Source of the DNA: Alphaproteobacteria bacterium
Lineage (GTDB): Bacteria > Pseudomonadota > Alphaproteobacteria > Micropepsales > Micropepsaceae
Direction: 5' to 3'
NCBI GenBank assembly: GCA_016783965.1
Contig: JADHVO010000001.1
Location: 186,001-250,000 of the forward strand
Length of the DNA stretch: 64,000 bases
In this document: positions 1 through 64,000 of the stretch, one piece after another
Position numbering within the stretch: position 1 is the first letter of the stretch
Layout of the letters: every line of letters starts with the position of its first letter
Notes under the pieces: model-generated
The model's database searches: none
The model's input: the letters and a program-made list of their open reading frames with translations, nothing else
Told to the model about the DNA's origin: nothing
Program-made: the position numbers and the translations under genes

Positions 1-307
1 CGTTCGAGGCCTGCGCCGTCGAGAAGCCGGCGTATTGGCGGATGGTCCACGGGCTCTCGACGTACATCGTCGGATAGGGACCGCGCAGGAACGGCGCGAT
101 GCCGGGCATGGTGCGCAGGTGGTCGAGACCGTCGAGATCGTGCGCGGTGTAGAGCGGCTTGATGTCGATGCCTTCGGGCGTGTGCCAGAGGCGCGCTTCC
201 GGCGCGGCGCCCGCTTCGGCGGTGAAATGCTCGCGCCACGTCCTCTGCGAAGCGGCCGGGGCCTTGCCGAGCGCGATCTTGGTGAAGTCCGGGATCGTCG
301 TTTTCAC
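1..307 (-). CDS. mutB: Methylmalonyl-CoA mutase large subunit, N-terminal part (cut by window edge)
   Basis: The first 102 residues of the large, B12-binding subunit, which isomerises (R)-methylmalonyl-CoA and succinyl-CoA in propionate metabolism. The translation contains the family's N-terminal signature [15 protein letters not shown] (about residues 70-84) followed by [11 protein letters not shown], part of the substrate-entry region of the TIM barrel. The start is GTG at 305-307; it overlaps the mutA stop as GTGA, so translation is probably coupled and mutA-mutB form an operon read leftwards. The catalytic and cobalamin domains lie outside the window. Family assignment is secure from the motif; completeness cannot be judged. 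Confidence 0.93.
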
Positions 308-2310
308 AGCGCTACTCCCAGACGCAGCAGGGTGGACCGCAGGACGGCGACCACGTCCGAGCCGATCGCGATGAACTCGTCGACGCCGGCTTTCCCATAG
401 GCTTCCTTGTTCGCGCCGGGATTGCCGGCCTGGAAGAGATGCTGCACGCCGGCGGCCTTCAGCGCGGCGGCGAATTCCGCGGTCCTGGTTTCGTAGAGGG
501 CATCGGTCGCACAGAGGATCGCGATTTTGGCGCCGCTCTGCCTGAAGGCGGCGGCCGCGGCGGCCGGATCGGCGAAACCGTCATTGCCGAGCGCCTGGAT
601 GCCGCCGGCCTCGAAGAAGTTCTTGGCGAAGGTCGAGCGGGCGGTGTGCTGCGCGACGGTGCCCATGTTGGCGAGGAAGATCGCGGGCAAGGCACCGGAG
701 GCCGCTTTGTAGCGGTCGGCGGCGTCGCGCAAGGCCTCGAAGTCTTCATGGAAACGGTGCTGCGGCAGCGGGGTGATGCGCACCGGATCGCCTGATGCCA
801 GGCCTGCCGTCACGGCTGAAAGAGAAGCACCGGCCGCGATGGCCTTGACCGCCTCGTCGATGGAACGCAGCCCGGCGGTCTTCGCAGGCGTCTGCCGCCG
901 ACGCGGAGTCACGGCCTCTCGCGCGACCGGCGTCTCCAGAATGTTTGGAAACTCGCTGGTGCCGGTCAACGCGTCCTTGCGGCGCGCGATGTTCTTGCGG
1001 CGCTCCGTCCACGAGGCGGCGATCTCCGACGCGAGCGAGCCGTCGAGCAGCACGGCGGCGATGCCACCGCGGCTCTCTATCGACTGGAAGGTTCTCCACG
1101 CGGACTCAGCCAGTTGCTCGGTTAGCGTCTCGACGTACCAAGAGCCGCCCGCCGGATCGGTCACGCGCGAAACGGAGGATTCTTCCTTGAGAAGGATTTG
1201 CGTGTTGCGGGCGATACGGCGCGCGAGATCATCGGACGCGCCGAGCATTGCGTCGAACGGCATGATGGAGACGCTGTCCGCGCCGCCGGCACCGGCCGCG
1301 AAACCGGCAACCGTGGTGCGCAGCATGTTCACCCAAGGATCGCGCCGGGACATGATGCGGCGCGCGGTGCGAGCGCGCAGCTTCATGGTGCGTGCGCTTT
1401 CGGAGGCGCCGCAGGCTTCCGCGATGCGCGCCCAAAGGCGCCGCGCGGCGCGCAGCTTGGCAATGGAGAGGAACTGGTCGCAGCCGACCGCCAGTGTGAA
1501 GACGATCTGGCCGAGCGCGGCGTCGATCGCCATGCCGCCGGCGGTCAGCGCCTTCAGATAGGCGACGCCGGTGGACGTCGCGGCGGCGAGATCCTGCGTC
1601 TCCGTCGCGCCGGCTTCGTAATAGGGCGAACTGTCGATGCCGACCGCCGTGACGTTCGGGTAGTGCGCCGCGGTCCAGGTCGCGAGTTCGGTCAACCGCG
1701 ACAGCGCACGGTCGAGACTTTCTGGCAGAGAGCCCGATGCCGCCAGAGAACCGATCGGATCGACATCGAACGCACCGCGCGCTTCGCCCGGCGGGAGCGA
1801 GCGGCGCTGCCAGAACGCGGCGAGCATCGCGGCGGCGGCGACGCCGTCGCTGCCGGCATCGAGCGACAGCGGGACGTGTTCCGGAAGAACGTCCTTCAGC
1901 ACCGCGTCGAGATCGGCGAGCGTATCGATCGCGATGCCGGCGCGGCCGGGGCGGTCGATGTGCAGATCGATCGCGGTCGCGCCGCGCGTCAGGTCGATGA
2001 GGATCGCCCGGTTTGACTGCTCCCGGTCCTGGAGGGTCTGTTCGGTCAAGACCGCCCAGCCGTCCGTGCCGGCGCCGACCGCATGGCCGCCGCGCGTAAA
2101 GGGTGAGAGGCCGGGAAAGCCCGACGGGTCACCCGCGCCATTCCAGTCGTCCGCAGTGTATAGCGGCTGGATGGCAATGCCCTCATAGAGCCGCGTCACC
2201 AGCTTCTTCTCGAAGGGGACGCCCTTGAGCGCCTTGTCCACGACGGCGCGCCACTGCTCCGCCGTGGCCGGCGGAAACTCGGCTGCAAAGGTCACGTCGC
2301 TATCGCTCAT
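304..2310 (-). CDS. mutA: Methylmalonyl-CoA mutase small subunit
   Basis: A 668-residue small subunit of the heterodimeric mutase, partner of mutB immediately downstream. It shows the mutase TIM-barrel region ([18 protein letters not shown], around residue 340, and the IMPFDAML segment) and a C-terminal Rossmann-like domain. That domain lacks the DxHxxG cobalamin-ligand motif, as expected for the non-catalytic subunit. An upstream GTG would add 24 residues without family similarity. I chose ATG at 2310 because it begins the conserved [14 protein letters not shown]-type start and has an AAGGA-like site about 11 bases upstream. The stop overlaps the mutB start. The pair feeds propionyl-CoA carbon into the TCA cycle; acyl-CoA genes elsewhere in the window fit such a metabolism. 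Confidence 0.93.
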
Positions 2311-2420
2311 ACCGGTCCGCCATCCTTCGCGGCAATATACGCTCCGCGGTCCGCAAGTGCACGCTTTGGACCCGGCCAACACTAGTAGTCAGGCCCGGTT
2401 GGTCAATGCGATAAGAGGTC

Positions 2421-2525
2421 ATGGAACAGCCGGTCACGCGCCATCAGGGGAAGCTTTTCGCCACCGCTCCGATGATCGAGTGGACGGAGCGATTGGCGAT
2501 GCTCGCCCTGACTGGTGGATGTTAG
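2421..2525 (+). pseudogene. Possible remnant of a dihydrouridine synthase start (34 codons)
   Basis: A short open frame with an AAGAGG-type ribosome site (2413-2418) and ATG at 2421. Its middle reads FATAPMIEWTE, close to the DusA N-terminal motif FxxAPMMEWTD seen in the intact dusA of this window at 17029. The similarity stops after about ten residues and a TAG follows at 2523. It could be the decayed 5' end of a second dus gene, a chance match, or a real 34-residue peptide. The rest of 2311-2583, between mutA and mobA, shows nothing I recognise. Confidence 0.2.
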
Positions 2526-2583
2526 CGGAAGTCCGTCGGCGCATGGGTTAGGCAGACGCATTCAACGACGCCGGAAAGGCCGG

Positions 2584-3192
2584 TCATGCTCGCCGGCCGT
2601 GAATCAACGCCTCTGCCAGGGCAACGTCTTGCGGCGTGTTGATGTTCAGGAAGGCTTCCGGGTCGGGAAAATCGACCATGGCCCCCTGCGCCTTTCGGAC
2701 GATAGCGTGAAGCGGGGACTGGTTTTCGGAGCCGCACTCGGCCTCAAGCACGGCGGCCAAATCCGTTCGCCAAACTGCGCAAAGCGGTTCCACGCCGCAA
2801 GACGTGCGGGCCACGGCACAAGACGCGTCCGCGGCAGCAGCAATCAATTTGCGCGGCAGATCAGCTGGCAGGAACGGAGCATCGCAAGGGATGGAAAGCA
2901 TCAGCTCGGCTCCGACGCTTCTGGCCCAGTGCAACCCCGCCACGATTCCGCTCAAGGCCGACACGGGCATGGCCGGCGGATCGAAAATGGCATGAAGGCG
3001 CAGACGGACGACAAACTCAGCGACCGGTCCGCTCTCCCGCACGCTCACAGCGATCGGCGCGCAGATATCCCGCAACCGGCCGCATGCCCTCGCCACGAGC
3101 GGGGCGCCATCGACCTCGACCAGCGCCTTGTGTTGGCCCATCCGTGTCGACTGTCCGCCGGCAAGCACAAGTCCGGCGACGGGGCTGACCAC
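2584..3192 (-). CDS. mobA: Molybdenum cofactor guanylyltransferase
   Basis: A 202-residue MobA-type nucleotidyltransferase, which attaches GMP to molybdopterin to make the bis-MGD cofactor of DMSO-reductase-family enzymes. The glycosyltransferase-A fold nucleotide loop VLAGGQSTRMG lies at the N-terminus, followed by KALVEVDGAPLVAR; the metal-binding SIPCDAPFLP segment is central. A GTG at 3228 is possible, but GTG at 3192 has a perfect AAGGAG (3200-3205) seven bases upstream and fits the family's start, so I use it. No molybdoenzyme lies nearby, so the gene appears to stand alone. Confidence 0.88.
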   Translation of the reverse strand: MVSPVAGLVLAGGQSTRMGQHKALVEVDGAPLVARACGRLRDICAPIAVSVRESGPVAEFVVRLRLHAIFDPPAMPVSALSGIVAGLHWARSVGAELMLSIPCDAPFLPADLPRKLIAAAADASCAVARTSCGVEPLCAVWRTDLAAVLEAECGSENQSPLHAIVRKAQGAMVDFPDPEAFLNINTPQDVALAEALIHGRRA

Positions 3193-3596
3193 CCGATTTC
3201 TCCTTCGACGTTCGGGAGACGATATCACGCCTGACCAAGGAGATGCGGATGCACAACCAACATCAAATTTGTGCCCGCTCTCCGCGAGTTCGGTCTTCGA
3301 AGAGATGCGGCCTCCCGCGTGAGCGGCCCCATCCCTAAGTGTGCTTCCGTCGCGGTGTGCTTTGCTGGCGACGCCGAGTGCGAGTGCGCGACCTTAGCCT
3401 CGTGCTCAACGTCCATACCGAAGAGCGCTGGGAGAACAGCCTGGAATACGCGTTAACCGGTCATTATCGGCCGTGCGTACGCATTTCACCTGATGGATTT
3501 CTAGAGGCTTGCTTAACCGTGCCGTAGTCAACTTTGTCCGCGACCTTGCGCGCAGAACGTCACGGATATTGGAAATTGGCCTTGCCACTTCACACC
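3193..3596. other. Non-coding stretch between mobA and the MHYT remnant
   Basis: About 400 bases between divergent units. Short open frames exist on both strands but none has a recognisable domain or a convincing ribosome site apart from the mobA leader at 3193-3205. The base composition is less GC-rich than in neighbouring genes. It presumably holds the promoters of mobA and of the broken kinase gene, but I cannot place them. Confidence 0.5.
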
Positions 3597-3898
3597 ATGT
3601 CACATGACGGACCACTCGTGGCTCTGTCGTTCGCCGTTGCTCTGTTCGCGTCGTACACGGCGCTCGACATGGGATCGCGGCTGCGGCGTGCGACGGGCAA
3701 GGCGCGCAGGCTCTGGTTGATCGGCAGCGCCGTCGTTGCGTGTCAGCTCGTGGCCGGTGGCGTCGTGGGTTGCGGTGTGTCGGCCATGCACTACGCCGGG
3801 GTTACGTGCTCAAGCCGGTCACCAAGGAGAGGTTGAGCGCGATGATCGGCCGGGCACTGAGTCACGTTCGGTCAAGTAAACCCGCTTACCGTGCCTAG
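3597..3898 (+). pseudogene. Collapsed MHYT hybrid-kinase gene: MHYT start joined to receiver-domain end
   Basis: The 5' part encodes the first membrane segments of an MHYT sensor domain (MSHDGPLVALSFAVALFASY near the start, then a segment ending GVSAMHYAG). The frame then runs on to a stop at 3836. From 3803 a different frame reads YVLKPVTKERLSAMIGRAL, the classic end of a response-regulator receiver domain with its conserved Lys-Pro, and stops at 3898. MHYT domains often begin hybrid histidine kinases that end in a receiver. A single internal deletion with a junction near 3797-3803 would explain both pieces. The surviving open frame (79 codons, 3597-3836) is unlikely to signal. Confidence 0.6.
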
Positions 3899-3979
3899 AC
3901 CGATGCAGTCCGCGATGACCACCAAAAAACAGATCTGGACGACAGTCCGCCTCGCTCGTTCAAACGAAATGGCCCCCTG

Positions 3980-5314
3980 ATGACGTCAGGTCCGAACACT
4001 ATCGTCGTCGACGACAGATCTGGCGACCGGATCGCGCTTCGCGCCGGAAAGGTCCAAGTCCTCGGCATGGCGCCGCTCAAGGAGCGTTTGGGCCCAAAGT
4101 GGAACCGCCTGTCAGATCTTGTGCACAAGCTCTTCGAGACCGCGATTCGCCGCGTCCAAGGCCCGTCGGACCATTTTATTGCCGTCGACGAGTTATCCTA
4201 TCTGGTGACGTTTCGCGACCTGTCCTTCGAAGAGACCAATCTCGCCTGCACTGCGATCGCGCGCGAAGCCTGTCAGATGCTCTTCGGCGATCAGATTGGC
4301 GAGGTAACCGTTCGTAGCCTGGTGGCTGCAATCCTGGCGCCCAAGGGGTTTGACCTGAATCCAAGCGCACGGGCAATCGACAGTGTCTTGGAAGCCAGAG
4401 GCACTGAGACGATCGTAGCGCAGAGCGTCCATACCGGGTCATCCGGACCTGTCGTGTTTCCATCCGAGAAGGTGCGCCCTGCCGCCGCAACGTCGTTCGC
4501 CGAAATAGAACGAGCGCATGCCGCGCTTGAGGCGCTTGGCGTGCGCCTTGGCCTCTTTCCGGTCTGGGAGCTGCGCAAGGCATCCGCAAGCTCCGTGTTT
4601 CTCGTCCCCTTTGTCGACAGCGGCGGCCAACGCGTGGCGACCGGCCGCCGTGCCCTCGAGGGCTTGAGCGATGAAAAGGTTACCGAGATCGAAATCTCCC
4701 TGCTGCAAGCCGCGTTCGCCTATGCAAGCCGCGTCCAGCAGGAAGGCCGGCTTTGCGCTACCGGTATCGGCGTAAGTTACGCAACGCTTTCTATGTTCCA
4801 CTCGCGCATCCGCTTCGTCACCGCGTTGCAAAAGAAGAAGACGTCTCCGTCATCGCCATTGTTGCTGAAAATCGAGCAAGTTCCGGACGGCGCGCCTATC
4901 GCCCGGATTGCTGAACTCGTGGCCATGTTTCGCTTCCCCAATGTTCGGGTAACCGTCGAATTTCAGCATCTCAATGCAATGCCCGACTTGGATATTCGAA
5001 TCGGTGCCGCTGGGCTCGGCGGATCTCTGCCGGCTACCGTGGATCCTGAGTTTGCCGAGCGCATGATGACTCGGCTCGCGCACCGGGTAGCGGGTCAGAA
5101 GGCGTTTGCCTTCATTGATCGGCTCGATACCCCGAGACTGCTTGCCGACGCCCAAGCGAACGGAATTCGCTTTGGCACCGGGGCGGCGCTGTCCTCACGG
5201 CACTTGAGCGGCCTGGAACCCCTGCCAACCTTTCCCCTGCTCTTGACCGACATGCGGCAGTTCCCATATCCGGTCACAGTCGATCCGACCGACTACAAGC
5301 GTTCCAGTCTTTGA
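3980..5314 (+). CDS. Degenerate GGDEF/EAL-like protein, paralogue A
   Basis: A 444-residue soluble protein without a signal peptide or membrane segment. Residues about 37-110 resemble a decayed GGDEF domain: an amphipathic helix (LGPKWNRLSDLVHK), then IAVDELSYLVTF where a cyclase would carry RLGGDEF. The C-terminal third resembles a degenerate EAL barrel end (FAFIDRLDTPRLLADAQANG, then GTGAALSS). None of the catalytic or metal ligands of either domain is visible. It is paralogous to the protein at 9710-10990, which shares the LGxxWxxxxxxVH helix and the same layout. It follows a kinase remnant, so it may once have belonged to a signalling operon. No good ribosome site precedes ATG 3980; the start is tentative. 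Confidence 0.55.
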   Translation: MTSGPNTIVVDDRSGDRIALRAGKVQVLGMAPLKERLGPKWNRLSDLVHKLFETAIRRVQGPSDHFIAVDELSYLVTFRDLSFEETNLACTAIAREACQMLFGDQIGEVTVRSLVAAILAPKGFDLNPSARAIDSVLEARGTETIVAQSVHTGSSGPVVFPSEKVRPAAATSFAEIERAHAALEALGVRLGLFPVWELRKASASSVFLVPFVDSGGQRVATGRRALEGLSDEKVTEIEISLLQAAFAYASRVQQEGRLCATGIGVSYATLSMFHSRIRFVTALQKKKTSPSSPLLLKIEQVPDGAPIARIAELVAMFRFPNVRVTVEFQHLNAMPDLDIRIGAAGLGGSLPATVDPEFAERMMTRLAHRVAGQKAFAFIDRLDTPRLLADAQANGIRFGTGAALSSRHLSGLEPLPTFPLLLTDMRQFPYPVTVDPTDYKRSSL

Positions 5315-5396
5315 TCTCGACACGACGATCCAATGCTGCGCCAGGAAGCTGCGCATCGTCCAGCGAGGGCGCCCGCGCGGCACGCCGCTTGTAAAC

Positions 5397-5879
5397 TCAT
5401 CCGCCGCGGGCGCTGACCGCCGCCGGATAGTTGGACGGTGCACCGAAGTAGCATTCGAGGTCGGTGATCCTTCCGTCCCGGACCTGGAAATACTCCACGT
5501 TCCTGATGTTCTTGTTGTTCATGGTCACGCAGTTGTACAGCACGAACGCTTCGTCACCGCTTGGAAACAAGCGCAGCAGATCGAACCGCCTGATATCGTT
5601 GACGTTGTTGTCCCAGCAGCGCGTCTTGAAGACGCTCTTGCTGATGCGGGCATCGCCCGCAGCGCTCGAGAACGTGAAGTTATCCGCGAGCAACGCATTC
5701 TCGGTAGGCCAGTCCTTGTTTTCCCAGGCCTTGTAGTGCTTGCGGATGATCGCCTCAGTCTGCAAACCGGAACCATTGCCGGGTTTCAGGCCAGCTATCG
5801 CCGGTATGCTTGCGACTGCGGCCAGCGCGGAGGTGCCCACCCCGAAAAGCAACCGGCGGGACATCGAGATCGCCGTCAT
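5397..5879 (-). CDS. Exported SnoaL-like (NTF2 fold) protein
   Basis: A 160-residue protein with an N-terminal export signal containing a Tat-like SRRLLFG followed by a small hydrophobic stretch ending near residue 29. The mature part begins EAIIRKHYKAWENKDW and continues with the alternating helix/strand pattern of SnoaL/NTF2-like proteins (LLADNFTFSS, FQVRDGRITDLECYFG). Such proteins are cyclases, isomerases or ligand binders; the substrate cannot be read from sequence. A GGGGAG ribosome site precedes ATG 5879. It lies downstream of a TetR gene on the same strand with a 114-base gap, so the two may share control. Confidence 0.7.
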   Translation of the reverse strand: MTAISMSRRLLFGVGTSALAAVASIPAIAGLKPGNGSGLQTEAIIRKHYKAWENKDWPTENALLADNFTFSSAAGDARISKSVFKTRCWDNNVNDIRRFDLLRLFPSGDEAFVLYNCVTMNNKNIRNVEYFQVRDGRITDLECYFGAPSNYPAAVSARGG

Positions 5880-5993
5880 GACATGTTTCTCCCCTTGTGA
5901 GACGTATCTTCGGATCCACGATCTGAACGCCCGGCCCGATCCGCATCGGCCTGACGGTGACGCAACTTCGGTGCAAGCGAACCTCTGGCATAA

Positions 5994-6629
5994 TCAGCTT
6001 TTCCGCTTGGCCGCTTTCGCCGGACGGCGGAACAGCAATTCGATGTAGCGACGCAAATGATCGACGCTCGCTTCGGCGACGGCGGTCTCGCCCTTTGCCT
6101 TCGCCAGGATGAACGCACCTTGCAGCACAACCTGGGTGTGAAGGGCGAGGCTGTCGGCCGTCCATGACGCACGAATGCGATGGCGCTTCATCGCCAGCGC
6201 AATGTCGCGCTGAAGTCCGGCGGCATGACCGCCGATGGATGCCCCGCAGGCGCGCCGGATCTCCGGGTGCGTCCCGTACACTTCCTGCACCATGGTACCG
6301 GCGAGGCAGGTAAACTCGGCCACCGGACCGCGGAGCATCGCCCTGCGAAGATCGAGGTATCCGAGAATTCGGTCCAGCGGATCGTCCAAACGCTGGTAGG
6401 CCGCAGCCCCGAACATTGCCTCCGACATCTCCGACCAATGGCCGGTAGCTGCGACCGCGAGTGAGTCCTTGCTCGGGAAGTGATGAAAAAATGCGCCCTT
6501 GGTGACACCGGCCGCAGCGCAGAGCTCGTCGACCGACGTCGCAGCGTATCCCTTTGCCCGGATCACAGACATCGCAGCGTCAATCAGCTTGTCCCGCGCG
6601 GTTGGCAATTTCCGTGTGCTGGCGGTCAT
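5994..6629 (-). CDS. TetR/AcrR-family regulator
   Basis: A 211-residue TetR-family repressor. The DNA-binding part is clear: LIDAAMSVIRAKGYAATSVD, then the helix-turn-helix ELCAAAGVTKGAFFHHFPSK. The C-terminal ligand domain is typical in length (about 150 residues). I prefer ATG 6629 over GTG 6635, because GTG would sit on the operator-like palindrome directly upstream. No Shine-Dalgarno site is visible, so translation may be leaderless. The likely targets are itself and the SnoaL-like gene downstream; the ligand is unknown. Confidence 0.85.
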   Translation of the reverse strand: MTASTRKLPTARDKLIDAAMSVIRAKGYAATSVDELCAAAGVTKGAFFHHFPSKDSLAVAATGHWSEMSEAMFGAAAYQRLDDPLDRILGYLDLRRAMLRGPVAEFTCLAGTMVQEVYGTHPEIRRACGASIGGHAAGLQRDIALAMKRHRIRASWTADSLALHTQVVLQGAFILAKAKGETAVAEASVDHLRRYIELLFRRPAKAAKRKS

Positions 6630-6634
6630 CGTCA

Positions 6635-6660
6635 CTACGTACCAACTGGTCGGTATGTAG
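6635..6660. promoter_or_regulatory. Palindromic operator upstream of the TetR gene
   Basis: Imperfect 26-base palindrome with outer arms CTACGTACC and GGTATGTAG around the core TACCAACTGGTCGGTA (6640-6655). The TACCNACNNGTNGGTA shape is common for TetR-family operators. It abuts the start codon at 6629, the place expected for autorepression. Binding is inferred, not shown. Confidence 0.6.
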
Positions 6661-6728
6661 TCAACCTTGCCATATCGAAGCCACGCGCGGCCGAGACTGG
6701 CCCGCGACGATGACCGGCATCTATCGGG

Positions 6729-6758
6729 TTGATATAGGGTAGGTAGCTATCCTATAAT
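6729..6758 (+). promoter_or_regulatory. dmeR promoter with embedded metal-regulator operator
   Basis: TTGATA (6729-6734) and TATAAT (6753-6758) are spaced by 18 bases and match sigma-70 consensus closely. Between them lies a G-rich repeat element flanked by inverted arms, ATAG (6734-6737) and CTAT (6747-6750), also readable as ATAGG with CCTAT (6751-6755). RcnR/DmeR-type repressors bind G-tracts flanked by AT-rich inverted repeats. The -10 box ends five bases before the ATG of dmeR, so the transcript would start at or beside the start codon, that is, leaderless. Confidence 0.65.
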
Positions 6759-6763
6759 GTCGC

Positions 6764-7042
6764 ATGAGCCATACCATCCGCGAAAAGAAGAAGCTTCTCG
6801 GCCGCGTGCGCCGCATCAAAGGTCAGGTCGAGGCCATCGAGCGCGCCCTTGCGAACGAAGCGGGCTGCGAAGAGGTGATGCACCTGATCGCCGGCGTGCG
6901 GGGTGCCACGGCAGGATTGATGGCGGAAGTGGTCGAGGATCACGTGCGCACGCATCTGGTCGACACCGGCAAGCACCCCGGGGCCCTGAACGTCGATGCG
7001 GCAGACAAGCTGTTGGACGTGGTCCGAACCTATTTGAAATGA
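6764..7042 (+). CDS. dmeR: RcnR/DmeR-type metal-sensing repressor
   Basis: A 92-residue all-helical repressor of the CsoR/RcnR/FrmR family (DUF156). The metal fingerprint can be read directly: His3, Cys35, His60 and His64. This matches the HCHH set of nickel/cobalt-sensing RcnR; formaldehyde sensor FrmR lacks His3 and His64. The conserved RIKGQVEAIERAL helix and the IAGVRGATAGLMAEV segment are present. It lies seven bases ahead of dmeF and so forms a dmeR-dmeF operon like those known in rhizobia. Apo-DmeR should occupy the operator in its own promoter and leave it when Co(II) or Ni(II) binds. Specificity is inferred from residues and neighbour. Confidence 0.88.
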   Translation: MSHTIREKKKLLGRVRRIKGQVEAIERALANEAGCEEVMHLIAGVRGATAGLMAEVVEDHVRTHLVDTGKHPGALNVDAADKLLDVVRTYLK

Positions 7043-7049
7043 GGTTGCA

Positions 7050-8363
7050 ATGTCGACAGCAGGCATAGATCACTCTTCCGGCCCACATGGCCACGTCTTC
7101 CTGGGCGAGGGTCACGAACAAAGCGAGCGAAAGAGCTGGGCCGTCATCGTGCTGTGCGGCGCGATGATGATCGCCGAGATTGTCGGCGGGCTGCTGTTTG
7201 GTTCCATAGCGCTCGTCGCCGACGGTCTTCATATGAGCACGCACGCGGGCGCACTGCTTCTGGCGGCGCTCGCTTACAGCTACTCCCGCAAGCACGCCGA
7301 CGATCCGCGCTTTACCTTCGGCACGGGCAAGCTTGGCGATCTGGCCGGGTTCACCAGCGCCATCATCCTCGCGATGATCGCGCTGCTCATCGGTTACGAT
7401 TCCGTAAGCCGCATCTTCACGCCGGTCACGATCCACTTCGCCGAGGCCATTCCGATTGCGTGCCTTGGACTTGCGGTCAATGTCGCGAGCGTCTGGCTCC
7501 TGAGCGGCGGCGCGCACGATCATCACCACGGGCACAGTCACGGCCATTCGCCCAATGCGCATGATCACGACGAAGAGCATCGCATCGAGACCGGGGCCGG
7601 CACGGTCGCGCTCTCGATCTTCGAGGATGGCGTACCACCGCGCTTCCAGCTTCACGCCCCGACGGGCGCGCCCTTAGCTGCCGGAGATGCCGTGATCGAG
7701 ACAGTGCGGCCCGACGGGACGCGCCAGGTCTTTGCGATGCGCGACCGCGGCGGATATCTGGAATCTGCCGAAGAGATCCCCGAGCCCCATGCGTTCGTGG
7801 CGACCGTTCGGCTCGGCGGCGATGCCTATCCAATCATATTCGAGGAACACGAGCACGCCCATTCCGGCGCAAGCCGCGACAACAACATGCGTGCGGCGGT
7901 GATCCATGTGCTGGCCGACGCGGCCGTGTCGGTTCTCGTGATCACCGGCCTCGTGCTGGCGCGCAGCTTCGGCTGGCTCTGGATGGACCCGCTCGCGGGC
8001 ATCGTGGGCGCCTGCGTCATCGCGAGCTGGTCCTACGGCCTTGTGCGCGATACGGGGGCCATTCTGCTCGACATGAACCCCGATCGGCGGATGGCCGACA
8101 CTCTCCGCCAGGCGATAGAAGGTGATGGCGACAGGTTGCTGGATTTGCATCTCTGGCGTCTCGGCCCCGGCCATCTGGGCGCGATCCTTTCCGTTGTCAC
8201 GTTGCAGGACCGGGAGCCAACGTACTATCGCGCAAAGCTCGCACGCTTCCGCTCACTGTCTCATGTCACGATCGAGATCGAGCGGCCTCTGGGCTGCCAG
8301 CACCGGACGTGGGCCGGTTCATCCTACGAAAGCGATACTCCCAAGATATGTCCGGCACCGTAG
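7050..8363 (+). CDS. dmeF: CDF-family cobalt/nickel efflux transporter
   Basis: A 437-residue inner-membrane cation diffusion facilitator that exports divalent metals in exchange for protons. The metal site is visible in the second and fifth membrane helices (DGLHMSTHA near residue 58 and HVLADAAVSV near residue 287). A His-rich cytosolic loop (DHHHGHSHGHS, about 156-166) precedes an insertion of roughly 95 residues before the fifth helix, longer than in minimal CDF proteins. Six membrane segments are predicted by eye. Pairing with dmeR indicates Co/Ni as substrates. The 3' end overlaps the convergent mbfA gene by 40 bases. Confidence 0.88.
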   Translation: MSTAGIDHSSGPHGHVFLGEGHEQSERKSWAVIVLCGAMMIAEIVGGLLFGSIALVADGLHMSTHAGALLLAALAYSYSRKHADDPRFTFGTGKLGDLAGFTSAIILAMIALLIGYDSVSRIFTPVTIHFAEAIPIACLGLAVNVASVWLLSGGAHDHHHGHSHGHSPNAHDHDEEHRIETGAGTVALSIFEDGVPPRFQLHAPTGAPLAAGDAVIETVRPDGTRQVFAMRDRGGYLESAEEIPEPHAFVATVRLGGDAYPIIFEEHEHAHSGASRDNNMRAAVIHVLADAAVSVLVITGLVLARSFGWLWMDPLAGIVGACVIASWSYGLVRDTGAILLDMNPDRRMADTLRQAIEGDGDRLLDLHLWRLGPGHLGAILSVVTLQDREPTYYRAKLARFRSLSHVTIEIERPLGCQHRTWAGSSYESDTPKICPAP

Positions 8364-9439
8364 GTTACAGCGGCAGCAAGACACCCAAACACGATTTGCC
8401 GCGTGGCGGAAAACGCCGCGCTCCGCCCATTGAAGAGAGACGTGAATGCTCCGACCAAAGCCAAGGCTAGTACGCTGAATGCCACGCTGCCGATTACCGC
8501 CGCCATCTGTCCCGTGAATAGCAAGAAAGGAACGGTCGGCACGATCGCCCCGGCTGCGAACAGCGCAAATGACGTTCCTGCGGCGCTCCGCGGATTGCCG
8601 CCAAGCTCCGCCGGATCGAGACCGAGTTCCTCTCTCGCTAACGTGTCGAGTGCACCCTTCTTGTCCTGCATGACACTGCTTGCCACCCGCTGCGCATCTT
8701 CTTTCGGCATTCCTTTTGCCTGGAATATCAGCGCAAGCTCATGTTGTTCAGCCAGTGGCGTCTGCTCCAGCTCCTCCGCTTCCTTGCCAATTTGAGTTTG
8801 AGCTAGCTCTCGCGCATTTGTAACGGACAGCCATTCGCCGAGAGCCATGGAACAAGCGCCTGCGACGAGACCGGCAAACGCTGTAAGAAGTACGGTCCTG
8901 GGCGAAGAACCAGCCCCTGCAACTCCCATGATCAGGCAGAAATTGGAGACAAGACCATCATTGACCCCTAACACAGCGGCGCGAAGATTATTGCCGGAGG
9001 ACGCGCCCCGGTGCCAAGACTCTGCTCGGGCGATGTCCGCGCCCACGCTGTTCCCCGCGCCACCCGCAACGGCCTGCACAACAGCCGCGTGGCTTCGCTC
9101 CTCGGCAGACAGCGAGTGTGCGTCGGGCTGGCTAGAGTATTTGTTCCGATCGGAGAACTCAGCGGCGGCGATTGTTGGCAAGACAAACCGTGGTCCGAAG
9201 CGCCGGGCCAGCCGGCTGAGCAATCTTGTGCGGAAATCAGGGACAAAACCGGGCTGCTCGATGCCAGCGGCGGTCAGCTTGTCGCGCCAAAATTGGGCAT
9301 GGTTGGCCTCAGCCTGCGCCAACTGCAGGAAGAGGTCCTTCCGTACCGGATCATCGTCAGCGTCGGCCAACGCGGCATAGAGTGCCGAACCGTTCAATTC
9401 ATCTTGCAGATTTTTCTGGTAACGCTCGACGTCGCTCAT
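8324..9439 (-). CDS. mbfA: Membrane-bound ferritin-like iron exporter, MbfA type
   Basis: A 371-residue fusion of an N-terminal rubrerythrin/ferritin-like domain with a C-terminal VIT1/CCC1 membrane domain. In the first part DELNGSALYAAL, LAQAEANHAQFW and SLSAEERSHAA supply the Glu and His ligands of a di-iron site. The second part begins NNLRAAVLGVNDGLVSNFCL, the VIT1 signature, and contains about five membrane segments. Agrobacterium and Bradyrhizobium MbfA export iron and protect against acid and peroxide under Irr control. I see no clear Irr box upstream (9440-9709), so regulation here may differ. The gene converges on dmeF with overlapping 3' ends. Confidence 0.87.
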   Translation of the reverse strand: MSDVERYQKNLQDELNGSALYAALADADDDPVRKDLFLQLAQAEANHAQFWRDKLTAAGIEQPGFVPDFRTRLLSRLARRFGPRFVLPTIAAAEFSDRNKYSSQPDAHSLSAEERSHAAVVQAVAGGAGNSVGADIARAESWHRGASSGNNLRAAVLGVNDGLVSNFCLIMGVAGAGSSPRTVLLTAFAGLVAGACSMALGEWLSVTNARELAQTQIGKEAEELEQTPLAEQHELALIFQAKGMPKEDAQRVASSVMQDKKGALDTLAREELGLDPAELGGNPRSAAGTSFALFAAGAIVPTVPFLLFTGQMAAVIGSVAFSVLALALVGAFTSLFNGRSAAFSATRQIVFGCLAAAVTYGAGHILGVSLS

Positions 9440-9709
9440 GATGTGCCCCCGAGTAAACCGTCAGACGATCTGGGCCTGCAATGAGATCCATTCCATATCG
9501 ACTGGATCTGGACAATGCTCTGCAGGGGATCGATCCGTTTGAGGCCGGTCGTGCACTTGAACTTCGTGACGAACGACGCCCGCGCCGATCGTGCAGGGAC
9601 GTCCTATCGGTCACACATTTTCTCCCCAGCCGATCATCCAATCGTTCGGCGTGGGGACGATCGCCGGCAACCGCGACCTCGGTCGCGGTCCGTCAGGATC
9701 TCGATGTCA

Positions 9710-10990
9710 TCAAGGGGCCGTATCTGGATCAGCGGCGCCGCCGCGGTGGAGCGACACGAATGCCGCCGATCCTGACCCGCGCGATGACACATATCTCTCT
9801 CTGAGGTCCGTGCGCACCTTCAATTCTTCCCATGAGAGCCGCTGCATGGGACACGGTATCTCGACGTCCGCCCCGATGATCGGCCCGGACAGATATGTCA
9901 CGCCGGCGTTGCGCGCCTGTTCTGCCTGATCAAGCGTGGAGACCCCCATCAAGAAGGAGGTCATCGCAAAGCGCTTCGCAGCGGCGCCGAGACGCACGAT
10001 ATCGTCGCGTGTTCGATCACTTGGGGCGAGGGGCAATGCAAAGCTCAAACAGCGTTGTCCCAGGTTTTGGTAGCTTGGGTTGTCAAGGCTCGATGAGGGG
10101 AACTCAACCGCGACGGTGCGGCAAAAGGGTCTCACCGAGCCAATGAGATCGCCAAGGCGGCTCTGCGGGACACCAGGGGGACAGCCACGAATGGAGAAGA
10201 CCAGGAACGGCCTCAACTCAGCGGAAAGACTGCGGCATGCGGCAGCGATCTCCATGCGTCCTGCGGGCGCGCTGAGCATGTCGAAGGACACAGGAAGAAC
10301 CATCAGATAGCGACCACCCCCGCGCAGGCCGTTGCTCAAGACGGCCGCGGCATGTGCGATGCCGGCAAGGGCATCGCGGAGTTCTTCCTTAAACTCTTCG
10401 CGGGTCGGTGCGGACATTGTTCGCCGAGTCCCGTGGCGGCAAATTTCGAGCTTGTATGCCGTGATCGCCTGGTGTGCTGCATCCAGGATCGGAGCGAACC
10501 GGAAACCGATGGGCGCCGGCTCCGGAACCGGCTTCGCAGCAGCGCTCGGCATGCGACATGGCGCCTGGAATTCATCTATTCCGCTTCGACCTGCCAAAAC
10601 CAAAAGCTCGGGCTCCGACAGCGCATCGAGTTCGAGCGTGTCGCCGGCCTCGCCGCACACGCGGGCGATCGTCAAGTCGCTGAGATCGCATCTCCCAAGC
10701 AGGCTCTTTTGCAGTTCATAGGAGATCTTCATACATGCGAGACGCGCGTCGTCGCCATCGCTCCCGGGCATCGTAATCAGATATGTCGAGTCGTTGAGGC
10801 GTACGAAGAAGTCCATTGGTCCAAGCTTGTGACTCAACAGCATCTCAAGGCGCGCGTGAACGGACTCGCGCACCTTTTCCCAGCGCGCGCCGATGCGAAG
10901 ACGGATGGCTTCCAATCCGATCGCATTGACCGAACCTCGCCGGACGAAGGCCGGCGCTGCCGCTGCACGAATGTCCAACCCCAACGCCAT
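9710..10990 (-). CDS. Degenerate GGDEF/EAL-like protein, paralogue B
   Basis: A 426-residue soluble protein related to the one at 3980-5314. Residues about 33-100 read IGARWEKVRESVHARLE, then FFVRLNDSTYLITMPGSD, laid out like a GGDEF domain but with RLNDSTY in place of RLGGDEF. The middle segment FRFAPILDAAHQAITAYKLEI copies the start of an EAL domain with KLE where EAL should be. The end FLMGVSTLDQAEQARNAG plus TYLSGPIIG mimics the last EAL helix and strand. Neither c-di-GMP synthesis nor hydrolysis seems possible; binding or scaffolding remains open. The gene is oriented opposite to its paralogue, 4.4 kb away. ATG 10990 is the only reasonable start. Confidence 0.6.
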   Translation of the reverse strand: MALGLDIRAAAAPAFVRRGSVNAIGLEAIRLRIGARWEKVRESVHARLEMLLSHKLGPMDFFVRLNDSTYLITMPGSDGDDARLACMKISYELQKSLLGRCDLSDLTIARVCGEAGDTLELDALSEPELLVLAGRSGIDEFQAPCRMPSAAAKPVPEPAPIGFRFAPILDAAHQAITAYKLEICRHGTRRTMSAPTREEFKEELRDALAGIAHAAAVLSNGLRGGGRYLMVLPVSFDMLSAPAGRMEIAAACRSLSAELRPFLVFSIRGCPPGVPQSRLGDLIGSVRPFCRTVAVEFPSSSLDNPSYQNLGQRCLSFALPLAPSDRTRDDIVRLGAAAKRFAMTSFLMGVSTLDQAEQARNAGVTYLSGPIIGADVEIPCPMQRLSWEELKVRTDLRERYVSSRGSGSAAFVSLHRGGAADPDTAP

Positions 10991-11144
10991 GCCTGAGTGC
11001 CGCCCTCCCCGACGCCGCCCGAATTTCGGACAATTGCGCTTGCCAGCGCCTTAACCCATTCATCTGTATGACTGCGTAGGAAGGCCGAGGCTCGCTTCGC
11101 GGCCGCAAACCGGTGCCGCCCCGGGGTTCCGCGATGACGCCAAG

Positions 11145-12059
11145 GTGGCTCAAGGGAACTGCAACCAACCTCTCCGCGCGCCGATACTGGCGCCGCGATT
11201 TCGCGCCACGGTTGTTTCTCCCTCGCATCAGTCGCCGACAGCGGGCTGCTCGCTTAGCCTTGCATCCACGGCGCGCGCGATCACAACCCGACGCCGGCGC
11301 AAGAGCATCCCCGTTCGTACAAAACACGTATATGTGCTGCTCAACTCTCCGACGCTCGGCGATGCGATGGCGCTGGCGCACCGCTACGCGGCGTTCCAGC
11401 AGCAAGGCGACGTATTCGTTTGGAAAACAACGTCGGACGGTCATCTCGAAGTCCGCTATGAAGCGCGCGGGCTGGAGGAGCGCCTGCGCCGGCAGGATAC
11501 CGAGTGCACGCTCGCCATTGTGCAGGCGATCGTTCGGCAGCTCGCCGGCCGTGCCGTTCGTCCCGCCGAGGTGCGCGTTCAGCACGCTTCCAGAAGTCGC
11601 ACTTTGGAGAGCCATTTTGCCTGTCCCGTCGTCTATTGCGACGCGGACAATGCACTGCGCTACGAAGCGTCGCTTCTCACGCTGCCGATCCGCGCCGCCG
11701 ATCCGAAGCTCCTGCCGATCCTCATGCAATATGTCGAGCAGGAGCTTGAGGGCCTGCCTTCGCCCGGTGACGAGCTCGGGCGCATTCGATGGGCAGTGCG
11801 CCGGTCCCTCGGCAGCGCCACATTGAGTGTCGAAAGGGTCGCGCGGCTATGCCGCGTCGGTGAACGGACACTGCAGCGCCGGCTTGCGAAGCACGACATC
11901 ACATTTTCGGATCTCGTCGACCGTGTGCGCCAGGAGGTCCATGCCGAACTCAGCAGGTCCGGACACCGGAGCCGAACTGAAACGGCGGAACTTCTGGGCT
12001 TCAACGATGCAAGCGCGCTTGCGAAGGCAATGCGCCGGTGGAACAAGCAAGCGTTGTGA
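11145..12059 (+). CDS. AraC-family regulator with disturbed N-terminus
   Basis: The frame encodes 304 residues. From about residue 62 it matches the ligand-binding half of OruR/ArgR-like AraC regulators (YVLLNSPTLGDAMALAHRY). Residues about 225-304 hold the paired helix-turn-helix (LSVERVARLCRVGERTLQRRL and ETAELLGFNDASALAKAMRRW). The first 60 residues are Arg/Ser-rich and resemble nothing in the family, and another frame there reads more sensibly before hitting a stop. A frameshift may therefore have disrupted the N-terminal half. The C-terminus also ends about ten residues early, just after the second recognition helix. The GTG start is uncertain and function is doubtful. Confidence 0.5.
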   Translation: MAQGNCNQPLRAPILAPRFRATVVSPSHQSPTAGCSLSLASTARAITTRRRRKSIPVRTKHVYVLLNSPTLGDAMALAHRYAAFQQQGDVFVWKTTSDGHLEVRYEARGLEERLRRQDTECTLAIVQAIVRQLAGRAVRPAEVRVQHASRSRTLESHFACPVVYCDADNALRYEASLLTLPIRAADPKLLPILMQYVEQELEGLPSPGDELGRIRWAVRRSLGSATLSVERVARLCRVGERTLQRRLAKHDITFSDLVDRVRQEVHAELSRSGHRSRTETAELLGFNDASALAKAMRRWNKQAL

Positions 12060-12446
12060 GCGCATCCCCAGGGGTGAGCTGTTCGATTTTCGCATTCGGA
12101 TTTGCTTCAGCGGCTTCGAACGTTCTCACGCAGTGCTGCGCGGCGATACACTGGAGTTGCCGTTTCCAGTCACGTGAATCGCGACGTGAGCATCGCAGTC
12201 ACATGCGATGCTGAGATCGTGCGAACGCGTGGTGCGTTAGGGAGCCGTCAAATTAGATCGGCGACATCAGGACAATGTCGCGCGCCGGGCAACCACGATA
12301 CCCCGTGCGCCTGTTGATGCCCGGTCGGGAAGTCATTTTTCGAAGCTGATGGTGCCGGAGTGAGAAGGCGGGCCGCGGGGAGGCAAGCGGTTCGCGGGAG
12401 GGGACGCCAGCGCTTTGACCCGCCTCCCCGCTTCAGCATCATTGGG
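12060..12446. other. Non-coding stretch with two inverted repeats
   Basis: No supported gene between the AraC frame and the convergent SDR gene. Two structures stand out. A perfect 9-base inverted repeat, AGCATCGCA (12189-12197) and TGCGATGCT (12204-12212) with a six-base loop, has no T-run and could be an operator or hairpin. A perfect 10-base repeat, GCGGGGAGGC (12375-12384) and GCCTCCCCGC (12422-12431), lies just beyond the SDR stop and may help end leftward transcripts. Confidence 0.5.
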
Positions 12447-13196
12447 TCACCACTTCTCCAGCCACGGGCGCAGAACGACTTCGAAGGCCCAGGTGGAGCG
12501 GTGTTGGCGGTGGAGCTGGAGATAGACCTCCGCAATACGGTCTGGGTCCGCCATGTTGTCGTCGACCGCGGTGCCGGCGAGGCGGTGCCGGCGCGTGCCG
12601 TCTTCCTGGGTCCAGCCGATGGCCGCATCGATCGGGACGTTGGCGACGTGGATGCCTTGCGGCATGAGCTCGCGCGCCATGCTTTCGGCGAGACCGGTCT
12701 TGGCGTGGCAGGCCATCGCGAACGCTCCGCTGAGCGGGAAGCCTTTGAGCGAAGCGCTGGCGTTGGTGAAAATGATCGTGCCTTTGGCGCCGTTCGCGTC
12801 GGGTGCGTTCTTCAGCATGTGGCGCGCGGCATGCTGGCCGGTGAGGAAGGCACTGTGCGTCGCGTTGCGCAGCGTGTCGAAGGCCGCTTGCGGGTCAGCT
12901 TCGGTGATGGGTTTGCGGAAGATGGCTGGGATGCGGCCGTCGATGTTGTGCACGACGAGCGTCGGTGATCCGAGATCGCGGACGACGGCGGCGAAGAGAC
13001 GCTCCATGTCGGCGGGATCGGCGGCGTCGGCGGCGTAGAGGTGGACGCCGTGCTCTTCTTTCAGCTTGCGCAGCACCGGCTTGTCGGGCGTGCGGGCGGC
13101 GATGGCGACCTTCAGGCCGTTCTTCGCGAAGAGGCGCGCGCAGCTGGCGCTGATGCCGGGACCGCCGCCGACGATGAGAGCAACGCTGTTCGACAT
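12447..13196 (-). CDS. Short-chain dehydrogenase/reductase lacking the catalytic tyrosine
   Basis: A 249-residue SDR-fold protein. The nucleotide loop is GGGPGIS near the N-terminus and the NAxxxG-type strand is HNIDGR. The active-site region reads TNASASLKG, with Ser retained, then FAMACHAKTGLAESMARELMP. Here the YxxxK motif is reduced to AxxxK: Lys is present but Tyr is Ala. Related proteobacterial SDRs with FAxAKxAL share this loss. It is the last gene of a tetR-emrA-SDR operon, 12 bases after emrA, and may modify a substrate of the efflux pump, though ordinary dehydrogenase activity is doubtful. Confidence 0.75.
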   Translation of the reverse strand: MSNSVALIVGGGPGISASCARLFAKNGLKVAIAARTPDKPVLRKLKEEHGVHLYAADAADPADMERLFAAVVRDLGSPTLVVHNIDGRIPAIFRKPITEADPQAAFDTLRNATHSAFLTGQHAARHMLKNAPDANGAKGTIIFTNASASLKGFPLSGAFAMACHAKTGLAESMARELMPQGIHVANVPIDAAIGWTQEDGTRRHRLAGTAVDDNMADPDRIAEVYLQLHRQHRSTWAFEVVLRPWLEKW

Positions 13197-13208
13197 GGTT
13201 GGCGCCTG

Positions 13209-14285
13209 TCAGCGGAGGTCGACGCGGACGTCGGCGGAGAGGCCGGGGCGCAGGCGCTGCACGTCGGGCTGGTTGGGATTGAGCCTGATGCGTACTGGCA
13301 CGCGCTGGACGATGCGGGTGAAGTTGCCGGTGGCGGGCTCGAACGGCAGCAGCGAGAACTCACTCCCCGAGCCGGGGGCGAAGCTTTCGACCGTGCCGTC
13401 GATGGTCTCGCCGTTCAGCGCGTCTACGATGATGCGCGCCTTCTGGCCGATCAGCATGCGGGCGGTCTGCGTCTCCTTGAAGTTGGCGACGACGTACATC
13501 GTGTTCATCGGAACGACGGTGAGGAGTTGCGTGCCGGGCTGGACGTATTCGCCGAGCTGGACCTGGCGGTCGCCGATCTGGCCGTCGACCGGGGCGCGAA
13601 CGATGGTGTGCTCTTCGTTCTGGCGTGCAAGCGTGAGCGCGGCATCGGCGCGGGCGAGCGCGGCGAGGAGCTGGCCCTTTGTCTGGTCGACCACGTTCAC
13701 CTGCTGTGTGGCGGCGGCAAGCGTGGCGCGCATCTTGTCGGAATCGGCGGCAGCGCTGAGCGCAGCGGCGCGGGCGGTGTCGGCCTGGCTGCGCGAGATG
13801 TCGCCGCTAGCGGCAAGCTTCTCGAACCGAACGCGATCGGCCGCAGCGCGGACGTTCTCGGCATCGGCTGCGCGGATTGAGGCGGCGGCCGCGGCGGCAT
13901 TGGCGGCGGCGAGGCTGCGCTGGGCGGCGAACTGATCGAGCGCGGCCTGGGCGGTCTGGACATCGGCTTCCGCGGCGCTGAGCGCCTGGCGGTAATCGTC
14001 GTCGTCGATGCGGATGAGCGGCTGGCCGGCGTGGACAGTCTGGTTGTCGCGCACCAGCACCTCGGCGACGAGGCCGTGGACCCTGGGCGCGACGATGGTG
14101 GAGTCGGCCTTGAGGTAGGCGTCGTCGGTCGAAACGGAGGACGCCGGAGTGGCGATCCACCAGGCGCCTATCGCGGCAAGGACGATGGCGGCGCCCGCCA
14201 CCAACAGGGCGCGTTTCGGAAGCGCGCGAGTTGGCCGGAGATTGACGGGCGCCGTGATCGTTTCTTCGTATGTGACGGAGGACAT
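13209..14285 (-). CDS. emrA: EmrA/HlyD-type membrane fusion protein
   Basis: A 358-residue periplasmic adaptor linking an inner-membrane MFS pump to an outer-membrane channel. One membrane anchor (ALLVAGAAIVLAAIGAWWI, about 26-44) is followed by a biotinyl-lipoyl half (VAPRVHGLVAEVLVRDNQTV), a long Ala-rich coiled coil (about 100-225), the second lipoyl half (IVRAPVDGQIGDRQVQLGEY), and a beta-barrel domain. The order is that of EmrA. It lies 15 bases after tetR and is divergent from emrB, which should be its pump partner. The outer-membrane component is not in the window. Confidence 0.9.
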   Translation of the reverse strand: MSSVTYEETITAPVNLRPTRALPKRALLVAGAAIVLAAIGAWWIATPASSVSTDDAYLKADSTIVAPRVHGLVAEVLVRDNQTVHAGQPLIRIDDDDYRQALSAAEADVQTAQAALDQFAAQRSLAAANAAAAAASIRAADAENVRAAADRVRFEKLAASGDISRSQADTARAAALSAAADSDKMRATLAAATQQVNVVDQTKGQLLAALARADAALTLARQNEEHTIVRAPVDGQIGDRQVQLGEYVQPGTQLLTVVPMNTMYVVANFKETQTARMLIGQKARIIVDALNGETIDGTVESFAPGSGSEFSLLPFEPATGNFTRIVQRVPVRIRLNPNQPDVQRLRPGLSADVRVDLR

Positions 14286-14300
14286 GAGAGTACCCGCGGG

Positions 14301-14915
14301 TTAGTTTGGCCTTTCGCTCGCGAGCGCCGCGTCGGTGAGGCCCAGGCGGGCCTTGATGTTGGCGCGGGTGGTCGAGAGGAATTCGTTGGAGAGCGTCTGG
14401 TCGGAGATCGTGCGCGACAGCGACACCGCACCGGCCATGGTGGCGAAGATCGACGGCGCGAGCGCTTCCGCATCGGCGATGCCGCAGTCAGCCATGCGCT
14501 TCGCCAGGGAGTCGATAATGAACGTCACGCCGCCTTCGAACGCGGCTTTGAACTTCTTCGACTGGCGCGGCATGTCGGAGTTGAGCGCCGTGATCGGGCA
14601 ACCATTGCCCGGTTGGTCGCGGTGCGTTTCCGCCACGTAGAAGTCGATGTAGGTTGCCAGCGCGTGCTTCGGCGGCAGGCCTTCGAGCAATTTGCCGACA
14701 CGGCGGCGGGCGCGCTCGAATGTGTCGTGCAGCGCCGCGATCAGCATCGCATCCTTGGACTTGAAGTGGGCGTAGAAGCCACCATGGGTGAGACCGGCGG
14801 CCTTCATCACGCTACCGACGCTGATGCGGTCGGGCCCCTGCTCGCGGAGCTGCGCCGCGGCGATCCTCAGGACCGTCTTGCGCGTCTCTTCCTTGTGATT
14901 TTCGGCGTAGCGCAT
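14301..14915 (-). CDS. TetR/AcrR-family repressor of the efflux divergon
   Basis: A 204-residue TetR-family protein. The helix-turn-helix reads ISVGSVMKAAGLTHGGFYAHFKSKDAML, typical of the AcrR-like group whose ligand domain starts ALHDTFERAR and contains the GNGCPITAL segment. It heads the leftward operon tetR-emrA-SDR and faces emrB across 59 bases that hold a palindrome. It probably represses both directions and is released by a toxic compound that the pump exports. Confidence 0.88.
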   Translation of the reverse strand: MRYAENHKEETRKTVLRIAAAQLREQGPDRISVGSVMKAAGLTHGGFYAHFKSKDAMLIAALHDTFERARRRVGKLLEGLPPKHALATYIDFYVAETHRDQPGNGCPITALNSDMPRQSKKFKAAFEGGVTFIIDSLAKRMADCGIADAEALAPSIFATMAGAVSLSRTISDQTLSNEFLSTTRANIKARLGLTDAALASERPN

Positions 14916-14933
14916 TGCAAGCCCTCAGTTAAG

Positions 14934-14955
14934 CATTATATGATGACCATAATAC
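14934..14955. promoter_or_regulatory. Palindromic operator between tetR and emrB
   Basis: Inverted repeat ATTAT (14935-14939) and ATAAT (14949-14953) around ATGATGACCAT, an AT-rich island in GC-rich DNA. It sits between the start codons of tetR (14915) and emrB (14975), where one bound dimer could control both promoters. Assignment to the adjacent TetR protein is inference. Confidence 0.55.
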
Positions 14956-14974
14956 AACGGTTCAAGGGGTCAAG

Positions 14975-16543
14975 ATGAGCGCCGCCGGAATTTCTGTTTC
15001 CGCCCCCTCGCCGCTCGCGGGTTACACCCACGGCCGCAAGATTTTGATCTTTGGAATCATGGCCTTCGGCCAGTTCATGGCGCTGCTGGACACCCAGATC
15101 GTCGCGGCGTCGTTGAACTCGATCCAGGCGGGATTGTCGGCCGGGCCGGACGAAATCGCCTGGGTGCAGACGGCATACCTGATGGCGGAGATCGTGATGA
15201 TTCCGCTGGCGGCCTATCTGAGCCAGGCGGTGTCGACGCGGTGGCTGTTCACGGCGAGCGCGGTGCTGTTCACGGTGTCGAGCCTGATGTGCGGCGTGGC
15301 GTGGTCGATCGAGTCCATGACCGTGTTCCGCGCGATCCAGGGCTTCGTCGGCGGCGCGATGGTGCCGACCGTGTTCGCCACGGGGTTCACCCTGTTCACC
15401 GGCAAGGAGCGGGCGATGGTGCCGGCAATCCTGGGTCTGGTGTCCACCCTGGCGCCGACGCTTGGCCCGACGATCGGAGGCTGGATCACCGACACGTCGA
15501 GCTGGCACTGGCTGTTCTTCATCAACATCGTGCCGGGGGCGTTCATCGCCATCGCGCTACCGATGCTGGGCAAGGTGGACGAGCCGAACCTCGGCATGCT
15601 GAAGAAGATCGACTGGCTGCATGTCACGTCCCTGGCGGTGTTCCTTGGCTCGCTGCAATACGTGCTGGAGGAAGGACCGCGGCACCAGTGGCTGGAGGAC
15701 CAGACCGTCGCGACGGTGGCGTGGATCTCGTTCGTGGGCGCGCTAGTGTTCTTCGAGCGCAGCTTCTTCTCGACCATGCCGATCCTGAAGCTGACGCCGT
15801 TCCGGCGCCCGACCTTCGTGCTGGCGAGCGCGCTGAACGTGATCATCGGGATCGGACTCTACGGCGCGACCTATATGACGCCGATCTTCCTAGGGAGGGT
15901 ACGGGGGTTCTCGGCACTGGACATCGGGACGACCGTGTTCGTCACCGGCATCTTCATGAGCATGGGCGCTCCACTGGCGGCGCGGCTGTCGACCATCGTC
16001 GACCAGCGCATCGTGGTAGGGTTCGGGTTCTCGATCTTCGCGGTCGCATGCTGGTGGTTCTCGTTCATCACGCCGGAATGGGGCTTCTGGGAGATGTTCA
16101 CGCCGCAGGCGATCCGCGGCTTCTCGATCCTGCTGTGCATCGTGCCGACGGTGGGCATGGCGCTGAACGGCGTGCCGCCGGTTGAGTTGCGCTACGCGTC
16201 GGGGCTGTTCAACCTGATGCGCAACCTGGGCGGGGCGATCGGCATCGCGGTGGCGACGACCCTGTTGCAGGATTTCGGGCGCATCCATGGCGAGCGGTTC
16301 GGCGAGGCGCTGGCGCACGGCAACCAGAGCGGCCTCGGTGCGATGGTGGCGCGCGTGGCTTCGCACACGGCGGATGCGGTGCACGCCAAACTGCTGATCT
16401 CGGGTGAGATCACGCAGTACATCACGCAGCAATCGCTGAGCATGGCGTTCCAGGACACGTTCTGGCTGTTGGCGGCGCTGTTTGTGGCGGGGCTGATTAT
16501 CGTGCCGTTCGCCAACGGGTGTTCATCGCGTGCGAGAATATGA
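14975..16543 (+). CDS. emrB: DHA2-family multidrug efflux MFS transporter, EmrB type
   Basis: A 522-residue inner-membrane proton antiporter with about 14 membrane segments. The DHA2 motif FGQFMALLDTQIVAASL lies in the first helix. The motif C-like stretch GLVSTLAPTLGPTIGGWI lies in the fifth helix, followed by the HWLFFINIVPG loop typical of EmrB. It faces tetR-emrA-SDR and should pair with that EmrA. ATG 14975 follows an AAGGGG ribosome site. Its stop overlaps the start of a truncated deacetylase gene (ATGA at 16540-16543), an unusual arrangement. Confidence 0.92.
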   Translation: MSAAGISVSAPSPLAGYTHGRKILIFGIMAFGQFMALLDTQIVAASLNSIQAGLSAGPDEIAWVQTAYLMAEIVMIPLAAYLSQAVSTRWLFTASAVLFTVSSLMCGVAWSIESMTVFRAIQGFVGGAMVPTVFATGFTLFTGKERAMVPAILGLVSTLAPTLGPTIGGWITDTSSWHWLFFINIVPGAFIAIALPMLGKVDEPNLGMLKKIDWLHVTSLAVFLGSLQYVLEEGPRHQWLEDQTVATVAWISFVGALVFFERSFFSTMPILKLTPFRRPTFVLASALNVIIGIGLYGATYMTPIFLGRVRGFSALDIGTTVFVTGIFMSMGAPLAARLSTIVDQRIVVGFGFSIFAVACWWFSFITPEWGFWEMFTPQAIRGFSILLCIVPTVGMALNGVPPVELRYASGLFNLMRNLGGAIGIAVATTLLQDFGRIHGERFGEALAHGNQSGLGAMVARVASHTADAVHAKLLISGEITQYITQQSLSMAFQDTFWLLAALFVAGLIIVPFANGCSSRARI

Positions 16544-16884
16544 GACGAACAGCGTTGGTCCTGGCGTGCCTTGCTGGCTGGGGCGCAGCAAGGGCCGAGG
16601 TCATCACCCGGCTGCCAACCGACGAGCGCGTCGTGGCCCTCACTTTCGATGCCTGCGAACAGAAACGGCCAATGCACTTGGATTCCGCGATCTCGGACTA
16701 CCTGGTCGCGCGCCACATCCCCTTCACGATCTTCCTGTCAGGACGCTTTGCAGCCGACAAAGACCATTATCGACTTGTGCCTCAGCGCTGCTCGCCCATT
16801 CGCGCGCATGGTCGTGGCGAAGAAAGGTTCGCTGGCTTCACGGCCCTTGAGGCGGATTTAGACCTGCCAGTGTCCAGATGGTAG
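16540..16884 (+). pseudogene. Truncated polysaccharide deacetylase (NodB-like)
   Basis: The frame encodes 114 residues. After a signal peptide (MRRTALVLACLAGWGAARA) it matches the start of NodB-type deacetylases: VVALTFDACEQKRPMHLD, with the metal-binding Asp, and IPFTIFLSGRFAADK. After about residue 75 the similarity ends abruptly; the HxxxH metal motif and the rest of the barrel (normally around 250 residues in total) are missing. The remaining frame looks random. It is translationally coupled to emrB by an ATGA overlap. Most likely a 3' deletion removed the rest before the dusA region. Confidence 0.7.
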
Positions 16885-16968
16885 CTGTCTGATCGAGGCC
16901 ATCGCTGAGGCTCTTTTCGTGCACAAATCCATCACACTCAGACGTCGAAACGTGGCGAAAAGGATCGT

Positions 16969-16986
16969 ATTTTCGGATACGAAAAT
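16969..16986. repeat. Perfect hairpin upstream of dusA
   Basis: ATTTTCG (16969-16975) and CGAAAAT (16980-16986) form a perfect 7-base stem with a GATA loop, 43 bases before the dusA start. No strong U-run follows on either strand. It could be an operator or a hairpin in the dusA leader. Confidence 0.4.
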
Positions 16987-17028
16987 GTGTGCACGTCGCA
17001 GTCTAAGCCTTTGCGAAATAGCGAGATA

Positions 17029-18015
17029 ATGCAGCAAAATCAAGCACATAAATTTTGTATTGCACCGATGATGGAGTGGACCGACACACATTGCCGGGTT
17101 CTGCACCGGCTGCTGTCGAAGAACGCCCTGCTCTACACCGAGATGGTTACCGCCGACGCGGTGCTGCGCGGGCATCGCGAGCGGCTATTGGGGTTCGACG
17201 CGAGCGAGCATCCGGTGGCGTTGCAGCTCGGCGGATCGGACCCGGTGAAGCTGGCCGAGGCTTCGAGGATCGCGGAAGGCTTCGGCTATGACGAGATCAA
17301 CCTGAACGTCGGGTGCCCGTCGGACCGGGTGCAGTCGGGCCGGTTCGGCGCCTGCCTGATGCGCGAGCCGGTGCTGGTGGCTGAATGTGTCGCGGCGATG
17401 CGGGCGGCAGTGCGCCTGCCGGTGACGGTGAAGTGCCGGCTGGGCGTCGATGATCAGGACACGGAGGTTTCTCTTCGCGCCATGATCGCACGGTGCGCGG
17501 CGGCCGGCGTGACGATCTTCGCGGTGCACGCACGCAAGGCGTGGCTCGAGGGGTTGTCGCCCAAGGAGAACCGGGACGTCCCGCCGCTGGACTATCCGCT
17601 CGTCTATCGCGTGAAGGCGGAGAACCCGCACCTCACCATCGTGATCAATGGCGGTATCGCGACGCTCGACGAAGCGGAGGAGCACCTCAGGCACGTCGAC
17701 GGCGTGATGCTGGGGCGCGCCGCGTACCACTCACCCGCGATCCTAGCCGGGGTGGATGCGCGGTTCTTCGGTGGCGTGCCGGTCGACATCAACGCGGCGG
17801 CGCAGGCATACGTTGCGTATGTGGAACGCAAGCTGACCGAGGGCGTACCGCTGAACACGATGACGAAGCACATGCTGAACCTGTTCAGCGGCCGGCCGGG
17901 CGCGCGGCTGTTCCGGCGTCACCTGTCGGAGAACGCGACCCGCAAGGGCGCCAATGCACAGACATTGCGCAACGCGCTGGCGTTCCTGGAACGGACGCGC
18001 GCAGAGGCCGCCTAG
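17029..18015 (+). CDS. dusA: tRNA-dihydrouridine(20/20a) synthase
   Basis: A 328-residue FMN enzyme that reduces uridine to dihydrouridine in the tRNA D-loop. The DusA signatures are present: FCIAPMMEWTDTHCR at the start, INLNVGCPSDRVQSGRFGACLM with the catalytic Cys, KCRLGVDD, VHARKAWLEGLSPKENR, and the FMN phosphate loop NGGIAT. GTG 16987 would add 14 residues unlike the family, so I use ATG 17029, which has a weak GCGAG site. A thioesterase gene follows after 29 bases on the same strand. Confidence 0.93.
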   Translation: MQQNQAHKFCIAPMMEWTDTHCRVLHRLLSKNALLYTEMVTADAVLRGHRERLLGFDASEHPVALQLGGSDPVKLAEASRIAEGFGYDEINLNVGCPSDRVQSGRFGACLMREPVLVAECVAAMRAAVRLPVTVKCRLGVDDQDTEVSLRAMIARCAAAGVTIFAVHARKAWLEGLSPKENRDVPPLDYPLVYRVKAENPHLTIVINGGIATLDEAEEHLRHVDGVMLGRAAYHSPAILAGVDARFFGGVPVDINAAAQAYVAYVERKLTEGVPLNTMTKHMLNLFSGRPGARLFRRHLSENATRKGANAQTLRNALAFLERTRAEAA

Positions 18016-18044
18016 TTGCGAACTCGATATTGGATCAAGGCACA

Positions 18045-18836
18045 ATGACCGCATTCACCGACCTGTTCGCTTCCATCGCAGCAGAGAGTGGCACGTACCG
18101 CGCCACCATGACCGACGACTGGCTGCAGGGCCGCACCGCGTATGGCGGGTTGTCATCGTCGCTCTGCCTGGAGGCGGCGCGGCGCGCGGTCCCGGACCTA
18201 CCACCGCTGCGTTCGGCGCAGTTCACGCTGATCGGACCGGCATCGGGCCCGCTGAGCATGACGCCGACGGTCCTGCGGCGCGGCAAGTCGGCAGTGTTCG
18301 TCAACGTCGATCTGGTGGGCGAAGCGGGGCTGGCGGTGCGCGCGGTGCTGAGCTTCGGCGTCGCACGGGCGTCGCAGATCGGGTACAGCGCGCTGCCGAT
18401 GCCGGCAGTGACACCGATCGCGGACAGCCCGCCGTTCTTTCCGGGTGACCGCTCGCCCATCGGCTTCCAGCAGCACTTCGAGAGCCGGCTGGCGGGCGGC
18501 ACGCGGCCGGTGACGCCAGGCGCCAAGCCGGAATACCTGATCTGGTATCGCCACAAGGATGAGCGCGCGCGCCAGGGCATCGTGCCGCTGATCGCGCTGG
18601 CGGACGGGCCACCGCCAGCGGTCATGGCGATGTTCCCGCAATTCGCACCGATCAGCACGATGACGTGGAGCGTCGATGTATTGACCGACGAGCCGCAGAC
18701 CGCCGACGGCTGGTGGCTGATCCGGAGCCTGGCCACCACGGCGCATCAGGGTTATTCGACGCAGTCCATGATAGTGTGGAACGCCAGCGGCGAGCCCGTG
18801 CTGGCGCACGCGCAGAACGTGGCGATCTTCCTCTAG
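18045..18836 (+). CDS. Acyl-CoA thioesterase, TesB-like double hotdog
   Basis: A 263-residue protein of the TesB/thioesterase-like superfamily. The first hotdog starts with DDWLQGRTAYGGLSSSLCLEAARRA, the family's helix region. The second includes STMTWSVDVLTDEP and ends GYSTQSMIVWNASGEPVLAHAQ. A much longer frame upstream is open but overlaps dusA. ATG 18045 fits the family and clears dusA by 29 bases. It probably hydrolyses acyl-CoAs; chain length is unknown. A GCCGGT/ACCGGC hairpin lies just after the stop (18837-18856). Confidence 0.82.
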   Translation: MTAFTDLFASIAAESGTYRATMTDDWLQGRTAYGGLSSSLCLEAARRAVPDLPPLRSAQFTLIGPASGPLSMTPTVLRRGKSAVFVNVDLVGEAGLAVRAVLSFGVARASQIGYSALPMPAVTPIADSPPFFPGDRSPIGFQQHFESRLAGGTRPVTPGAKPEYLIWYRHKDERARQGIVPLIALADGPPPAVMAMFPQFAPISTMTWSVDVLTDEPQTADGWWLIRSLATTAHQGYSTQSMIVWNASGEPVLAHAQNVAIFL

Positions 18837-18954
18837 GCCGGTCGGTCAGAACCGGCAGGAGAAGCTCGAAAACCGGGTAAAGGAGCGATTGCTTCGCAAA
18901 GGGTTTCGCCAAAACCATCGATTGACGGCGCAATTCTGCGAGGCCTCGCAGAGT

Positions 18955-20241
18955 TTACGCCGGGTTCTCCAGGCTGAACTGCTCGGTCTCGTCGTCGTAG
19001 GAGAAGAGTTCGCCGAAACGGGCCCAGCTGACGACGGCGCGCAGCGTTTCCTCCGCGGCGTCCTCGGTCATGTGGTCTTCCAGTTCGTCGATGAAGCGGC
19101 GCTTTGGGGCGGTGTGGTTGGCGCGCTCGTCCAGCACCCGGCGGATGTGCGCGGCCAGCGCGACATGGCTCATCAGGGCGCGGGAGAAAATCTCCTTGCG
19201 CTCGTTGAGCTCGGCCTCGGCGAAGCGCTTGCCCATGTGGCTGAGCTTGATGTCGCCGCCCTCGATGTCGCCGAGCCGCAGGATCTGGAGGGCCTCTGCA
19301 ACGGGGAACAGTTCGTCGACTTCCATCTGGAGATCGGAGGCGATGTCGGGAAGGTCGGCCTTGCCGTTGTAGGGCGGCGCGGCGACGGCCTCGATGAGAC
19401 CGGAGACCGAATTGGGCGAGACGTGATTGAGCAGCACGTTGGGACCCGTGCCGCGCTCGGCGCGCTGGGCGCGCTGGCGGGCGGTCATCTCGGTATAGAT
19501 GCGGTCGACGTAGGCCTCGAAGCGCGGATCGGTGCGGTCACGCGGGCGCGGGATGTCGATCTTGATCTCGCCCGCGACGCGGCCGGGATTGGTGGAGAAG
19601 AGCAGCACGCGGTCGCACATCAGCACCGCTTCCTCGATGTTGTGGGTGACCAGGATCATGCCCTTGATCGGCATCCGCCCGTCCGACCACAGCTCAATAA
19701 GGTCGGTGCGAAGGTTCTCCGCCGTGAGCACGTCGAGGGCGGAGAACGGCTCGTCCATCAGGAGGATGTTGGGATGCACGACGAGGGCGCGGGCGAAGCC
19801 GACGCGCTGGCGCATGCCGCCCGAGAGCTCGCGCGGATAGGCGTTCTCGTAGCCGTCGAGGCCGATGAGGTCGATCGCAGCGAGCGCGCGGGTGCGGATC
19901 TCCTGCGGCGGAATGTGCAGCGCTTCAAGCCCGAGCTGCACGTTCTCCAGCACGGTGAGCCAGGGAAAAAGAGCGAAGCTTTGGAACACCATGGCGATGC
20001 CCTGGGGCGGGCCGTCGATCGGTGCGCCGAGATAATTCAGCGTGCCGCCCTGCGGGCTGGCGAGGCCGGAGATCAGGCGCAGCAGCGTCGACTTGCCGGA
20101 GCCGGAACGGCCGAGCAGGCCCACGATCTCACCCTGGTTCAGCGCGAGGTCGACGTTTTCGAGGACGAGAAGCTCGCCGCCGCCGGGCTTCGGGAAGGAG
20201 CGGCGCACATCGCGCACGTCGAGCAGGACTTGCGTTGTCAT
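18955..20241 (-). CDS. NitT/TauT-type ABC ATPase with C-terminal AAA-associated domain
   Basis: A 428-residue ATPase for import through the fused permease encoded upstream. Walker A is [12 protein letters not shown], the Q-loop lies in [12 protein letters not shown], the signature is LSGGMRQR, Walker B is [12 protein letters not shown] and the switch His is in VTHNIEEA. Residues from about 270 onwards form an extra domain of about 150 residues, the AAA-associated winged-helix type seen in some nitrate/sulfonate-like ATPases. It probably senses something or regulates transport. ATG 20241 is preceded by GAGGTG. The permease stop is seven bases upstream. Confidence 0.9.
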
Positions 20242-20248
20242 GGTCACC

Positions 20249-21979
20249 TCATGTCAGCCGGTAGCGCCGCTCCGCGTACCAGTATAGCGGGCGCCAGAAG
20301 AGACGGTTCACGATCACCACGAAGAAGCTCATCGTGGCGATGCCGAGAACGATGCGGTGGAAGTCGCCGGCCATCGTCGCATCCGCGATATAGGCGCCGA
20401 GGCCGTGGGCGTGGAGCGTCGTGGTGCCCCAGCTTGCGACCTCGGCGACAATGGCCGCGTTCCACGAACCGCCGGAAGCCGTGATGGCGCCGGTGACGTA
20501 GAACGGGAAGACGCCGGGCAGCGCCACCTTGCGCCACCATAGCCAGCCCTTGACCTGGAAGTTGTTCGCGGCGTCGCGCAGCTCGCGCGGCAGGGTCGAG
20601 GCGCCGGCGATGACGTTGAACAGGATGTACCACTGGGTGCCCAGCACCATCAGCGGCGACAGCCAGACGTCGGCGTTCAGGGCGAAGCGCACGATCAGGT
20701 ACACGGCGACAGGGAAGAGCAGATTCGCCGGGAACGCAGCGAGGAACTGCGCGACGGGCTGGACTATATGCGCGAGGCGCGGGCGCAGGCCCACATAGAC
20801 GCCGATCGGCGTCCAGATCAGGCTGGCGAGCGCGATGAGTATGAGGACGCGGAACATGGTGATGAGGCCGAGAACGAAGGACTCGCCGACGTCCGCCCAG
20901 CCGACCGTGCCACCGAGGGCAAGCCAGATGCGCCACAGCGCGAAGCCGACGATCGCCGCGAGCGCGGCATACCAAACCCAATCGGACCGGCGCGACGATT
21001 GTTGCGAGGCCCCGGCCGCACCGGCGGAGCGGCGGCGGGGCGGCGTCAGGCGATAGGTCCAGGCCATGAAGGCCTGGAAGGGCGCGGCGAGCACGTCCAT
21101 CAGGGTCGAGCGGCGCAGGACATCGAGTACCCAGGACTCGGGATATTCCTCGCTGTCTTCGTTGTCGAAACGGAACTTGTCGGCCCAGGCGACGAGCGGG
21201 CGGAAGAGGAGCTGGTCGTAGATGACGATCACGATCAGCATGGCGGCGATGGCGTAGAAGATCGCAGTGAGGTTCTTCTGCGCGATGGCGACGGCGATGT
21301 AGGAGCCGATGCCGGGCAGCGCGATGTTGGTCTGGCCGACACTGATCGCCTCCGACGCGACGACGAAGAACCAGCCGCCGGACATCGACATCATCATGTT
21401 CCAGATGAGCGGTGGCAGGCCGAACGGCACTTCGATGCGCCAGAAGCGGGCCCAGCCGTTCAGGCCGAACATGCGACCGGCCTCCATCAGTTCGGGCGGG
21501 ACGGTGCGCAGCGACTGATAGAAGCAGAACGCCATGTTCCAGGCCTGGCTGGTGAAGATCGCGAAGACGGCGGCGAGCTCGGCGCCGAAGATGCGGCCGG
21601 GCGCGAGGCTCAGAAAGAACACCACGGTGACAGAGATGAAGCCGAGGATCGGCACGGACTGGAGGATATCGAGCATCGGCACCAGCAGTACTTCGGCGCG
21701 CTGCGATTTCGCGGCCCAGGTCGCATAGGTAAAGGTGAAGACCAGCGATACCGCGAGCGCGATCAGCATGCGCAGCGATGTGCGCAGCGCGTATTCCGGC
21801 AGATGACCGATGTCCAGCGAGAGCGGGGTGCCGGTAATGGTGGTAAGCGGCGCGACCAGGGCGCGGCTGGTGTCGGCGAACAGGGCGATGAAGCCGAACA
21901 CCAGGATGGCCGCCAGCAGGTCCCAACGGCTGGGAATGAACCGGCGCGCTTCGATAGAAATGGGCGGCAGGAATTTCAT
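20249..21979 (-). CDS. Fused two-domain ABC permease, NitT/TauT family
   Basis: A 576-residue permease formed by two BPD_transp_1 domains in tandem. Each half has about six membrane segments and a cytoplasmic EAA loop ([20 protein letters not shown] in the first; [20 protein letters not shown] in the second), joined by an Arg-rich linker near residue 315. A single chain can thus serve as the whole pore. It is the first gene of a leftward pair with the ATPase. No substrate-binding protein lies nearby, so the substrate (nitrate, sulfonate, bicarbonate or other) cannot be inferred. Confidence 0.9.
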
Positions 21980-22331
21980 GCAGGGATCACAGATCGATTC
22001 GACGGGTTGGAACGATGTAACGCAGGCGGGTGACGCTCAGGTCGCACCCCTACCATGCCCGGCACCTCGATCCATGGGAATTTCAGAGACCCGAAGCAAC
22101 ATCGCGCCATGTGAAGGCACCGTGACAAATGCCGGCCGGCATGCGGCATGGCCACGCGATGCCGGAGTGTGCCGAACCGGGCGCCTGGCGGCATCGATTC
22201 TCATGCTGTTCATTGCGACTCCTGCAATTTGCTACGTGCCAGTAACCAGTATTTTTCGGGCGCGTTGTACCGCTACTCATCGAGCGTAAGCATATCCGCG
22301 AAGGGGCGGCGCAACGGAAAAAGGGTGAGCC
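21980..22331. other. Non-coding stretch between divergent units
   Basis: Separates the leftward ABC permease from the rightward small gene at 22332. Only very short frames occur and none has a recognisable product. An AAGGGTGAG ribosome site for the small gene closes the stretch. I see no hairpin with a T-run and no clear promoter pair. Confidence 0.45.
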
Positions 22332-22502
22332 ATGGACGCGGCTTTTCCACGTGCCCGCAAGCTAGAAGAGTGGCTGGAGCGGGCCAAGTACGCCGAACAG
22401 CAGGCGGCAGCTTCCCGTGACGCGGCAAGCCGGGCGAGCTGGGAGGCGATAGCGCGCAGCTATCGAAACCTGCTGTCCGGCACGGAGCCGCCGCCGCACT
22501 AG
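22332..22502 (+). CDS. Small helical protein of 56 residues
   Basis: A short frame with an AAGGGTGAG ribosome site four bases before the ATG. The peptide is rich in Ala, Arg and Glu with heptad-like spacing (KLEEWLERAKYAEQQAAASR, then DAASRASWEAIARSYRNLL), so most of it should be a coiled coil or helical hairpin. It resembles small alphaproteobacterial proteins with repeated ArgxLAxxxxDPxAxxxWxxIA-type patterns, whose function is unknown. No signal or membrane segment. The coding case rests on the ribosome site and the helical periodicity. Confidence 0.5.
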   Translation: MDAAFPRARKLEEWLERAKYAEQQAAASRDAASRASWEAIARSYRNLLSGTEPPPH

Positions 22503-22666
22503 AAACGGCCGTTGCGCGCGGGCAAGGGTCCGGCCGGATCGCGGAAGGCTTGTGTTGGATCAGGCGCAGGCCCAAGCCCGTGGCCGTCCTCCTCGAGCAT
22601 GTCGGAAGTCGGTGGGGCCCTTGACGGCGCGCAGCGTGGCGGCCATGTCGAGGCTGTTCTGCGGCG

Positions 22667-23080
22667 TCAGAAGCCGAAGATCGCCAGCGCAATGCGGAGG
22701 CAGGCGACCCAACCGACCGCGAACGCCAGGGTGCGCAGGACCGGAATGCCGGCGGTGTAGACGATGAAGTGGACGACGCGCGCGATGAAGTAGGTCATTG
22801 TCGCCTGCGCGGTCGCGGCGTTCGTCCGATGCGCGATCACCGCCACCAGCACGAACCCCGCGAATATCACAAGATTTTCGACCGCGTTCTGGTGCGCGGC
22901 GGCCATACGCACGGCCCAGATCGCGCGTGGCGGGATCTCCGCAGGCGCGCGGCGCAGCGGCGCCCACAGACCGTTCTCGATGATGCGATTGAGGACGTAG
23001 GGAATCCACAAAACGGCTGTCAAAGCGGTGACGGCTGCGAGCCAGAAGAGCTCGGGCGATTGGCTTGCTGTCACGGACAT
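22667..23080 (-). CDS. MAPEG-family membrane protein
   Basis: A 137-residue integral membrane protein with four hydrophobic segments. The MAPEG pattern is visible: an Asn/Glu-containing loop after helix one (LNRIIENGLW), then RMAAAHQNAVENLVIFAGFVLVAV, where AAHQNxxEN is the glutathione-binding signature, and FIARVVHFIVYTAGIPVLRT. MAPEG proteins conjugate or reduce lipophilic electrophiles with glutathione. It is divergent from a TetR gene at 23169 and a palindrome lies between them, so induction by a xenobiotic is likely. The 164 bases downstream (22503-22666) contain no supported gene. Confidence 0.82.
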   Translation of the reverse strand: MSVTASQSPELFWLAAVTALTAVLWIPYVLNRIIENGLWAPLRRAPAEIPPRAIWAVRMAAAHQNAVENLVIFAGFVLVAVIAHRTNAATAQATMTYFIARVVHFIVYTAGIPVLRTLAFAVGWVACLRIALAIFGF

Positions 23081-23118
23081 TCCCTACCCCATACCTTTGA
23101 TTGTGCGGACGAATTTAT

Positions 23119-23136
23119 CTACCTATTAGTAGGTAG
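23119..23136. promoter_or_regulatory. Perfect palindromic operator between MAPEG and TetR genes
   Basis: CTACCTA (23119-23125) and TAGGTAG (23130-23136) are exact complements around TTAG. The site lies 38 bases upstream of the MAPEG start and 32 bases upstream of tetR, ideal for joint repression. The TAGGTAG half-site resembles those of YcdC/AcrR-like TetR regulators. Confidence 0.65.
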
Positions 23137-23168
23137 TCAAGCAGGATAGCCTGGCTGGGTTTTCCGCC

Positions 23169-23792
23169 ATGAAGGCAGACGTGGAGAACAAGACGCTGGA
23201 ATCGAGCGAAGACGGGACGCGCACGCGCGTCCTCGACGTGGTCGAGCCGCTTCTGATGGAGCGCGGCTTCAATGCGGTCTCGTACCAGGACATCTCCGAC
23301 CGCATCGGCATCCGCAAGGCGAGCGTGCACTACCACTTCCCGACCAAGGCCGATCTCGGGGCCGCGGTGATCCGGCGCTATGCCGACCGCGTGGATGCGA
23401 TGCATGTGCCGGTGGAGATGCTGAGTGGCGGCATGTTCGCCGTGGCGTTCGAGCGCTTTCTCGGCGTGTTCGCCCAGATCGGCGCGCGGTCACCAAGGGT
23501 GTGCCTGGGCGGCGTGCTAGGCGGGGAATTCGAGACCCTGCCCGAGGCGATGCAGGTGGAGGTGCGGCGGTTCTTCACGAACTTGCGCGAATGGTTGGGC
23601 GCGGTGCTCGAGAGGGGGCGTGCGCAAGGCGTGTTCACCTTCGCGGGCGATGGCGAGACGGCGGCGCGGGCGATGGTGGCGATGCTCGAAGGGGCGCTGG
23701 TCATTGGCCGCGCGCTCCGCGATCCTGATGAGCTCGCAGCGGCGCTCGGAACGGCGCGGCGGATGGTGTTGCCTTCGACAAGAGAGCAGTGA
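23169..23792 (+). CDS. TetR-family regulator
   Basis: A 207-residue TetR-family protein. The helix-turn-helix is VSYQDISDRIGIRKASVHYHFPTKADLGAAVI. The ligand domain contains the CLGGVLGGEFETLPEAMQ segment common to the TetR_C group that senses small electrophiles or lipophilic compounds. It is divergent from the MAPEG gene and the shared palindrome at 23119 is its likely operator. The 3' end is followed by the long palindromic repeat at 23829. Confidence 0.87.
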   Translation: MKADVENKTLESSEDGTRTRVLDVVEPLLMERGFNAVSYQDISDRIGIRKASVHYHFPTKADLGAAVIRRYADRVDAMHVPVEMLSGGMFAVAFERFLGVFAQIGARSPRVCLGGVLGGEFETLPEAMQVEVRRFFTNLREWLGAVLERGRAQGVFTFAGDGETAARAMVAMLEGALVIGRALRDPDELAAALGTARRMVLPSTREQ

Positions 23793-23828
23793 CAGCTTAA
23801 TTTCACAACGTGCACACGCACGCTCAAC

Positions 23829-23923
23829 TGTCATAGCCCGCAACAGCGGGCCATCCAGGTGGGACCGTTCTGACAGCGCAGTGCATGCTTCAACTGGATG
23901 GCCCGCTGTTGCGGGCCGTGACA
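23829..23923. repeat. Palindromic intergenic repeat, copy 1 (hairpin within inverted repeat)
   Basis: Two 30-base arms (23829-23858 and 23894-23923) are complementary at 28 of 30 positions across a 35-base spacer. Each arm also folds on itself through CCCGC-AACAG-CGGG-like halves. The arms begin TGTCA and end CCAG or CTGG. The same architecture with related sequence occurs at 63312-63438. It resembles REP/BIME-type elements scattered between genes; it may end or protect transcripts of the flanking tetR. Confidence 0.75.
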
Positions 23924-23938
23924 CGTACGAAGGGGACA

Positions 23939-24787
23939 ATGGAATTCTTCGCGGCCGCTGCGGGCGGCGAATTGGGCACGTTTGCGCTGGGACTGGTGCT
24001 GGCGGGCATCGTCGGCGGGCTGGTCGCCGGGATGCTGGGCGTCGGCGGCGGCATCGTGATCGTGCCGGTTCTCTATCACGTGATGGACCTGATGGGAATC
24101 GATCCGGGCGTGCGCATGCACATCGCGGTCGGCACGTCGCTGGCGACGATCATCCCGACGTCGTTCTCGTCCACGCGCTCGCACAACAAGAAGGGCGCGG
24201 TGGACTGGGAGCTGCTGAAGCGCTGGGTGTTTCCGCTGCTGGTCGGCGTGCTGGTCGGGAGCGCGATCGCCGGTTACGTGAAAGGCCAGGCGCTGGCGCT
24301 GTTCTTCGCTTGCGTGGCGTTGCCAGTGGCGGCGCAGCTCGCGTTCTTTCCCGACACGCGGCGGTTGTCGGATCACTTACCGACCGGTGTGGGCGGATGG
24401 CTCCTGCCGTTCGGGATCAGCGGCGTGTCGACCATGATGGGCATCGGCGGCGGCACGGTGGGCGTGCCGGCGATGACGCTGTGCGGGGTGCCGATCCATC
24501 GCGCGGTGGGAACGGCGGCGGCCTTCGGAACGATCATCTCGATCCCAGGGACCATCGGCTCGGTCATTTCCGGATGGGGAGCACATGGCTTGCCGCCCTA
24601 CTCTCTCGGCTATGTGAACCTCCTGGGCTTCGTGCTGATCGCGCCGGCGAGCTATTTCGTGGCGCCGTTCGGGGCGCATATCGCGCATGAAATGGACCGC
24701 GGACGGCTGCGCAAGATGTTCGCACTGTTCATCGGCATCACCGCGGCGCGGATGCTGTACGACGCGCTCGGCCTGCACTGGTTCTGA
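23939..24787 (+). CDS. TSUP (TauE/SafE) family transporter
   Basis: A 282-residue membrane protein with about eight hydrophobic segments in two homologous halves. The half-motifs are GMLGVGGGIVIVPVLYHV and MMGIGGGTVGVPAMTL, which define the sulfite/sulfonate exporter-like TSUP family. ATG 23939 follows a GAAGGGGAC ribosome site and lies only 15 bases after the palindromic repeat; an earlier in-frame start would put the repeat in the coding sequence. Transport of sulfite or a small organic anion is plausible; neighbours give no hint. Confidence 0.85.
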   Translation: MEFFAAAAGGELGTFALGLVLAGIVGGLVAGMLGVGGGIVIVPVLYHVMDLMGIDPGVRMHIAVGTSLATIIPTSFSSTRSHNKKGAVDWELLKRWVFPLLVGVLVGSAIAGYVKGQALALFFACVALPVAAQLAFFPDTRRLSDHLPTGVGGWLLPFGISGVSTMMGIGGGTVGVPAMTLCGVPIHRAVGTAAAFGTIISIPGTIGSVISGWGAHGLPPYSLGYVNLLGFVLIAPASYFVAPFGAHIAHEMDRGRLRKMFALFIGITAARMLYDALGLHWF

Positions 24788-24877
24788 TTCCTTTGTTGGT
24801 CGCAATTCCGTGCGGAGTTGCCCCGGCGCAAGGATCGGGTCGTGCACCGGCGTGCTGACGGCGCATACTGCGCGACG

Positions 24878-25567
24878 ATGAGTGAAGTCGACTGGGACAC
24901 CGCAGAGGAGAGCCTGAACCGCGAAGGTTGGGCAGTGCTGCCGAAGCTGTTGCGTTCACGCGAGTGCCGCGCGGTGGCTGCACTGTACGACGACGACAAG
25001 CGCTTTCGCAGCACGGTGGTGATGGCGCGGCACGGGTTTGGGCGCGGGACGTACAAATACTTTGCCTATCCGCTGCCGGAGGCAGTGGGTGCGTTGCGCA
25101 CGCGTCTCTATCCGCACCTGGCGCCGATCGCGAACCGGTGGAACGAGGCGATGAGGAGCGCGGTACGTTATCCGGCGACGCATGCGGCATATCAGAAGCA
25201 ATGCCATGCGGCGGGGCAGACGCGGCCGACACCGTTGCTGCTGCGCTATGGGCCGGGCGACTACAATTGCCTGCACCAGGACCTGTACGGCGAGCAGGTG
25301 TTTCCGTTGCAGGTGGCGCTGCTGCTGTCGCGGCCAGGCGAGGATTTCGCGGGCGGCGAGTTCGTGCTGACCGAACAGCGGCCCCGGATGCAGTCACGCG
25401 TGGCGGTGGTGCCGCTCAGCCAGGGCGACGGCGTGGTGTTCGCGGTGAACCAGCGCCCGGTGAAGGGCTCACGCGGTGTCTATCGCGTCGCCATGCGGCA
25501 CGGCGTGAGCATGCTGCGCGAGGGCGAGCGGCATACGCTGGGCATCATCTTTCATGACGCCCGATGA
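24878..25567 (+). CDS. 2-oxoglutarate/Fe(II)-dependent oxygenase, prolyl-hydroxylase-like
   Basis: A 229-residue double-stranded beta-helix enzyme. The iron-binding HxD motif is in YNCLHQDLYGEQVFPLQVALLLS. The end YRVAMRHGVSMLREGERHTLGIIFHDA supplies distal His and Arg candidates for iron and 2-oxoglutarate and is typical of proteobacterial proteins annotated as 2OG-Fe(II) oxygenases. A start 20 codons earlier is open but unlike the family, so I use ATG 24878. The substrate (protein, amino acid or nucleic acid base) is unknown. It stands alone between the TSUP gene and a convergent zinc-ribbon gene. Confidence 0.8.
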   Translation: MSEVDWDTAEESLNREGWAVLPKLLRSRECRAVAALYDDDKRFRSTVVMARHGFGRGTYKYFAYPLPEAVGALRTRLYPHLAPIANRWNEAMRSAVRYPATHAAYQKQCHAAGQTRPTPLLLRYGPGDYNCLHQDLYGEQVFPLQVALLLSRPGEDFAGGEFVLTEQRPRMQSRVAVVPLSQGDGVVFAVNQRPVKGSRGVYRVAMRHGVSMLREGERHTLGIIFHDAR

Positions 25568-25594
25568 TTGCGCGTCCGCGCGCGCGGGTTCAGG

Positions 25595-25798
25595 TCAGGT
25601 CCCGTCCGGCTCGGGTTCATGGGGGCCGAGTTTGCCGTCACGCGTCTCGAAGCGGCGGTTGGCGATGTCGAAGGTGTCGAAGCCGCAGTGCGGGCACTTC
25701 GAAAAGATGTCGTCGCGCGTGAAATGCGTGGTCTTGTGGCAGCGCTCGCAGCGGTAGTCGCCGGTGGCGCGGACGATCTCTCCGATTTTCTCGGTCAT
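25595..25798 (-). CDS. Small zinc-ribbon protein
   Basis: A 67-residue protein with two CxxC knuckles, YRCERCHKTTHF and SKCPHCGFDTFD, forming one zinc ribbon. The rest is charged and hydrophilic. ATG 25798 has an AAGGAA ribosome site eight bases upstream; a longer frame adds 25 residues unlike the ribbon. Small proteins of this kind are common in alphaproteobacteria and uncharacterised. Convergent with the oxygenase gene. Confidence 0.68.
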   Translation of the reverse strand: MTEKIGEIVRATGDYRCERCHKTTHFTRDDIFSKCPHCGFDTFDIANRRFETRDGKLGPHEPEPDGT

Positions 25799-25917
25799 GC
25801 CGGGTTCCTTGTCGCTTGCAGGACCAACGTTGGCGCGGGGCCGGCGTTGTGCGCAACCCACGCTTATTTCCACTCAGGGCCTGTGATATCATGCGATCTA
25901 CAACGATGTTGATGTGA

Positions 25918-26781
25918 ATGAGCGAGCCGACACCCCTTCATAATGAGACGCGCGAGCTGGCGGCGGCGCTGGGTCTGCCGGCGTTCGAGCGCGGTTGGGT
26001 GTGGCTGGCGGGCGCCGGACCCGGCGACGCCGGGCTGATCACCGTTCTGGGGGCGCATGCGATCCAGCAGGCGGATGTCATTCTCTACGACGCGCTGATC
26101 AACGAGACGCTGCTGGCGCTGGCAAGGCCGGGGACGCAACGGATCTATGCCGGCAAGCGCTCGGGCGTGAAGTCGTGCAAGCAGTCGGACATTTCCCGGA
26201 CGCTCGTTTCACTCGCGAAGAAGGGCAAGCGGGTGCTGCGGCTGAAGGGCGGCGATCCGTTCGTGTTCGGGCGCGGCGGCGAAGAGGCGCTGGCGCTGAC
26301 GCGCGGCGGGGTGCCGTTCCGCGTGGTGCCGGGTGTGACGGCGGGGATCGGTGGGCTTGCCCATGCCGGCATCCCGGTGACGCATCGCGACACCAACCAC
26401 GCGGTGACGTTCATCACCGGGCATGGCGCGGATGGACACCTGCCGAAGCTGGACTGGGATGCCGTGGCGAAAGGCTCGCCGACGCTGGTGCTCTACATGG
26501 CGCGCAGGACGGTGGGCGAGATCGCGGCGAAGCTGATCGCGGCGGGACGCGCGGCGGGCGAGCCGGCGGCGATCGTGTCGAATGCCTCGACCGGTGGGCA
26601 ATCGGTGGTGGTGACGACGCTGGCGGCGATGGGCGAGGCGGCGACCGGCACGGCACCGGCAATCATCGTGATCGGCGAGAACGTGCGCCTGCGGGAAGGG
26701 CTCGACTGGGTCGGCGCTATGAGTGGCAGGCTTCTGGAGCCGTATCCGCTGGGGCGTGACCCGTTGAGTGATGCAGGCTGA
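25918..26781 (+). CDS. cobA: Uroporphyrinogen-III C-methyltransferase
   Basis: A 287-residue SAM-dependent methyltransferase that converts uroporphyrinogen III to precorrin-2, the branch point to siroheme and cobalamin. Family motifs appear in order: WLAGAGPGDAGLITV, VILYDALIN, GKRSGVKSCKQ, RLKGGDPFVFGRGGEEA, VPGVTAGIGGLAHAGIPVTHR and the C-terminal APAIIVIGENVRLR. It lacks the dehydrogenase/chelatase domains of CysG. The methylmalonyl-CoA mutase at the window start needs cobalamin, but no other cobalamin or nitrite/sulfite reductase genes are nearby. The last 65 bases overlap a small convergent gene. Confidence 0.93.
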   Translation: MSEPTPLHNETRELAAALGLPAFERGWVWLAGAGPGDAGLITVLGAHAIQQADVILYDALINETLLALARPGTQRIYAGKRSGVKSCKQSDISRTLVSLAKKGKRVLRLKGGDPFVFGRGGEEALALTRGGVPFRVVPGVTAGIGGLAHAGIPVTHRDTNHAVTFITGHGADGHLPKLDWDAVAKGSPTLVLYMARRTVGEIAAKLIAAGRAAGEPAAIVSNASTGGQSVVVTTLAAMGEAATGTAPAIIVIGENVRLREGLDWVGAMSGRLLEPYPLGRDPLSDAG

Positions 26782-26959
26782 AGTTGCAGCCGAGCGGCGG
26801 CGGACCGGCCAGGGCCGGTGCGGCCGGCGAGATGTTGCCGAGGTAGAGCGCGGCGGCGAGCAGCGGGACCGAGAGCAGCATTGGCAGCGCCCAGGTGCGC
26901 GCCGGACTGCGCTTCTTGCCGAAAATCCGTCTTTGCCGGATCGCTATCGTATTGCCCAT
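26717..26959 (-). CDS. Small membrane-anchored protein of unknown function
   Basis: An 80-residue protein with a basic N-terminus (RQRRIFGKKRSP), one hydrophobic segment (TWALPMLLSVPLLAAALYLG, about 26-45) and a Pro/Ala-rich tail containing one Cys and several His. An AGGGG ribosome site lies about nine bases before ATG 26959, inside a small hairpin (26961-26977). A longer frame upstream has no support. The 3' end overlaps cobA convergently. I do not recognise the family. Confidence 0.5.
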   Translation of the reverse strand: MGNTIAIRQRRIFGKKRSPARTWALPMLLSVPLLAAALYLGNISPAAPALAGPPPLGCNFSLHHSTGHAPADTAPEACHS

Positions 26960-26960
26960 C

Positions 26961-26977
26961 TGCTCAGCCCCTGAGCA
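26961..26977 (-). promoter_or_regulatory. Hairpin over the ribosome site of the small membrane gene
   Basis: TGCTCAG (26961-26967) and CTGAGCA (26971-26977) form a perfect 7-base stem with a three-base loop, immediately upstream of ATG 26959. In the mRNA the GGG loop and adjacent stem hold the presumed ribosome site, so folding could limit translation. Confidence 0.35.
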
Positions 26978-27086
26978 ACGCCCAGGTAAACGGTACGCCC
27001 CGCCTGTTAACGGCTTGTGAAGGTTATGCCGAAAATTCACATAAACTGTTCGCCAACACTTCCCGGCTGACTCAGGACGCTTGCGA

Positions 27087-27281
27087 TCAGGAAGCGGGCG
27101 GCACCGGTTTGGGCAGACCGGCTCTTTCCATGCGTTCGGGCAGCGTGGCCATGATGGCGAGACGTTCGTCCTCGGTCTTGCGCCCCCAAGTCGCGATCTC
27201 GGGCAGCGTGCGGCCGCAGCCGAGGCAGAGATCGGTGGCGCCGTCGATGACGCAGATCTTGATGCAGGGCGAGGAGGGCAT
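27087..27281 (-). CDS. DUF1289 family protein
   Basis: A 64-residue protein whose first half is the DUF1289 signature [22 protein letters not shown], with four conserved cysteines arranged CxxxC...CxxC. The second half, [23 protein letters not shown], is the usual helix. These proteins are small, probably metal-binding, and uncharacterised; fused copies occur with Fe-S or redox enzymes. Its stop is followed by the hairpin-less gap to the cobA side, and a secreted-protein gene lies four bases upstream on the same strand. Confidence 0.82.
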
Positions 27282-27284
27282 GCG

Positions 27285-27590
27285 CTAGTTCGTCGGCTCG
27301 CGTCCCGATGACTGCGGCGGCGCGTTTTGCGGGGCCGGCGCGCCGGAATCCGACGCGCTGTCGGCGTGGTAGCCCGAGTCGTCGCTTTCGGGCGGCGGAG
27401 GCGGCGGTGGTGGCGGTGTCGGAGCATTGGCGCTGTTCTGATCCGCGCCGTTCGTACTGCCGGTATCCTGATGGGCCGATGGGTCGTTCGCCGTGCCGGA
27501 CGACGCGCCGTCATTCGAACCGGCCGCAAGCGCGCCGGTCGCGGTGCAAATCGCGAGCACGACGGCGGCAAGCAGCGATGCGGTCTTCAT
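27285..27590 (-). CDS. Secreted low-complexity protein ending GREPTN (long form)
   Basis: A 101-residue protein. A cleavable signal peptide (MKTASLLAAVVLAICTATGALAA) precedes a Ser/Asn/Asp-rich stretch, a run of ten prolines broken by Ala (around residue 58), and the tail SSGREPTN. There is no Cys after the signal and no fold is predictable. The last six residues are identical to those of the next upstream gene at 27597, six bases away, suggesting an old tandem duplication or a tail that matters for sorting. It lies between DUF1289 and a VOC gene on one strand. Confidence 0.65.
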   Translation of the reverse strand: MKTASLLAAVVLAICTATGALAAGSNDGASSGTANDPSAHQDTGSTNGADQNSANAPTPPPPPPPPPESDDSGYHADSASDSGAPAPQNAPPQSSGREPTN

Positions 27591-27596
27591 GGGGGC

Positions 27597-27815
27597 CTAG
27601 TTCGTGGGTTCGCGGCCGGGCGCACCGCCGTCGGTCCTGACGGGGCGCGGTATGCAGATCTTGTGGCCCTGGGAGTCGACGACGACCGTCCCGCCGCTGT
27701 TGGTGCAGTCCGCCTCGGTCGTGCCGGGCGCGGTACCGATGATCCAGCCGGCGGCGGATGCACTGCCCGCCGTTACGAGCACGATGACAGCGGCGAACAG
27801 GATGGAGAGCTTCAT
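27597..27815 (-). CDS. Secreted small protein ending GREPTN (short form)
   Basis: A 72-residue protein with a signal peptide (MKLSILFAAVIVLVTAGSASA, cleavage after Ala) and a mature part of about 50 residues. That part has two cysteines (TEADCTNSGGTV and GHKICIPRPV) that could form a disulphide. The tail PGREPTN matches the neighbour downstream. The core pattern ADCxxSGGxVVxDxxGxxxCxxP recalls small exported proteins of alphaproteobacteria with no assigned role. Spacing to the next gene is six bases, so the two are co-transcribed. Confidence 0.65.
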   Translation of the reverse strand: MKLSILFAAVIVLVTAGSASAAGWIIGTAPGTTEADCTNSGGTVVVDSQGHKICIPRPVRTDGGAPGREPTN

Positions 27816-27881
27816 AACGGTGCCCCACTTTGGACCGGCACAGACGTTACTCCGCTGCGGCGCCGGGTTCCAGACAGCGAA

Positions 27882-28253
27882 CTAGGAGCCCGTCGTGAAC
27901 ACGCAGATCTTGTTGCCGTCGAGGTCGCGGAAATAGGCGCCGTAGAAGGTGCCGGTGCGGATGCCGGGGGCGCCTTCGTCGGCTGCTCCGGCCGCGAGCG
28001 CGGCGGCATGGACCTGGTTCACCGCCTCACGCGAGGGTGCGGCCAGCGCGACCATCTCGCCATTGCCGTGCGTGGCTGGCTTTCCGTCGTAGGGCTTGCA
28101 GACGACGAGCGAGACGGGCTGGCCCTTCACGCCGTAGCCCTGCATGCGGTCGCTGGCGAAGGTCTTGCGGACATTCAGCGCGGCGAGCGCCTTTTCGTAG
28201 AACGCCTTCGATTTCTCGAAATCGTTGGTGCCGATGGTGATGTAGCCGATCAT
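27882..28253 (-). CDS. VOC-superfamily (glyoxalase/dioxygenase-like) protein
   Basis: A 123-residue single VOC module. It begins MIGYITIGTNDFEKSKAFYEKAL, the canonical first beta-alpha unit, and ends GAYFRDLDGNKICVFTT, where the Glu ligand of many glyoxalases is replaced by Cys or Val. Metal-dependent catalysis is therefore uncertain. ATG 28253 follows GGGAG; an earlier start adds ten residues that overlap another frame. The start codon overlaps the stop of a possible tiny membrane peptide (ATGA). Confidence 0.8.
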   Translation of the reverse strand: MIGYITIGTNDFEKSKAFYEKALAALNVRKTFASDRMQGYGVKGQPVSLVVCKPYDGKPATHGNGEMVALAAPSREAVNQVHAAALAAGAADEGAPGIRTGTFYGAYFRDLDGNKICVFTTGS

Positions 28254-28336
28254 AGCGATCGCTCCCTGTCGTTTGAAAGCCACATGGGCAAGACTACGAA
28301 TTGCACGACGACGCAGAGGATGGCGCAGAGCGCCAT
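28250..28336 (-). CDS. Possible tiny membrane peptide coupled to the VOC gene
   Basis: A 28-residue frame, mostly one hydrophobic helix (ALCAILCVVVQFVVLPMWL), whose TGA overlaps the VOC start as ATGA. The frame stays open upstream to about 28400 without an ATG. Another frame just upstream begins MRALWIARYGLLPSVIVCAS and is also hydrophobic. A frameshifted membrane protein of about 75 residues would explain both parts. Support is the overlap and the hydrophobicity only. Confidence 0.3.
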   Translation of the reverse strand: MALCAILCVVVQFVVLPMWLSNDRERSL

Positions 28337-28497
28337 GCTTAGGCCAGCAAGTACTTCGACACCAAAGAGCAACGCCGGTCTACCGAAGTGATGTGGAGTA
28401 GACCGAGCGCCAGATCCGATGCGCAGACGATCACGCTTGGAAGCAAACCGTAACGCGCGATCCAGAGAGCTCGCATTTGCCGCCCCTTAAACCCGGC

Positions 28498-28525
28498 CCT
28501 CTCCCCCGCTGAAGCGGGGGAGAGG
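28498..28525 (-). terminator. Strong hairpin after the acyl-CoA dehydrogenase operon
   Basis: CCTCTCCCCCGC (28498-28509) and GCGGGGGAGAGG (28514-28525) pair perfectly over 12 bases with a four-base loop, 13 bases beyond the stop at 28538. No long U-run follows, but the stem is very stable. The CCTCTCCC/GGGAGAGG core also occurs at 62500-62521 and is a common alphaproteobacterial intergenic repeat. Confidence 0.55.
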
Positions 28526-28537
28526 AAGTTTCCTGAT

Positions 28538-29782
28538 TTAACGACCCGTCGGGATCTTGTTGAAGGGGACGTCCTTGTCGACGCGGATGTCGCCGGGCAG
28601 GCCCAGCACGCGTTCGGCGATGATGTTGCGCAGGATCTCGTCAGTGCCGCCGGCGATGCGCAGGCCGGGCGACGAGAGCCAGCCGCCCTGGAACATGCCG
28701 CCCATCGGGGCTTCGCTGCCGGAGAGGATGCCGGCTTCGCCTTCGAGATCCATCGCGAAGGCGCTGAGGTCCTGAAGCTTGGACGCGACCACGATCTTGG
28801 CGATCGAGGCTTCCGGGCCCGGCTGCTGGCCGCGGCTGAGAGCGGTCATCGTACGCATCGTGGTGTAGCGCAGGCCGGCGGAGCGGACGTACCAGTCGGC
28901 GATCTTCTCGCGCACCGCGGCGTTCTTGATCGCGGGACCGTCCTCCAGCTCGAGCGTGCGCGCGAGCTGCATGAGCTGCGGCACGTCGAGGCCGCCGCCC
29001 TGGCCGCCGCCCACCGCGAGACGCTCATGCATCAGCGTGGTGAGCGCGACGGTCCAGCCCTGCCCCACCGCGCCGAGGCGCTGATTGTCGGGCACCTTGA
29101 TGTCGGTGAAGAATATCTCGTTGAAGCCCGAGCCGCCGCTCGCCTGCTTGATCGGGCGGATGTCGACGCCGGGCTGCTTCATGTTGATGTAGAACATGGT
29201 CAGACCCTTGTGCTTGGGCACATTGGGGTCTGTGCGCGTCAGGATGATGCCGTAGTCGGAGAACTGCGCGCCGGTGGTCCAGATCTTGGAGCCGTTGATG
29301 GTCCAGGTGCCGTCTGCGTTCTTTTCCGCCTTCGTGCGCAGGTTCGCGACGTCGGAACCGCCCGCGGGTTCGGAGAAGAGCTGGCACCAGATCTCGTCGC
29401 CCTGCACGGCCGGCCAGACGTAGCGCTTCTTCGCCTCTTCATCGCCGTAGGCCATCAGCGTCGGGATGCACATGCCCAAACCGATCGCGAACGGGCCGCC
29501 GCCCGCGACGTCGTACTTCGACTCTTCCTGGCCGAAGATGATCGACTGCATCGGCGTGCCGCCCATGCCGCCCATGCCCTTGGGCCAGGTGATGCGGGCG
29601 TAGCCGGCCTTCGCCTTGGTCTTCTGCCAAGCTTTCGACGCGGCCATTTCGTTGGCGGCGCCATTTTCCATGTCTTCCGGATCGATCTCGCGCTTGCCAG
29701 TCAGCTTCCTGGCATTGGCGTCGAGCCAGGCGCGGACTTCCTTGCGGAACGCGGCTTCTTCGGGGCTGTCTTCAAAGTCCAT
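28538..29782 (-). CDS. Acyl-CoA dehydrogenase (large partner)
   Basis: A 414-residue FAD-dependent acyl-CoA dehydrogenase. Motifs include WCQLFSEPAGGSDVANLRTKAE (FAD/acyl contacts), GSKIWTTGAQFSDYG, and the C-terminal GLRIAGGTDEILRNIIAERVLGLP. It is longer than typical butyryl-CoA type enzymes and resembles the FadE subunits that work as heterotetramers on branched, cyclic or sterol side-chain CoA esters. The second subunit is encoded 24 bases upstream on the same strand. The physiological substrate cannot be read from sequence. Confidence 0.9.
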   Translation of the reverse strand: MDFEDSPEEAAFRKEVRAWLDANARKLTGKREIDPEDMENGAANEMAASKAWQKTKAKAGYARITWPKGMGGMGGTPMQSIIFGQEESKYDVAGGGPFAIGLGMCIPTLMAYGDEEAKKRYVWPAVQGDEIWCQLFSEPAGGSDVANLRTKAEKNADGTWTINGSKIWTTGAQFSDYGIILTRTDPNVPKHKGLTMFYINMKQPGVDIRPIKQASGGSGFNEIFFTDIKVPDNQRLGAVGQGWTVALTTLMHERLAVGGGQGGGLDVPQLMQLARTLELEDGPAIKNAAVREKIADWYVRSAGLRYTTMRTMTALSRGQQPGPEASIAKIVVASKLQDLSAFAMDLEGEAGILSGSEAPMGGMFQGGWLSSPGLRIAGGTDEILRNIIAERVLGLPGDIRVDKDVPFNKIPTGR

Positions 29783-29806
29783 CGTCTTTCTTCTCCCTGC
29801 GACCGC

Positions 29807-30925
29807 TTAGGCGTTCGAATGTTCGAGTTCGGTGACGAGCTTCTGCTTCCAGGCGCGCTGCGGGCCGAGCACGAGGCCGGTCTCCTTCGCGCGCTTGTAG
29901 TAGAAGTGGCAATCCATCTGCCACGTGAAGCCGATGCCGCCATGCGTCTGGATGTTCTCCTTGGACGCGTAGTCGAAGGCCTGTGTGGCGGACACGCGCG
30001 CCGCTGCGGCGGCAAGCGGCAGTTCATGCGCGCCGGTGTGCAGCGCCCACGCGCCGTAATAGGCGTTCGAGCGCGCCAGCTCGTTGCCGACGTACATGTC
30101 GGCGAGCTTGTGCTTGATCGCCTGGAACGAGGCGATGGGACGACCGAAGGCGTAGCGGTTGAGTGCGTAGTCCTTCGCCATAGCGAGGCAGACATCGGCG
30201 CCGCCGACCTGCTCGAACGCCATCAGGATCGCGGCGCGGTCGAGGATGCGCTGCATGTCGGCCCAGCCTTCGCCAGCCTTGCCGAGTGGTTCGGCGGAAA
30301 CGTCCTTGAACTCGATGTCGCTGTGGCCGCGGCTCGCGTCGAGCGTGATGCAGTCGGTGCGCTTCACGCCGGCTCCCTTCAGGTCAACGATGCAGAGTTG
30401 AAGGCCGCGCTCGCCTTCGCCGGTCTGCGCCAGCACGACGGCGACATCAGCGATCGGACCGTCGACGACGGCGATCTTCTTGCCGTTGAGCTTGCCGTTC
30501 TTGAAAGTCGTGCGGATGGTCTTCGGCAGCACGGCGCCCGGAGCTTCGGCGCGCGCGAAGGTGCCGATGATCTCGCCGGCCGCGACCTTAGGCAGATACT
30601 TCTTCTTCTGCTCTTCGGTACCGGCGATGAGCACGGCTTCGGCGAAGAGATAGACGGTCGACGAGAACGGCACGGGCGCGAGCGCACGGCCCATCTCTTC
30701 CGCGATCACGCAGAGCTCGAGATAGCCGAGGCCGAGGCCGCCGAACTCTTCCGGGATCGCAGTGCCCATCCAGCCCATCTCGGCGACCTGCTTCCACAGA
30801 GCCTGGTCGTAGTGATGATTGCCTTCGAAGACGCCGCGCACGGTCTTGGTGGTGCACTTCTCTGACAGGAACTTGCGTGCCTGATCCTTCAGCATCTTCT
30901 GGTCGTCGTTGAAGTCGAAATTCAT
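29807..30925 (-). CDS. Acyl-CoA dehydrogenase (small partner)
   Basis: A 372-residue acyl-CoA dehydrogenase-fold protein, first gene of the pair. The N-terminal helical domain contains MGTAIPEEFGGLGLGYLELCVIAEEMG; the middle barrel is divergent; the C-terminal helices include NRYAFGRPIASFQAIKHKLADM and IQTHGGIGFTWQMDCHFYYKRA. The FARAEAPGAVLP segment is weaker than the FAD-binding loop of its neighbour. Both features fit the subunit of a heteromeric enzyme that contributes only part of the active site. A CGTCG/CGACG repeat (30951-30965) lies just upstream of the start. Confidence 0.88.
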   Translation of the reverse strand: MNFDFNDDQKMLKDQARKFLSEKCTTKTVRGVFEGNHHYDQALWKQVAEMGWMGTAIPEEFGGLGLGYLELCVIAEEMGRALAPVPFSSTVYLFAEAVLIAGTEEQKKKYLPKVAAGEIIGTFARAEAPGAVLPKTIRTTFKNGKLNGKKIAVVDGPIADVAVVLAQTGEGERGLQLCIVDLKGAGVKRTDCITLDASRGHSDIEFKDVSAEPLGKAGEGWADMQRILDRAAILMAFEQVGGADVCLAMAKDYALNRYAFGRPIASFQAIKHKLADMYVGNELARSNAYYGAWALHTGAHELPLAAAAARVSATQAFDYASKENIQTHGGIGFTWQMDCHFYYKRAKETGLVLGPQRAWKQKLVTELEHSNA

Positions 30926-31002
30926 GAGGCTCCCTGCCTTACCCGTTGTCCGTCGTTAACCGACGATAGAACACCGAAATGGCTCAAAGCGAGTCTGGCG
31001 TC

Positions 31003-31017
31003 TTAACGCGGGTTTAA
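31003..31017. promoter_or_regulatory. CtrA-type box TTAA-N7-TTAA
   Basis: TTAA (31003-31006), seven bases, TTAA (31014-31017): a full match to the binding site of the alphaproteobacterial cell-cycle regulator CtrA. It lies between the leftward acyl-CoA dehydrogenase pair and the rightward gene at 31063, 46 bases before its ATG. Function is inferred from the consensus. Confidence 0.5.
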
Positions 31018-31062
31018 GTCGCGGCGTGTCAGATTACCCTGGGTAAACGCGGGTTTGGCCAA

Positions 31063-31596
31063 ATGGCAAAAGCAGTCTTTCACAAGAACCAGCGCGTCTA
31101 CGTGAAGCCGGTCGGCACCTGGGCGCTGATCGAACATGTGGTGCCGCATTGGGCGAAAGGCCTGGATGAACCGATCCGCGTGCACTACGACGTCGGCCTT
31201 GGCCGCGAGTTCACTGCCGACGAATTGCAGGCGGAAGAACCCACCAACGAAGAAGCCAACCAGAAGCACGGCGATCACTGGCGCGTGGTTCGCGCGCGCA
31301 ACAAGTGGCAGCCGGCAGAAGATTGCGCACGCCATCCGGTGCCGGGGACCTATCCGGTGGTCGTGACAGGGGAAGCCGAATGGGGCGGCTGGCGCGTGCC
31401 GGGTGCGGAATATGACCTCGACCCTGTGCGGATCGAGACGCAGGCGCGCCTGATTGCCAATGCCCCGCGGCTGGTGGCGTTCGCGACGGGCCTGATCGAC
31501 TGGGCGCGGAAGTCCGGCGAAGACATGCCGAACGCACTGGTGGAACTGGCCCACGAGGCCCAGGACATCCTGGCCGCGGTCAACGACCTGCATTAA
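31063..31596 (+). CDS. Conserved alphaproteobacterial protein of unknown function
   Basis: A 177-residue cytosolic protein. The N-terminal half has an SH3-like or ribbon pattern (FHKNQRVYVKPVGTWALIE, then RVHYDVGLGREFTADEL), and the second half is helical (RLIANAPRLVAFATGLIDWA, ALVELAHEAQDILAAV). I know similar proteins from Caulobacter-like genomes but no function. Rightward transcription ends at a clear terminator at 31645. A CtrA-type box upstream suggests cell-cycle control. Confidence 0.72.
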   Translation: MAKAVFHKNQRVYVKPVGTWALIEHVVPHWAKGLDEPIRVHYDVGLGREFTADELQAEEPTNEEANQKHGDHWRVVRARNKWQPAEDCARHPVPGTYPVVVTGEAEWGGWRVPGAEYDLDPVRIETQARLIANAPRLVAFATGLIDWARKSGEDMPNALVELAHEAQDILAAVNDLH

Positions 31597-31644
31597 CCCT
31601 GCCCCGCACCCGCAGTAGCGGGAAGATAACGCGTTGCACATACT

Positions 31645-31669
31645 CCCGCCGGGGTAGGGCGGGTTTTTT
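31645..31669 (+). terminator. Intrinsic terminator
   Basis: CCCGCC (31645-31650) pairs with GGCGGG (31658-31663) across a seven-base loop and is followed by six T (31664-31669). It ends the 31063 transcript. The next gene's ATG lies only five bases further, so either that gene starts a leaderless transcript after the hairpin or the hairpin acts as an attenuator. Confidence 0.8.
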
Positions 31670-31674
31670 CCTTA

Positions 31675-32748
31675 ATGAACGCGGTCTGGCGCGCACCGGA
31701 AACGGACGTCGCGACCACCCATGCCGTCGAGTTTCGTGGCACGGGCCGTGAGTATTTCCGCGTCTGGCTGGTGAACGTGACGCTGACGCTGCTGACGCTC
31801 GGCCTGTACGGGCCGTGGGCGAAGGTGCGCACGCGCCGCTACTTCTATGGTGTGACGTCGCTCGCGGGGCATTCGTTCGACTATCACGCGGCGCCCATGC
31901 GCATCCTGCTCGGGCGGATCGTCATCGCCGGCGTTCTGTTCGCCGGACTGGTGTCGTTGCAGCTCGGGCGCTGGGCGGTGGCGATGTGGGCGATCGCAGC
32001 GATCGCTGTCTTTCCGCTGCTGGTGCGGCAGGCGATCCGCTTCAACGCGCGCAACACAAGCTGGCGCGGCGTGCGCTTCAATTTCCACGCGCGCTATCGC
32101 GAGGCGCTGTTCGCGTGTGTGTTGTTGCCGCTGGCGGGATTGCTGACGCTGTTCCTGCTGCCGGCGGCGCGCGGCGCGTGGGATCGCTTCCGCGTCAATC
32201 ATCTGAGCTTCGACGGAAGGCTGTTCCGTGTGGAGTATTCGCCGGCGCGGATGTTCGCGATCTTCGCCACCGGCTTCGTGCTGATCGTGGGCGTGCTGGT
32301 AGCGATGATCGGCGCGACGATGGGCGTGCTGGTGTTCACCACCCGCATGCACGACGTGGCGCGGCACGTCATCATCCCGGTCGACCCCACCAGCTTCACG
32401 CAGGTGTTCACGCTGCTATTCGGCACCTGCGCGTTCTTCATCGCGATGTTCGTGATGCAGATGGCGAACAACCTGACACTGTCGAACACGACCATCGAGG
32501 GCAGGCACCGCATCGTGTCCAAGCCATCGCCGGCGCGCGTCGCCCTGATACTGTTGGGCAACGCGGTGCTGATCGCGCTGACACTGGGCCTGTTCTGGCC
32601 GTTCGCGAAAGTGCGGCTGGCGCGCTATCGCATGAGCCAGATCTCGGTGATCGCCCAGGGCGACCTGGACGCGTTCACCGCCGAGGCGCTGGAGATGCAG
32701 AGCACGATGGGGCGTGAGCTCTCCGGCCTGCTGGAGATCGGGCTGTGA
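31675..32748 (+). CDS. DUF898 (YjgN-like) inner-membrane protein
   Basis: A 357-residue membrane protein with about six to eight hydrophobic segments. Family hallmarks are VEFRGTGREYFRVWLVN near the start, LTLGLYGPWAKVRTRRYFYG, and the repeated LTLGLFWPFAKVRLARYR near the end. DUF898 proteins are uncharacterised. They are often next to an M48 peptidase, as here: the stop overlaps the peptidase GTG (GTGA). ATG 31675 has no ribosome site and follows a terminator by five bases. Confidence 0.85.
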   Translation: MNAVWRAPETDVATTHAVEFRGTGREYFRVWLVNVTLTLLTLGLYGPWAKVRTRRYFYGVTSLAGHSFDYHAAPMRILLGRIVIAGVLFAGLVSLQLGRWAVAMWAIAAIAVFPLLVRQAIRFNARNTSWRGVRFNFHARYREALFACVLLPLAGLLTLFLLPAARGAWDRFRVNHLSFDGRLFRVEYSPARMFAIFATGFVLIVGVLVAMIGATMGVLVFTTRMHDVARHVIIPVDPTSFTQVFTLLFGTCAFFIAMFVMQMANNLTLSNTTIEGRHRIVSKPSPARVALILLGNAVLIALTLGLFWPFAKVRLARYRMSQISVIAQGDLDAFTAEALEMQSTMGRELSGLLEIGL

Positions 32749-33851
32749 TCGTTGCGGGGCGCTACTTCCCGCCGAGTGAGGCGCGCAGCATTGCGGCGTT
32801 CGCGAGCGTCGTGGGCAAGCGGCAGCTCCGGTTCGAGACCGAAGACGCGTATGTGCTGTTCGAGGGACCGCCCCGGGGCCTGCGGTCGACGCCACGGCTT
32901 GCATCGCTGACGCGGCGGATCGAGCTGGCGAACGGCGCGCGGTTCGAGACCGAAGACAATGACGGCGCGGATGCGCTGTTGTGGAAGCTGTGGCGGCTGC
33001 CGCGCGGCAGGATGACGGCGCGGTTGGAGAAAGGATGGCCGGCGGTCGCTTTGTTGCTGCTGCTGATCGCGGCGGGCGGATACCTCTTTGCCGACCGCGC
33101 CGCGCCAATGGCGACCGAGCATCTCGCCAAGGTGACGTTGATCACCATGGCGCATCCGATGTCCGAGCAGGCGCTGCTGGCGCTCGACCGTTATGCACTA
33201 ACGCCGACGGGGCTGAGCGCGGCTGACCAGGCGCGGGCGAATGTGCTGTTCGAGCGGGCCGAGGCGCAGGGGCGGCTGGGCGCCGGCGGTTACCGCCTGG
33301 TATTCCGCGGCGGCTGGCGCATCGGCCCGAACGCGTTCGCGCTGCCCGACGGCACGATCGTGATGACGGACAGCCTGTGGGCGACGATGCAGGACGAGGA
33401 CGAGGCGCTCGGCGTGTTCGCACACGAGATCAGCCATGTCGATCACGCCCATCAATTGCAGCGCGTCTACCAGATCTCGTTGTGGCCGGCGGCGGTGGCG
33501 ACGCTGACGGGCGACATCTCGCGCATGAGCGAGATGGCGGCGAACCTGCCGGGCCTGATCGCGCAGGCGCCGGTGCCCGACGACTTCGAGCGGCAGGCGG
33601 ATGACGACGCGGGGCGGATGATGCGCGCGCTCGGCGCAAAGCCATCGCGTCTTGCGGCGCTGCTGGAGCGGCTGGACCGCGCGGCGTGCCGCGGGAAGGA
33701 TTGCCTCGGCGGATGGGTCAGCGATCATGCCGACGTCGCAGCACGCGTGGCGCGGCTGAAGGCGGAGGATGTCGCGCCGGTGAATGCGTGTGCCGGTGAT
33801 TGGCGAGCGACGCTATCGCTGGCTTGCCTGCGCTCGATCGCGAGCCGCTAG
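32745..33851 (+). CDS. M48-family membrane metallopeptidase
   Basis: A 368-residue zinc peptidase with one membrane segment (about 97-116, PAVALLLLLIAAGGYLFA) after an N-terminal domain of about 95 residues. The zinc site HEISH lies in GVFAHEISHVDHAHQ, and the third ligand is probably the Glu in FERQADDDAGRMM. It resembles the peptidase half of HtpX/LoiP-like quality-control enzymes acting at the cell envelope. Translational overlap with the DUF898 gene suggests the two form one complex. GTG is the start codon. Confidence 0.87.
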   Translation: MIVAGRYFPPSEARSIAAFASVVGKRQLRFETEDAYVLFEGPPRGLRSTPRLASLTRRIELANGARFETEDNDGADALLWKLWRLPRGRMTARLEKGWPAVALLLLLIAAGGYLFADRAAPMATEHLAKVTLITMAHPMSEQALLALDRYALTPTGLSAADQARANVLFERAEAQGRLGAGGYRLVFRGGWRIGPNAFALPDGTIVMTDSLWATMQDEDEALGVFAHEISHVDHAHQLQRVYQISLWPAAVATLTGDISRMSEMAANLPGLIAQAPVPDDFERQADDDAGRMMRALGAKPSRLAALLERLDRAACRGKDCLGGWVSDHADVAARVARLKAEDVAPVNACAGDWRATLSLACLRSIASR

Positions 33852-34444
33852 ATCTCGGGCACGTCGGCCGGTGTCATCGTCACAGAGGCGAGCGATCTGC
33901 GGGCAGATTCGCCGTCGGGCTGAACGGCGAACCTCACGCTCCCCTGCACCAGGCCCATCGCAATAGTGATCTTTACGACGAGGATGCCGTTCGCTGGCGG
34001 ATCGAGGACGATCTCGTTGGACTTGCTCTGCGCGCCCGCAAGGCCACCGAACGCGGCGCCGAGCGTCGCCTGCCGCGCGGGCAGCGCGACGAGCGTGAAG
34101 CGCGGCGCCTTGATCTGTGCGACCGGGCGGCCGTCGATCGAGAGGTTGAGGCCCGCCATCTTGGCGATGAACCCCTCGCGCCAAACATAAAGCAGCATCT
34201 TGCCGGGCGGCGGCGTTCGCGCAATGGCGGCGGCACGATCGGTTCCCGAGGCGCTCGCGATGCTGCGGTTTCCCGAGAGGTTGCCGAGGATATAGGCGGT
34301 GATGGCGCCGAACACGACGCCGATCATGACCTCCTGCTGCAAATCCGGCTTGCCGGCGGCCGCATCGAGCCAAGCGAGGCCCGCGGAGACCAGGAACGCG
34401 ACGACAAAGCCGATAACGATGGCACGGATCGCCTTGGCATTCAT
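33848..34444 (-). CDS. Membrane-anchored DUF2846-like protein
   Basis: A 198-residue protein with one or two N-terminal membrane segments (AIRAIVIGFVVAFLVSAGLA and GVVFGAITAYILG) and a C-terminal beta-rich domain of about 110 residues. That domain begins PPPGKMLLYVWREG, then LSIDGRPVAQIKAPRFTLVAL, the layout of DUF2846 domains. ATG 34444 has a GGAG ribosome site six bases upstream; a TTG start four codons earlier is less likely. The 3' end overlaps the M48 gene convergently by four bases (the two stops share CTAG). No function is known. Confidence 0.6.
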   Translation of the reverse strand: MNAKAIRAIVIGFVVAFLVSAGLAWLDAAAGKPDLQQEVMIGVVFGAITAYILGNLSGNRSIASASGTDRAAAIARTPPPGKMLLYVWREGFIAKMAGLNLSIDGRPVAQIKAPRFTLVALPARQATLGAAFGGLAGAQSKSNEIVLDPPANGILVVKITIAMGLVQGSVRFAVQPDGESARRSLASVTMTPADVPEI

Positions 34445-34642
34445 GGGCGTCTCCAATCGAATACCCCCAATTTTTGTCGGTCATGGGAACATCCGGCAAT
34501 TGGCGGCGATCACAGCGAAACAAGGCGACGGGATGCGCCGCGCGGCCACGCACATGACGGCGTCGTGAAACCGCAAAACCTTTTGAGCGGCACCGGCGGG
34601 CGGCTAAGGTGCGCGGCCCAATCGCACTCCAAGGACCCTTGC

Positions 34643-37273
34643 ATGCGCACCGAAGAGCCGCGCGCCATCCACCTCAAGGACTATCACGCGCCGGACTACC
34701 GGATCGCCGAGGTCAGGCTGGACTTCGTGCTGGAGCCGCGTGCGACGCGGGTGACCGCGACGTCCAAGGTGACGTTGCAGGGGAACGAAGGCGTGCCGCT
34801 GGTACTGGACGGCGAGCAGATGAAGCTTGTGTCGGTGGCGATCGACGGCCGCACGCTGGACGAGAGCGCCTATGCGGTGAGCGACGACAAGCTGATCGTC
34901 CACCGCCCGCCGGCGGCGTTCACACTCCAGATCGTGACGGAGATTTCGCCCGAGGAGAACACCTCGCTAAGCGGGCTCTACACGTCGAAGGGCATGTTCT
35001 GCACGCAGTGCGAGGCGGAAGGATTCAGGCGCATCAGCTACTTCCTCGACCGGCCGGACAACCTGGCCGTCTATACGACGCGGATCGAGGCGGACAAGGC
35101 GACGTATCCGGTGCTGCTGTCGAACGGCAATCCGATCGAGAGCGGCGACCTCGATGGCGGGCGGCATTTCACGGTGTGGAACGATCCGTTCCCCAAGCCG
35201 AGCTATCTGTTCGCGCTGGTTGCGGGCGATCTCGGCGTGCTGAAGGATTCCTTCGTCCGCGTGTCCGGCAGGCCGGTCGACCTGCGCATCTATTGCGAGC
35301 ACGGCAACGAGGATCGCGTGACCTACGCGATGGACTCGCTGAAGCGCGCGATGCGCTGGGACGAGGAGAAGTATGGCTGCGAGTACGACCTCGACATCTT
35401 CATGATCGTCGCAGTCAGCGCCTTCAATTTCGGCGCGATGGAGAACAAGGGCCTCAACATCTTTAACGACAAGCTGCTGCTCGCGTCGCCCGAGACCGCG
35501 ACCGATGACGACTATGCGCGCATCGAGAGCGTGGTGGCGCACGAGTATTTTCACAACTGGACCGGCGACCGCATCACCTGCCGCGACTGGTTCCAGCTTT
35601 CATTGAAGGAAGGCCTGACGGTCTTCCGCGACCAGATGTTCAGCGCCGACATGCGGTCGGAGGGCGTCAAGCGCATCGAAGACGTGCGCGCGCTGCGCAT
35701 GCGGCAGTTCGTGGAGGATGCCGGGCCGCTGGCGCATCCGGTGCAGCCGCAGAGCTACATCACGATCGACAATTTCTACACGGCGACGATCTACGAGAAG
35801 GGCTCGGAGGTCATTCGCATGTTGCAGACGCTGGTCGGCAAGGACGGCTATCGCAAGGCGACCGATCTCTACTTCCAGCGACACGACGGTCAGGCGGCGA
35901 CGGTCGAGGATTGGGTCAAGTGCTTCGAAGATGCGTGCGGGCGCGACCTGACGCAGTTCCGCCTGTGGTACGCGCAATCGGGCACACCGACGGTCGAAGC
36001 CAAAGGCGAGTACAATCCGCTCGCGCACACCTATGAACTCACCCTGAAGCAGTCACTGGGGCCGACGCCGGGACAGCCAACCAAGCAGCCCATGGTGGTG
36101 CCGGTCCGGCTGGGCTTCGTGGGCGCGAGCGGCGCGCTGCCGCTGACGCTGGAAGGCGAGAACGCAACGGGACCGGAAGAGCGCGTGCTCGAGCTCGACC
36201 AGGCGGAGAAGACGTTCCGGTTCGTCGACGTGGCCGAGGCGCCACTGCTGTCGCTCGGGCGGCACTTCTCCGCGCCGGCGCATTTCCGGACGCCGATGAA
36301 GCGCGAGGCGCTTGCGGCGCTGATGGCGCGCGACACCGACTCGTTCAACCGCTGGGAGGCGGGACAGACGCTCGCCACCCAGGTGCTGAAGGAGATGGCG
36401 GAAGCCGCGAAGGGCGGCGGCGGCCCAAAGGCCGATCCGACCTATGTCGCAGCAGTGGGCCAGGCGCTGGACCGCGCAGACGAGGACCACGCTTTTGCCG
36501 CGCTGATGCTGTCGCCACCGCTGGAGAGCGAGCTGGCGCTTGCGAGCGAGACGCCCGATCCGGATGCGATCCATGCGGCGCGCGTGGCGCTGATCCGCGC
36601 GGTGGCGGCGGAGCACGGCAAGGCGCTGCATGCGCTGTACGCGACGCTGGCGCCGCGCGGGGCATTCAGCCCCGATGCCGTGTCGGCGGGAAGGCGTGCG
36701 CTGCGAAATGCGTGCCTGCGCTTCATCACAGCAGCGGACGACGAGACGGCGGCGGAGATCGCCGACAGGCACTATCGCGACGCGACCAACATGACCGACA
36801 CGATCGCGGGCCTGGCGGCGCTGTCGCGCATGGAATCGGACCGGCGGATGCGGGCGTTCGACCGCTTCCACGACCGCTTCAAGAGCGACCCGCTGGTGCT
36901 GGACAAGTGGATGGCCCTGCAAGCCGGATCGCCTCTACCCGGCGCGGCGTCGGTGGTGCGCGACCTGATGCAAAGGCCGGTGTTCGACATCCGCAACCCA
37001 AACCGGGTGCGTTCGCTGGTCGGCGCGTTCGCCGGCAATCATTTGCGCTTCCATGCCGGCGACGGCTCCGGCTATGCGCTGGTCGGACGCGTGATCGCGA
37101 CGCTGGACAAGATCAACCCGCAGGTCGCGGCGCGGATGGCCGGCGCGTTCGAGGCCTGGCGTCGCTACGACGAGAAGCGCCAGGGAATGATGCGGGCGGA
37201 GCTCGAGCAGCTCACCAAGCTCGACGGGCTGTCGGCGAATCTGTTCGAAGTCGCCAACAAGATGCTCGAGTAA
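34643..37273 (+). CDS. pepN: Aminopeptidase N (M1 family)
   Basis: An 876-residue cytosolic zinc aminopeptidase that removes N-terminal residues from peptides. The substrate loop GAMEN is in AFNFGAMENKGLNIFN. The zinc motif HExxH plus a distant Glu is in VVAHEYFHNWTGDRITCRDW followed by SLKEGLTVFRD. Length and the helical C-terminal half match E. coli PepN. A long open stretch upstream of ATG 34643 lies over a gene on the other strand and is a shadow. AAGGA precedes the ATG by eight bases. Confidence 0.95.
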   Translation: MRTEEPRAIHLKDYHAPDYRIAEVRLDFVLEPRATRVTATSKVTLQGNEGVPLVLDGEQMKLVSVAIDGRTLDESAYAVSDDKLIVHRPPAAFTLQIVTEISPEENTSLSGLYTSKGMFCTQCEAEGFRRISYFLDRPDNLAVYTTRIEADKATYPVLLSNGNPIESGDLDGGRHFTVWNDPFPKPSYLFALVAGDLGVLKDSFVRVSGRPVDLRIYCEHGNEDRVTYAMDSLKRAMRWDEEKYGCEYDLDIFMIVAVSAFNFGAMENKGLNIFNDKLLLASPETATDDDYARIESVVAHEYFHNWTGDRITCRDWFQLSLKEGLTVFRDQMFSADMRSEGVKRIEDVRALRMRQFVEDAGPLAHPVQPQSYITIDNFYTATIYEKGSEVIRMLQTLVGKDGYRKATDLYFQRHDGQAATVEDWVKCFEDACGRDLTQFRLWYAQSGTPTVEAKGEYNPLAHTYELTLKQSLGPTPGQPTKQPMVVPVRLGFVGASGALPLTLEGENATGPEERVLELDQAEKTFRFVDVAEAPLLSLGRHFSAPAHFRTPMKREALAALMARDTDSFNRWEAGQTLATQVLKEMAEAAKGGGGPKADPTYVAAVGQALDRADEDHAFAALMLSPPLESELALASETPDPDAIHAARVALIRAVAAEHGKALHALYATLAPRGAFSPDAVSAGRRALRNACLRFITAADDETAAEIADRHYRDATNMTDTIAGLAALSRMESDRRMRAFDRFHDRFKSDPLVLDKWMALQAGSPLPGAASVVRDLMQRPVFDIRNPNRVRSLVGAFAGNHLRFHAGDGSGYALVGRVIATLDKINPQVAARMAGAFEAWRRYDEKRQGMMRAELEQLTKLDGLSANLFEVANKMLE

Positions 37274-37412
37274 CCACTCGTTAACTTTCTTGGCAGCGAG
37301 TCCGGCGATTCCCATAATGACCTGAACGCGGGTGATTCGCGTTGTTGTTGGGTCGCGCGCCCGGACGCCTTGCGCTCGTCTGGTCGTCGCTCCTGGGGGT
37401 GTCGCCGCTTAC

Positions 37413-38936
37413 ATGGCGCAAGCAATAACAATCGGGTCGGCATTCATCGCGGGCGTGGGACGCGCCGCGACGCGGAACATCCGCCTCACCGTGCTGGTCT
37501 GCATCGTGCTGATCTGCGGCAGCTTTGGCGCAGCCGCGTTCCTTCAGATGCAGGACGACAAGCTGCACGCGTTGCAGCAAGCGCAGTTCTACGAGGCGGA
37601 GCGCGCGCAGGACGTCGCGGCGGCGGCAGGCGCATCGCTCGACCGGCTGGCGGCGCTCGGGCGCGCCTTCGCGGACGGGCAGACCGTCGGCGGCGCGGCG
37701 GACGGCGTGAAGAACATCGCGGTGTTCGACTTCGCGGGGTTGGCGCTTTCCTCGATGAAGAACGACGTGGCGGAGGCGCTGCCGCCGGAGGCGATCTGGA
37801 ACCACGCGCCGGACGTGTTCCCCGGCGGGCGGCTGACCTTTCCCTATGGCGACAAGATCGTCGCGGTGGATTTCGATCCGAAGGCGCTCGTGCCGGCGCG
37901 GCTGATCGCGCGCGCGGCGCTGAGCCTCAGAAACGGAGCGGTGCTGACACAGGATCCGGCGTTCGAGACGGGCGGCGCGGCGGTTCGGGCGCCGGGCTGG
38001 CCGGTGCTGGTGCGCACGTCAGTCGACGGCGATGCGGCGCTGTCGGCATGGACGGGTTCGCTGCCGCTCTATCTCTTTGTCATCCTGGGGCCGGCGCTGG
38101 TGGGTGCGGCGCTGGCGGCGGTGTTCGTGCGCGAATTTGAGAAGCGGGCCAAGGCGGCGGACGCGATCCGCTCGCTGCGCTCGACGCGGCCGGTGGAGGC
38201 GAAACTGCTGGTTCGGCTGGCAGCGGCGGAAAGGCTGGCGGTGGAAGACGCGCGCGCCAAGTCGGAATTCATCGCGCATATGAGCCATGAGTTGCGCACG
38301 CCACTGAACGCGATCATCGGGTTCTCGGAGGTGATCGAGCGCGGCTTCTACGGCACGGTCGGGCACGCCAAGTACATCGAGTACGCGCACGACATCAACG
38401 AAGCGGGCAAGAACCTGCACAACAAGATCGGCGACATCCTGGAATTCGCGAATGTCGAGGCGGGGCGTTATCCGGTCAACGCAGCCGCGGTCGATGTGGT
38501 GGCCGTCGCGCAGGAATGCACGCAGGAGCATGTCGGACGCGCATTTTCGCGCCGCATCACGCTGGACATGGGCTTCATGGAAGCAGGGGCAGCCGTGGCC
38601 GATCCGCTGGCGGTAAAGAGGGTGTTGACGGCGCTGATTACCAACGCCCTCGCCTACACGCAGGAAGGCGGACAGGTACGCATGGAGGTTCGCGAGGAGG
38701 AAGCGGCGGTGGTCGCGCGCGTGATCGACAACGGGCACGGCTTCACGGCGGACGAAAAGGCGGCGGCGGGGCAGCCGTTCCGACGTTTCGACCGGCCCGG
38801 ATCGATGACGGGATCGGGCATGGGCCTGACGATCGCGATGTCGCTCGCCCGGCGGATGGGCGGCGCGGTGCGGCTGGGAAGCTTGCCCGGCGAAGGCACG
38901 CTGGCGGAGCTTCGGCTGCCGAAAGCGCCAGAATAA
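37413..38936 (+). CDS. Membrane sensor histidine kinase
   Basis: A 507-residue kinase. One membrane helix near the N-terminus (LTVLVCIVLICGSFGAAAFL, about 27-46) and another near 220-245 (LPLYLFVILGPALVGAALAA) enclose a periplasmic sensor of about 170 residues. The H-box is SEFIAHMSHELRTPLNAIIGFSE, the N-box LTALITNALAYTQEGG, and the G-boxes DNGHGFTADE and GSGMGLTIA. No partner response regulator lies adjacent. The following gene encodes an outer-membrane barrel with CtrA-type boxes upstream; the kinase group (FSEVIERGFYG) resembles the PleC/DivJ-like class that feeds the CtrA pathway. An upstream start is open but has no better ribosome site. Confidence 0.87.
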   Translation: MAQAITIGSAFIAGVGRAATRNIRLTVLVCIVLICGSFGAAAFLQMQDDKLHALQQAQFYEAERAQDVAAAAGASLDRLAALGRAFADGQTVGGAADGVKNIAVFDFAGLALSSMKNDVAEALPPEAIWNHAPDVFPGGRLTFPYGDKIVAVDFDPKALVPARLIARAALSLRNGAVLTQDPAFETGGAAVRAPGWPVLVRTSVDGDAALSAWTGSLPLYLFVILGPALVGAALAAVFVREFEKRAKAADAIRSLRSTRPVEAKLLVRLAAAERLAVEDARAKSEFIAHMSHELRTPLNAIIGFSEVIERGFYGTVGHAKYIEYAHDINEAGKNLHNKIGDILEFANVEAGRYPVNAAAVDVVAVAQECTQEHVGRAFSRRITLDMGFMEAGAAVADPLAVKRVLTALITNALAYTQEGGQVRMEVREEEAAVVARVIDNGHGFTADEKAAAGQPFRRFDRPGSMTGSGMGLTIAMSLARRMGGAVRLGSLPGEGTLAELRLPKAPE

Positions 38937-38956
38937 TCAGGACATTGTCGACGGCG

Positions 38957-38981
38957 TTAACCTTTCGTTAACCGCGGTTAA
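38957..38981. promoter_or_regulatory. CtrA-type box with an added third half-site
   Basis: TTAA (38957-38960), seven bases, TTAA (38968-38971) gives a perfect CtrA consensus. A third TTAA (38978-38981) follows after CCGCGG, making TTAACCGCGGTTAA a palindrome. It lies 34-58 bases before the GTG of the outer-membrane gene at 39015. A half-matched site (GTAA-N7-TTAA, 37270-37284) lies upstream of the kinase. Confidence 0.55.
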
Positions 38982-39014
38982 CGAGGATTTACCAATTGCT
39001 TCGCGAGGGGTTTG

Positions 39015-40523
39015 GTGGCTTTTCGGCCGCGTGTGCTGGTGTTTTGCGCTGCCCTGGCGGCGGCGCTGGCCTTTGGCGAAGGCGCGGCGGCGCAGGTGCA
39101 GCCGGACGCATCACCGCTCGAGATCATCAGCCGCGGGCCGCAGCCGGAGTTTCGCGTCCATGGCGTGTCGCTGAAATCGGTGCGCGCGGACGACACGCAG
39201 AACACGGTGGCGTTCGACTTCAACGGTCCGGTGAGCGAGGCGGCGTTCGTGGCGTTGCAGGACGCCCTGCCTGACTGGGTCGAGATGGCCTATGCGGGCT
39301 ACGACAACGCGATCATCCGCACCAAGCGGCCCGTCACCTTCATGACCAGGGCGGAGAGCGACGGGTTCTCAATGCGCTTCGTGCCGAAGGATGCCGCGGC
39401 GCCCGCGCCGGCACAGGTCGCGGGCCTGCGCGGCACAGCGGAGGGATGCTCACAGGGCTGTCCGCCGGCACCGGCCCCACCCGTGCCGATCGATACGCAT
39501 GCGTGGCGCGCGGCGGAAGGGTTCTACACCCGCGTGGCATTCGAGCGGCCGTTCGACGAATCGTTGCGCGGCTTCTACGACGCGGCGCGCGAAGGCGGCA
39601 CCACTTATGTCTCGCTGGACGGCGACTGGCGCCACACCAAGGGGACGACGCTGATCACCAGCGATGGTCACCTCGACATCGAGACCTGGGAGGGTGTGCA
39701 CCTGCTGGCAGACGTGCGCGACGTGGTCGTGAACTCGCACAACACGCGGCAGTTCGGCGGTGCGATTGCGCCGTTCAACGACAACAATGTCTCGGGTTCG
39801 GCGGGCTTCGGCTACGACTGGGACGGCGCGACGTTCACGGCGGAGGCGCTGTACGGCTCGTCTGGCTGGGGCGCGCAGCTCGGCGCGAACTACGCCGACG
39901 ACGACTTCCAGCTCGGCGCAAGAGCGGCATGGCACGAGCCCTACACCGAAAGCGCGGAAGCGGTGGCGTTGCGCGGCGAGCGCGACTACTCGGCCTTGTT
40001 CGCCGGCGGGCAGGTGCTCGATGCGCTGTGGGCAGTGGGCGAGGTTAAGGCGACGCGCTACGGCATCCGCGGCGACGACCATGTCGCAACGACGTGGGGC
40101 TGGCACGCGGGGCTGCGCTACGACCTGGACGGTTATCCGCTGTCGCTGATGTATGACGGCGACGGCGAGTACGTGCTGGTCTCCCACAAATATGTGGGCG
40201 GACCGCCGACCCCGTTCGTGCCGCTGTCGATCCGCGACCGCGAGGTGCATGCCTTCGGCGCCAGCTTCTCGGACACGTGGGACAATGCGTTCTGGTTCGA
40301 CCTGCATGGCGGGTGGGAGATCGACCGCTTTTCGAAGAACGGTCCGTATGGCGGCGTCGCGCTCCGGTTCACCCCGGTGCCGGGCTTCGACGTGGCGCTG
40401 AACGGGCGCTATGCGACGGTGCCGCAGATGGGCGAGGAAGGCCACGAGCTGTCGGGCGGCGTCAAGCTGACGCTGGCGCTGAACGGCGACGCGCCGATCA
40501 CGCACAGCGGGCCGGGGCTATAG
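39015..40523 (+). CDS. Predicted outer-membrane beta-barrel protein
   Basis: A 502-residue exported protein. The signal peptide ends AAAQ near residue 27. A periplasmic N-terminal domain of about 110 residues (RVHGVSLKSVRADDTQN, then NAIIRTKRPVTFMTRAE) and a short Cys-containing linker (GCSQGCPPAP) come next. The remainder is alternating amphipathic strands with aromatic girdles (WDGATFTAEALYG, GWGAQLGANYADDDFQLGAR), about 14 strands, ending GVKLTLALNG. I do not recognise the family; a porin-like or secretion role is possible. GTG 39015 is preceded by GAGGGG. The CtrA-type box suggests cell-cycle timing. Confidence 0.6.
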   Translation: MAFRPRVLVFCAALAAALAFGEGAAAQVQPDASPLEIISRGPQPEFRVHGVSLKSVRADDTQNTVAFDFNGPVSEAAFVALQDALPDWVEMAYAGYDNAIIRTKRPVTFMTRAESDGFSMRFVPKDAAAPAPAQVAGLRGTAEGCSQGCPPAPAPPVPIDTHAWRAAEGFYTRVAFERPFDESLRGFYDAAREGGTTYVSLDGDWRHTKGTTLITSDGHLDIETWEGVHLLADVRDVVVNSHNTRQFGGAIAPFNDNNVSGSAGFGYDWDGATFTAEALYGSSGWGAQLGANYADDDFQLGARAAWHEPYTESAEAVALRGERDYSALFAGGQVLDALWAVGEVKATRYGIRGDDHVATTWGWHAGLRYDLDGYPLSLMYDGDGEYVLVSHKYVGGPPTPFVPLSIRDREVHAFGASFSDTWDNAFWFDLHGGWEIDRFSKNGPYGGVALRFTPVPGFDVALNGRYATVPQMGEEGHELSGGVKLTLALNGDAPITHSGPGL

Positions 40524-41918
40524 ATACCACTCATACTCTGCCGAGCTGACGATCTTGCGGAAGCGGATCGCTTCGAGACGCTTGGTTTCGCCGTAGAGCG
40601 AGATCGCTTCTTCGCCGAGATAGTCCGCAATGGTGTGCGAATCGCGCAGGCGGATCAGCGCGTCATCGAGCGTGCTGGGAAGAGCAAGATCGGGCTCGCG
40701 CGAGACGTTGCCTTGTGCGGGCTCGCCCGGATTGAGTTTGCGGGTGAGGCCGTAGTGCAGGCCCGCCGCGACGGCAGCGGCGGCGAAATAGGGGTTGGCG
40801 TCGGCGCCGCAGGCGCGGTGCTCGACGCGGCGCGCATGGCCGGGGCTGACCGGGATGCGCAGACCCGCAGTGCGGTTGTTGACGCCCCAGCGGCGGTTCA
40901 CCGGCGCGAACATGTCGGGCTCGAAGCGGCGATAGGAGTTGATCGACGGAGCGAACAGCGCCATCGATTCCGGCATCAGCGCCTGAAGGCCGGCGATCGC
41001 ATGACGGAGCTGGTCGGACCCTTCGGCTGTGCCGTCGTCGAAAATGTTGCGGCCCTGCGCGTCGATGACGCTCGAGTGGATGTGCAGGCCGGAGCCGATG
41101 CGGTCCAGATAGGGCTTGGCCATGAAGGTGGCTTCGAAGCCGGTGGCGCGTGCGGCCGCGCGGACGATCTGCTTCAGCACGATGGCGTGGTCGGCGGCGC
41201 GGCGCGCGTCGGCCTGGTGATGCAGGTTGATCTCGAACTGGCCCGGTGCGTATTCGGACGACGCGGCACTGATCGGGATCGCGTGGGCGCGCGCGGCCTC
41301 GCTGAGCGTGTCGAGGAATACGTGATAGCGGTCGAGATCGTCGATCGAATAGACCGCATTGTCCCTCTCGCGATGACCCGAGCGCGGATCGAGCGGCGGC
41401 TGCGGCGCGCCGCCGGGCGTGCGCTGGCGGTCGATCAGGTAGAACTCGAGCTCCAGCGCCATGACGGGCGTGAGCTTCAGGTCGTCGAAGCGTTCGAGCA
41501 CGCGCTCCAGCGCGGCGCGCGGTTCGCCGGCCGTCGGCGCGCCGTCGTCGTTCTTCATGGTCGTGATGAGCTGGAGGCGCTTCGGCCCCTCGCCCCACAC
41601 GGGTGAGATGGTGCCGGGCACGGGCCAGGCACTGCCGTCAGGATCGCCGTCGCCAAAGCCGCGGCCGAACGGGTTCACCATCTCGCCCTTCACGTCCATC
41701 AGATAGACGGAACGCGGGAGCTGCATGCCGGTCTCGAACAGGCGGTCGGACTCGTGGATCGGGAAGCGCTTGCCGCGAATGGCGCCGGCGATATCGATGA
41801 TCAGCGCGTCGACGAACTGCGTCTCCGGGTGCGCGGCCTTCTGCGCTTCGAACTCGGCACGTGCGAGGTCGACAAAAGCGGGGCGCGCGAAGGACGGCGG
41901 GGGCGATGCCTTGTTCAT
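40518..41918 (-). CDS. Glutamine-synthetase-family enzyme, gamma-glutamylpolyamine synthetase-like
   Basis: A 466-residue GS-fold ligase with glutamate and ATP sites: MALELEFYLIDRQ, the GQFEINLHH strand, GSGLHIHSSV, and NRRWGVNNRTAGLRIP with the arginine contacts. PuuA-type enzymes join glutamate to putrescine or other amines. The divergent gene 106 bases away is a PotD/PotF-like binding protein, supporting a polyamine role. The puuBCD-type oxidase and hydrolase genes are absent. The 3' end overlaps the barrel gene by six bases. Confidence 0.8.
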   Translation of the reverse strand: MNKASPPPSFARPAFVDLARAEFEAQKAAHPETQFVDALIIDIAGAIRGKRFPIHESDRLFETGMQLPRSVYLMDVKGEMVNPFGRGFGDGDPDGSAWPVPGTISPVWGEGPKRLQLITTMKNDDGAPTAGEPRAALERVLERFDDLKLTPVMALELEFYLIDRQRTPGGAPQPPLDPRSGHRERDNAVYSIDDLDRYHVFLDTLSEAARAHAIPISAASSEYAPGQFEINLHHQADARRAADHAIVLKQIVRAAARATGFEATFMAKPYLDRIGSGLHIHSSVIDAQGRNIFDDGTAEGSDQLRHAIAGLQALMPESMALFAPSINSYRRFEPDMFAPVNRRWGVNNRTAGLRIPVSPGHARRVEHRACGADANPYFAAAAVAAGLHYGLTRKLNPGEPAQGNVSREPDLALPSTLDDALIRLRDSHTIADYLGEEAISLYGETKRLEAIRFRKIVSSAEYEWYL

Positions 41919-42024
41919 TTGCGCATCATAGAGGGGCGATGGTTGACGGGAAACTCACGCGCGTCGATTGCGCGCGCACCGCGTGCGCCCTAGGTTTCTT
42001 TCCATTCGGTCGCGGAGGGGAACA

Positions 42025-43095
42025 ATGAAATTGCCGGTGAAGCTGCTGCTCGCAGCTGCGCTGACGTCGAGTCTGGCGTCATGCGGCCCGGACGGATCTT
42101 CGACGTCCTCGGGCAAACCAGTGACGCTGTTCCAGTGGGAGGACTACATGGATCCTCCCTTCCTCGCCGATTATGAGAAAACTTACAACGAGAAGCCGAA
42201 CGTCACGATCTTCGCCGATGAAGACGAGGCGTTTGCGAAGATGCGCGCCGGCTACAAGCCCGACGTGATGGGGCCCTGTTATTATGAATTTCCGCGCTGG
42301 AAGGAAGCTGGACTGCTCCAGCCGATCGATACGCGCAGGCTGAGGAACTGGAACAGGATCTCGCCGACCCTGCGCAACATGCCCGGTATCGACGCGGGTG
42401 ACGGCAAGGTGTGGTTCGTGCCGCACTACTGGGGCAACACCTCGATCACCTTCCGCACGGACCTCGCGCCCGAATACGTCAAGTCGCAGAGCTGGAACAT
42501 CCTGTTCGACCCGAAATACGCCGGACGCGTCGCGGTGCTGGACGGCGTCGACGACACGATCCCGTTCATCGCGAAGATGATCGGCGTCGACGCCTACAAC
42601 ATGACGCCGGCGCAGTACGAGCAGGTGAAGGCGAAGCTGCGGGCACTGGTGAAGCAGACGCGCCTGATCTCGAGCGACGACACCACGCTGACGCAGGGAC
42701 TGGCGTCTGGCGAGATCGTGGCGGCGATGTCGTGGCGCGTCGTCTACAAGACGCTGCACGCGGAAGGAAAACCGGTCGCATACATGAACCCGCCGGGCGG
42801 CATGTTCACCTACGTCTGCGGCCTCGTCATGCACAAGGACCCGTCGGACGAGGCGAAGGCGCTGGCGCTGATCGATTCCTCGATCGCCGACGATGCCGCG
42901 GTCTACACCATCGAGCACATCGGCGACGAACCGGCGAACGAGGAAGGGCTTAAGAAGGTGCCGGACGACACGTTCGCGAAGCTGGGGCTGACGCGCGACG
43001 TCGAGACGTTTCTGAAGGGCGGCATCTTCCAGCTGCGGCTGAAGGACAAGGACAAGATCGTCAACGACTGGACGGAGATCCGCGCGGGACTCTAG
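42025..43095 (+). CDS. PotD/PotF-like polyamine-binding lipoprotein
   Basis: A 356-residue periplasmic solute-binding protein. The lipobox LASC places the lipidated Cys at residue 20. The mature protein starts LFQWEDYMDPPFLADYEKTY, the family's first strand-helix, and contains VWFVPHYWGNTSITFRTD and the ligand-proximal YMNPPGGMFTYVCGL. AGGGG precedes ATG 42025. No permease or ATPase is adjacent, so it is an orphan binding protein or partners with a transporter elsewhere. Its divergent neighbour is a glutamylpolyamine synthetase-like enzyme. Its stop overlaps the convergent metal-sensor gene at CTAG. Confidence 0.83.
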   Translation: MKLPVKLLLAAALTSSLASCGPDGSSTSSGKPVTLFQWEDYMDPPFLADYEKTYNEKPNVTIFADEDEAFAKMRAGYKPDVMGPCYYEFPRWKEAGLLQPIDTRRLRNWNRISPTLRNMPGIDAGDGKVWFVPHYWGNTSITFRTDLAPEYVKSQSWNILFDPKYAGRVAVLDGVDDTIPFIAKMIGVDAYNMTPAQYEQVKAKLRALVKQTRLISSDDTTLTQGLASGEIVAAMSWRVVYKTLHAEGKPVAYMNPPGGMFTYVCGLVMHKDPSDEAKALALIDSSIADDAAVYTIEHIGDEPANEEGLKKVPDDTFAKLGLTRDVETFLKGGIFQLRLKDKDKIVNDWTEIRAGL

Positions 43096-43598
43096 TTCGG
43101 CCGCGGGCGGAACATCCGGAAGAGCCAGGAGCGATTGCGCCTCCTGATCTTCTCGACCAACGCGGTGCGTTCGTCGGGCGACAGCATGGCGATGCTATCG
43201 TTCATCATCGCGAGCGACTCGCCTTCCAGCGCCGTGTCGGCGGTGTGGATGGCCTCAAGCGCCTTGGCCATCTTGTCGGGTCTGTAATCGGGCGAACCAA
43301 GCAGCTGCCAGGCCTTCATGCGCGTCTGCACCGCGACGCGGCGGAGTTCCTTGATCGTCGGCGTGTGCGCGGTGATCACCTTCTGGATCCTGTCGCCCTC
43401 GGCCGGAAAGGCGTTGGCCAGGCTGCGCGGCGCGAGAACACCGCCCGTACCGATCTGCACGTCGCGATGCAGCGCCCGCACGACGACCGCACCGATCACC
43501 GGGATCAGCGCAATGTTGAGGCAAAGCGAGACGATCAGCAGCCAGCTGCGACGTGGGCGGGGAGCGGGCGGAGGAGGAGCGGAACCAGTATCGGTCAT
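43092..43598 (-). CDS. Periplasmic heavy-metal-sensor-like protein (CnrX/ZraP type)
   Basis: A 168-residue protein with a Pro-rich cytosolic start, one membrane helix (SWLLIVSLCLNIALIPVIGAVVV, about 18-40) and a helical periplasmic domain. The hairpin of long helices (VAVQTRMKAWQLLGSPDYRP to SLAMMNDSIAMLSPDERTALVEKI) is the Metal_resist layout. The His/Met ligands of CnrX are not obvious. It is the last gene of the sigma/anti-sigma/sensor operon, directly abutting the anti-sigma gene, and should transmit envelope or metal stress to it. Confidence 0.7.
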   Translation of the reverse strand: MTDTGSAPPPPAPRPRRSWLLIVSLCLNIALIPVIGAVVVRALHRDVQIGTGGVLAPRSLANAFPAEGDRIQKVITAHTPTIKELRRVAVQTRMKAWQLLGSPDYRPDKMAKALEAIHTADTALEGESLAMMNDSIAMLSPDERTALVEKIRRRNRSWLFRMFRPRPN

Positions 43599-43934
43599 CT
43601 AGATGCCCTGCCCCGCATCGACATCGGGCGAGCCATCGAGCGCGAAGACGTTGGCGGTGGCGTCCTCCTGCTGCGCGATGTCGAGCGGCGCGAAGACCGC
43701 AACGCCGAGACCGATGAGCAGTGCCACCGCGAGCGCGCCGACCGGCTGCCACGCCGGAGTGTCCGGCCAGATCGCATCGCCGATCCGGCGCGCGAGCTTC
43801 AGGAAAGACCAGCGCGCATTCACGCGGTGGAAATCGGCGAGGACGCGGCGCTCCAGTGCGGAGGAAGCCACCGGGTGCTCGGCCTGGTCGAGCAGGCGGT
43901 CCAATGCCGCGTCGTCGAGCTCGTTAACGTCCAT
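43599..43934 (-). CDS. Small single-pass anti-sigma factor candidate
   Basis: A 111-residue protein: a helical cytosolic N-terminal half (DDAALDRLLDQAEHPVASSA), one membrane segment (PVGALAVALLIGLGVAVFA, about 67-85) and a short acidic periplasmic tail. It has no ZAS (HxxxCxxC) motif. Position between an ECF sigma gene (10 bases upstream) and a periplasmic sensor gene (no gap), plus its size and topology, suggest an anti-sigma factor analogous to CnrY. GGAAG precedes ATG 43934. Function is inferred from context. Confidence 0.6.
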   Translation of the reverse strand: MDVNELDDAALDRLLDQAEHPVASSALERRVLADFHRVNARWSFLKLARRIGDAIWPDTPAWQPVGALAVALLIGLGVAVFAPLDIAQQEDATANVFALDGSPDVDAGQGI

Positions 43935-43944
43935 AACCACTTCC

Positions 43945-44490
43945 TTACACGTCTTTCAGGTGTCTTAGCTTGCCCCGCAGCGTGCGGCGCCCCCGCGCCA
44001 GCAGCGATTCAAGGGCTTCAACGCTCACGCCAAGAATTTCCGCCGCTTCGATATTGCCGCATCCCTGGTAATGGCAAAGCTGGATGGCGGCGCGCTGGCG
44101 TTCGGGCAACTCGGCCAGCGCGGCTTCAATCTGTGCGGAAATCGCTGCGTTTTGCAGGGTCGCGTCGGCGGCAGGCGCCGGGTCGACAACATCGGCGGCG
44201 GCTTCGAGCGGCGCGGTCGGCCTGCGGCGCAGCCGGTCGTAACACTTGTTCAGCGTGACGCGGTACAGCCAGGTGGAGAATTTGGCGCGGCCGGGCTCCC
44301 AGCGTGCGGCATGGGTCCAGAGCTGCACAAAGGCATCCTGCACAGCGTCGTCGGCTTCGGCCGGATCGGAGAGCATGCGCCGCGCCAGCGCCAGCATGCG
44401 CGGCAGGTGACGTGCCATCAACGCCGCCGCCGCGGCATGTTCGCCACGGCCGGCACGCGCGAGAAGATCGGCATCCGGATCGATCGTCAT
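43945..44490 (-). CDS. ECF-type RNA polymerase sigma factor
   Basis: A 181-residue sigma-70-family factor. Region 2 is ALARRMLSDPAEADDAVQDAF with FSTWLYRVTLNKCYDRLRRR. Region 4 is AALAELPERQRAAIQLCHYQG plus the helix-turn-helix NIEAAEILGVSVEALESLLARGRRTLR. A variable linker of about 25 residues is Ala/Pro-rich. It heads an operon with an anti-sigma candidate and a metal-sensor-like protein. Target promoters are unknown. Confidence 0.9.
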   Translation of the reverse strand: MTIDPDADLLARAGRGEHAAAAALMARHLPRMLALARRMLSDPAEADDAVQDAFVQLWTHAARWEPGRAKFSTWLYRVTLNKCYDRLRRRPTAPLEAAADVVDPAPAADATLQNAAISAQIEAALAELPERQRAAIQLCHYQGCGNIEAAEILGVSVEALESLLARGRRTLRGKLRHLKDV

Positions 44491-44524
44491 TCCGGGCCGA
44501 CTGTCTCCAACGCGGTGCGGGAGT

Positions 44525-44815
44525 TCAACGGGCGCGGGCCGGTTTTCCGTCGCGCAGGGCCATGGCGGTGAGCGAGGGGATCTTCTTGCGATCGGCGGCC
44601 GTCATCGCCGGGAGCCGGTCGAAGTCCTGCCCAAGGCCGATATCGGCATAGATCTCATCGACACCGTGTTCGTGGAGATGCAGAAAGCCCTTGCTCTTCT
44701 GATAGAAGCAGCCGCGCGATTTTTCCTTGAGGCCGCCGAGATCGCGGATCTGCCGGAGCAAAGGTCCAGACGGTCGAGCGCCCTCGGTCCCGCATGCTTC
44801 ATGGCCCGACTGCAT
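44525..44815 (-). CDS. Small conserved protein at the end of the flavoprotein operon
   Basis: A 96-residue frame whose core, GGLKEKSRGCFYQKSKGFLH, then HEHGVDEIYADIGLGQDFDR, matches small alphaproteobacterial proteins of unknown function in which FYRKSxAFLHFHED and ADVR segments are typical. The likely true start is unclear: ATG 44815 overlaps the end of the GcvT-like gene by 17 bases; a TTG at residue 20 is also possible. The overlap suggests translational coupling with the operon. The sigma gene follows 34 bases downstream. Confidence 0.6.
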   Translation of the reverse strand: MQSGHEACGTEGARPSGPLLRQIRDLGGLKEKSRGCFYQKSKGFLHLHEHGVDEIYADIGLGQDFDRLPAMTAADRKKIPSLTAMALRDGKPARAR

Positions 44816-45911
44816 CGGGCGCTGGCAGGAATGGCAAGTCCACAACGGTCGCTGCTGCCACCGTTGGCAGAAAGACATCGCGCGAGGGCGGCAGCATCAG
44901 CGACAGCCGCGTGCCCGCGCTCGCGTGCGCGAGATCGATCTGGGCGAGCGCGATGGCGCGCCTGAGCACCGGCGAATAGCGCGAGGATAGCGCGCGGCCG
45001 ACGACCTGGCCGTCGCGCAGGAGCGACGCGAAGGGCGCGGACACGTCGCTGTCGAGCACGATACCGGCAAGGCGGCGCTTCGGCTGTGCGGTCAGCGCGG
45101 CGGCGCGGCCGTTGAAGCCCTGCTCCGCCTCGACAAGCGTGCCGAGGCGCAACTCGCCCGGCAGTGGCCCGGCGGCGTGCGGATCATGGGCGCCGTCATA
45201 GTCGCGGCCCGGGCGCGGCACGCCGGCTTCCAGATCGAGCGTGTCGACGGCCTCAACGCCGGCGGGGACCAAAGCGAAGTGCGCGCCGGCGGCGGCGATG
45301 CGGTCCCAGAGATAGAGCGCATGCTCCGCTTCGCACCAGATTTCGTAGCCGTTGTGCTCGCCGAAGCGGGCGAGCGTGAGGGGGAAGCCGCGCCATTCCT
45401 GCTGGTGGAAGTGCAGCGGCTCAAGCGCGGGATCGATGCCGAGCGTGGCGAGCAGCTTTGCCGCATAGGGGCCGATCAGCGCGAGCCCGCCTTCCTGTCC
45501 GGTGAGATCGTGCAGCGTGACGCCGAAGAGCTGCGCAGCGTCCTCGAACCAGGCCGCGTCCGTGGTCGCGGCGGTGAGCTGAAATGCCTGGCGGCCATGG
45601 CGCGAGATCACGCCGGCGCCACGCACGCCGCCGCCGTCGCTCAGCCACAGCGCCTTCAGCGCCTGGCCAGGCAGCAGCGGTGCGGCGTCACGGGTGAACA
45701 GGCGCTGCACCATCTCGCGCACCCGCGCACCCTCCATTGTGAGGCGCCAGCGCCAGGAGATGTCGGCCACGATCACACCGAAGCGCGCGGCGGCGGCTTC
45801 GTGGTCGGCGTCGTCGTAGGCAGCGGCGAGCGTGATTCCGTCGCGTGTGGTCCAGCGATTGGCGCGGTTGAGCTCAGCCGTGCGCGCATGGAAGGGGGTG
45901 GCGCGGATCAT
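44799..45911 (-). CDS. GcvT-like (aminomethyltransferase-fold) protein
   Basis: A 370-residue protein of the GcvT/YgfZ superfamily. Recognisable are GVIVADISWRWRLTMEGARVREMVQRLFT, SDGGGVRGAGVISRHG in place of the loop that carries the catalytic Asp in GcvT, the LDLEAGVPRPG folate-contact strand, and the end domain ALSSRYSPVLRRAIALAQID. Loss of the Asp argues against classic glycine cleavage. In sarcosine and dimethylglycine oxidases such a domain accepts the formaldehyde released by a flavin domain; here the flavoproteins are separate, next-door proteins. Start overlaps the upstream gene's stop (ATGA). Confidence 0.75.
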   Translation of the reverse strand: MIRATPFHARTAELNRANRWTTRDGITLAAAYDDADHEAAAARFGVIVADISWRWRLTMEGARVREMVQRLFTRDAAPLLPGQALKALWLSDGGGVRGAGVISRHGRQAFQLTAATTDAAWFEDAAQLFGVTLHDLTGQEGGLALIGPYAAKLLATLGIDPALEPLHFHQQEWRGFPLTLARFGEHNGYEIWCEAEHALYLWDRIAAAGAHFALVPAGVEAVDTLDLEAGVPRPGRDYDGAHDPHAAGPLPGELRLGTLVEAEQGFNGRAAALTAQPKRRLAGIVLDSDVSAPFASLLRDGQVVGRALSSRYSPVLRRAIALAQIDLAHASAGTRLSLMLPPSRDVFLPTVAAATVVDLPFLPAPDAVGP

Positions 45912-47329
45912 TGCGGCTCCCTCAGCGGACGCCGGGCGATCGCGAGACGAGCGGCCTGGCGTGCGGCCCGGCAGGAAACCGCGTCAGCCGGCTCGGCAGC
46001 CCGGCCACAGAGGAAGAGACCCGGGATCACGGTCGCGATCCGCTCTTCGGCCGAAGCCGAGAGCCGCGTGACCGATGGTGGATCGCTATCGTGCGGCAGC
46101 ACGATGTCGGCGCTGGCAACGCGGTGAGAGAAGCCCGGGGCGATCCGCTCGACAGTCGAGGTGACGGCGCGAGTGAGCACATCGCGCTCCCCGGCGCGGT
46201 CGGCGGGTATCGGCCAGGCACGAACATGGAGCTGGATGCGGCTCGCGAGTGCATCGACGGCGACGTCGGGCGCGGGGTGAGACAGTTCCAGAACCAGTTC
46301 GTCCGGTACCTGGCCAAGCCGCGCGGCGGCGAGTGCGGCAGTGTAAGCCTCGGGTCTGTCCGCGACGATGTTGCGCTGCCCCGGCTGGAGCAGCAGGTCG
46401 GTGGGATCCGGCTGGCGCATGAGGCCGAAGACCAAATCGATTCCGATGGGCATCGGCGCGGCGTGCGCACGTTGCGCAGTGCCGAGGCCATGGACCGCGG
46501 CCGGCGCGAGCGCAAGCGTGTGGCGGCGCGACAGCGACGAGAGCACCAGCGGCGCTTCGAGGCGCTCGCCGGCGGTGAGCTCGACACCGGCGATGCGGTC
46601 GTTGGCAAGCATCAGGCTGTGGGCGGTGGAGACGGTACGAATCTCGGCGCCGGCCTTTTGCGCGGCAAGCGCCAGCGCGTGGATCAGGCCGCCACGGCCC
46701 GGCAGCGACGAAGCCGCCTGCATGCCGCACATCTCCTGCGACGCGCCCCAGGCGAGCGCAAGAGCCGAGCCCGGTTCGGTCGGCGCGAAACCGGCGCGGA
46801 CTGCATCGAAAGCGAGCGCGGCGCACATCGCGTCGGTCTCGAACCAGCTCGCCGTGTAAGCGGCGGCGCTGGTGACGCGCAGCCGCGCGGCGAGGTCGCG
46901 CAGCGACGGCTTGAGAGCCGCGAGCGTCTCGGACAGCGGGCGGCCGTCCCACCAAGAGGGGCGCAGCGCCCGACCGAGCGTGAACAGCGTGTCTAGATAG
47001 CGGGGCAGCGCGGCGGCATCGGCGGGCGAGAGGGCAGCGACGCTGCGGGCGGCGTGGCGCGGATCGCGCGGCACGGTCAGCGGCAGGCCGCCGGGGCGCA
47101 GGCTCACCAGCGAAAGATCGCGGAAGACGAAGGTGAGACCGTAGCGGCCAAGCTTCAACTCCTTCACCACGCGCGGATCGAGCGCGTGGAGCACCGGCGA
47201 GGGCGTTGTGGGCAACGCTTCCTGCTTTTCGAGCAGCACCGTCTTGAGTCCGGCCCTGGCGAGATAGGCAGCCGCCGCGAGGCCGCTGGCGTCACCGCCG
47301 ATCACGATGGCGTCGAAGCTGCCGCTCAT
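45908..47329 (-). CDS. CrtI-like flavoprotein B (degenerate FAD loop)
   Basis: A 473-residue phytoene-desaturase-like oxidoreductase. The FAD loop reads AIVIGGDASGLAAAAYLARAG, where GxGxxG has become GGDASG with Asp in place of the second Gly. The usual C-terminal FAD motif is also altered (GLFLCGRAAEPADAVSC). The central substrate domain is preserved (GRGGLIHALALAAQKAGAEI). Both ends overlap neighbours by four bases (ATGA), so it is made in step with flavoprotein A and the GcvT-like protein. It may be a structural partner rather than an active oxidase. Confidence 0.75.
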   Translation of the reverse strand: MSGSFDAIVIGGDASGLAAAAYLARAGLKTVLLEKQEALPTTPSPVLHALDPRVVKELKLGRYGLTFVFRDLSLVSLRPGGLPLTVPRDPRHAARSVAALSPADAAALPRYLDTLFTLGRALRPSWWDGRPLSETLAALKPSLRDLAARLRVTSAAAYTASWFETDAMCAALAFDAVRAGFAPTEPGSALALAWGASQEMCGMQAASSLPGRGGLIHALALAAQKAGAEIRTVSTAHSLMLANDRIAGVELTAGERLEAPLVLSSLSRRHTLALAPAAVHGLGTAQRAHAAPMPIGIDLVFGLMRQPDPTDLLLQPGQRNIVADRPEAYTAALAAARLGQVPDELVLELSHPAPDVAVDALASRIQLHVRAWPIPADRAGERDVLTRAVTSTVERIAPGFSHRVASADIVLPHDSDPPSVTRLSASAEERIATVIPGLFLCGRAAEPADAVSCRAARQAARLAIARRPLREPQ

Positions 47330-48798
47330 GGAAGTTTTCCGGCGGCGATGTCGGCGATGACCGCCTCAGCGGCCACAGCGCCCGCTACGCAGCCGCCAAG
47401 CGGAGCCGCTGTCGCTGACCGGCCAGCGAGGTAAAGGCCCTCTACGGGCGTGTACGGGGCTTTGCGGTCCGCGAACGGGCGGAAAGCAAACATCTGGTCC
47501 GGCGCGATCTCGCCTCCGTCGAGATCGCCGTGGGTCGCGCCGAGCACGTCCTCAATATCTGGCGGCGCGAAGAGTTCGGTGCCCACGATGCTGGAGGCGA
47601 GAGCCGGGAACACCTCCTCGATCTGCGACAGCGCGCGGTTAGTGAGTCCGTCGCGCTTCTCGCGGCTCCAGACGCCGTCGAACAGCGCATGCGGCACGGC
47701 GCCGATGGTCACGGTCATCACGGCGCCACCGACCGGCGCAAGGCTGGGATCCGTGGCACTGTCGACACGGACGGTGAGCGGGAGATGCTGGGCGATCGCG
47801 CCGCTCTGCCAGGCGTTGTGCGCGGCGACGAAGTTGCGTGCGCCGGGCGCGAGATGCAGCGTACCGCGGAGAAGGCCGTGCGGCAGGTTCCCCACCGCTG
47901 GCACCGGCGGCGCGTTCAGAGCGATCAGCAGGCGCGCGACCGCGCCGGCAGTACGAAAATTCACCACCGGCTTCATGGCGGGCGGCGGCAACTCGCTCCA
48001 CGGGAACAGAGTCAGGAAGGTGCGTTTCAGGTCGAGCGTGGAGATCACGGCGCGCGCCGAGATCTCGGCACCGTCAGCGAGCGCTATGGCGCGGACACGA
48101 CCGCGGGCTGAACGGATGTCGGTGACCTCGCGGCCAAGCGAAACTTCTGTGCCGGCAGCGCGCGCAGAATCGGCGAGCGCGGCCATGAGGGCGCCAAGGC
48201 CGCCGCGCCAGATCGTGCCGCCCTGAAACGGCGCGAGCAGAAGAAGCGCGCTGCCCGCGCTCAGCGGATCGGCGGCGCGGCCGGTGAGCGCGGCCGCCAT
48301 CAGCGCCGCTGCTTCATCCGCCGAACCGGTGGCAAGCTCGGCGAGCGTGCGATGCGTCCAGTCTTCGGCCGGCCACGGCATGGCTGACCGTTGCGCAAGC
48401 GGATTCCAGCTCTTCACGGGCCGCTCGATGCGCCGCGCGTTCGCCAGCGCCATGGCGCGGCGGCGGCCGGCGTCGGCGAGACGTCGGCGCACGGCACTCG
48501 AATCGAGGGCGACGGCGCGATCGGGCCAGAGCGCGAAGACGCCCGAGGTCTCGGCGACACGCGCGCCGTGGCGGGCGAGATCGAGCGACCAGAAGAGATC
48601 GGCCGGGACCGGCGGCAGGTCATCGGCGAACGGCGAGGCGAAGAAGCCGCGCTGGAACTGGCGCGTGACCAGACGGCCGCCGGGTTGCGGGTTGCGCTCG
48701 ACGACGACGGTCTTCAGGCCGGCGCGCGCGAGCAGGATGCCAGCAGCCAAGCCGTCCCCGCCTGCGCCGATGATCGCGGCGTCGTACCGCTCCGCCAC
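47326..48798 (-). CDS. CrtI-like flavoprotein A
   Basis: A 490-residue oxidoreductase of the phytoene-desaturase/FAD-amine-oxidase superfamily. The FAD loop is AAIIGAGGDGLAAGILLARAG followed by VVERNPQPGGRLVTR, both intact. The active-site domain includes IWRGGLGALMAALADSARAAG and the C-terminal FAD contact GLYLAGRSATAAPLGGCVAG. No carotenoid gene is nearby. It is the first gene of a four-gene coupled operon with its own start region after the speD terminator. GTG 48798 has a GGGAG ribosome site. The substrate is unknown. Confidence 0.8.
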   Translation of the reverse strand: MAERYDAAIIGAGGDGLAAGILLARAGLKTVVVERNPQPGGRLVTRQFQRGFFASPFADDLPPVPADLFWSLDLARHGARVAETSGVFALWPDRAVALDSSAVRRRLADAGRRRAMALANARRIERPVKSWNPLAQRSAMPWPAEDWTHRTLAELATGSADEAAALMAAALTGRAADPLSAGSALLLLAPFQGGTIWRGGLGALMAALADSARAAGTEVSLGREVTDIRSARGRVRAIALADGAEISARAVISTLDLKRTFLTLFPWSELPPPAMKPVVNFRTAGAVARLLIALNAPPVPAVGNLPHGLLRGTLHLAPGARNFVAAHNAWQSGAIAQHLPLTVRVDSATDPSLAPVGGAVMTVTIGAVPHALFDGVWSREKRDGLTNRALSQIEEVFPALASSIVGTELFAPPDIEDVLGATHGDLDGGEIAPDQMFAFRPFADRKAPYTPVEGLYLAGRSATAAPLGGCVAGAVAAEAVIADIAAGKLP

Positions 48799-48882
48799 CC
48801 GTCACTCCCACAGCACAGGCACGCGTGTCCTTTGTTAACCGACACTGCGGACCGGCTTCGACAGTAAAGCGGCAAAAGCAAA

Positions 48883-48916
48883 GGGCGGAAACAGCTTGTC
48901 ACAGCCATTTCCGCCC
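48883..48916 (-). terminator. Intrinsic terminator of speD
   Basis: GGGCGGAAA (48883-48891) and TTTCCGCCC (48908-48916) form a perfect nine-base stem. On the minus strand the hairpin is followed by a T-rich stretch (TTTGCTTTTG, reading down from 48882). It ends speD and separates it from the flavoprotein operon, which therefore needs its own promoter in 48799-48882. Confidence 0.7.
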
Positions 48917-48939
48917 GTTTGGTTAACGCAACGACGTTG

Positions 48940-49434
48940 TCAGACGACGCCGCGCTTGTGTTCGCCGACCACGATGCGGCCGGGATTGAACGCACGCTTG
49001 AACACATCCATGGCTTTGCGCGGTTGCGCGTCGCCGCACATGAACACGTCAAATGCCGCGTAACCCTTCTCCGGCCAGGTGTGGACGGAGATGTGGCTTT
49101 CGGCCAGCACCGCGACGCCGGAGATTCCGCCGCCATCGGTGAAGGTATGCAGGTGAATGTGAAGAAGGGTCGCCCCCGCTTCCTTCACCGCATCGATCAG
49201 CGCCTGCTCAATGCGGTCGCGGTCGCCGAGGCCTTCCGCTTCCCACAGGTCGATGATCAGGTGTGAACCCGCATAGGTCAGCCCATTGCGGGTGATGAAG
49301 TGGTCCTTGAATTGATCCGTGTTCGCCGGAACAGGCGGCACGGGAGCAACGTGGGGACGAACGGTCTTCGCGGAAGTGCGGACTCGTGGAGCCCTAGCTT
49401 CTTTGGTCGCCGCAACAAGTTCGAGTCTAGCCAT
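48940..49434 (-). CDS. speD: S-adenosylmethionine decarboxylase proenzyme
   Basis: A 164-residue prokaryotic (class 1B) SAM decarboxylase that makes the aminopropyl donor for spermidine. Self-cleavage occurs at the Glu-Ser bond in AVLAESHISVHTWPE, so Ser113 becomes the pyruvoyl group; His118 and Cys133 (VFMCGD) are the processing residues. A 50-residue basic/Pro-rich extension precedes the usual start (GSHLIIDLWEAEG), longer than in most homologues. I prefer ATG 49434, with AGGTG six bases upstream, over GTG 49443. Divergent from speE. Confidence 0.93.
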   Translation of the reverse strand: MARLELVAATKEARAPRVRTSAKTVRPHVAPVPPVPANTDQFKDHFITRNGLTYAGSHLIIDLWEAEGLGDRDRIEQALIDAVKEAGATLLHIHLHTFTDGGGISGVAVLAESHISVHTWPEKGYAAFDVFMCGDAQPRKAMDVFKRAFNPGRIVVGEHKRGVV

Positions 49435-49567
49435 TTCGGGCACCTACCCAGTTAAGAGTTGACACCTGCGCCTTGGCCTTACGGACTTCCGGACGCGTCT
49501 CACTACTAAAGAAAAAACGGCAGACGGAAGGCCGTCCACCGCTTTTGTCCCTCGCGGAACAGGGCCG

Positions 49568-49625
49568 AATATATGCATCGCGACCCCCCATGCAAGTTTT
49601 TTTGACACCGATCCGTAAAAAAACT
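49568..49625. promoter_or_regulatory. speD promoter and nine-base inverted repeat in the speD/speE divergent region
   Basis: On the minus strand TTGCAT (49590-49595) and TATATT (49568-49573) are 16 bases apart and form a good promoter for speD, with a leader of about 125 bases. Just upstream, AGTTTTTTT (49595-49603) and AAAAAAACT (49617-49625) are exact complements around a 13-base spacer. A TTGACA (49602-49607) on the plus strand could serve speE. The repeat could therefore be an operator touching both promoters. The rest of 49435-49761 has no gene that I can support. Confidence 0.55.
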
Positions 49626-49761
49626 GCTGACGTGTGATCGACATGCACGCGCGCGAGCACGCCGAGCGGCGCTCTCGACTCCGTTTCAGACGCGCCTTAG
49701 AAGCGCTCCGCTTTGTCTCGCGCGGCTCTCTCGCGCTGTCACATTTCACCAGGAGCGAACC

Positions 49762-50625
49762 ATGGCGAACAGTTTCAAGGAGCGTCTGCACAAGGGCTAC
49801 GCGCAGTCGATGGAGCTCGCCGGCAAGCCGATTGCCGAGGAAAAGAGCCGTTTTCAGCGCATTAAGATTTTCGATACCGTCGCAAACGGACGCGTGATGA
49901 CACTCGACGACATCGTCCAGATCACAACGCGCGACGAGAGCGCCTATGCCGAGATGCTGACCCATCTGCCCCTGTTCGAGCACGGTCAGGCGGAGCGCGT
50001 GATGATCGTCGGCGGCGGCGACTTCTCGATCGCCGACGAGGCGCTGAAGCACAAGAACGTGAAGGAGGTCGTGCTTGTCGAGATCGACGACCGCGTGATC
50101 GAGCTCTGCCGCCAGCATTTCGGCGAGATCAATGCCAAGGCGTTCAAGGACAAGCGAATGAAATTCGAGGTCGCAGACGCGTTCGAGTATCTCGGCCGGA
50201 AGGAGAGCAAGAACCGCTTCGACCTGATCGTCGCCGACCGTCCCGACCCGGTTGGGCCCGGAAAAGCGCTGTTTGGCGAGACTTTCTACGACCGGGTGAA
50301 GGGCGCGCTGAAGCCCGGCGGCTACGCCACGTTCCAGACCGGCGTGCCGTTCTACCAGCCTTGGGAGATCACCGACGCGCTCAACGAGCTGGCGGAATTC
50401 TTCCCGCAGTCGGGCCTCTATCTGAGCGTGGTGCCGACCTATATCGGCGGCTTCATGGCGCTGAGCTGGGCGTGCAAGGGTGCCAAGAAGCTGGGAACAC
50501 CGGGAGGGATCAAGAAGGCGCAGGCAGCGTTCAAGAAGTCACGGATCAAGACCGACTATTACAACGCGGAGATCCACGCCGCGGCGTTCGCGCTGCCGGA
50601 GTGGATCAAGCGGCTGGTGCCCTGA
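49762..50625 (+). CDS. speE: Spermidine synthase
   Basis: A 287-residue aminopropyltransferase that transfers the aminopropyl group from decarboxylated SAM to putrescine. The SAM loop is VMIVGGGDFSIADEAL, with Phe where GGGDG is usual, followed by VVLVEIDDRVIELCRQHF. The catalytic loop is VADRPDPVGPGKALF, close to DSTDPxGP and retaining the catalytic Asp. C-terminal strands FFPQSGLYLSVVPTYIGGFMAL complete the fold. It is divergent from speD and the next gene starts one base after its stop. Confidence 0.92.
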   Translation: MANSFKERLHKGYAQSMELAGKPIAEEKSRFQRIKIFDTVANGRVMTLDDIVQITTRDESAYAEMLTHLPLFEHGQAERVMIVGGGDFSIADEALKHKNVKEVVLVEIDDRVIELCRQHFGEINAKAFKDKRMKFEVADAFEYLGRKESKNRFDLIVADRPDPVGPGKALFGETFYDRVKGALKPGGYATFQTGVPFYQPWEITDALNELAEFFPQSGLYLSVVPTYIGGFMALSWACKGAKKLGTPGGIKKAQAAFKKSRIKTDYYNAEIHAAAFALPEWIKRLVP

Positions 50626-51159
50626 ATGGCGCTGTCCTCACCGGACGAACGCGAAGCCGCTCTCTACGAGCGGCTTCGCCGTTTGGGGATCGCGTGGACG
50701 ACGCAGGCGCACACGCCGGTGTTCACTGTCGAAGAAGCCATGGCGTTGTATGACAGCCAGCCGGGCGGGCACACCAAGAACCTCTTCCTGAAGGACAAGA
50801 AGGACGGGCTGTGGCTTGTCACGCTACGCGACCACCTGCGCGTCGACATGGGCGCGCTGGCGAAGCGGCTCGGCGCGCCGCGGTTCTCGTTCGGCTCGGC
50901 AGAGCTGCTGATCAAGACGCTGGGCATCGAGCCGGGGTCGGTGACGCCGTTCGCGGTGATGAACGACACCGCGGGGACGGTGAGGCTCGTGCTGGATGAG
51001 GGGATGCTGGCGCTCGATCCGCTCAATTTTCATCCACTGCGGAACGACCGCACCACCGCCGTGTCGGCGGACGCACTGCTGCGCTTCGTGCGCGACACCG
51101 GGCACGAGCCGGTGATCGTGGAGATACCGGAGCGGCCAACTAGCGCCGTCTTAATCTAA
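50626..51159 (+). CDS. Prolyl-tRNA editing protein (YbaK/ProXp)
   Basis: A 177-residue free-standing editing domain that hydrolyses mischarged Ala- or Cys-tRNA(Pro). The signature GGHTKNLFLKDKKDGLWLVTL with its Lys is present, as are SFGSAELLIKTLGIEPGSVTPFAVMND and LNFHPLRNDRTTAVSADAL, typical of ProX/ProXp-ala proteins. ATG 50626 follows the speE stop directly, so the two are probably co-transcribed although functionally unrelated. Confidence 0.88.
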   Translation: MALSSPDEREAALYERLRRLGIAWTTQAHTPVFTVEEAMALYDSQPGGHTKNLFLKDKKDGLWLVTLRDHLRVDMGALAKRLGAPRFSFGSAELLIKTLGIEPGSVTPFAVMNDTAGTVRLVLDEGMLALDPLNFHPLRNDRTTAVSADALLRFVRDTGHEPVIVEIPERPTSAVLI

Positions 51160-51175
51160 GTCCGTCATCTCCGGG

Positions 51176-51275
51176 CTCGTCCCGGCGATCCCAGATCACG
51201 AGCGGTGCAAGGTTTCGTCTCGCACGTGTCGAGCTTTGTCCTCCGCCGTCTGCGTTCTTGTATGGCCGGGACGAG
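51176..51275. repeat. Intergenic inverted repeat, CTCGTCCCGGC type
   Basis: CTCGTCCCGGC (51176-51186) and GCCGGGACGAG (51265-51275) are exact complements 78 bases apart. The surrounding GTCATCTCCGGGCTCGTCCC motif resembles palindromic intergenic repeats common in Rhizobiales. No gene lies in 51160-51375. Confidence 0.5.
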
Positions 51276-51322
51276 CTCGGCCATGTCGACCCCTTTTTAT
51301 GCCAACAGCGTGCACGCCCAAA

Positions 51323-51354
51323 AACGGCGCCGGAAGTTTCCAGCCGGCGCCGTT
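51323..51354 (-). terminator. Terminator after the TonB receptor gene
   Basis: AACGGCGCCGG (51323-51333) and CCGGCGCCGTT (51344-51354) form an 11-base stem with a ten-base loop. On the minus strand the second arm is followed by a short T-run, from the A bases at 51321-51324. It lies 21 bases after the receptor stop. On the plus strand CTTTGTT follows, so it may also stop rightward transcripts. Confidence 0.75.
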
Positions 51355-51375
51355 CTTTGTTGCAGAAATGACTTC

Positions 51376-53625
51376 CTACAGGTGGCCGCTCAGCTGGACG
51401 CCGATGACGCGCGGGTCGCCGACGAAGCCGGTCAGGTTGTTGAAGTCGATGCCGCCCTGGAGGTTAGCCTTGTCCGTCAGGTTGCGCGCGTAAAGCGCGA
51501 CTTCCACATCCTTGTTCGGGAACACGTAGCCGATGCGGAGACCGCCTTCGTAGTTGCCGTTGGTGTGGTACTCGGCCGACTTGTAGAGGAAGAAGTTCGT
51601 AAATCCCTGCAAATACCAGTCAGTGTAGGCGTAGATCTCCGCGCCGCTCTCCAGCGGCCAGGTGTACTTGGCCGTGAAGTTGACGACGTATTCCGGCGCC
51701 TCCGGGAACGGGTTGCCGTTGATGAAGGCTCCACCCGTCGCCGGCGTGTAGGTGTTGAGCGGCGTGCAGAGCAGCGAGGCGAGCGAAGCACCCGGCGTGG
51801 CGCCGCACGGCGCGACCTGGAGCGAGGTGTCGTGGATCGCCGTGTGGTTCCACGAAGCGCCGGCCGTGAAGTCCCAGTTGTCGGTCGGGAGCCATTCGGC
51901 GTCGGCTTCGAGGCCGTAACCGATGCCGCCATGAGCGTTCAGCAGGATGACCGAGTTGGACGCGCCGCCGATCGCCGAGAACTGCGGATGGGCAAGATAG
52001 TAGTAGAAACCATCCACGTTCAGGCGAAGGCGATGGTCATCCAGCATCGTCTTGATGCCGGCTTCGTAGGACGTGACCGTCTCGGACCGCGCGGTCGAGA
52101 AGCCCGAGCCGAACGCGAGGTTGCGGCCCTGGATTGACGGAGCACGGAAGCCGGTGGCGACGCGGGCGTAGAGGTTGATGTCCTGATTGACCGCGTACTC
52201 GCCGCTGACATCCCAGCTGATGTTGTTGCCGCGCAGCTTGACCAGCGGCTGCACGCCGCCCGGGAAGATCAGCGGGCCGTTGGCGGTCATGCCCTTGACG
52301 TCCGACGTGTAGCGGACGCCGGCCTTGAGGGTGAAGGCGTCGGTGATCGCGTAGCTCGCCTGCGCGAAGCCGGCCCAGGACTGGTTCGACTGGTGCACGT
52401 TGGTCGGGGGCACAAAGAACGGATTCGTCGCGTCGTTGTAGCTCGTGTCGAACACGAAGGCGCCGACCTGCCAGAAGAGGCGGCCGCCCGTGTCGCTGGC
52501 GAGGTGCAGTTCCTGGGTGAACTGATGCAGATAGGTCAGACCATCCTGCGTGTCAGACGGGAACGGGATGAAGCCCGGGCCCATGGTCGGCAGGAATGCG
52601 GCGCCGAAGCCACCGTCGATGTCGCCGCGGCTGAAGCCGTGGGTGGCTTCGTAGCCGGTGATCGAGGTGAGCTTCATGCCCCAGAAGTCGTACTCCATCT
52701 TCAGGCTGGCGCCGGCGCCGTCATAGCTTTGCGGATTCTCGTTGCGCGGATCGTAGAACCCCTGGTCGAAGAACACCTTGTCGGAGATGTAGTTGCCGTT
52801 GAGCTGGTTGGAGCCCTTGGTCAGGATGTTGGCGCGAAAGATCGCGGCGGTACCTTCGATCGAGCGGGCATGGACGTTCAGAAGCGCGGTGAAATTCTCC
52901 GATGGCTTCCACTCAAGCTGCGCGCGGCCGGCGCGCTCGTCATAGCCGCCCAGCACACCGTTCAGGCCGAGATGCGCGTTGTCGATGTAATCGTCGCGGT
53001 GCTGGATAAGGCCGGAGACGCGGAACGACAGCGTGTCGGTGATCGCATCGCCGATGGCGCCTTCGGCATTCAGGGTGCCGAGCTCGCCGTAGGAGATCGA
53101 GCCGTAGCCGGAAAGCGTGTCGGTCGGCTTCGCGGTCGTGAACTTGATGATGCCGGCGGTGGTATTGCGGCCGAACAGCGTGCCCTGCGGGCCGCGGTCC
53201 ACTTCGATCGACTGGATGTCATAGAGCGGCGCGCTCTTGAGAACCACGTTCTCCTGCACCACGTCGTCCTCGATGATCGAGACGGGCTGCGAGGCGGCGA
53301 GGTCGAAGTCGGAATTGCCGAGGCCGCGGATATAGAAGCGCGGCGCGACGCGGCCGTTGGAGGATTCGGCATACAGGCTGGGCACACGCGAGGCGAGAGC
53401 GCGGATGTCCTGGCCCGACTGGAAGATCGAGGCGAGCTGGTCGTCATTGACCGTGGCGACCGACTCCGGGACGGTCTGGAGGTCTTCGGCGTGACGCTCG
53501 ACGGTCACGACCACGGTTTCGATCTGCTCGGCGCCGAGCGCGGCGGTGGAGACCGATCCCAGCAGCGCGGCGACGCCGGCGACGGTCGAGAGACGGCGAA
53601 GATGGTTCGAAGGCAGGCGGTACAT
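51376..53625 (-). CDS. TonB-dependent outer-membrane receptor
   Basis: A 749-residue receptor for active uptake across the outer membrane. The signal peptide ends GSVSTAALGA. The TonB box region is IETVVVTVERHAEDL. The plug contains RFYIRGLGNSDFDLA and VDRGPQGTLFGRNTTAGIIKF. The C-terminal barrel ends VGDPRVIGVQLSGHL. It belongs to the large class found in Caulobacter and sphingomonads that take up varied organic ligands; no TonB/ExbBD or catabolic genes are next to it, so the ligand is unknown. AAGGGG precedes ATG 53625; a longer frame upstream has no signal peptide. Confidence 0.92.
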   Translation of the reverse strand: MYRLPSNHLRRLSTVAGVAALLGSVSTAALGAEQIETVVVTVERHAEDLQTVPESVATVNDDQLASIFQSGQDIRALASRVPSLYAESSNGRVAPRFYIRGLGNSDFDLAASQPVSIIEDDVVQENVVLKSAPLYDIQSIEVDRGPQGTLFGRNTTAGIIKFTTAKPTDTLSGYGSISYGELGTLNAEGAIGDAITDTLSFRVSGLIQHRDDYIDNAHLGLNGVLGGYDERAGRAQLEWKPSENFTALLNVHARSIEGTAAIFRANILTKGSNQLNGNYISDKVFFDQGFYDPRNENPQSYDGAGASLKMEYDFWGMKLTSITGYEATHGFSRGDIDGGFGAAFLPTMGPGFIPFPSDTQDGLTYLHQFTQELHLASDTGGRLFWQVGAFVFDTSYNDATNPFFVPPTNVHQSNQSWAGFAQASYAITDAFTLKAGVRYTSDVKGMTANGPLIFPGGVQPLVKLRGNNISWDVSGEYAVNQDINLYARVATGFRAPSIQGRNLAFGSGFSTARSETVTSYEAGIKTMLDDHRLRLNVDGFYYYLAHPQFSAIGGASNSVILLNAHGGIGYGLEADAEWLPTDNWDFTAGASWNHTAIHDTSLQVAPCGATPGASLASLLCTPLNTYTPATGGAFINGNPFPEAPEYVVNFTAKYTWPLESGAEIYAYTDWYLQGFTNFFLYKSAEYHTNGNYEGGLRIGYVFPNKDVEVALYARNLTDKANLQGGIDFNNLTGFVGDPRVIGVQLSGHL

Positions 53626-53891
53626 TCTTGTTCCCCTTATGGCGGCAACTATTGAGGGCGGAGCGCAATCCACGTTCTGCCCGAGCAATCCCCCCGGATT
53701 TTATGGTTGTCGGATTTGTGACGCCGCACCCTACCTTTTGCAACAAAAGACAAAGTGCGCCGATGCTTTCGTGCCGCGCTGTGGCCAAGGGAACACGCCG
53801 ATTGTCACAAACCGCTGGCGGAGCCGCTATTCGCGCGCGGCAGTGGTCAATTCCGCCAACCGCGGCGAAGCATGTTGTGGATGAGTTGTGG

Positions 53892-54482
53892 ATGAAGACG
53901 ATGACGCCGCTTGGCGGAGACATATTAGTGGGGCGCTTGATCGCGCTTGAACCACTCGCTGCGTCGAATCGCGATTCGCTGCTCGCGGCATTCGATCCGG
54001 GCATTTTCACTTATATGCCGTTCGACGTGACCAAAGGTTACGGGCCGCTGCTGGACTGGCATGCGGCGGAGAACGCGGCGGGGCGGATGATCACCTATGT
54101 GGTGCGCCGGAGGAGCGATGGCGCGACGGTCGGGTCGACCTCGTACCTCAACATTGCGCCGGAGCACGCCAAGGTGGAAGTCGGCTCGACCTGGTACCGC
54201 AAGGACGTGCAGGGCGGGTTCGTGAATCCGGAAGCGAAGTACCTGCTGCTCAGGAATGCGTTCGACAAGGGCTGGAACCGGGTGGAATTCAAGACGGACT
54301 CGAAGAACGCCCAGTCGCGCGCGGCGCTGACCAAGCTCGGCGCAAAGGAAGAAGGGACACTCCGCGGGCACATGTGGGTGCCGCAGGGCTATTTCCGCGA
54401 CAGCGTGTACTTCTCGGTGATCGCGAGCGAGTGGCCCCAGGTGCGTGCACGATTGGAGAAGCGCCTCGCGGCTTTCGACTAG
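53892..54482 (+). CDS. GNAT-family N-acetyltransferase (RimJ/RimL type)
   Basis: A 196-residue acetyltransferase. The layout is of the RimJ/RimL branch: LVGRLIALEPLAASNRDSLLAA, then VGSTSYLNIAPEHAKVEVGSTW, the acetyl-CoA region around KYLLLRNAFDKGWNRVEFKTD, and NAQSRAALTKLGAKEEGTLRGH. Substrates of this branch are protein N-termini, small amines or antibiotics. ATG 53892 or ATG 53901 could start it. The stop overlaps that of the convergent amine oxidase gene by four bases. A longer upstream frame runs through the TonB promoter region and is a shadow. Confidence 0.85.
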   Translation: MKTMTPLGGDILVGRLIALEPLAASNRDSLLAAFDPGIFTYMPFDVTKGYGPLLDWHAAENAAGRMITYVVRRRSDGATVGSTSYLNIAPEHAKVEVGSTWYRKDVQGGFVNPEAKYLLLRNAFDKGWNRVEFKTDSKNAQSRAALTKLGAKEEGTLRGHMWVPQGYFRDSVYFSVIASEWPQVRARLEKRLAAFD

Positions 54483-56047
54483 GTCTTGAGCCATTGCGGT
54501 GCGTGCAGGCCGAAATGGCGTCGCAGCATCGTCTCGGTGCGTTCAAGGGCCCCTTCAACCCAGCCTTGGGCGCGCGAATAGGCCTCGCCCACGACGTAGA
54601 GCGGTCGGCCGGGCATCGGGTGGAGCATGGCCTCGCTGTCGGCGACGCCGTCGTGACCCAGCGCGTAATAATGCCAGCCGCCGCCATAGGGGTCGGCGGT
54701 CCAGTCCTGAAAGCGCGCCGCGAGCGGCTGGAGATCGGTCTTGCCGATGACCAGCACGGCCTCGCGATGGATTTCCTTCGCGAGAGCTGAGGTGCCGTCG
54801 AGCGCGGTGAAGCCGGATGGATCGGGCTTCGCGACCAGCTTCCGCCAGGCGGCGACGTTGGTGGTGTCGCAATAGGCCATCAGGACGCCGTAGCCATTGG
54901 TGTCTTCGCTGGGGAGGCGCGTGGTCTCGGCGCCGAGGCAATAGAACTGCCGCGCCGGCATGTCGGTGATGTTGCGGCCCTCGGTGATGCCGTGATCGCG
55001 CCACCAGGGACGCTTGTAGAGCAGCAACGCCTTGGCCGCGGGAATCGGCGTGACGGAGCGGATGAGATTGGCGAAGCGCGCGTTCGTTCTGGCTTCCGGA
55101 AAATTGTCGATGCGCTCAATGCCGCGGCGTGGCAGCGCGAGGATGATATTGGCGGCGGTGAAGTCAGTTTGATTCCCTTGCGCGTCGCGTGTTGCCAGGC
55201 GGTAGCCGCCGGGCGTCGATACGATGCTGGCGACGCGCGTGTTGATTTCGCTATCGGCGCCGAGCTTGCCGGCTTCCTGCGCGAGTGCGAGCGGCAGGCG
55301 TTGGTAGCCGCCGGCGATGGTAACGAAGGGCTTGGACTCGTCGTCGTGGCGGAAGGCGTAGTCCATCTCGTCGAGGCCGGTTTCGCCCTCAATCCAGTCG
55401 TTGTAGCCGGAGCTGTCTTCGGCAAGCGCCAGTTCCTCGCCGGTCATGCCAGTGAGAAGCAGATACCTGTTCTTCCAGTCGCGCAGGGGCTTGCCTCGAT
55501 AGCTGTAGCCGGCACGGACCTTGTCCCAGTCCCCTGCCTTCATCTTGCCGATGTTGGGCAGGACCTGCGCAAGCGCGCGGTCGAAATAGTCTGCCTGCGG
55601 TGTCTGGTCCTTGTCGGGCACCTTGTAGGGAAAACGTGCGGTGCCAGCGTGGATTTCCTTCTGCGAGAAATTCCTGCCGCGCAGCATCACGCGGTTGGCG
55701 TCGCGATCGATGGGATAGCCGCGCGATGGCAGGCCGAGATGCTTCACGACGTTGAAGACGTGCGCATGCGCTTCGAGATAGCGCATGCCGCCGACCTCGG
55801 CGACGAGATGCGGCGCCTGCGGGAACGCGACCGAATGCAGGCGGCCGCCGATACGGCCCGACGCCTCGAACAGACGGACGCGCAGGTGCGGCTGCTCCTG
55901 GCGCAGGCGCCACGCCGCGTAGGCGCCCGCCACACCGCCGCCCACGATGGCGACGTCGAGATCGGGACCAGCCCCCGCGCGCGCGAGCAGCGGCGCGGCG
56001 GCAAGCGCTGCGGCGGCGCCGAGGACATGCCGGCGGCTGAACCTCAT
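54479..56047 (-). CDS. Tat-exported FAD-dependent amine oxidase
   Basis: A 522-residue flavin amine oxidase. A twin-Arg signal (RFSRRHVLGAAAALAAAPLL) predicts folded export. The FAD loop is VAIVGGGVAGAYAAWRLRQE followed by RLFEASGRIGGRLHS. The end GGWHYYALGHDGVADSEAM and PLYVVGEAYSRAQGWVEGAL matches the L-amino-acid/monoamine oxidase group. The start codon overlaps the upstream DUF3298/LprI gene's stop (ATGA). A periplasmic amine or amino-acid substrate is likely. The window's polyamine genes lie 5 kb away but no direct link can be claimed. Confidence 0.85.
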   Translation of the reverse strand: MRFSRRHVLGAAAALAAAPLLARAGAGPDLDVAIVGGGVAGAYAAWRLRQEQPHLRVRLFEASGRIGGRLHSVAFPQAPHLVAEVGGMRYLEAHAHVFNVVKHLGLPSRGYPIDRDANRVMLRGRNFSQKEIHAGTARFPYKVPDKDQTPQADYFDRALAQVLPNIGKMKAGDWDKVRAGYSYRGKPLRDWKNRYLLLTGMTGEELALAEDSSGYNDWIEGETGLDEMDYAFRHDDESKPFVTIAGGYQRLPLALAQEAGKLGADSEINTRVASIVSTPGGYRLATRDAQGNQTDFTAANIILALPRRGIERIDNFPEARTNARFANLIRSVTPIPAAKALLLYKRPWWRDHGITEGRNITDMPARQFYCLGAETTRLPSEDTNGYGVLMAYCDTTNVAAWRKLVAKPDPSGFTALDGTSALAKEIHREAVLVIGKTDLQPLAARFQDWTADPYGGGWHYYALGHDGVADSEAMLHPMPGRPLYVVGEAYSRAQGWVEGALERTETMLRRHFGLHAPQWLKT

Positions 56048-57015
56048 TGCGGCGGCGCGGTAAGGATGGCGAGACGAGCGGTATAGGCCTTCGTGAGGCA
56101 CGCATTCGGCTTGTCGCCGATGCACTTCAGCGTCGTGGCGACGAAAGCGCGCTGGGCATCGAGCACCTTCTTCTTCTCGGCCGGATCGTAGGCGGCGCGG
56201 AAAGCCGCCTCGTAAACTTCGGCCACCTGGCGGTCGAGGCGCGCCAGTGCGGCATCGCCACAGATCGCTTTCTCGTTCATCGTCTTCGCCTTTCTGCAAT
56301 CGAACGACGGCGCCGGCGCGCGCCAGTCGGCGCGGATGACATCCTTGAGCCCCGCGAGATCGATGGTCGTCTCCTGCGGGCCGGCGGCGTAGGACGCGAC
56401 CTGATATTCCGGGAAGAAGAGATGAAGCTTGCTGGGCAGCCAGATGAAGACCTTGAAGTTGTCGGTGTAGGGCGCCGCGCCGTTCTTCACGGAGTCGGCG
56501 TCGCTGGCGGCGTCGGCGCCTGTCGCGATTTCCTTGAGAAGCTGCGCTGTGGCGATGGCGCTGAGCTTCTGGATGCCCTTCCTGCCGTCGAGGATTTCGC
56601 CCAGGAAAACCTGATGGCCGTCGGGCATCAGGAAGTTGAACGCATCCTCGCTGTGGCCTGGATGCGCGCCGCCGAGGAATTCGTCGCCGTTGAAGAGAAT
56701 GCCGAGCATCTGCCCGTCATTGCGTTCGACCGAGTATTTGAGGTCGAGGTAATAGCCGATATCGGGCGAGAGAGGCGCACCGGCCCCCTTCACCGCGGCC
56801 TTGAAGTCCGCGACCTGCTTGTTGGCAAAGGCGAGCAGCGCGGCATCGATGGCCTTGTTGCCGGTGACGGGATACTCGACAGTCATCTCGACCTGCTTGG
56901 TCTTCCAGCTGATCGACTTCGCGGTGATCGGCACACCCGCGGCGGATGCCACAGCGACACCGAGCGAGACGAGCGCCGCAAACCCCAGCGCGGCGGAACG
57001 GAAAATCTTGAGCAA
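56044..57015 (-). CDS. Exported DUF3298-like/LprI-domain protein
   Basis: A 323-residue exported protein. After a signal peptide (ending VAVASA) comes a domain of about 190 residues with DUF3298/RsiV character (VEMTVEYPVTGNKAIDAALLAF, then NFLMPDGHQVFLGEIL). It is followed by an LprI-type helical domain with paired cysteines (SFDCRKAKTMNEKAICGD and LKCIGDKPNACLTKAYT). RsiV-like domains bind lysozyme, and LprI-like proteins inhibit lysozyme; both hints point to the envelope. Translational coupling to the Tat amine oxidase suggests the two work together. This pair is unusual to me. Confidence 0.75.
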   Translation of the reverse strand: MLKIFRSAALGFAALVSLGVAVASAAGVPITAKSISWKTKQVEMTVEYPVTGNKAIDAALLAFANKQVADFKAAVKGAGAPLSPDIGYYLDLKYSVERNDGQMLGILFNGDEFLGGAHPGHSEDAFNFLMPDGHQVFLGEILDGRKGIQKLSAIATAQLLKEIATGADAASDADSVKNGAAPYTDNFKVFIWLPSKLHLFFPEYQVASYAAGPQETTIDLAGLKDVIRADWRAPAPSFDCRKAKTMNEKAICGDAALARLDRQVAEVYEAAFRAAYDPAEKKKVLDAQRAFVATTLKCIGDKPNACLTKAYTARLAILTAPPQ

Positions 57016-57132
57016 ACGGACCCCCCTTCGAAACCAGCGGATATTCGCCCCCGATCATGGCGGATTCACGCCGGGCCTTCCCTTTCCGGCTTATAGCGCC
57101 CATCTTTGAGCCGGATAACAGAGAGAATTGAG

Positions 57133-58080
57133 ATGGCCCTGATCGGACCAACCGGGCGTCCTGTCGCGTCGCCGCAGCCCAAAGACCCAAACGCGCCGAT
57201 GAGCCCCCACATCAAGGACAGCGGCCTCCAGACCTTCGCCGCCGACGTGCTGGAAGCCAGCCGCGAAGTGCCGGTGATCGTGGATTTCTGGGCGCCGTGG
57301 TGCGGACCGTGCAAGCAGCTGGGTCCCGTTCTGGAACGGGTGGTCAACGAGGCCAAGGGTGCGGTCAAGCTGGTCAAGGTCAACATCGACGAGAACCAGG
57401 AGATCGCGCGGCAGCTTCGCATCCAGTCCATTCCCGCGGTGTTCGTGTTCAAGAACGGCCAGCCGGTCGACGGCTTCATGGGTGCGATTCCGGAAAGCCA
57501 GGTGCGGCAGTTCGTGGCATCGCTGACGCAAGGCGGCCATGGCGGACACGACCACGCCGAGGAAGTGCTGGCGATCGCCCAGGAAGCGTTCGATGCCGGC
57601 GATGTCGGGCAGGCGGCGCAGGCCTATGCGCATGTGTTGCAGGATGAGCCAGGTCATCCGAAAGCGGTGGCGGGGCTGGCGCGCTGCTACCTGAAGGGCG
57701 GTGATCTCGAGCGGGCGAAGCAGACGCTGCGGCTGGTTCGGCCGGACGGCGCGAATGACGAAGCGATCCGCGCGGTGGAGGCCGAGTTGAAGCTTCGCGA
57801 GCAGGGCGCGGCGGCGGCTGCCGGCCTGGAGGCGGCGAAAGCGAAAGTCGAGGCGGACCCGAAAGACCACCAGGCGCGTTTCGATTACGCGCTTGCATTG
57901 GACGGCGCGGATGATCGTGAAGGGGCGTTGACGCAATTGCTGGAGATCGTGAAACGCGACCGCAAATGGAACGACGAGGCGGCGCGCAGGCATCTGGTAA
58001 CGCTGTTCGAGGCGATGGGGCCGACGGATCCGCGCACCATCGACGCGCGGCGCCGGCTGTCGTCCATCCTCTTCTCCTGA
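57133..58080 (+). CDS. ybbN: Thioredoxin-TPR co-chaperone, YbbN/CnoX type
   Basis: A 315-residue protein: thioredoxin domain with the active WCGPC (Cys57, Cys60) in VIVDFWAPWCGPCKQ, followed by TPR-like helices (AFDAGDVGQAAQAYAHVLQ, GDLERAKQTLRLVR) and a C-terminal helix bundle with TIDARRRLSSIL. CnoX protects substrates from oxidation and hands them to GroEL or DnaK. I use ATG 57133; nine earlier codons are open but extra. It leads a rightward run ybbN-LON-Trm112-DUF971 that is conserved in alphaproteobacteria. Confidence 0.9.
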   Translation: MALIGPTGRPVASPQPKDPNAPMSPHIKDSGLQTFAADVLEASREVPVIVDFWAPWCGPCKQLGPVLERVVNEAKGAVKLVKVNIDENQEIARQLRIQSIPAVFVFKNGQPVDGFMGAIPESQVRQFVASLTQGGHGGHDHAEEVLAIAQEAFDAGDVGQAAQAYAHVLQDEPGHPKAVAGLARCYLKGGDLERAKQTLRLVRPDGANDEAIRAVEAELKLREQGAAAAAGLEAAKAKVEADPKDHQARFDYALALDGADDREGALTQLLEIVKRDRKWNDEAARRHLVTLFEAMGPTDPRTIDARRRLSSILFS

Positions 58081-58086
58081 GGTGAC

Positions 58087-58737
58087 ATGGCGGGCCGGTA
58101 TCATTCGATCGACGACCTTCCACCGCTGATCGGAATCTTTCCGCTGCCCGGCGTGCTGCTGCTGCCGCGCGGCCATCTGCCGCTGAACGTGTTCGAGCCG
58201 CGCTATCTGGCGCTGGTGGAAGCGGCGCTGTCCGGCAGCCGGCTGATCGGCATGATCCAGCCGACCGAGAGCGAGGAGAAGACGCTGAAGCCGCGGCTGT
58301 CGGGTGTTGGTTGCGCAGGACGCATCACCGGCTATCGCGAGACGGAAGACAACCGCTACCTGATCACGCTGACCGGCATCTGCCGCTTCCGCGTGGCGCA
58401 GGAAGTGGCGGTGGATACGCCGTTCCGTCAGGTGCAGGCGGAATACCGGCCGTTTGCGGGCGATTTGGCGGAAGGCGACGAGACGGACTTTCCGCGCGAC
58501 CGCGTGCTGGCGGCGCTGAACGACTATCTTTCGCGGCGCGAGCTGAAGGCGGATTGGCGCAGCGTGATGAACGCGCCGGCCGAGACGCTGGTGAATGCGC
58601 TCGCGATGCTGTGCCCGTTCGAGCCGGCAGAGAAGCAGGCGCTGCTGGAGGCGCCAAGCTGGACCGACCGCGTGACGACCCTGCTGGCGCTGCTCGAGAT
58701 GGCGGGAACAGCACCAGGGCCGAGTTCGGTGAACTGA
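58087..58737 (+). CDS. LON N-terminal-domain protein
   Basis: A 216-residue stand-alone substrate-binding (PUA-like) domain of Lon protease, without ATPase or peptidase. Motifs are [31 protein letters not shown] and [28 protein letters not shown]. Such proteins are conserved beside ybbN in alphaproteobacteria and may bind misfolded proteins. The start lies six bases after ybbN and the stop overlaps trm112 (TGATG). Confidence 0.88.
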
Positions 58738-58928
58738 TGGAGCCCGATCCCAAGCTGCTGGAGATCCTGGTGTGCCCGGTGACCAAGGGCACGCTGGTCT
58801 ATGACCGGGAGAAGCAGGAGCTGGTGTGCAGGAGCGCCGGGCTCGCCTATCCGATCCGCAACGGCGTGCCGATCATGCTGGAAGGCGAGGCGCGCACGCT
58901 GAACGATGCGGAGCGCGGCGCGCCATGA
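58737..58928 (+). CDS. Trm112-family (YcaR) small zinc-less protein
   Basis: A 63-residue Trm112-like protein. It begins [20 protein letters not shown] and ends [13 protein letters not shown], the classic bacterial YcaR signature; the zinc knuckle is reduced to one Cys pair partner (CPVTKG and CRSAG). In eukaryotes Trm112 activates methyltransferases. Both ends overlap neighbours (TGATG at the start, ATGA at the stop), so it is translated with LON and DUF971. Confidence 0.88.
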
Positions 58929-59281
58929 CGACGGCGGGTGCGGCGCGACCGTGGCCGGTGGAGCTCAGGCTCAACCGCCAGAAGACACAGCTCACGATCG
59001 AATACGACAGCGGCGAGCGTTTCGTGCTGCCGGCGGAATATCTGCGCGTGGAGTCGCCGAGCGCCGAGGTGCAGGGACATGGCGCGGGGCAGAAGCAGGT
59101 CGTCACCGGGAAAGAGGACGTGACGATCCTGGGTCTCGATCCGGTGGGCAATTATGCCGTGCGCATCCGGTTCGACGACGGGCACGATACCGGGCTGTTC
59201 TCCTGGGACTACCTGCACGAACTCGGGCGCGGGCAGCGGGAGAAATGGGCAGCGTACCTGAAAGCGGCGCGGCGATTCTAA
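58925..59281 (+). CDS. DUF971 protein (gamma-butyrobetaine hydroxylase N-domain-like)
   Basis: A 118-residue protein: [40 protein letters not shown] at the start, and [28 protein letters not shown] at the end, both typical of DUF971. The fold matches the N-terminal domain of gamma-butyrobetaine hydroxylase; roles in Fe-S assembly have been suggested for relatives. The usual HxC-type zinc ligands of some DUF971 members are absent. Starts by ATGA overlap with trm112. Confidence 0.85.
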
Positions 59282-59282
59282 C

Positions 59283-59525
59283 ATGCCGACGGTGCTGATC
59301 TGGAACGGTTATCGCTTCTATTTCTTCAGCAACGAGGGCAATGAGCCGCCGCATATCCATGTCGATCGCGGCGACAATAGTGTAAAGTTGTGGCTCGAAC
59401 CTGTTTCGGTAGCGCGCGCCTTCGGCTTTCCACAGCGCGAAGTGCGCGTGATTGCCGAGAAGGTTACAGAGGAACGCGAAAGGTTCTTGCAGGCTTGGAA
59501 TGAGTACTTCCGCAATCACCGCTGA
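59283..59525 (+). CDS. DUF4160 protein
   Basis: An 80-residue protein starting PTVLIWNGYRFYFFSNEGNEPPHIHVDRG, the DUF4160 signature, and ending in a helix with ERERFLQAWNEYF. It begins one base after DUF971 and its last 26 bases overlap a DUF2442 gene in another frame. DUF4160-DUF2442 neighbours are frequent in bacteria and have the look of a two-component small module; a toxin-antitoxin role has not been established to my knowledge. Confidence 0.85.
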   Translation: MPTVLIWNGYRFYFFSNEGNEPPHIHVDRGDNSVKLWLEPVSVARAFGFPQREVRVIAEKVTEERERFLQAWNEYFRNHR

Positions 59526-59754
59526 CGCCCGCGTTCAGGACGTGGAGATTACCGACGACGCTCTTATCGTGCTTCTGCGCGACGGGCGGAAGGTGAGCGC
59601 GCCCCTGAGTTGGTTTCCGCGGCTAAAGAACGCGTCTGCGGAACAGAGGGGCGCCTGGGAAACGAGCGCTGCGGGCCACGGCATTCACTGGCCGAAGATC
59701 GACGAGGATCTGAGCGTCGAAGGGTTGCTGCGCGGTCAGCCGGCGCCGCAATAG
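59500..59754 (+). CDS. DUF2442 protein
   Basis: An 84-residue protein with RVQDVEITDDALIVLLRDGRKVSAPLSWFPRL and IHWPKIDEDLSVEGLLRG, the DUF2442 pattern. ATG 59500 lies inside the DUF4160 gene in another frame (26-base overlap), implying tight translational linkage. Upstream in-frame codons are open but run through DUF4160. The pair is inserted between DUF971 and a DUF402 gene. Confidence 0.83.
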   Translation: MSTSAITADARVQDVEITDDALIVLLRDGRKVSAPLSWFPRLKNASAEQRGAWETSAAGHGIHWPKIDEDLSVEGLLRGQPAPQ

Positions 59755-59757
59755 GCC

Positions 59758-60408
59758 ATGACTTGGAAGCCAGGCGCCACGGTGGTGGTGCGCAATATCG
59801 CGCGCTCCGACGAAGGCGTGACCGCGGCGATGGCTGCCATCGCTGTCCAGGACGGTGACGACGCGCTTGCGCTATATGTGCCCGTCGGCACGGTCGCAAA
59901 AGACAACTACGTCGTGCCGGAGAAGGATCGCGTCGCCGCGGTCGGCATGCGGGTGGCGTCGCGCGCACGTCTCTTTGTCGAGCGCGTGTGGCAGGTACCG
60001 ACCATCCGGCTGTATCTGCCCGACACGGCGTTTTCGGTCTGGTTGTTCTTTGGCACCGGTGGCGCGTTTGCATCTTGGTACGGCAATATGGAAGCTCCGT
60101 ATCAACGGACACCGATCGGCGTTGACGCACAGGACCATGGCCTGGACGTGGTGGCCGACGCGAAAGGCCGCTGGCGCTGGAAGGACGAGGCGGAGTTCGC
60201 ACGGCGGCTGGAACTGGGCGTCGATTCCGCCGAGCATCAGGCGGCGGTCCGTGCCACCGGCCGGGACTTCATTGCGCGGCTCAAGGCCAACGCGTCACCC
60301 TTCAATCGCGGCTGGCAGAACTGGCGCGCGCCGGACGGGTGGACGGCGCGGGCGCTTCCGGACGGATGGGACGCCGACTACGGCACGCATGCTCCGCCGC
60401 GCTCCTGA
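59758..60408 (+). CDS. DUF402-domain protein
   Basis: A 216-residue protein. The middle contains IRLYLPDTAFSVWLFF and FASWYGNMEAPYQRTPIGVD, followed by DHGLDVVADAKGRWRWKDEAEF, the metal- and phosphate-binding pattern of the DUF402 (FomD-like) barrel. FomD relatives hydrolyse cytidylyl phosphonates or nucleotides. The rest (DFIARLKANASPFNRGW, then WTARALPDGWDADY) is typical of the family. It starts three bases after DUF2442. The natural substrate is unknown. Confidence 0.8.
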   Translation: MTWKPGATVVVRNIARSDEGVTAAMAAIAVQDGDDALALYVPVGTVAKDNYVVPEKDRVAAVGMRVASRARLFVERVWQVPTIRLYLPDTAFSVWLFFGTGGAFASWYGNMEAPYQRTPIGVDAQDHGLDVVADAKGRWRWKDEAEFARRLELGVDSAEHQAAVRATGRDFIARLKANASPFNRGWQNWRAPDGWTARALPDGWDADYGTHAPPRS

Positions 60409-60468
60409 CAAGCCCTGCCCTCTCCTTCGGCGATGCTCTCTTTGTTATGGTTCGAACGGGAGAGCGTC

Positions 60469-60924
60469 ATGCTGCGAGTCGATCACGTTGTCTTTCCGGT
60501 TTGGGACGCGAAGGCGAGCCTTGCCTTCTATCGCGATGTCATGGGGTTCGCGCTGGTCGACACGTTCAGTGGCGACGACTGGGGCGGCCATCCCTGGCTG
60601 ATGATGATCTTCGCGCCGGGCGATGGGCGCGAATTGGTGCTGGTGGCACTCAAGGGTGCGAGGAAGCCCAGGACTTACGGGCCGGCGTTTGAACTGCCGC
60701 ATCTCGCCTTCGCCGAGACTTCGGTGAAGGCACTGAGCGCCTGGCGCAGGCGGCTGGCGGCGGCCGGCGTCACCATCCGCGAGGAACGGCACGGGCCGAG
60801 ACAGTCGCTTTACTTCGAGGACCCGAACGGGCTGACCATCGAGGTTACCGCGCCGCCGGCCAGGGCCCGCGGCAAAACGCGGCCGAAGGCGCTGGCCGCG
60901 GCGCAGGCGTGGATCGCGGCATGA
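60469..60924 (+). CDS. VOC-superfamily protein
   Basis: A 151-residue single-module VOC protein: VDHVVFPVWDAKASLAFYRDVMGFALVDTF at the start and SLYFEDPNGLTIEVTAPP near the end, with the family's terminal Glu. His near the N-terminus and Glu near the C-terminus could bind a metal. A Lys/Arg-rich tail follows. GGGAGAG precedes ATG 60469. The stop overlaps the channel gene's start (ATGA), so the enzyme and channel are coupled. Confidence 0.82.
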   Translation: MLRVDHVVFPVWDAKASLAFYRDVMGFALVDTFSGDDWGGHPWLMMIFAPGDGRELVLVALKGARKPRTYGPAFELPHLAFAETSVKALSAWRRRLAAAGVTIREERHGPRQSLYFEDPNGLTIEVTAPPARARGKTRPKALAAAQAWIAA

Positions 60925-61835
60925 GCACTCCGAACCAGCGTCCCGTTTCGCCGCCCAACCTGGCGCTCAGCCGGCCCGGCGCCCGCCTCGCCATCGTGAA
61001 GGGGCAGGACCGTTCGCGCTGGACCGATTTCTATCACCTGATCCTGACGGTGACGTGGCTGGAGTTCTTCGGCGGACTGTTCGCGTTCTTCGTCGGCCTG
61101 AACCTGATCTTCGTGGCGCTCTATCTTGCCGACCCAGCGGTTCTGGCGCATTCGCGGCACAGCGGCTTCTGGGACGTGTTCCTGTTCAGCTTCCAGACGA
61201 TCGCCTCGATCGACTACACCGGCTTCGCGCCGCAATCGACCTACTCCAACATCGTCGTCGCGATCCAGGGCTTCTTCTCGATCCTTACCACGGCGCTGTT
61301 CACCGGCGTGATGTTCGCGCGGTTCTCGCGGCCCTTTGCACGCATCGTGTTCTCGCGCTGCGCCCTGGTGCTGCCGTTCGACGGCGTGCCGACGCTGATG
61401 TTCCGCGCCGCCAACCAGCGCGGCAACTCGATCGTCGACGCCGAGGTGCGGCTGACCATGGCCAGGCAGCAAACCTCCCGCGAGGGCATCGTGATGCGGC
61501 GGTTCGAGGACCTGAAGCCGTTCCGCGCCCGGTCGTCGCTGTTCGCGCTGTCGTGGACGATCATGCACCGGATCGACCGGCACAGCCCGCTGTACGGGAT
61601 GACGGCGGAGAAGTGGCGCGAGCAGCAGATCGAGGTGGTCGTGATGCTGAGCGGGCTGGACGAGGCGCTGGCCGACCGCATCTATGCCCGGCACTCCTAT
61701 TCCGCAGAAGACATCGTTTGGGATCACAAGTTCGTGGACGTGATCTCGTCGCACAACGGACGGCGCGTGGTCGATTTGACGCGCTTCCACGATACCGAGC
61801 CGCTGTGCCTTGAGCCGGATATGCGGGACGCCTAA
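60921..61835 (+). CDS. Kir-type channel-fold protein with a non-canonical selectivity filter
   Basis: A 304-residue member of the inward-rectifier K+ channel family. Two membrane helices (about 47-70 and 107-130) flank a pore helix, and the cytosolic immunoglobulin-like domain follows (VLPFDGVPTLMFRAANQRGNS). Aligned without gaps to KirBac1.1 (ATVGYGDMHPQ), the filter here is ASIDYTGFAPQ: Ser96-Ile-Asp98-Tyr-Thr100 replaces Thr-Val-Gly-Tyr-Gly. Both glycines that give K+ its carbonyl ring are lost and an acidic side chain enters the pore. K+ conduction as in Kir seems unlikely; another ion or no conduction is possible. Coupled to a VOC gene. Confidence 0.85.
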   Translation: MSTPNQRPVSPPNLALSRPGARLAIVKGQDRSRWTDFYHLILTVTWLEFFGGLFAFFVGLNLIFVALYLADPAVLAHSRHSGFWDVFLFSFQTIASIDYTGFAPQSTYSNIVVAIQGFFSILTTALFTGVMFARFSRPFARIVFSRCALVLPFDGVPTLMFRAANQRGNSIVDAEVRLTMARQQTSREGIVMRRFEDLKPFRARSSLFALSWTIMHRIDRHSPLYGMTAEKWREQQIEVVVMLSGLDEALADRIYARHSYSAEDIVWDHKFVDVISSHNGRRVVDLTRFHDTEPLCLEPDMRDA

Positions 61836-61847
61836 CATCCCTCCGCC

Positions 61848-62453
61848 ATGGACAAGTTCGACAAGCTGACCGGCGTCGCGGCGCCCCTTCCGATGATCAA
61901 TGTCGACACCGACATGATCATCCCCAAGCAGTTCCTGAAGACGATCAAGCGCACCGGGCTCGGCGGGGCGCTGTTTCACGAGATGCGGACCAACGAGGAC
62001 GGGTCGCAGAACCCGGACTTCGTGCTGAACAAGCCCGCGTACACGAAGGCGCAGATCCTGGTGACGGGCGAGAATTTCGGCTGCGGCTCGTCGCGCGAGC
62101 ATGCGCCTTGGGCGCTGCTCGATTTCGGGATCAAGTGCGTGATCGCGCCGAGCTTCGCCGACATCTTCTACAACAACTGCTTCAAGAACGGCATTTTGCC
62201 AATCGCGCTGCCGCAGGCGGACGTCGACAAGCTGATGGACGATGCGGAGCGCGGCGCGAACGCCGTGATCTCCGTCGACCTGGAGAAGCAGGAAATCCGC
62301 GGGCCGGACGGCGGCTGCGTCAAGTTCGAGATCGATCCTTTCCGCAAACAGTGTCTGCTAAACGGCTGGGATGACATAGGCCTGACGCTGCGGCACGAGA
62401 GCGACATCAGCGCGTTCGAGGCCAAGCGCAAGCGCGAGATGCCCTGGGCGTAG
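61848..62453 (+). CDS. leuD: 3-Isopropylmalate dehydratase small subunit
   Basis: A 201-residue small subunit of isopropylmalate isomerase in leucine biosynthesis. Signatures are [14 protein letters not shown] near the N-terminus, [19 protein letters not shown] and [17 protein letters not shown]. Normal length. The large subunit leuC is not in the window; leuB starts 1 kb further on in the same direction but is separated by an enoyl-CoA hydratase gene and two palindromic repeats. Confidence 0.95.
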
Positions 62454-62477
62454 CGGCCGCGCCGTTTCCCCTCACCC

Positions 62478-62521
62478 GAAATCGCTGTGCGATTTCGACC
62501 TCTCCCGTAAAAGGGAGAGGT
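62478..62521. repeat. Double-hairpin intergenic repeat
   Basis: Two adjacent perfect hairpins: CGAAATCGC/GCGATTTCG (62478-62486 and 62490-62498) and CCTCTCCC/GGGAGAGG (62500-62507 and 62514-62521). The second core also occurs at 28498-28525. Preceded by CCCCTCACC, as in common alphaproteobacterial repeats. It lies just after leuD and may end its transcript. Confidence 0.7.
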
Positions 62522-62563
62522 TGATACACTGCTGCCCGACAAGAACAGCGCGGAGGATGGACC

Positions 62564-63301
62564 ATGAGCGACGTGTTGCGCGAGGTGAAGGATGGGTTGA
62601 TGACCCTGACGCTCAACCGGGCGGACAAGCTGAACGCGCTGTCGTTCGAGTGCTTCAAGGAATTCGCCGCCGCGATCGACTACGCCAACACGCATGGCAA
62701 AGAGATCGGGTGCGTGTTGCTGAAGGGCGCGGGGCGCAGTTTTTGCGCCGGCAACGACCTGGGCGGGCTGGGCAGCGTATTCAACGAGGGCGACAACTCG
62801 CGCTTCCGCAGTGAGACGGTCGAGCGGCTGGCGGCGCTGCCGATGCCGGTGGTGGCTCAGGTGCAGGGACATTGCCTGACCGGCGGACTCGAATTGGCCT
62901 TGGCCGCCGACATCATCATCGCGGGCGAGAGCGCGAAGTTCGGCGACACGCACGGCAAGTGGGACCTGGTGCCGGTGTGGGGCCTGAGCCAGCGGCTGCC
63001 GCGGCGCGTGGGGCGCGCCAAGGCGCTGGAGATGTCGTTCAGCGGACGGTTTGTCTCGGGCCGCGAGGCGGAGAAGACAGGACTCGCGAACTTCTGTGTA
63101 CCGGATGCGGAGCTGGATGCGGCGGTGGCGTCGTTCATCGCCGACGTGCTGGCGAATTCGTGGCGCAGCTCGCGTGCGATCAAGAAGCTGGTCGACGACA
63201 CTGACGGCATGTCGCTGAAGATGGGCCTGGCGCACGAAGTGCATCGCAGCGAAGGCATGGGACCGGAGACGCGCGGCCGTCTCGCGAAGATGAGAAAGTA
63301 G
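62564..63301 (+). CDS. Enoyl-CoA hydratase/isomerase family protein
   Basis: A 245-residue crotonase-fold protein. The acyl-CoA loop is GAGRSFCAGNDLGGLG and the oxyanion region is GHCLTGGLELALAADIIIAGESAKFGD. The following segment HGKWDLVPVWGLSQRLPRRVG lacks the paired Glu of true enoyl-CoA hydratases, so another crotonase reaction (isomerase, thioesterase or hydrolase) is likelier. A GGAGGA ribosome site precedes the ATG. It sits between leuD and leuB but has no place in leucine synthesis. Confidence 0.82.
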   Translation: MSDVLREVKDGLMTLTLNRADKLNALSFECFKEFAAAIDYANTHGKEIGCVLLKGAGRSFCAGNDLGGLGSVFNEGDNSRFRSETVERLAALPMPVVAQVQGHCLTGGLELALAADIIIAGESAKFGDTHGKWDLVPVWGLSQRLPRRVGRAKALEMSFSGRFVSGREAEKTGLANFCVPDAELDAAVASFIADVLANSWRSSRAIKKLVDDTDGMSLKMGLAHEVHRSEGMGPETRGRLAKMRK

Positions 63302-63311
63302 TTTTCTCACC

Positions 63312-63438
63312 TGTCATGGCCCGCGAATGCGGGCCACCCAGGTGAACGTCGGCACCTTCGTCGAAGATTTGCTATGTGCCAACCGCGCACCGCCGGTGGC
63401 TGAACAAACTGGGTGGCCTGCATTCGCGGGCCATGACA
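63312..63438. repeat. Palindromic intergenic repeat, copy 2 (hairpin within inverted repeat)
   Basis: Two 30-base arms (63312-63341 and 63409-63438) match at 29 of 30 positions as inverted copies across a 67-base spacer. Each arm contains GGCCCGC-GAAT-GCGGGCC, itself a perfect hairpin. Arms start TGTCATGGCCCGC and end GGGCCACCCAG. The design and the TGTCA...CCAG ends equal those of the repeat at 23829-23923. Confidence 0.8.
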
Positions 63439-63455
63439 CCTGAGAGAGAATTGCG

Positions 63456-64000
63456 ATGGCGTACCAGCTGCTTTTAACCCCCGGCGACGGCATCGGGCCC
63501 GAGGTGCTGAACGATACGCGGCGCGTGCTGGGCTGGTTCCAGCAGAACCGCAACATGGCGTTCGAGACCGAAGAGGCCGCGATCGGCGGCATCGCGTATG
63601 ACACGCTGGGCACGCCGGAGCCGGACGAGACGATCGCCAAGGCGAAGAAGGCCGACGCCGTGCTGTTCGGCGCCGTGGGCGGGCCCAAATGGGACACGCT
63701 TCCGTTCGACAAGAAGCCGGAGCGCGGGCTGCTGCGGCTGCGCAAGGACCTTGGGCTGTTCGCGAACCTTCGGCCTGCGATCTGTTTCGATGCGCTGAAG
63801 GATGCGTCGTCGCTGAAGCCGGAGCTGGTGGCGGGGCTCGACATCCTGATCGTGCGCGAGCTGACGGGCGGCGTCTATTTCGGCGAGCCCAAGGAAATCA
63901 CGAAGCTGCCGGACGGCCAGCAGCGCGCGGTCGACACGCAGGTCTACACCACGCATGAGATCGAGCGCATCGCGCGCGTGGCGTTCGAGCTGGCGCGGCT
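63456..64000 (+). CDS. leuB: 3-Isopropylmalate dehydrogenase, N-terminal part (cut by window edge)
   Basis: The first 181 residues of the NAD-dependent enzyme that oxidises and decarboxylates 3-isopropylmalate. It begins MAYQLLLTPGDGIGPEV, contains VLFGAVGGPKWD, LRLRKDLGLFANLRPA with the substrate arginines, and VRELTGGVYFG. Normal start with a GAGAGA-type ribosome site. The gene continues beyond the window. Confidence 0.95.
   Translation, partial: MAYQLLLTPGDGIGPEVLNDTRRVLGWFQQNRNMAFETEEAAIGGIAYDTLGTPEPDETIAKAKKADAVLFGAVGGPKWDTLPFDKKPERGLLRLRKDLGLFANLRPAICFDALKDASSLKPELVAGLDILIVRELTGGVYFGEPKEITKLPDGQQRAVDTQVYTTHEIERIARVAFELAR

Follow-up and report, generated by a model that had tools for sequence, protein, structure and literature searches.

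The TxGYG filter has been treated as nearly invariant, and how ion selectivity can change without destruction of the channel is an open question. K+ filters require alternating left-handed and right-handed backbone angles that are easy for glycine alone, as was stated for Kir2.1, and a mutational scan of the same channel showed that the filter is tolerant for surface expression and sensitive for function (PMC9273215), so that the fold can survive such filter changes. Kir channels with altered filters have already been published, the NirBacs in 2015 and TbIRK in 2017. NirBac1.1 and NirBac1.2 do not discriminate among monovalent cations, and Ca2+ is kept out by NirBac1.2 (PMC4607889); a flux that rises with POPG counts as a further mark of the group. 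In the weaver form of GIRK2 the first filter glycine is replaced by serine and K+ selectivity is lost (PMC9001731), and in HKT a serine replacing glycine in the first loop accompanies Na+ selectivity (PMC7918770). TbIRK, with the filter GGYVG, favours K+ with a pK/pNa above 7 (PMC5429665). Since the NirBacs are non-selective but TbIRK is K+-selective, loss of the motif alone does not settle the permeant ion.

The channel gene and its filter

The gene studied here (Table 1) lies in the window, by which we mean the whole stretch of 64,000 nucleotides that was analysed, and its reading frame contains no internal stops. The Kir fold, proposed for it in a sequence-only reading, was confirmed by Pfam (IRK_C, 4.9e-29), by phmmer (KirBac3.1, 5.5e-66; KirBac1.1, 8.4e-66), by an AlphaFold2 model built from 54 homologues (mean pLDDT 87.9) and by Foldseek, whose top match for the model was KirBac3.1 with a TM of 0.81 (by query) or 0.87 and an rmsd of 1.8. 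The model has the Kir-family architecture, a pore helix flanked by two transmembrane helices and a beta-rich cytosolic domain; it is a model of the monomer, from which filter geometry is not reliably readable. The start codon of the channel overlaps the stop of the upstream glyoxalase/VOC gene (ATGA), so translation of the two genes is probably coupled.

Table 1. Positions, in window coordinates, of the channel gene, its parts and its immediate neighbours
Feature	Position	Strand	Remarks
Glyoxalase/VOC-family gene, upstream neighbour	60433..60924	+	Not kept beside the channel in most relatives
Kir/KirBac-family channel gene	60921..61835	+	304 aa; ATG at 60921, stop ends at 61835
First transmembrane helix	61056..61127	+	Residues 46-69; AlphaFold2 secondary structure
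Pore helix	61167..61205	+	Residues 83-95; contains Trp84; AlphaFold2
Selectivity-filter pentapeptide SIDYT	61206..61220	+	TCG ATC GAC TAC ACC; residues 96-100; position of TVGYG
Second transmembrane helix	61239..61328	+	Residues 107-136; FARFSRP motif at its end or just beyond; AlphaFold2
Cytosolic Kir domain IRK_C (PF17655)	61344..61802	+	Residues 142-294; Pfam
leuD (Aconitase_C), downstream neighbour	61848..62453	+	Kept as neighbour in many relatives

The pore aligned to KirBac without a gap in phmmer, with FSFQTIASIDYTGFAPQ in the window channel and FSVETLATVGYGDMHPQ in KirBac, and SIDYT occupies the exact place of T[VI]GYG with both filter glycines lost, just as had been noticed from the letters alone. 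The protein thus lacks the TxGYG K+ selectivity filter of the Kir family, and it joins full-length Kir homology to a non-TxGYG filter, the combination that marks a NirBac in sequence. Misreading of the filter through a frame error or an alignment gap was ruled out by the ungapped alignment with KirBac and with the orthologues, and a register shift taking YTG as the filter was ruled out by the relatives, which read SINYSVM and have no glycine there. The closest relatives, 73% to 74% identical, carry the filters TINYS and SINYS, while exact SIDYT was confined to the window genome among the orthologues read, being the sole one with Asp; the Asp codon GAC is one base from the Asn codon AAC. The conserved feature is therefore S-x-N/D-Y-S/T and not exact SIDYT: the window's filter is a variant, with Asp in place of Asn, of the S-x-N-Y-S/T filter found throughout the clade.

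Filters and selection across the genus

An orthologue of the channel was present in 40 of the 69 genomes of the genus, with no stops within the match in any of them. These 40 orthologues, 48% to 74% identical to the window protein, carry 16 distinct filter sequences, and as read from the DNA 29 of them are without GYG and 11 retain it. The non-GYG filters are SINYS (13), SINYT (2), SLNYN (2), SIAYT (2), one each of SIDYT (the window), TINYS, SVNYT, SANYT, SIPYS, TISYT (L085) and AGAGG (L087), and one each of the Tyr-less forms SVN-S, SVN-T and SSN-A; the GYG filters are TLGYG (6) and SIGYG (5). The relatives are mostly fragmented assemblies, and three one-contig genomes (L051, L052 and L072) bear SINYS or SINYT.

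Residues were compared over the 28 non-GYG channels whose filters begin with Ser or Thr, with AGAGG left out. Asn stood at the first Gly position (residue 98) in 23 of the 28, the residues seen there being N, D, A, P and S, and the filter Tyr was kept in 25. The gain of an Asp, which the sequence-only reading had noted, is therefore real in the window but not the defining feature of the filter, given the Asn in 23 of 28 and in the nearest kin. Trp84, a residue where the pore helix begins, was found in all 28 and in none of 20 outside sequences, and among the GYG orthologues only in the two of L068 and L081. The latter two genes (L068:1189-2091 and L081:4980-5882, both on the minus strand) have SIGYG, and their pore helix (FRFSVHTIASIGYG) combines Trp84 with Arg88 and His92, which was seen in none of the other GYG channels compared. 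In L058, L060 and L073 the filter Tyr is deleted (SVN-T, SVN-S and SSN-A) and the Pro four residues past the filter is lost too, so that the two changes seem coupled; L087 is likewise without this otherwise conserved Pro.

Outside the genus the Kir channel is rare, being found in 12 of 385 genomes of a class sample (two of them within the genus) and in 16 of 398 genomes of a phylum sample, the window's genome included. All 22 readable filters outside the genus end in GYG, among them that of a Kir, 47% identical, from a sister genus in the family, and in the sample examined the altered filters are confined to one genus. A distant-subgroup KirBac, 36% identical and with TVGYG, was seen in another genus of the family (L101), and it groups with L046 and L047 and not with the genus clade.

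Whole-gene pairwise dN/dS was 0.11 to 0.45 over the close pairs tested and similar for non-GYG and GYG pairs, with upper 95% codon-bootstrap bounds of at most 0.62. Between the window's gene and its three closest relatives the values were 0.34 to 0.45 (upper 95% bounds 0.48 to 0.60), which places its own subclade at the higher end. Of the 13 SINYS genes, seven encode the filter Asn by AAC and six by AAT, and the residue is unchanged. The dN/dS values together with an Asn kept through silent codon changes show that the altered filter is conserved and not decaying, in agreement with the sequence-only reading, which had inferred the same from the conserved flanks, and a pseudogene was ruled out by the intact reading frames and dN/dS. 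What had been asked of homologues, namely that the filter type be conserved in a clade, holds for the non-GYG state, which characterises a clade and is under purifying selection, and not for exact SIDYT, present in one genome only. The same reading had named TxGYG in close homologues as what would speak against it; some orthologues of the genus do have TxGYG or SxGYG, but these are not the closest ones.

The locus and the history of the filter

The orthologues were syntenic at one locus wherever the flank sufficed. A thioredoxin-TPR gene and a gene with a LON substrate-binding domain lie upstream of the channel in 37 of 39 loci, that is, in all with enough flank, and leuD and leuB lie downstream in many relatives; the intervening genes are variable. 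In the window leuD starts 12 bases after the channel and is followed by an enoyl-CoA hydratase gene and leuB. Two further short stretches, which we tentatively guess to be trm112 and DUF971, are also often conserved at the locus. From 59283 to 60924 of the window, the genes between the thioredoxin/LON block and the channel (DUF4160, DUF402, VOC) differ among species of the genus, and by its gene content this stretch is a local insertion/deletion hotspot. Nearly all carrier genomes have just one copy of the channel; G005 has an extra C-terminal fragment of 80 residues. Recent horizontal acquisition and paralogy were ruled out by one full copy per genome, a fixed neighbourhood and a neighbour-gene tree which largely matches the channel tree. 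Carriage by a phage or plasmid was ruled out as well: no phage record or viral contig matched, and the plasmid matches of the channel were distant Kirs only.

The channel protein tree was built without the filter columns. In it the window's channel joins its TINYS and SINYS relatives with support 100/99. The tree requires no fewer than four switches between GYG and non-GYG, and three of these are forced by well-supported branches. A tree of the neighbour genes trx, lon, leuD and leuB, in which the channel was not used, gave much the same groups and also four changes. The p-values of the topology tests that follow are optimistic, as the clades were named after the tree had been viewed. A single clade of all non-GYG channels was rejected by the AU test (p = 0.002), and with it a single clean loss of GYG. 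L068 and L081, with SIGYG, fall within the SINYS lineages in both trees and their placement outside was rejected (p = 0.024); they are also the only GYG channels that keep Trp84. Most simply read, GYG was probably rebuilt in them from S-x-N-Y-S. For the TLGYG group, which has ancestral-looking flanks, a position outside the non-GYG clade was not rejected (p = 0.165), and this group need not represent a second reversal. In the neighbour-gene tree L088 (SIGYG) adjoins the SINYS lineages, which would imply more than one loss of GYG. On these trees the filter changed in at least three or four events, with a direction supported for L068 and L081 alone.

A fuller history, which we put forward tentatively and would not give an even chance, is that the chromosomal Kir locus of this alphaproteobacterial genus exchanged its K+ filter for an S-x-N-Y-S/T filter of distinct selectivity, diversified it (Asp, Ala, Pro, Ser, Tyr-less forms and AGAGG) and rebuilt GYG in at least one lineage. 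The window genome also encodes a separate six-transmembrane channel whose C-terminus resembles a cyclic-nucleotide-binding domain and whose filter is the canonical TVGYGD (C11, about 319947-320177, L102), and with this channel in place the Kir locus could dispense with K+ selectivity. In open-licence PMC papers we found no description of the S-x-N/D-Y-S/T filter, its genus-wide spread and repeated switching at one syntenic locus, the Tyr-less forms or the probable regain of GYG, and nothing relevant on further natural Kir filter variants.

The genus is a natural experiment on the evolution of ion selectivity, as one gene with a constant chromosomal place has switched repeatedly between the K+ filter and others: 40 orthologues share one locus and a fold of solved structure, with filters from canonical to strongly altered and probably with reversal. 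If the fuller history is true, these orthologous genes would form a natural series in which the K+ filter was both lost and regained. Filter swaps between close backbones would reveal the letters that set selectivity and the permissive changes in the scaffold (Trp84, residues 88 and 92). Annotation as an inward rectifier potassium channel is unsafe unless the filter is read.

Permeation and comparison with known Kir channels

The explanation we favour, with moderate confidence, is a tetrameric KirBac-type cation channel similar to the NirBacs, with weak or no discrimination between K+ and Na+ and gated from the cytosolic side as in other KirBacs. The Kir scaffold would be retained from slide helix, M1 and pore helix through M2 with its bundle crossing to the cytosolic domain, with TxGYG replaced by S-x-N/D-Y-S/T. 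Asn and Asp are the non-glycine residues commonest in the left-handed backbone shape, and Ser or Thr at the second Gly position is harder to fit to it. Asn or Asp at the first Gly position would tolerate this shape and a filter-like loop can probably still form, while with Ser or Thr at the second the exact stacking of carbonyl cages fitted to K+ has probably gone. A cation pathway with little or no K+/Na+ discrimination would be expected, through which Na+ and K+ probably both pass. Among altered Kir filters, those of NirBac1.1/1.2 and weaver have lost K+ selectivity and that of TbIRK is K+-preferring, and for this reason we place most weight on a poorly selective monovalent channel, followed by a K+ channel with a substitute filter, a non-conducting pore and a divalent path. 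The suggestion from the letters alone of a different ion, an amine path or a non-conducting sensor is not supported as written, these options being indistinguishable by the present analysis. Against the poorly selective channel, the variety at the first Gly position and the three Tyr deletions would also fit relaxed constraint on a pore with little need to conduct well, and the TbIRK precedent, the higher dN/dS of the window's subclade and the presence of SIDYT in one assembly only are further points.

A channel still preferring K+, in which Asn or Asp adopts the left-handed shape of the first Gly, Ser or Thr is tolerated at the second and a K+-like filter persists, is unlikely in our judgement but has several observations on its side. 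Besides the selectivity retained by TbIRK, the dominance of Asn at the first Gly position is what would be expected if backbone shape were under selection, the Tyr is mostly retained, and the probable regain of GYG in L068 and L081 implies that the scaffold around the filter has kept its ability to hold a K+ filter. However, both glycines are gone and Ser or Thr at the second position does not favour the left-handed shape, Gly-to-Ser at the same position of GIRK2 abolishes selectivity (PMC9001731), and previously altered KirBac-type filters were non-selective (PMC4607889). Somewhat less likely still is a pore that does not conduct, the protein being anchored in the membrane as a sensor or scaffold and working through its cytosolic Kir domain alone, with the lipid response of that domain. 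The filter letters are more variable (mean entropy 0.92) than those of the genus's GYG channels (0.40), three relatives are without the Tyr and the following Pro, and L087 has AGAGG, all of which would suit such a protein; yet the pore helix and M2 are still conserved (entropy 0.68 for the pore helix versus 0.98 for the cytosolic domain), and exact SINYS is kept in 13 diverged orthologues despite silent changes.

We regard it as very improbable that the window's Asp ring forms a divalent-cation or metal path resembling the acidic residues of Ca2+ and bacterial Na+ channels: an acidic residue does stand in mid-filter, in the window channel alone, but the neighbours have neutral Asn, the Asp may be a near-neutral one-base change (AAC to GAC), the side chain in a K+-type filter would face behind the filter and away from the pore, and no metal-homeostasis gene was found adjoining the channel. 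Decay or an assembly error in a single strain, least probable of all even with SIDYT in one genome and a slightly faster evolving subclade, is refuted as the cause of the non-GYG state by the intact frame, dN/dS clearly below 1, conserved synteny and 28 other non-GYG orthologues including those in one-contig genomes. A sequencing error could account for an Asp where Asn should stand, though not for the disappearance of the two glycines.

Compared with KirBac3.1 and KirBac1.1 (TC 1.A.2), the window channel has whole-length homology, the same fold and an ungapped pore, with about 41% identity to KirBac3.1 in the structural alignment; it differs in SIDYT versus T[VI]GYG and in having Trp84 where the pore helix begins. 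TbIRK is likewise a Kir-family channel without TxGYG (PMC5429665), but it is eukaryotic and still K+-selective with its GGYVG. In GIRK2 weaver the same filter position is changed, and TISYT of L085 has exactly the Ser found there (PMC9001731), but weaver is a disease mutation with the second Gly intact, whereas in the genus the change is fixed and selectively kept. The NirBacs, NirBac1.1 and NirBac1.2 of Anaeromyxobacter and NirBac2.1 of Gemmatimonas, share with the window channel a prokaryotic Kir scaffold with a non-canonical filter (PMC4607889; Zubcevic et al. 2015). The P-loop of NirBac2.1 around its filter TTGTD is still alignable, while those of NirBac1.1 and NirBac1.2 are without any similarity to KirBac (PMC4607889). 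As compared by their published description, the NirBacs have other filter sequences and belong to another bacterial class, whereas in the window's genus the channels with GYG and those without it are orthologous and share one locus. Because GYG orthologues exist inside the genus, an origin independent of the named NirBacs is likely.
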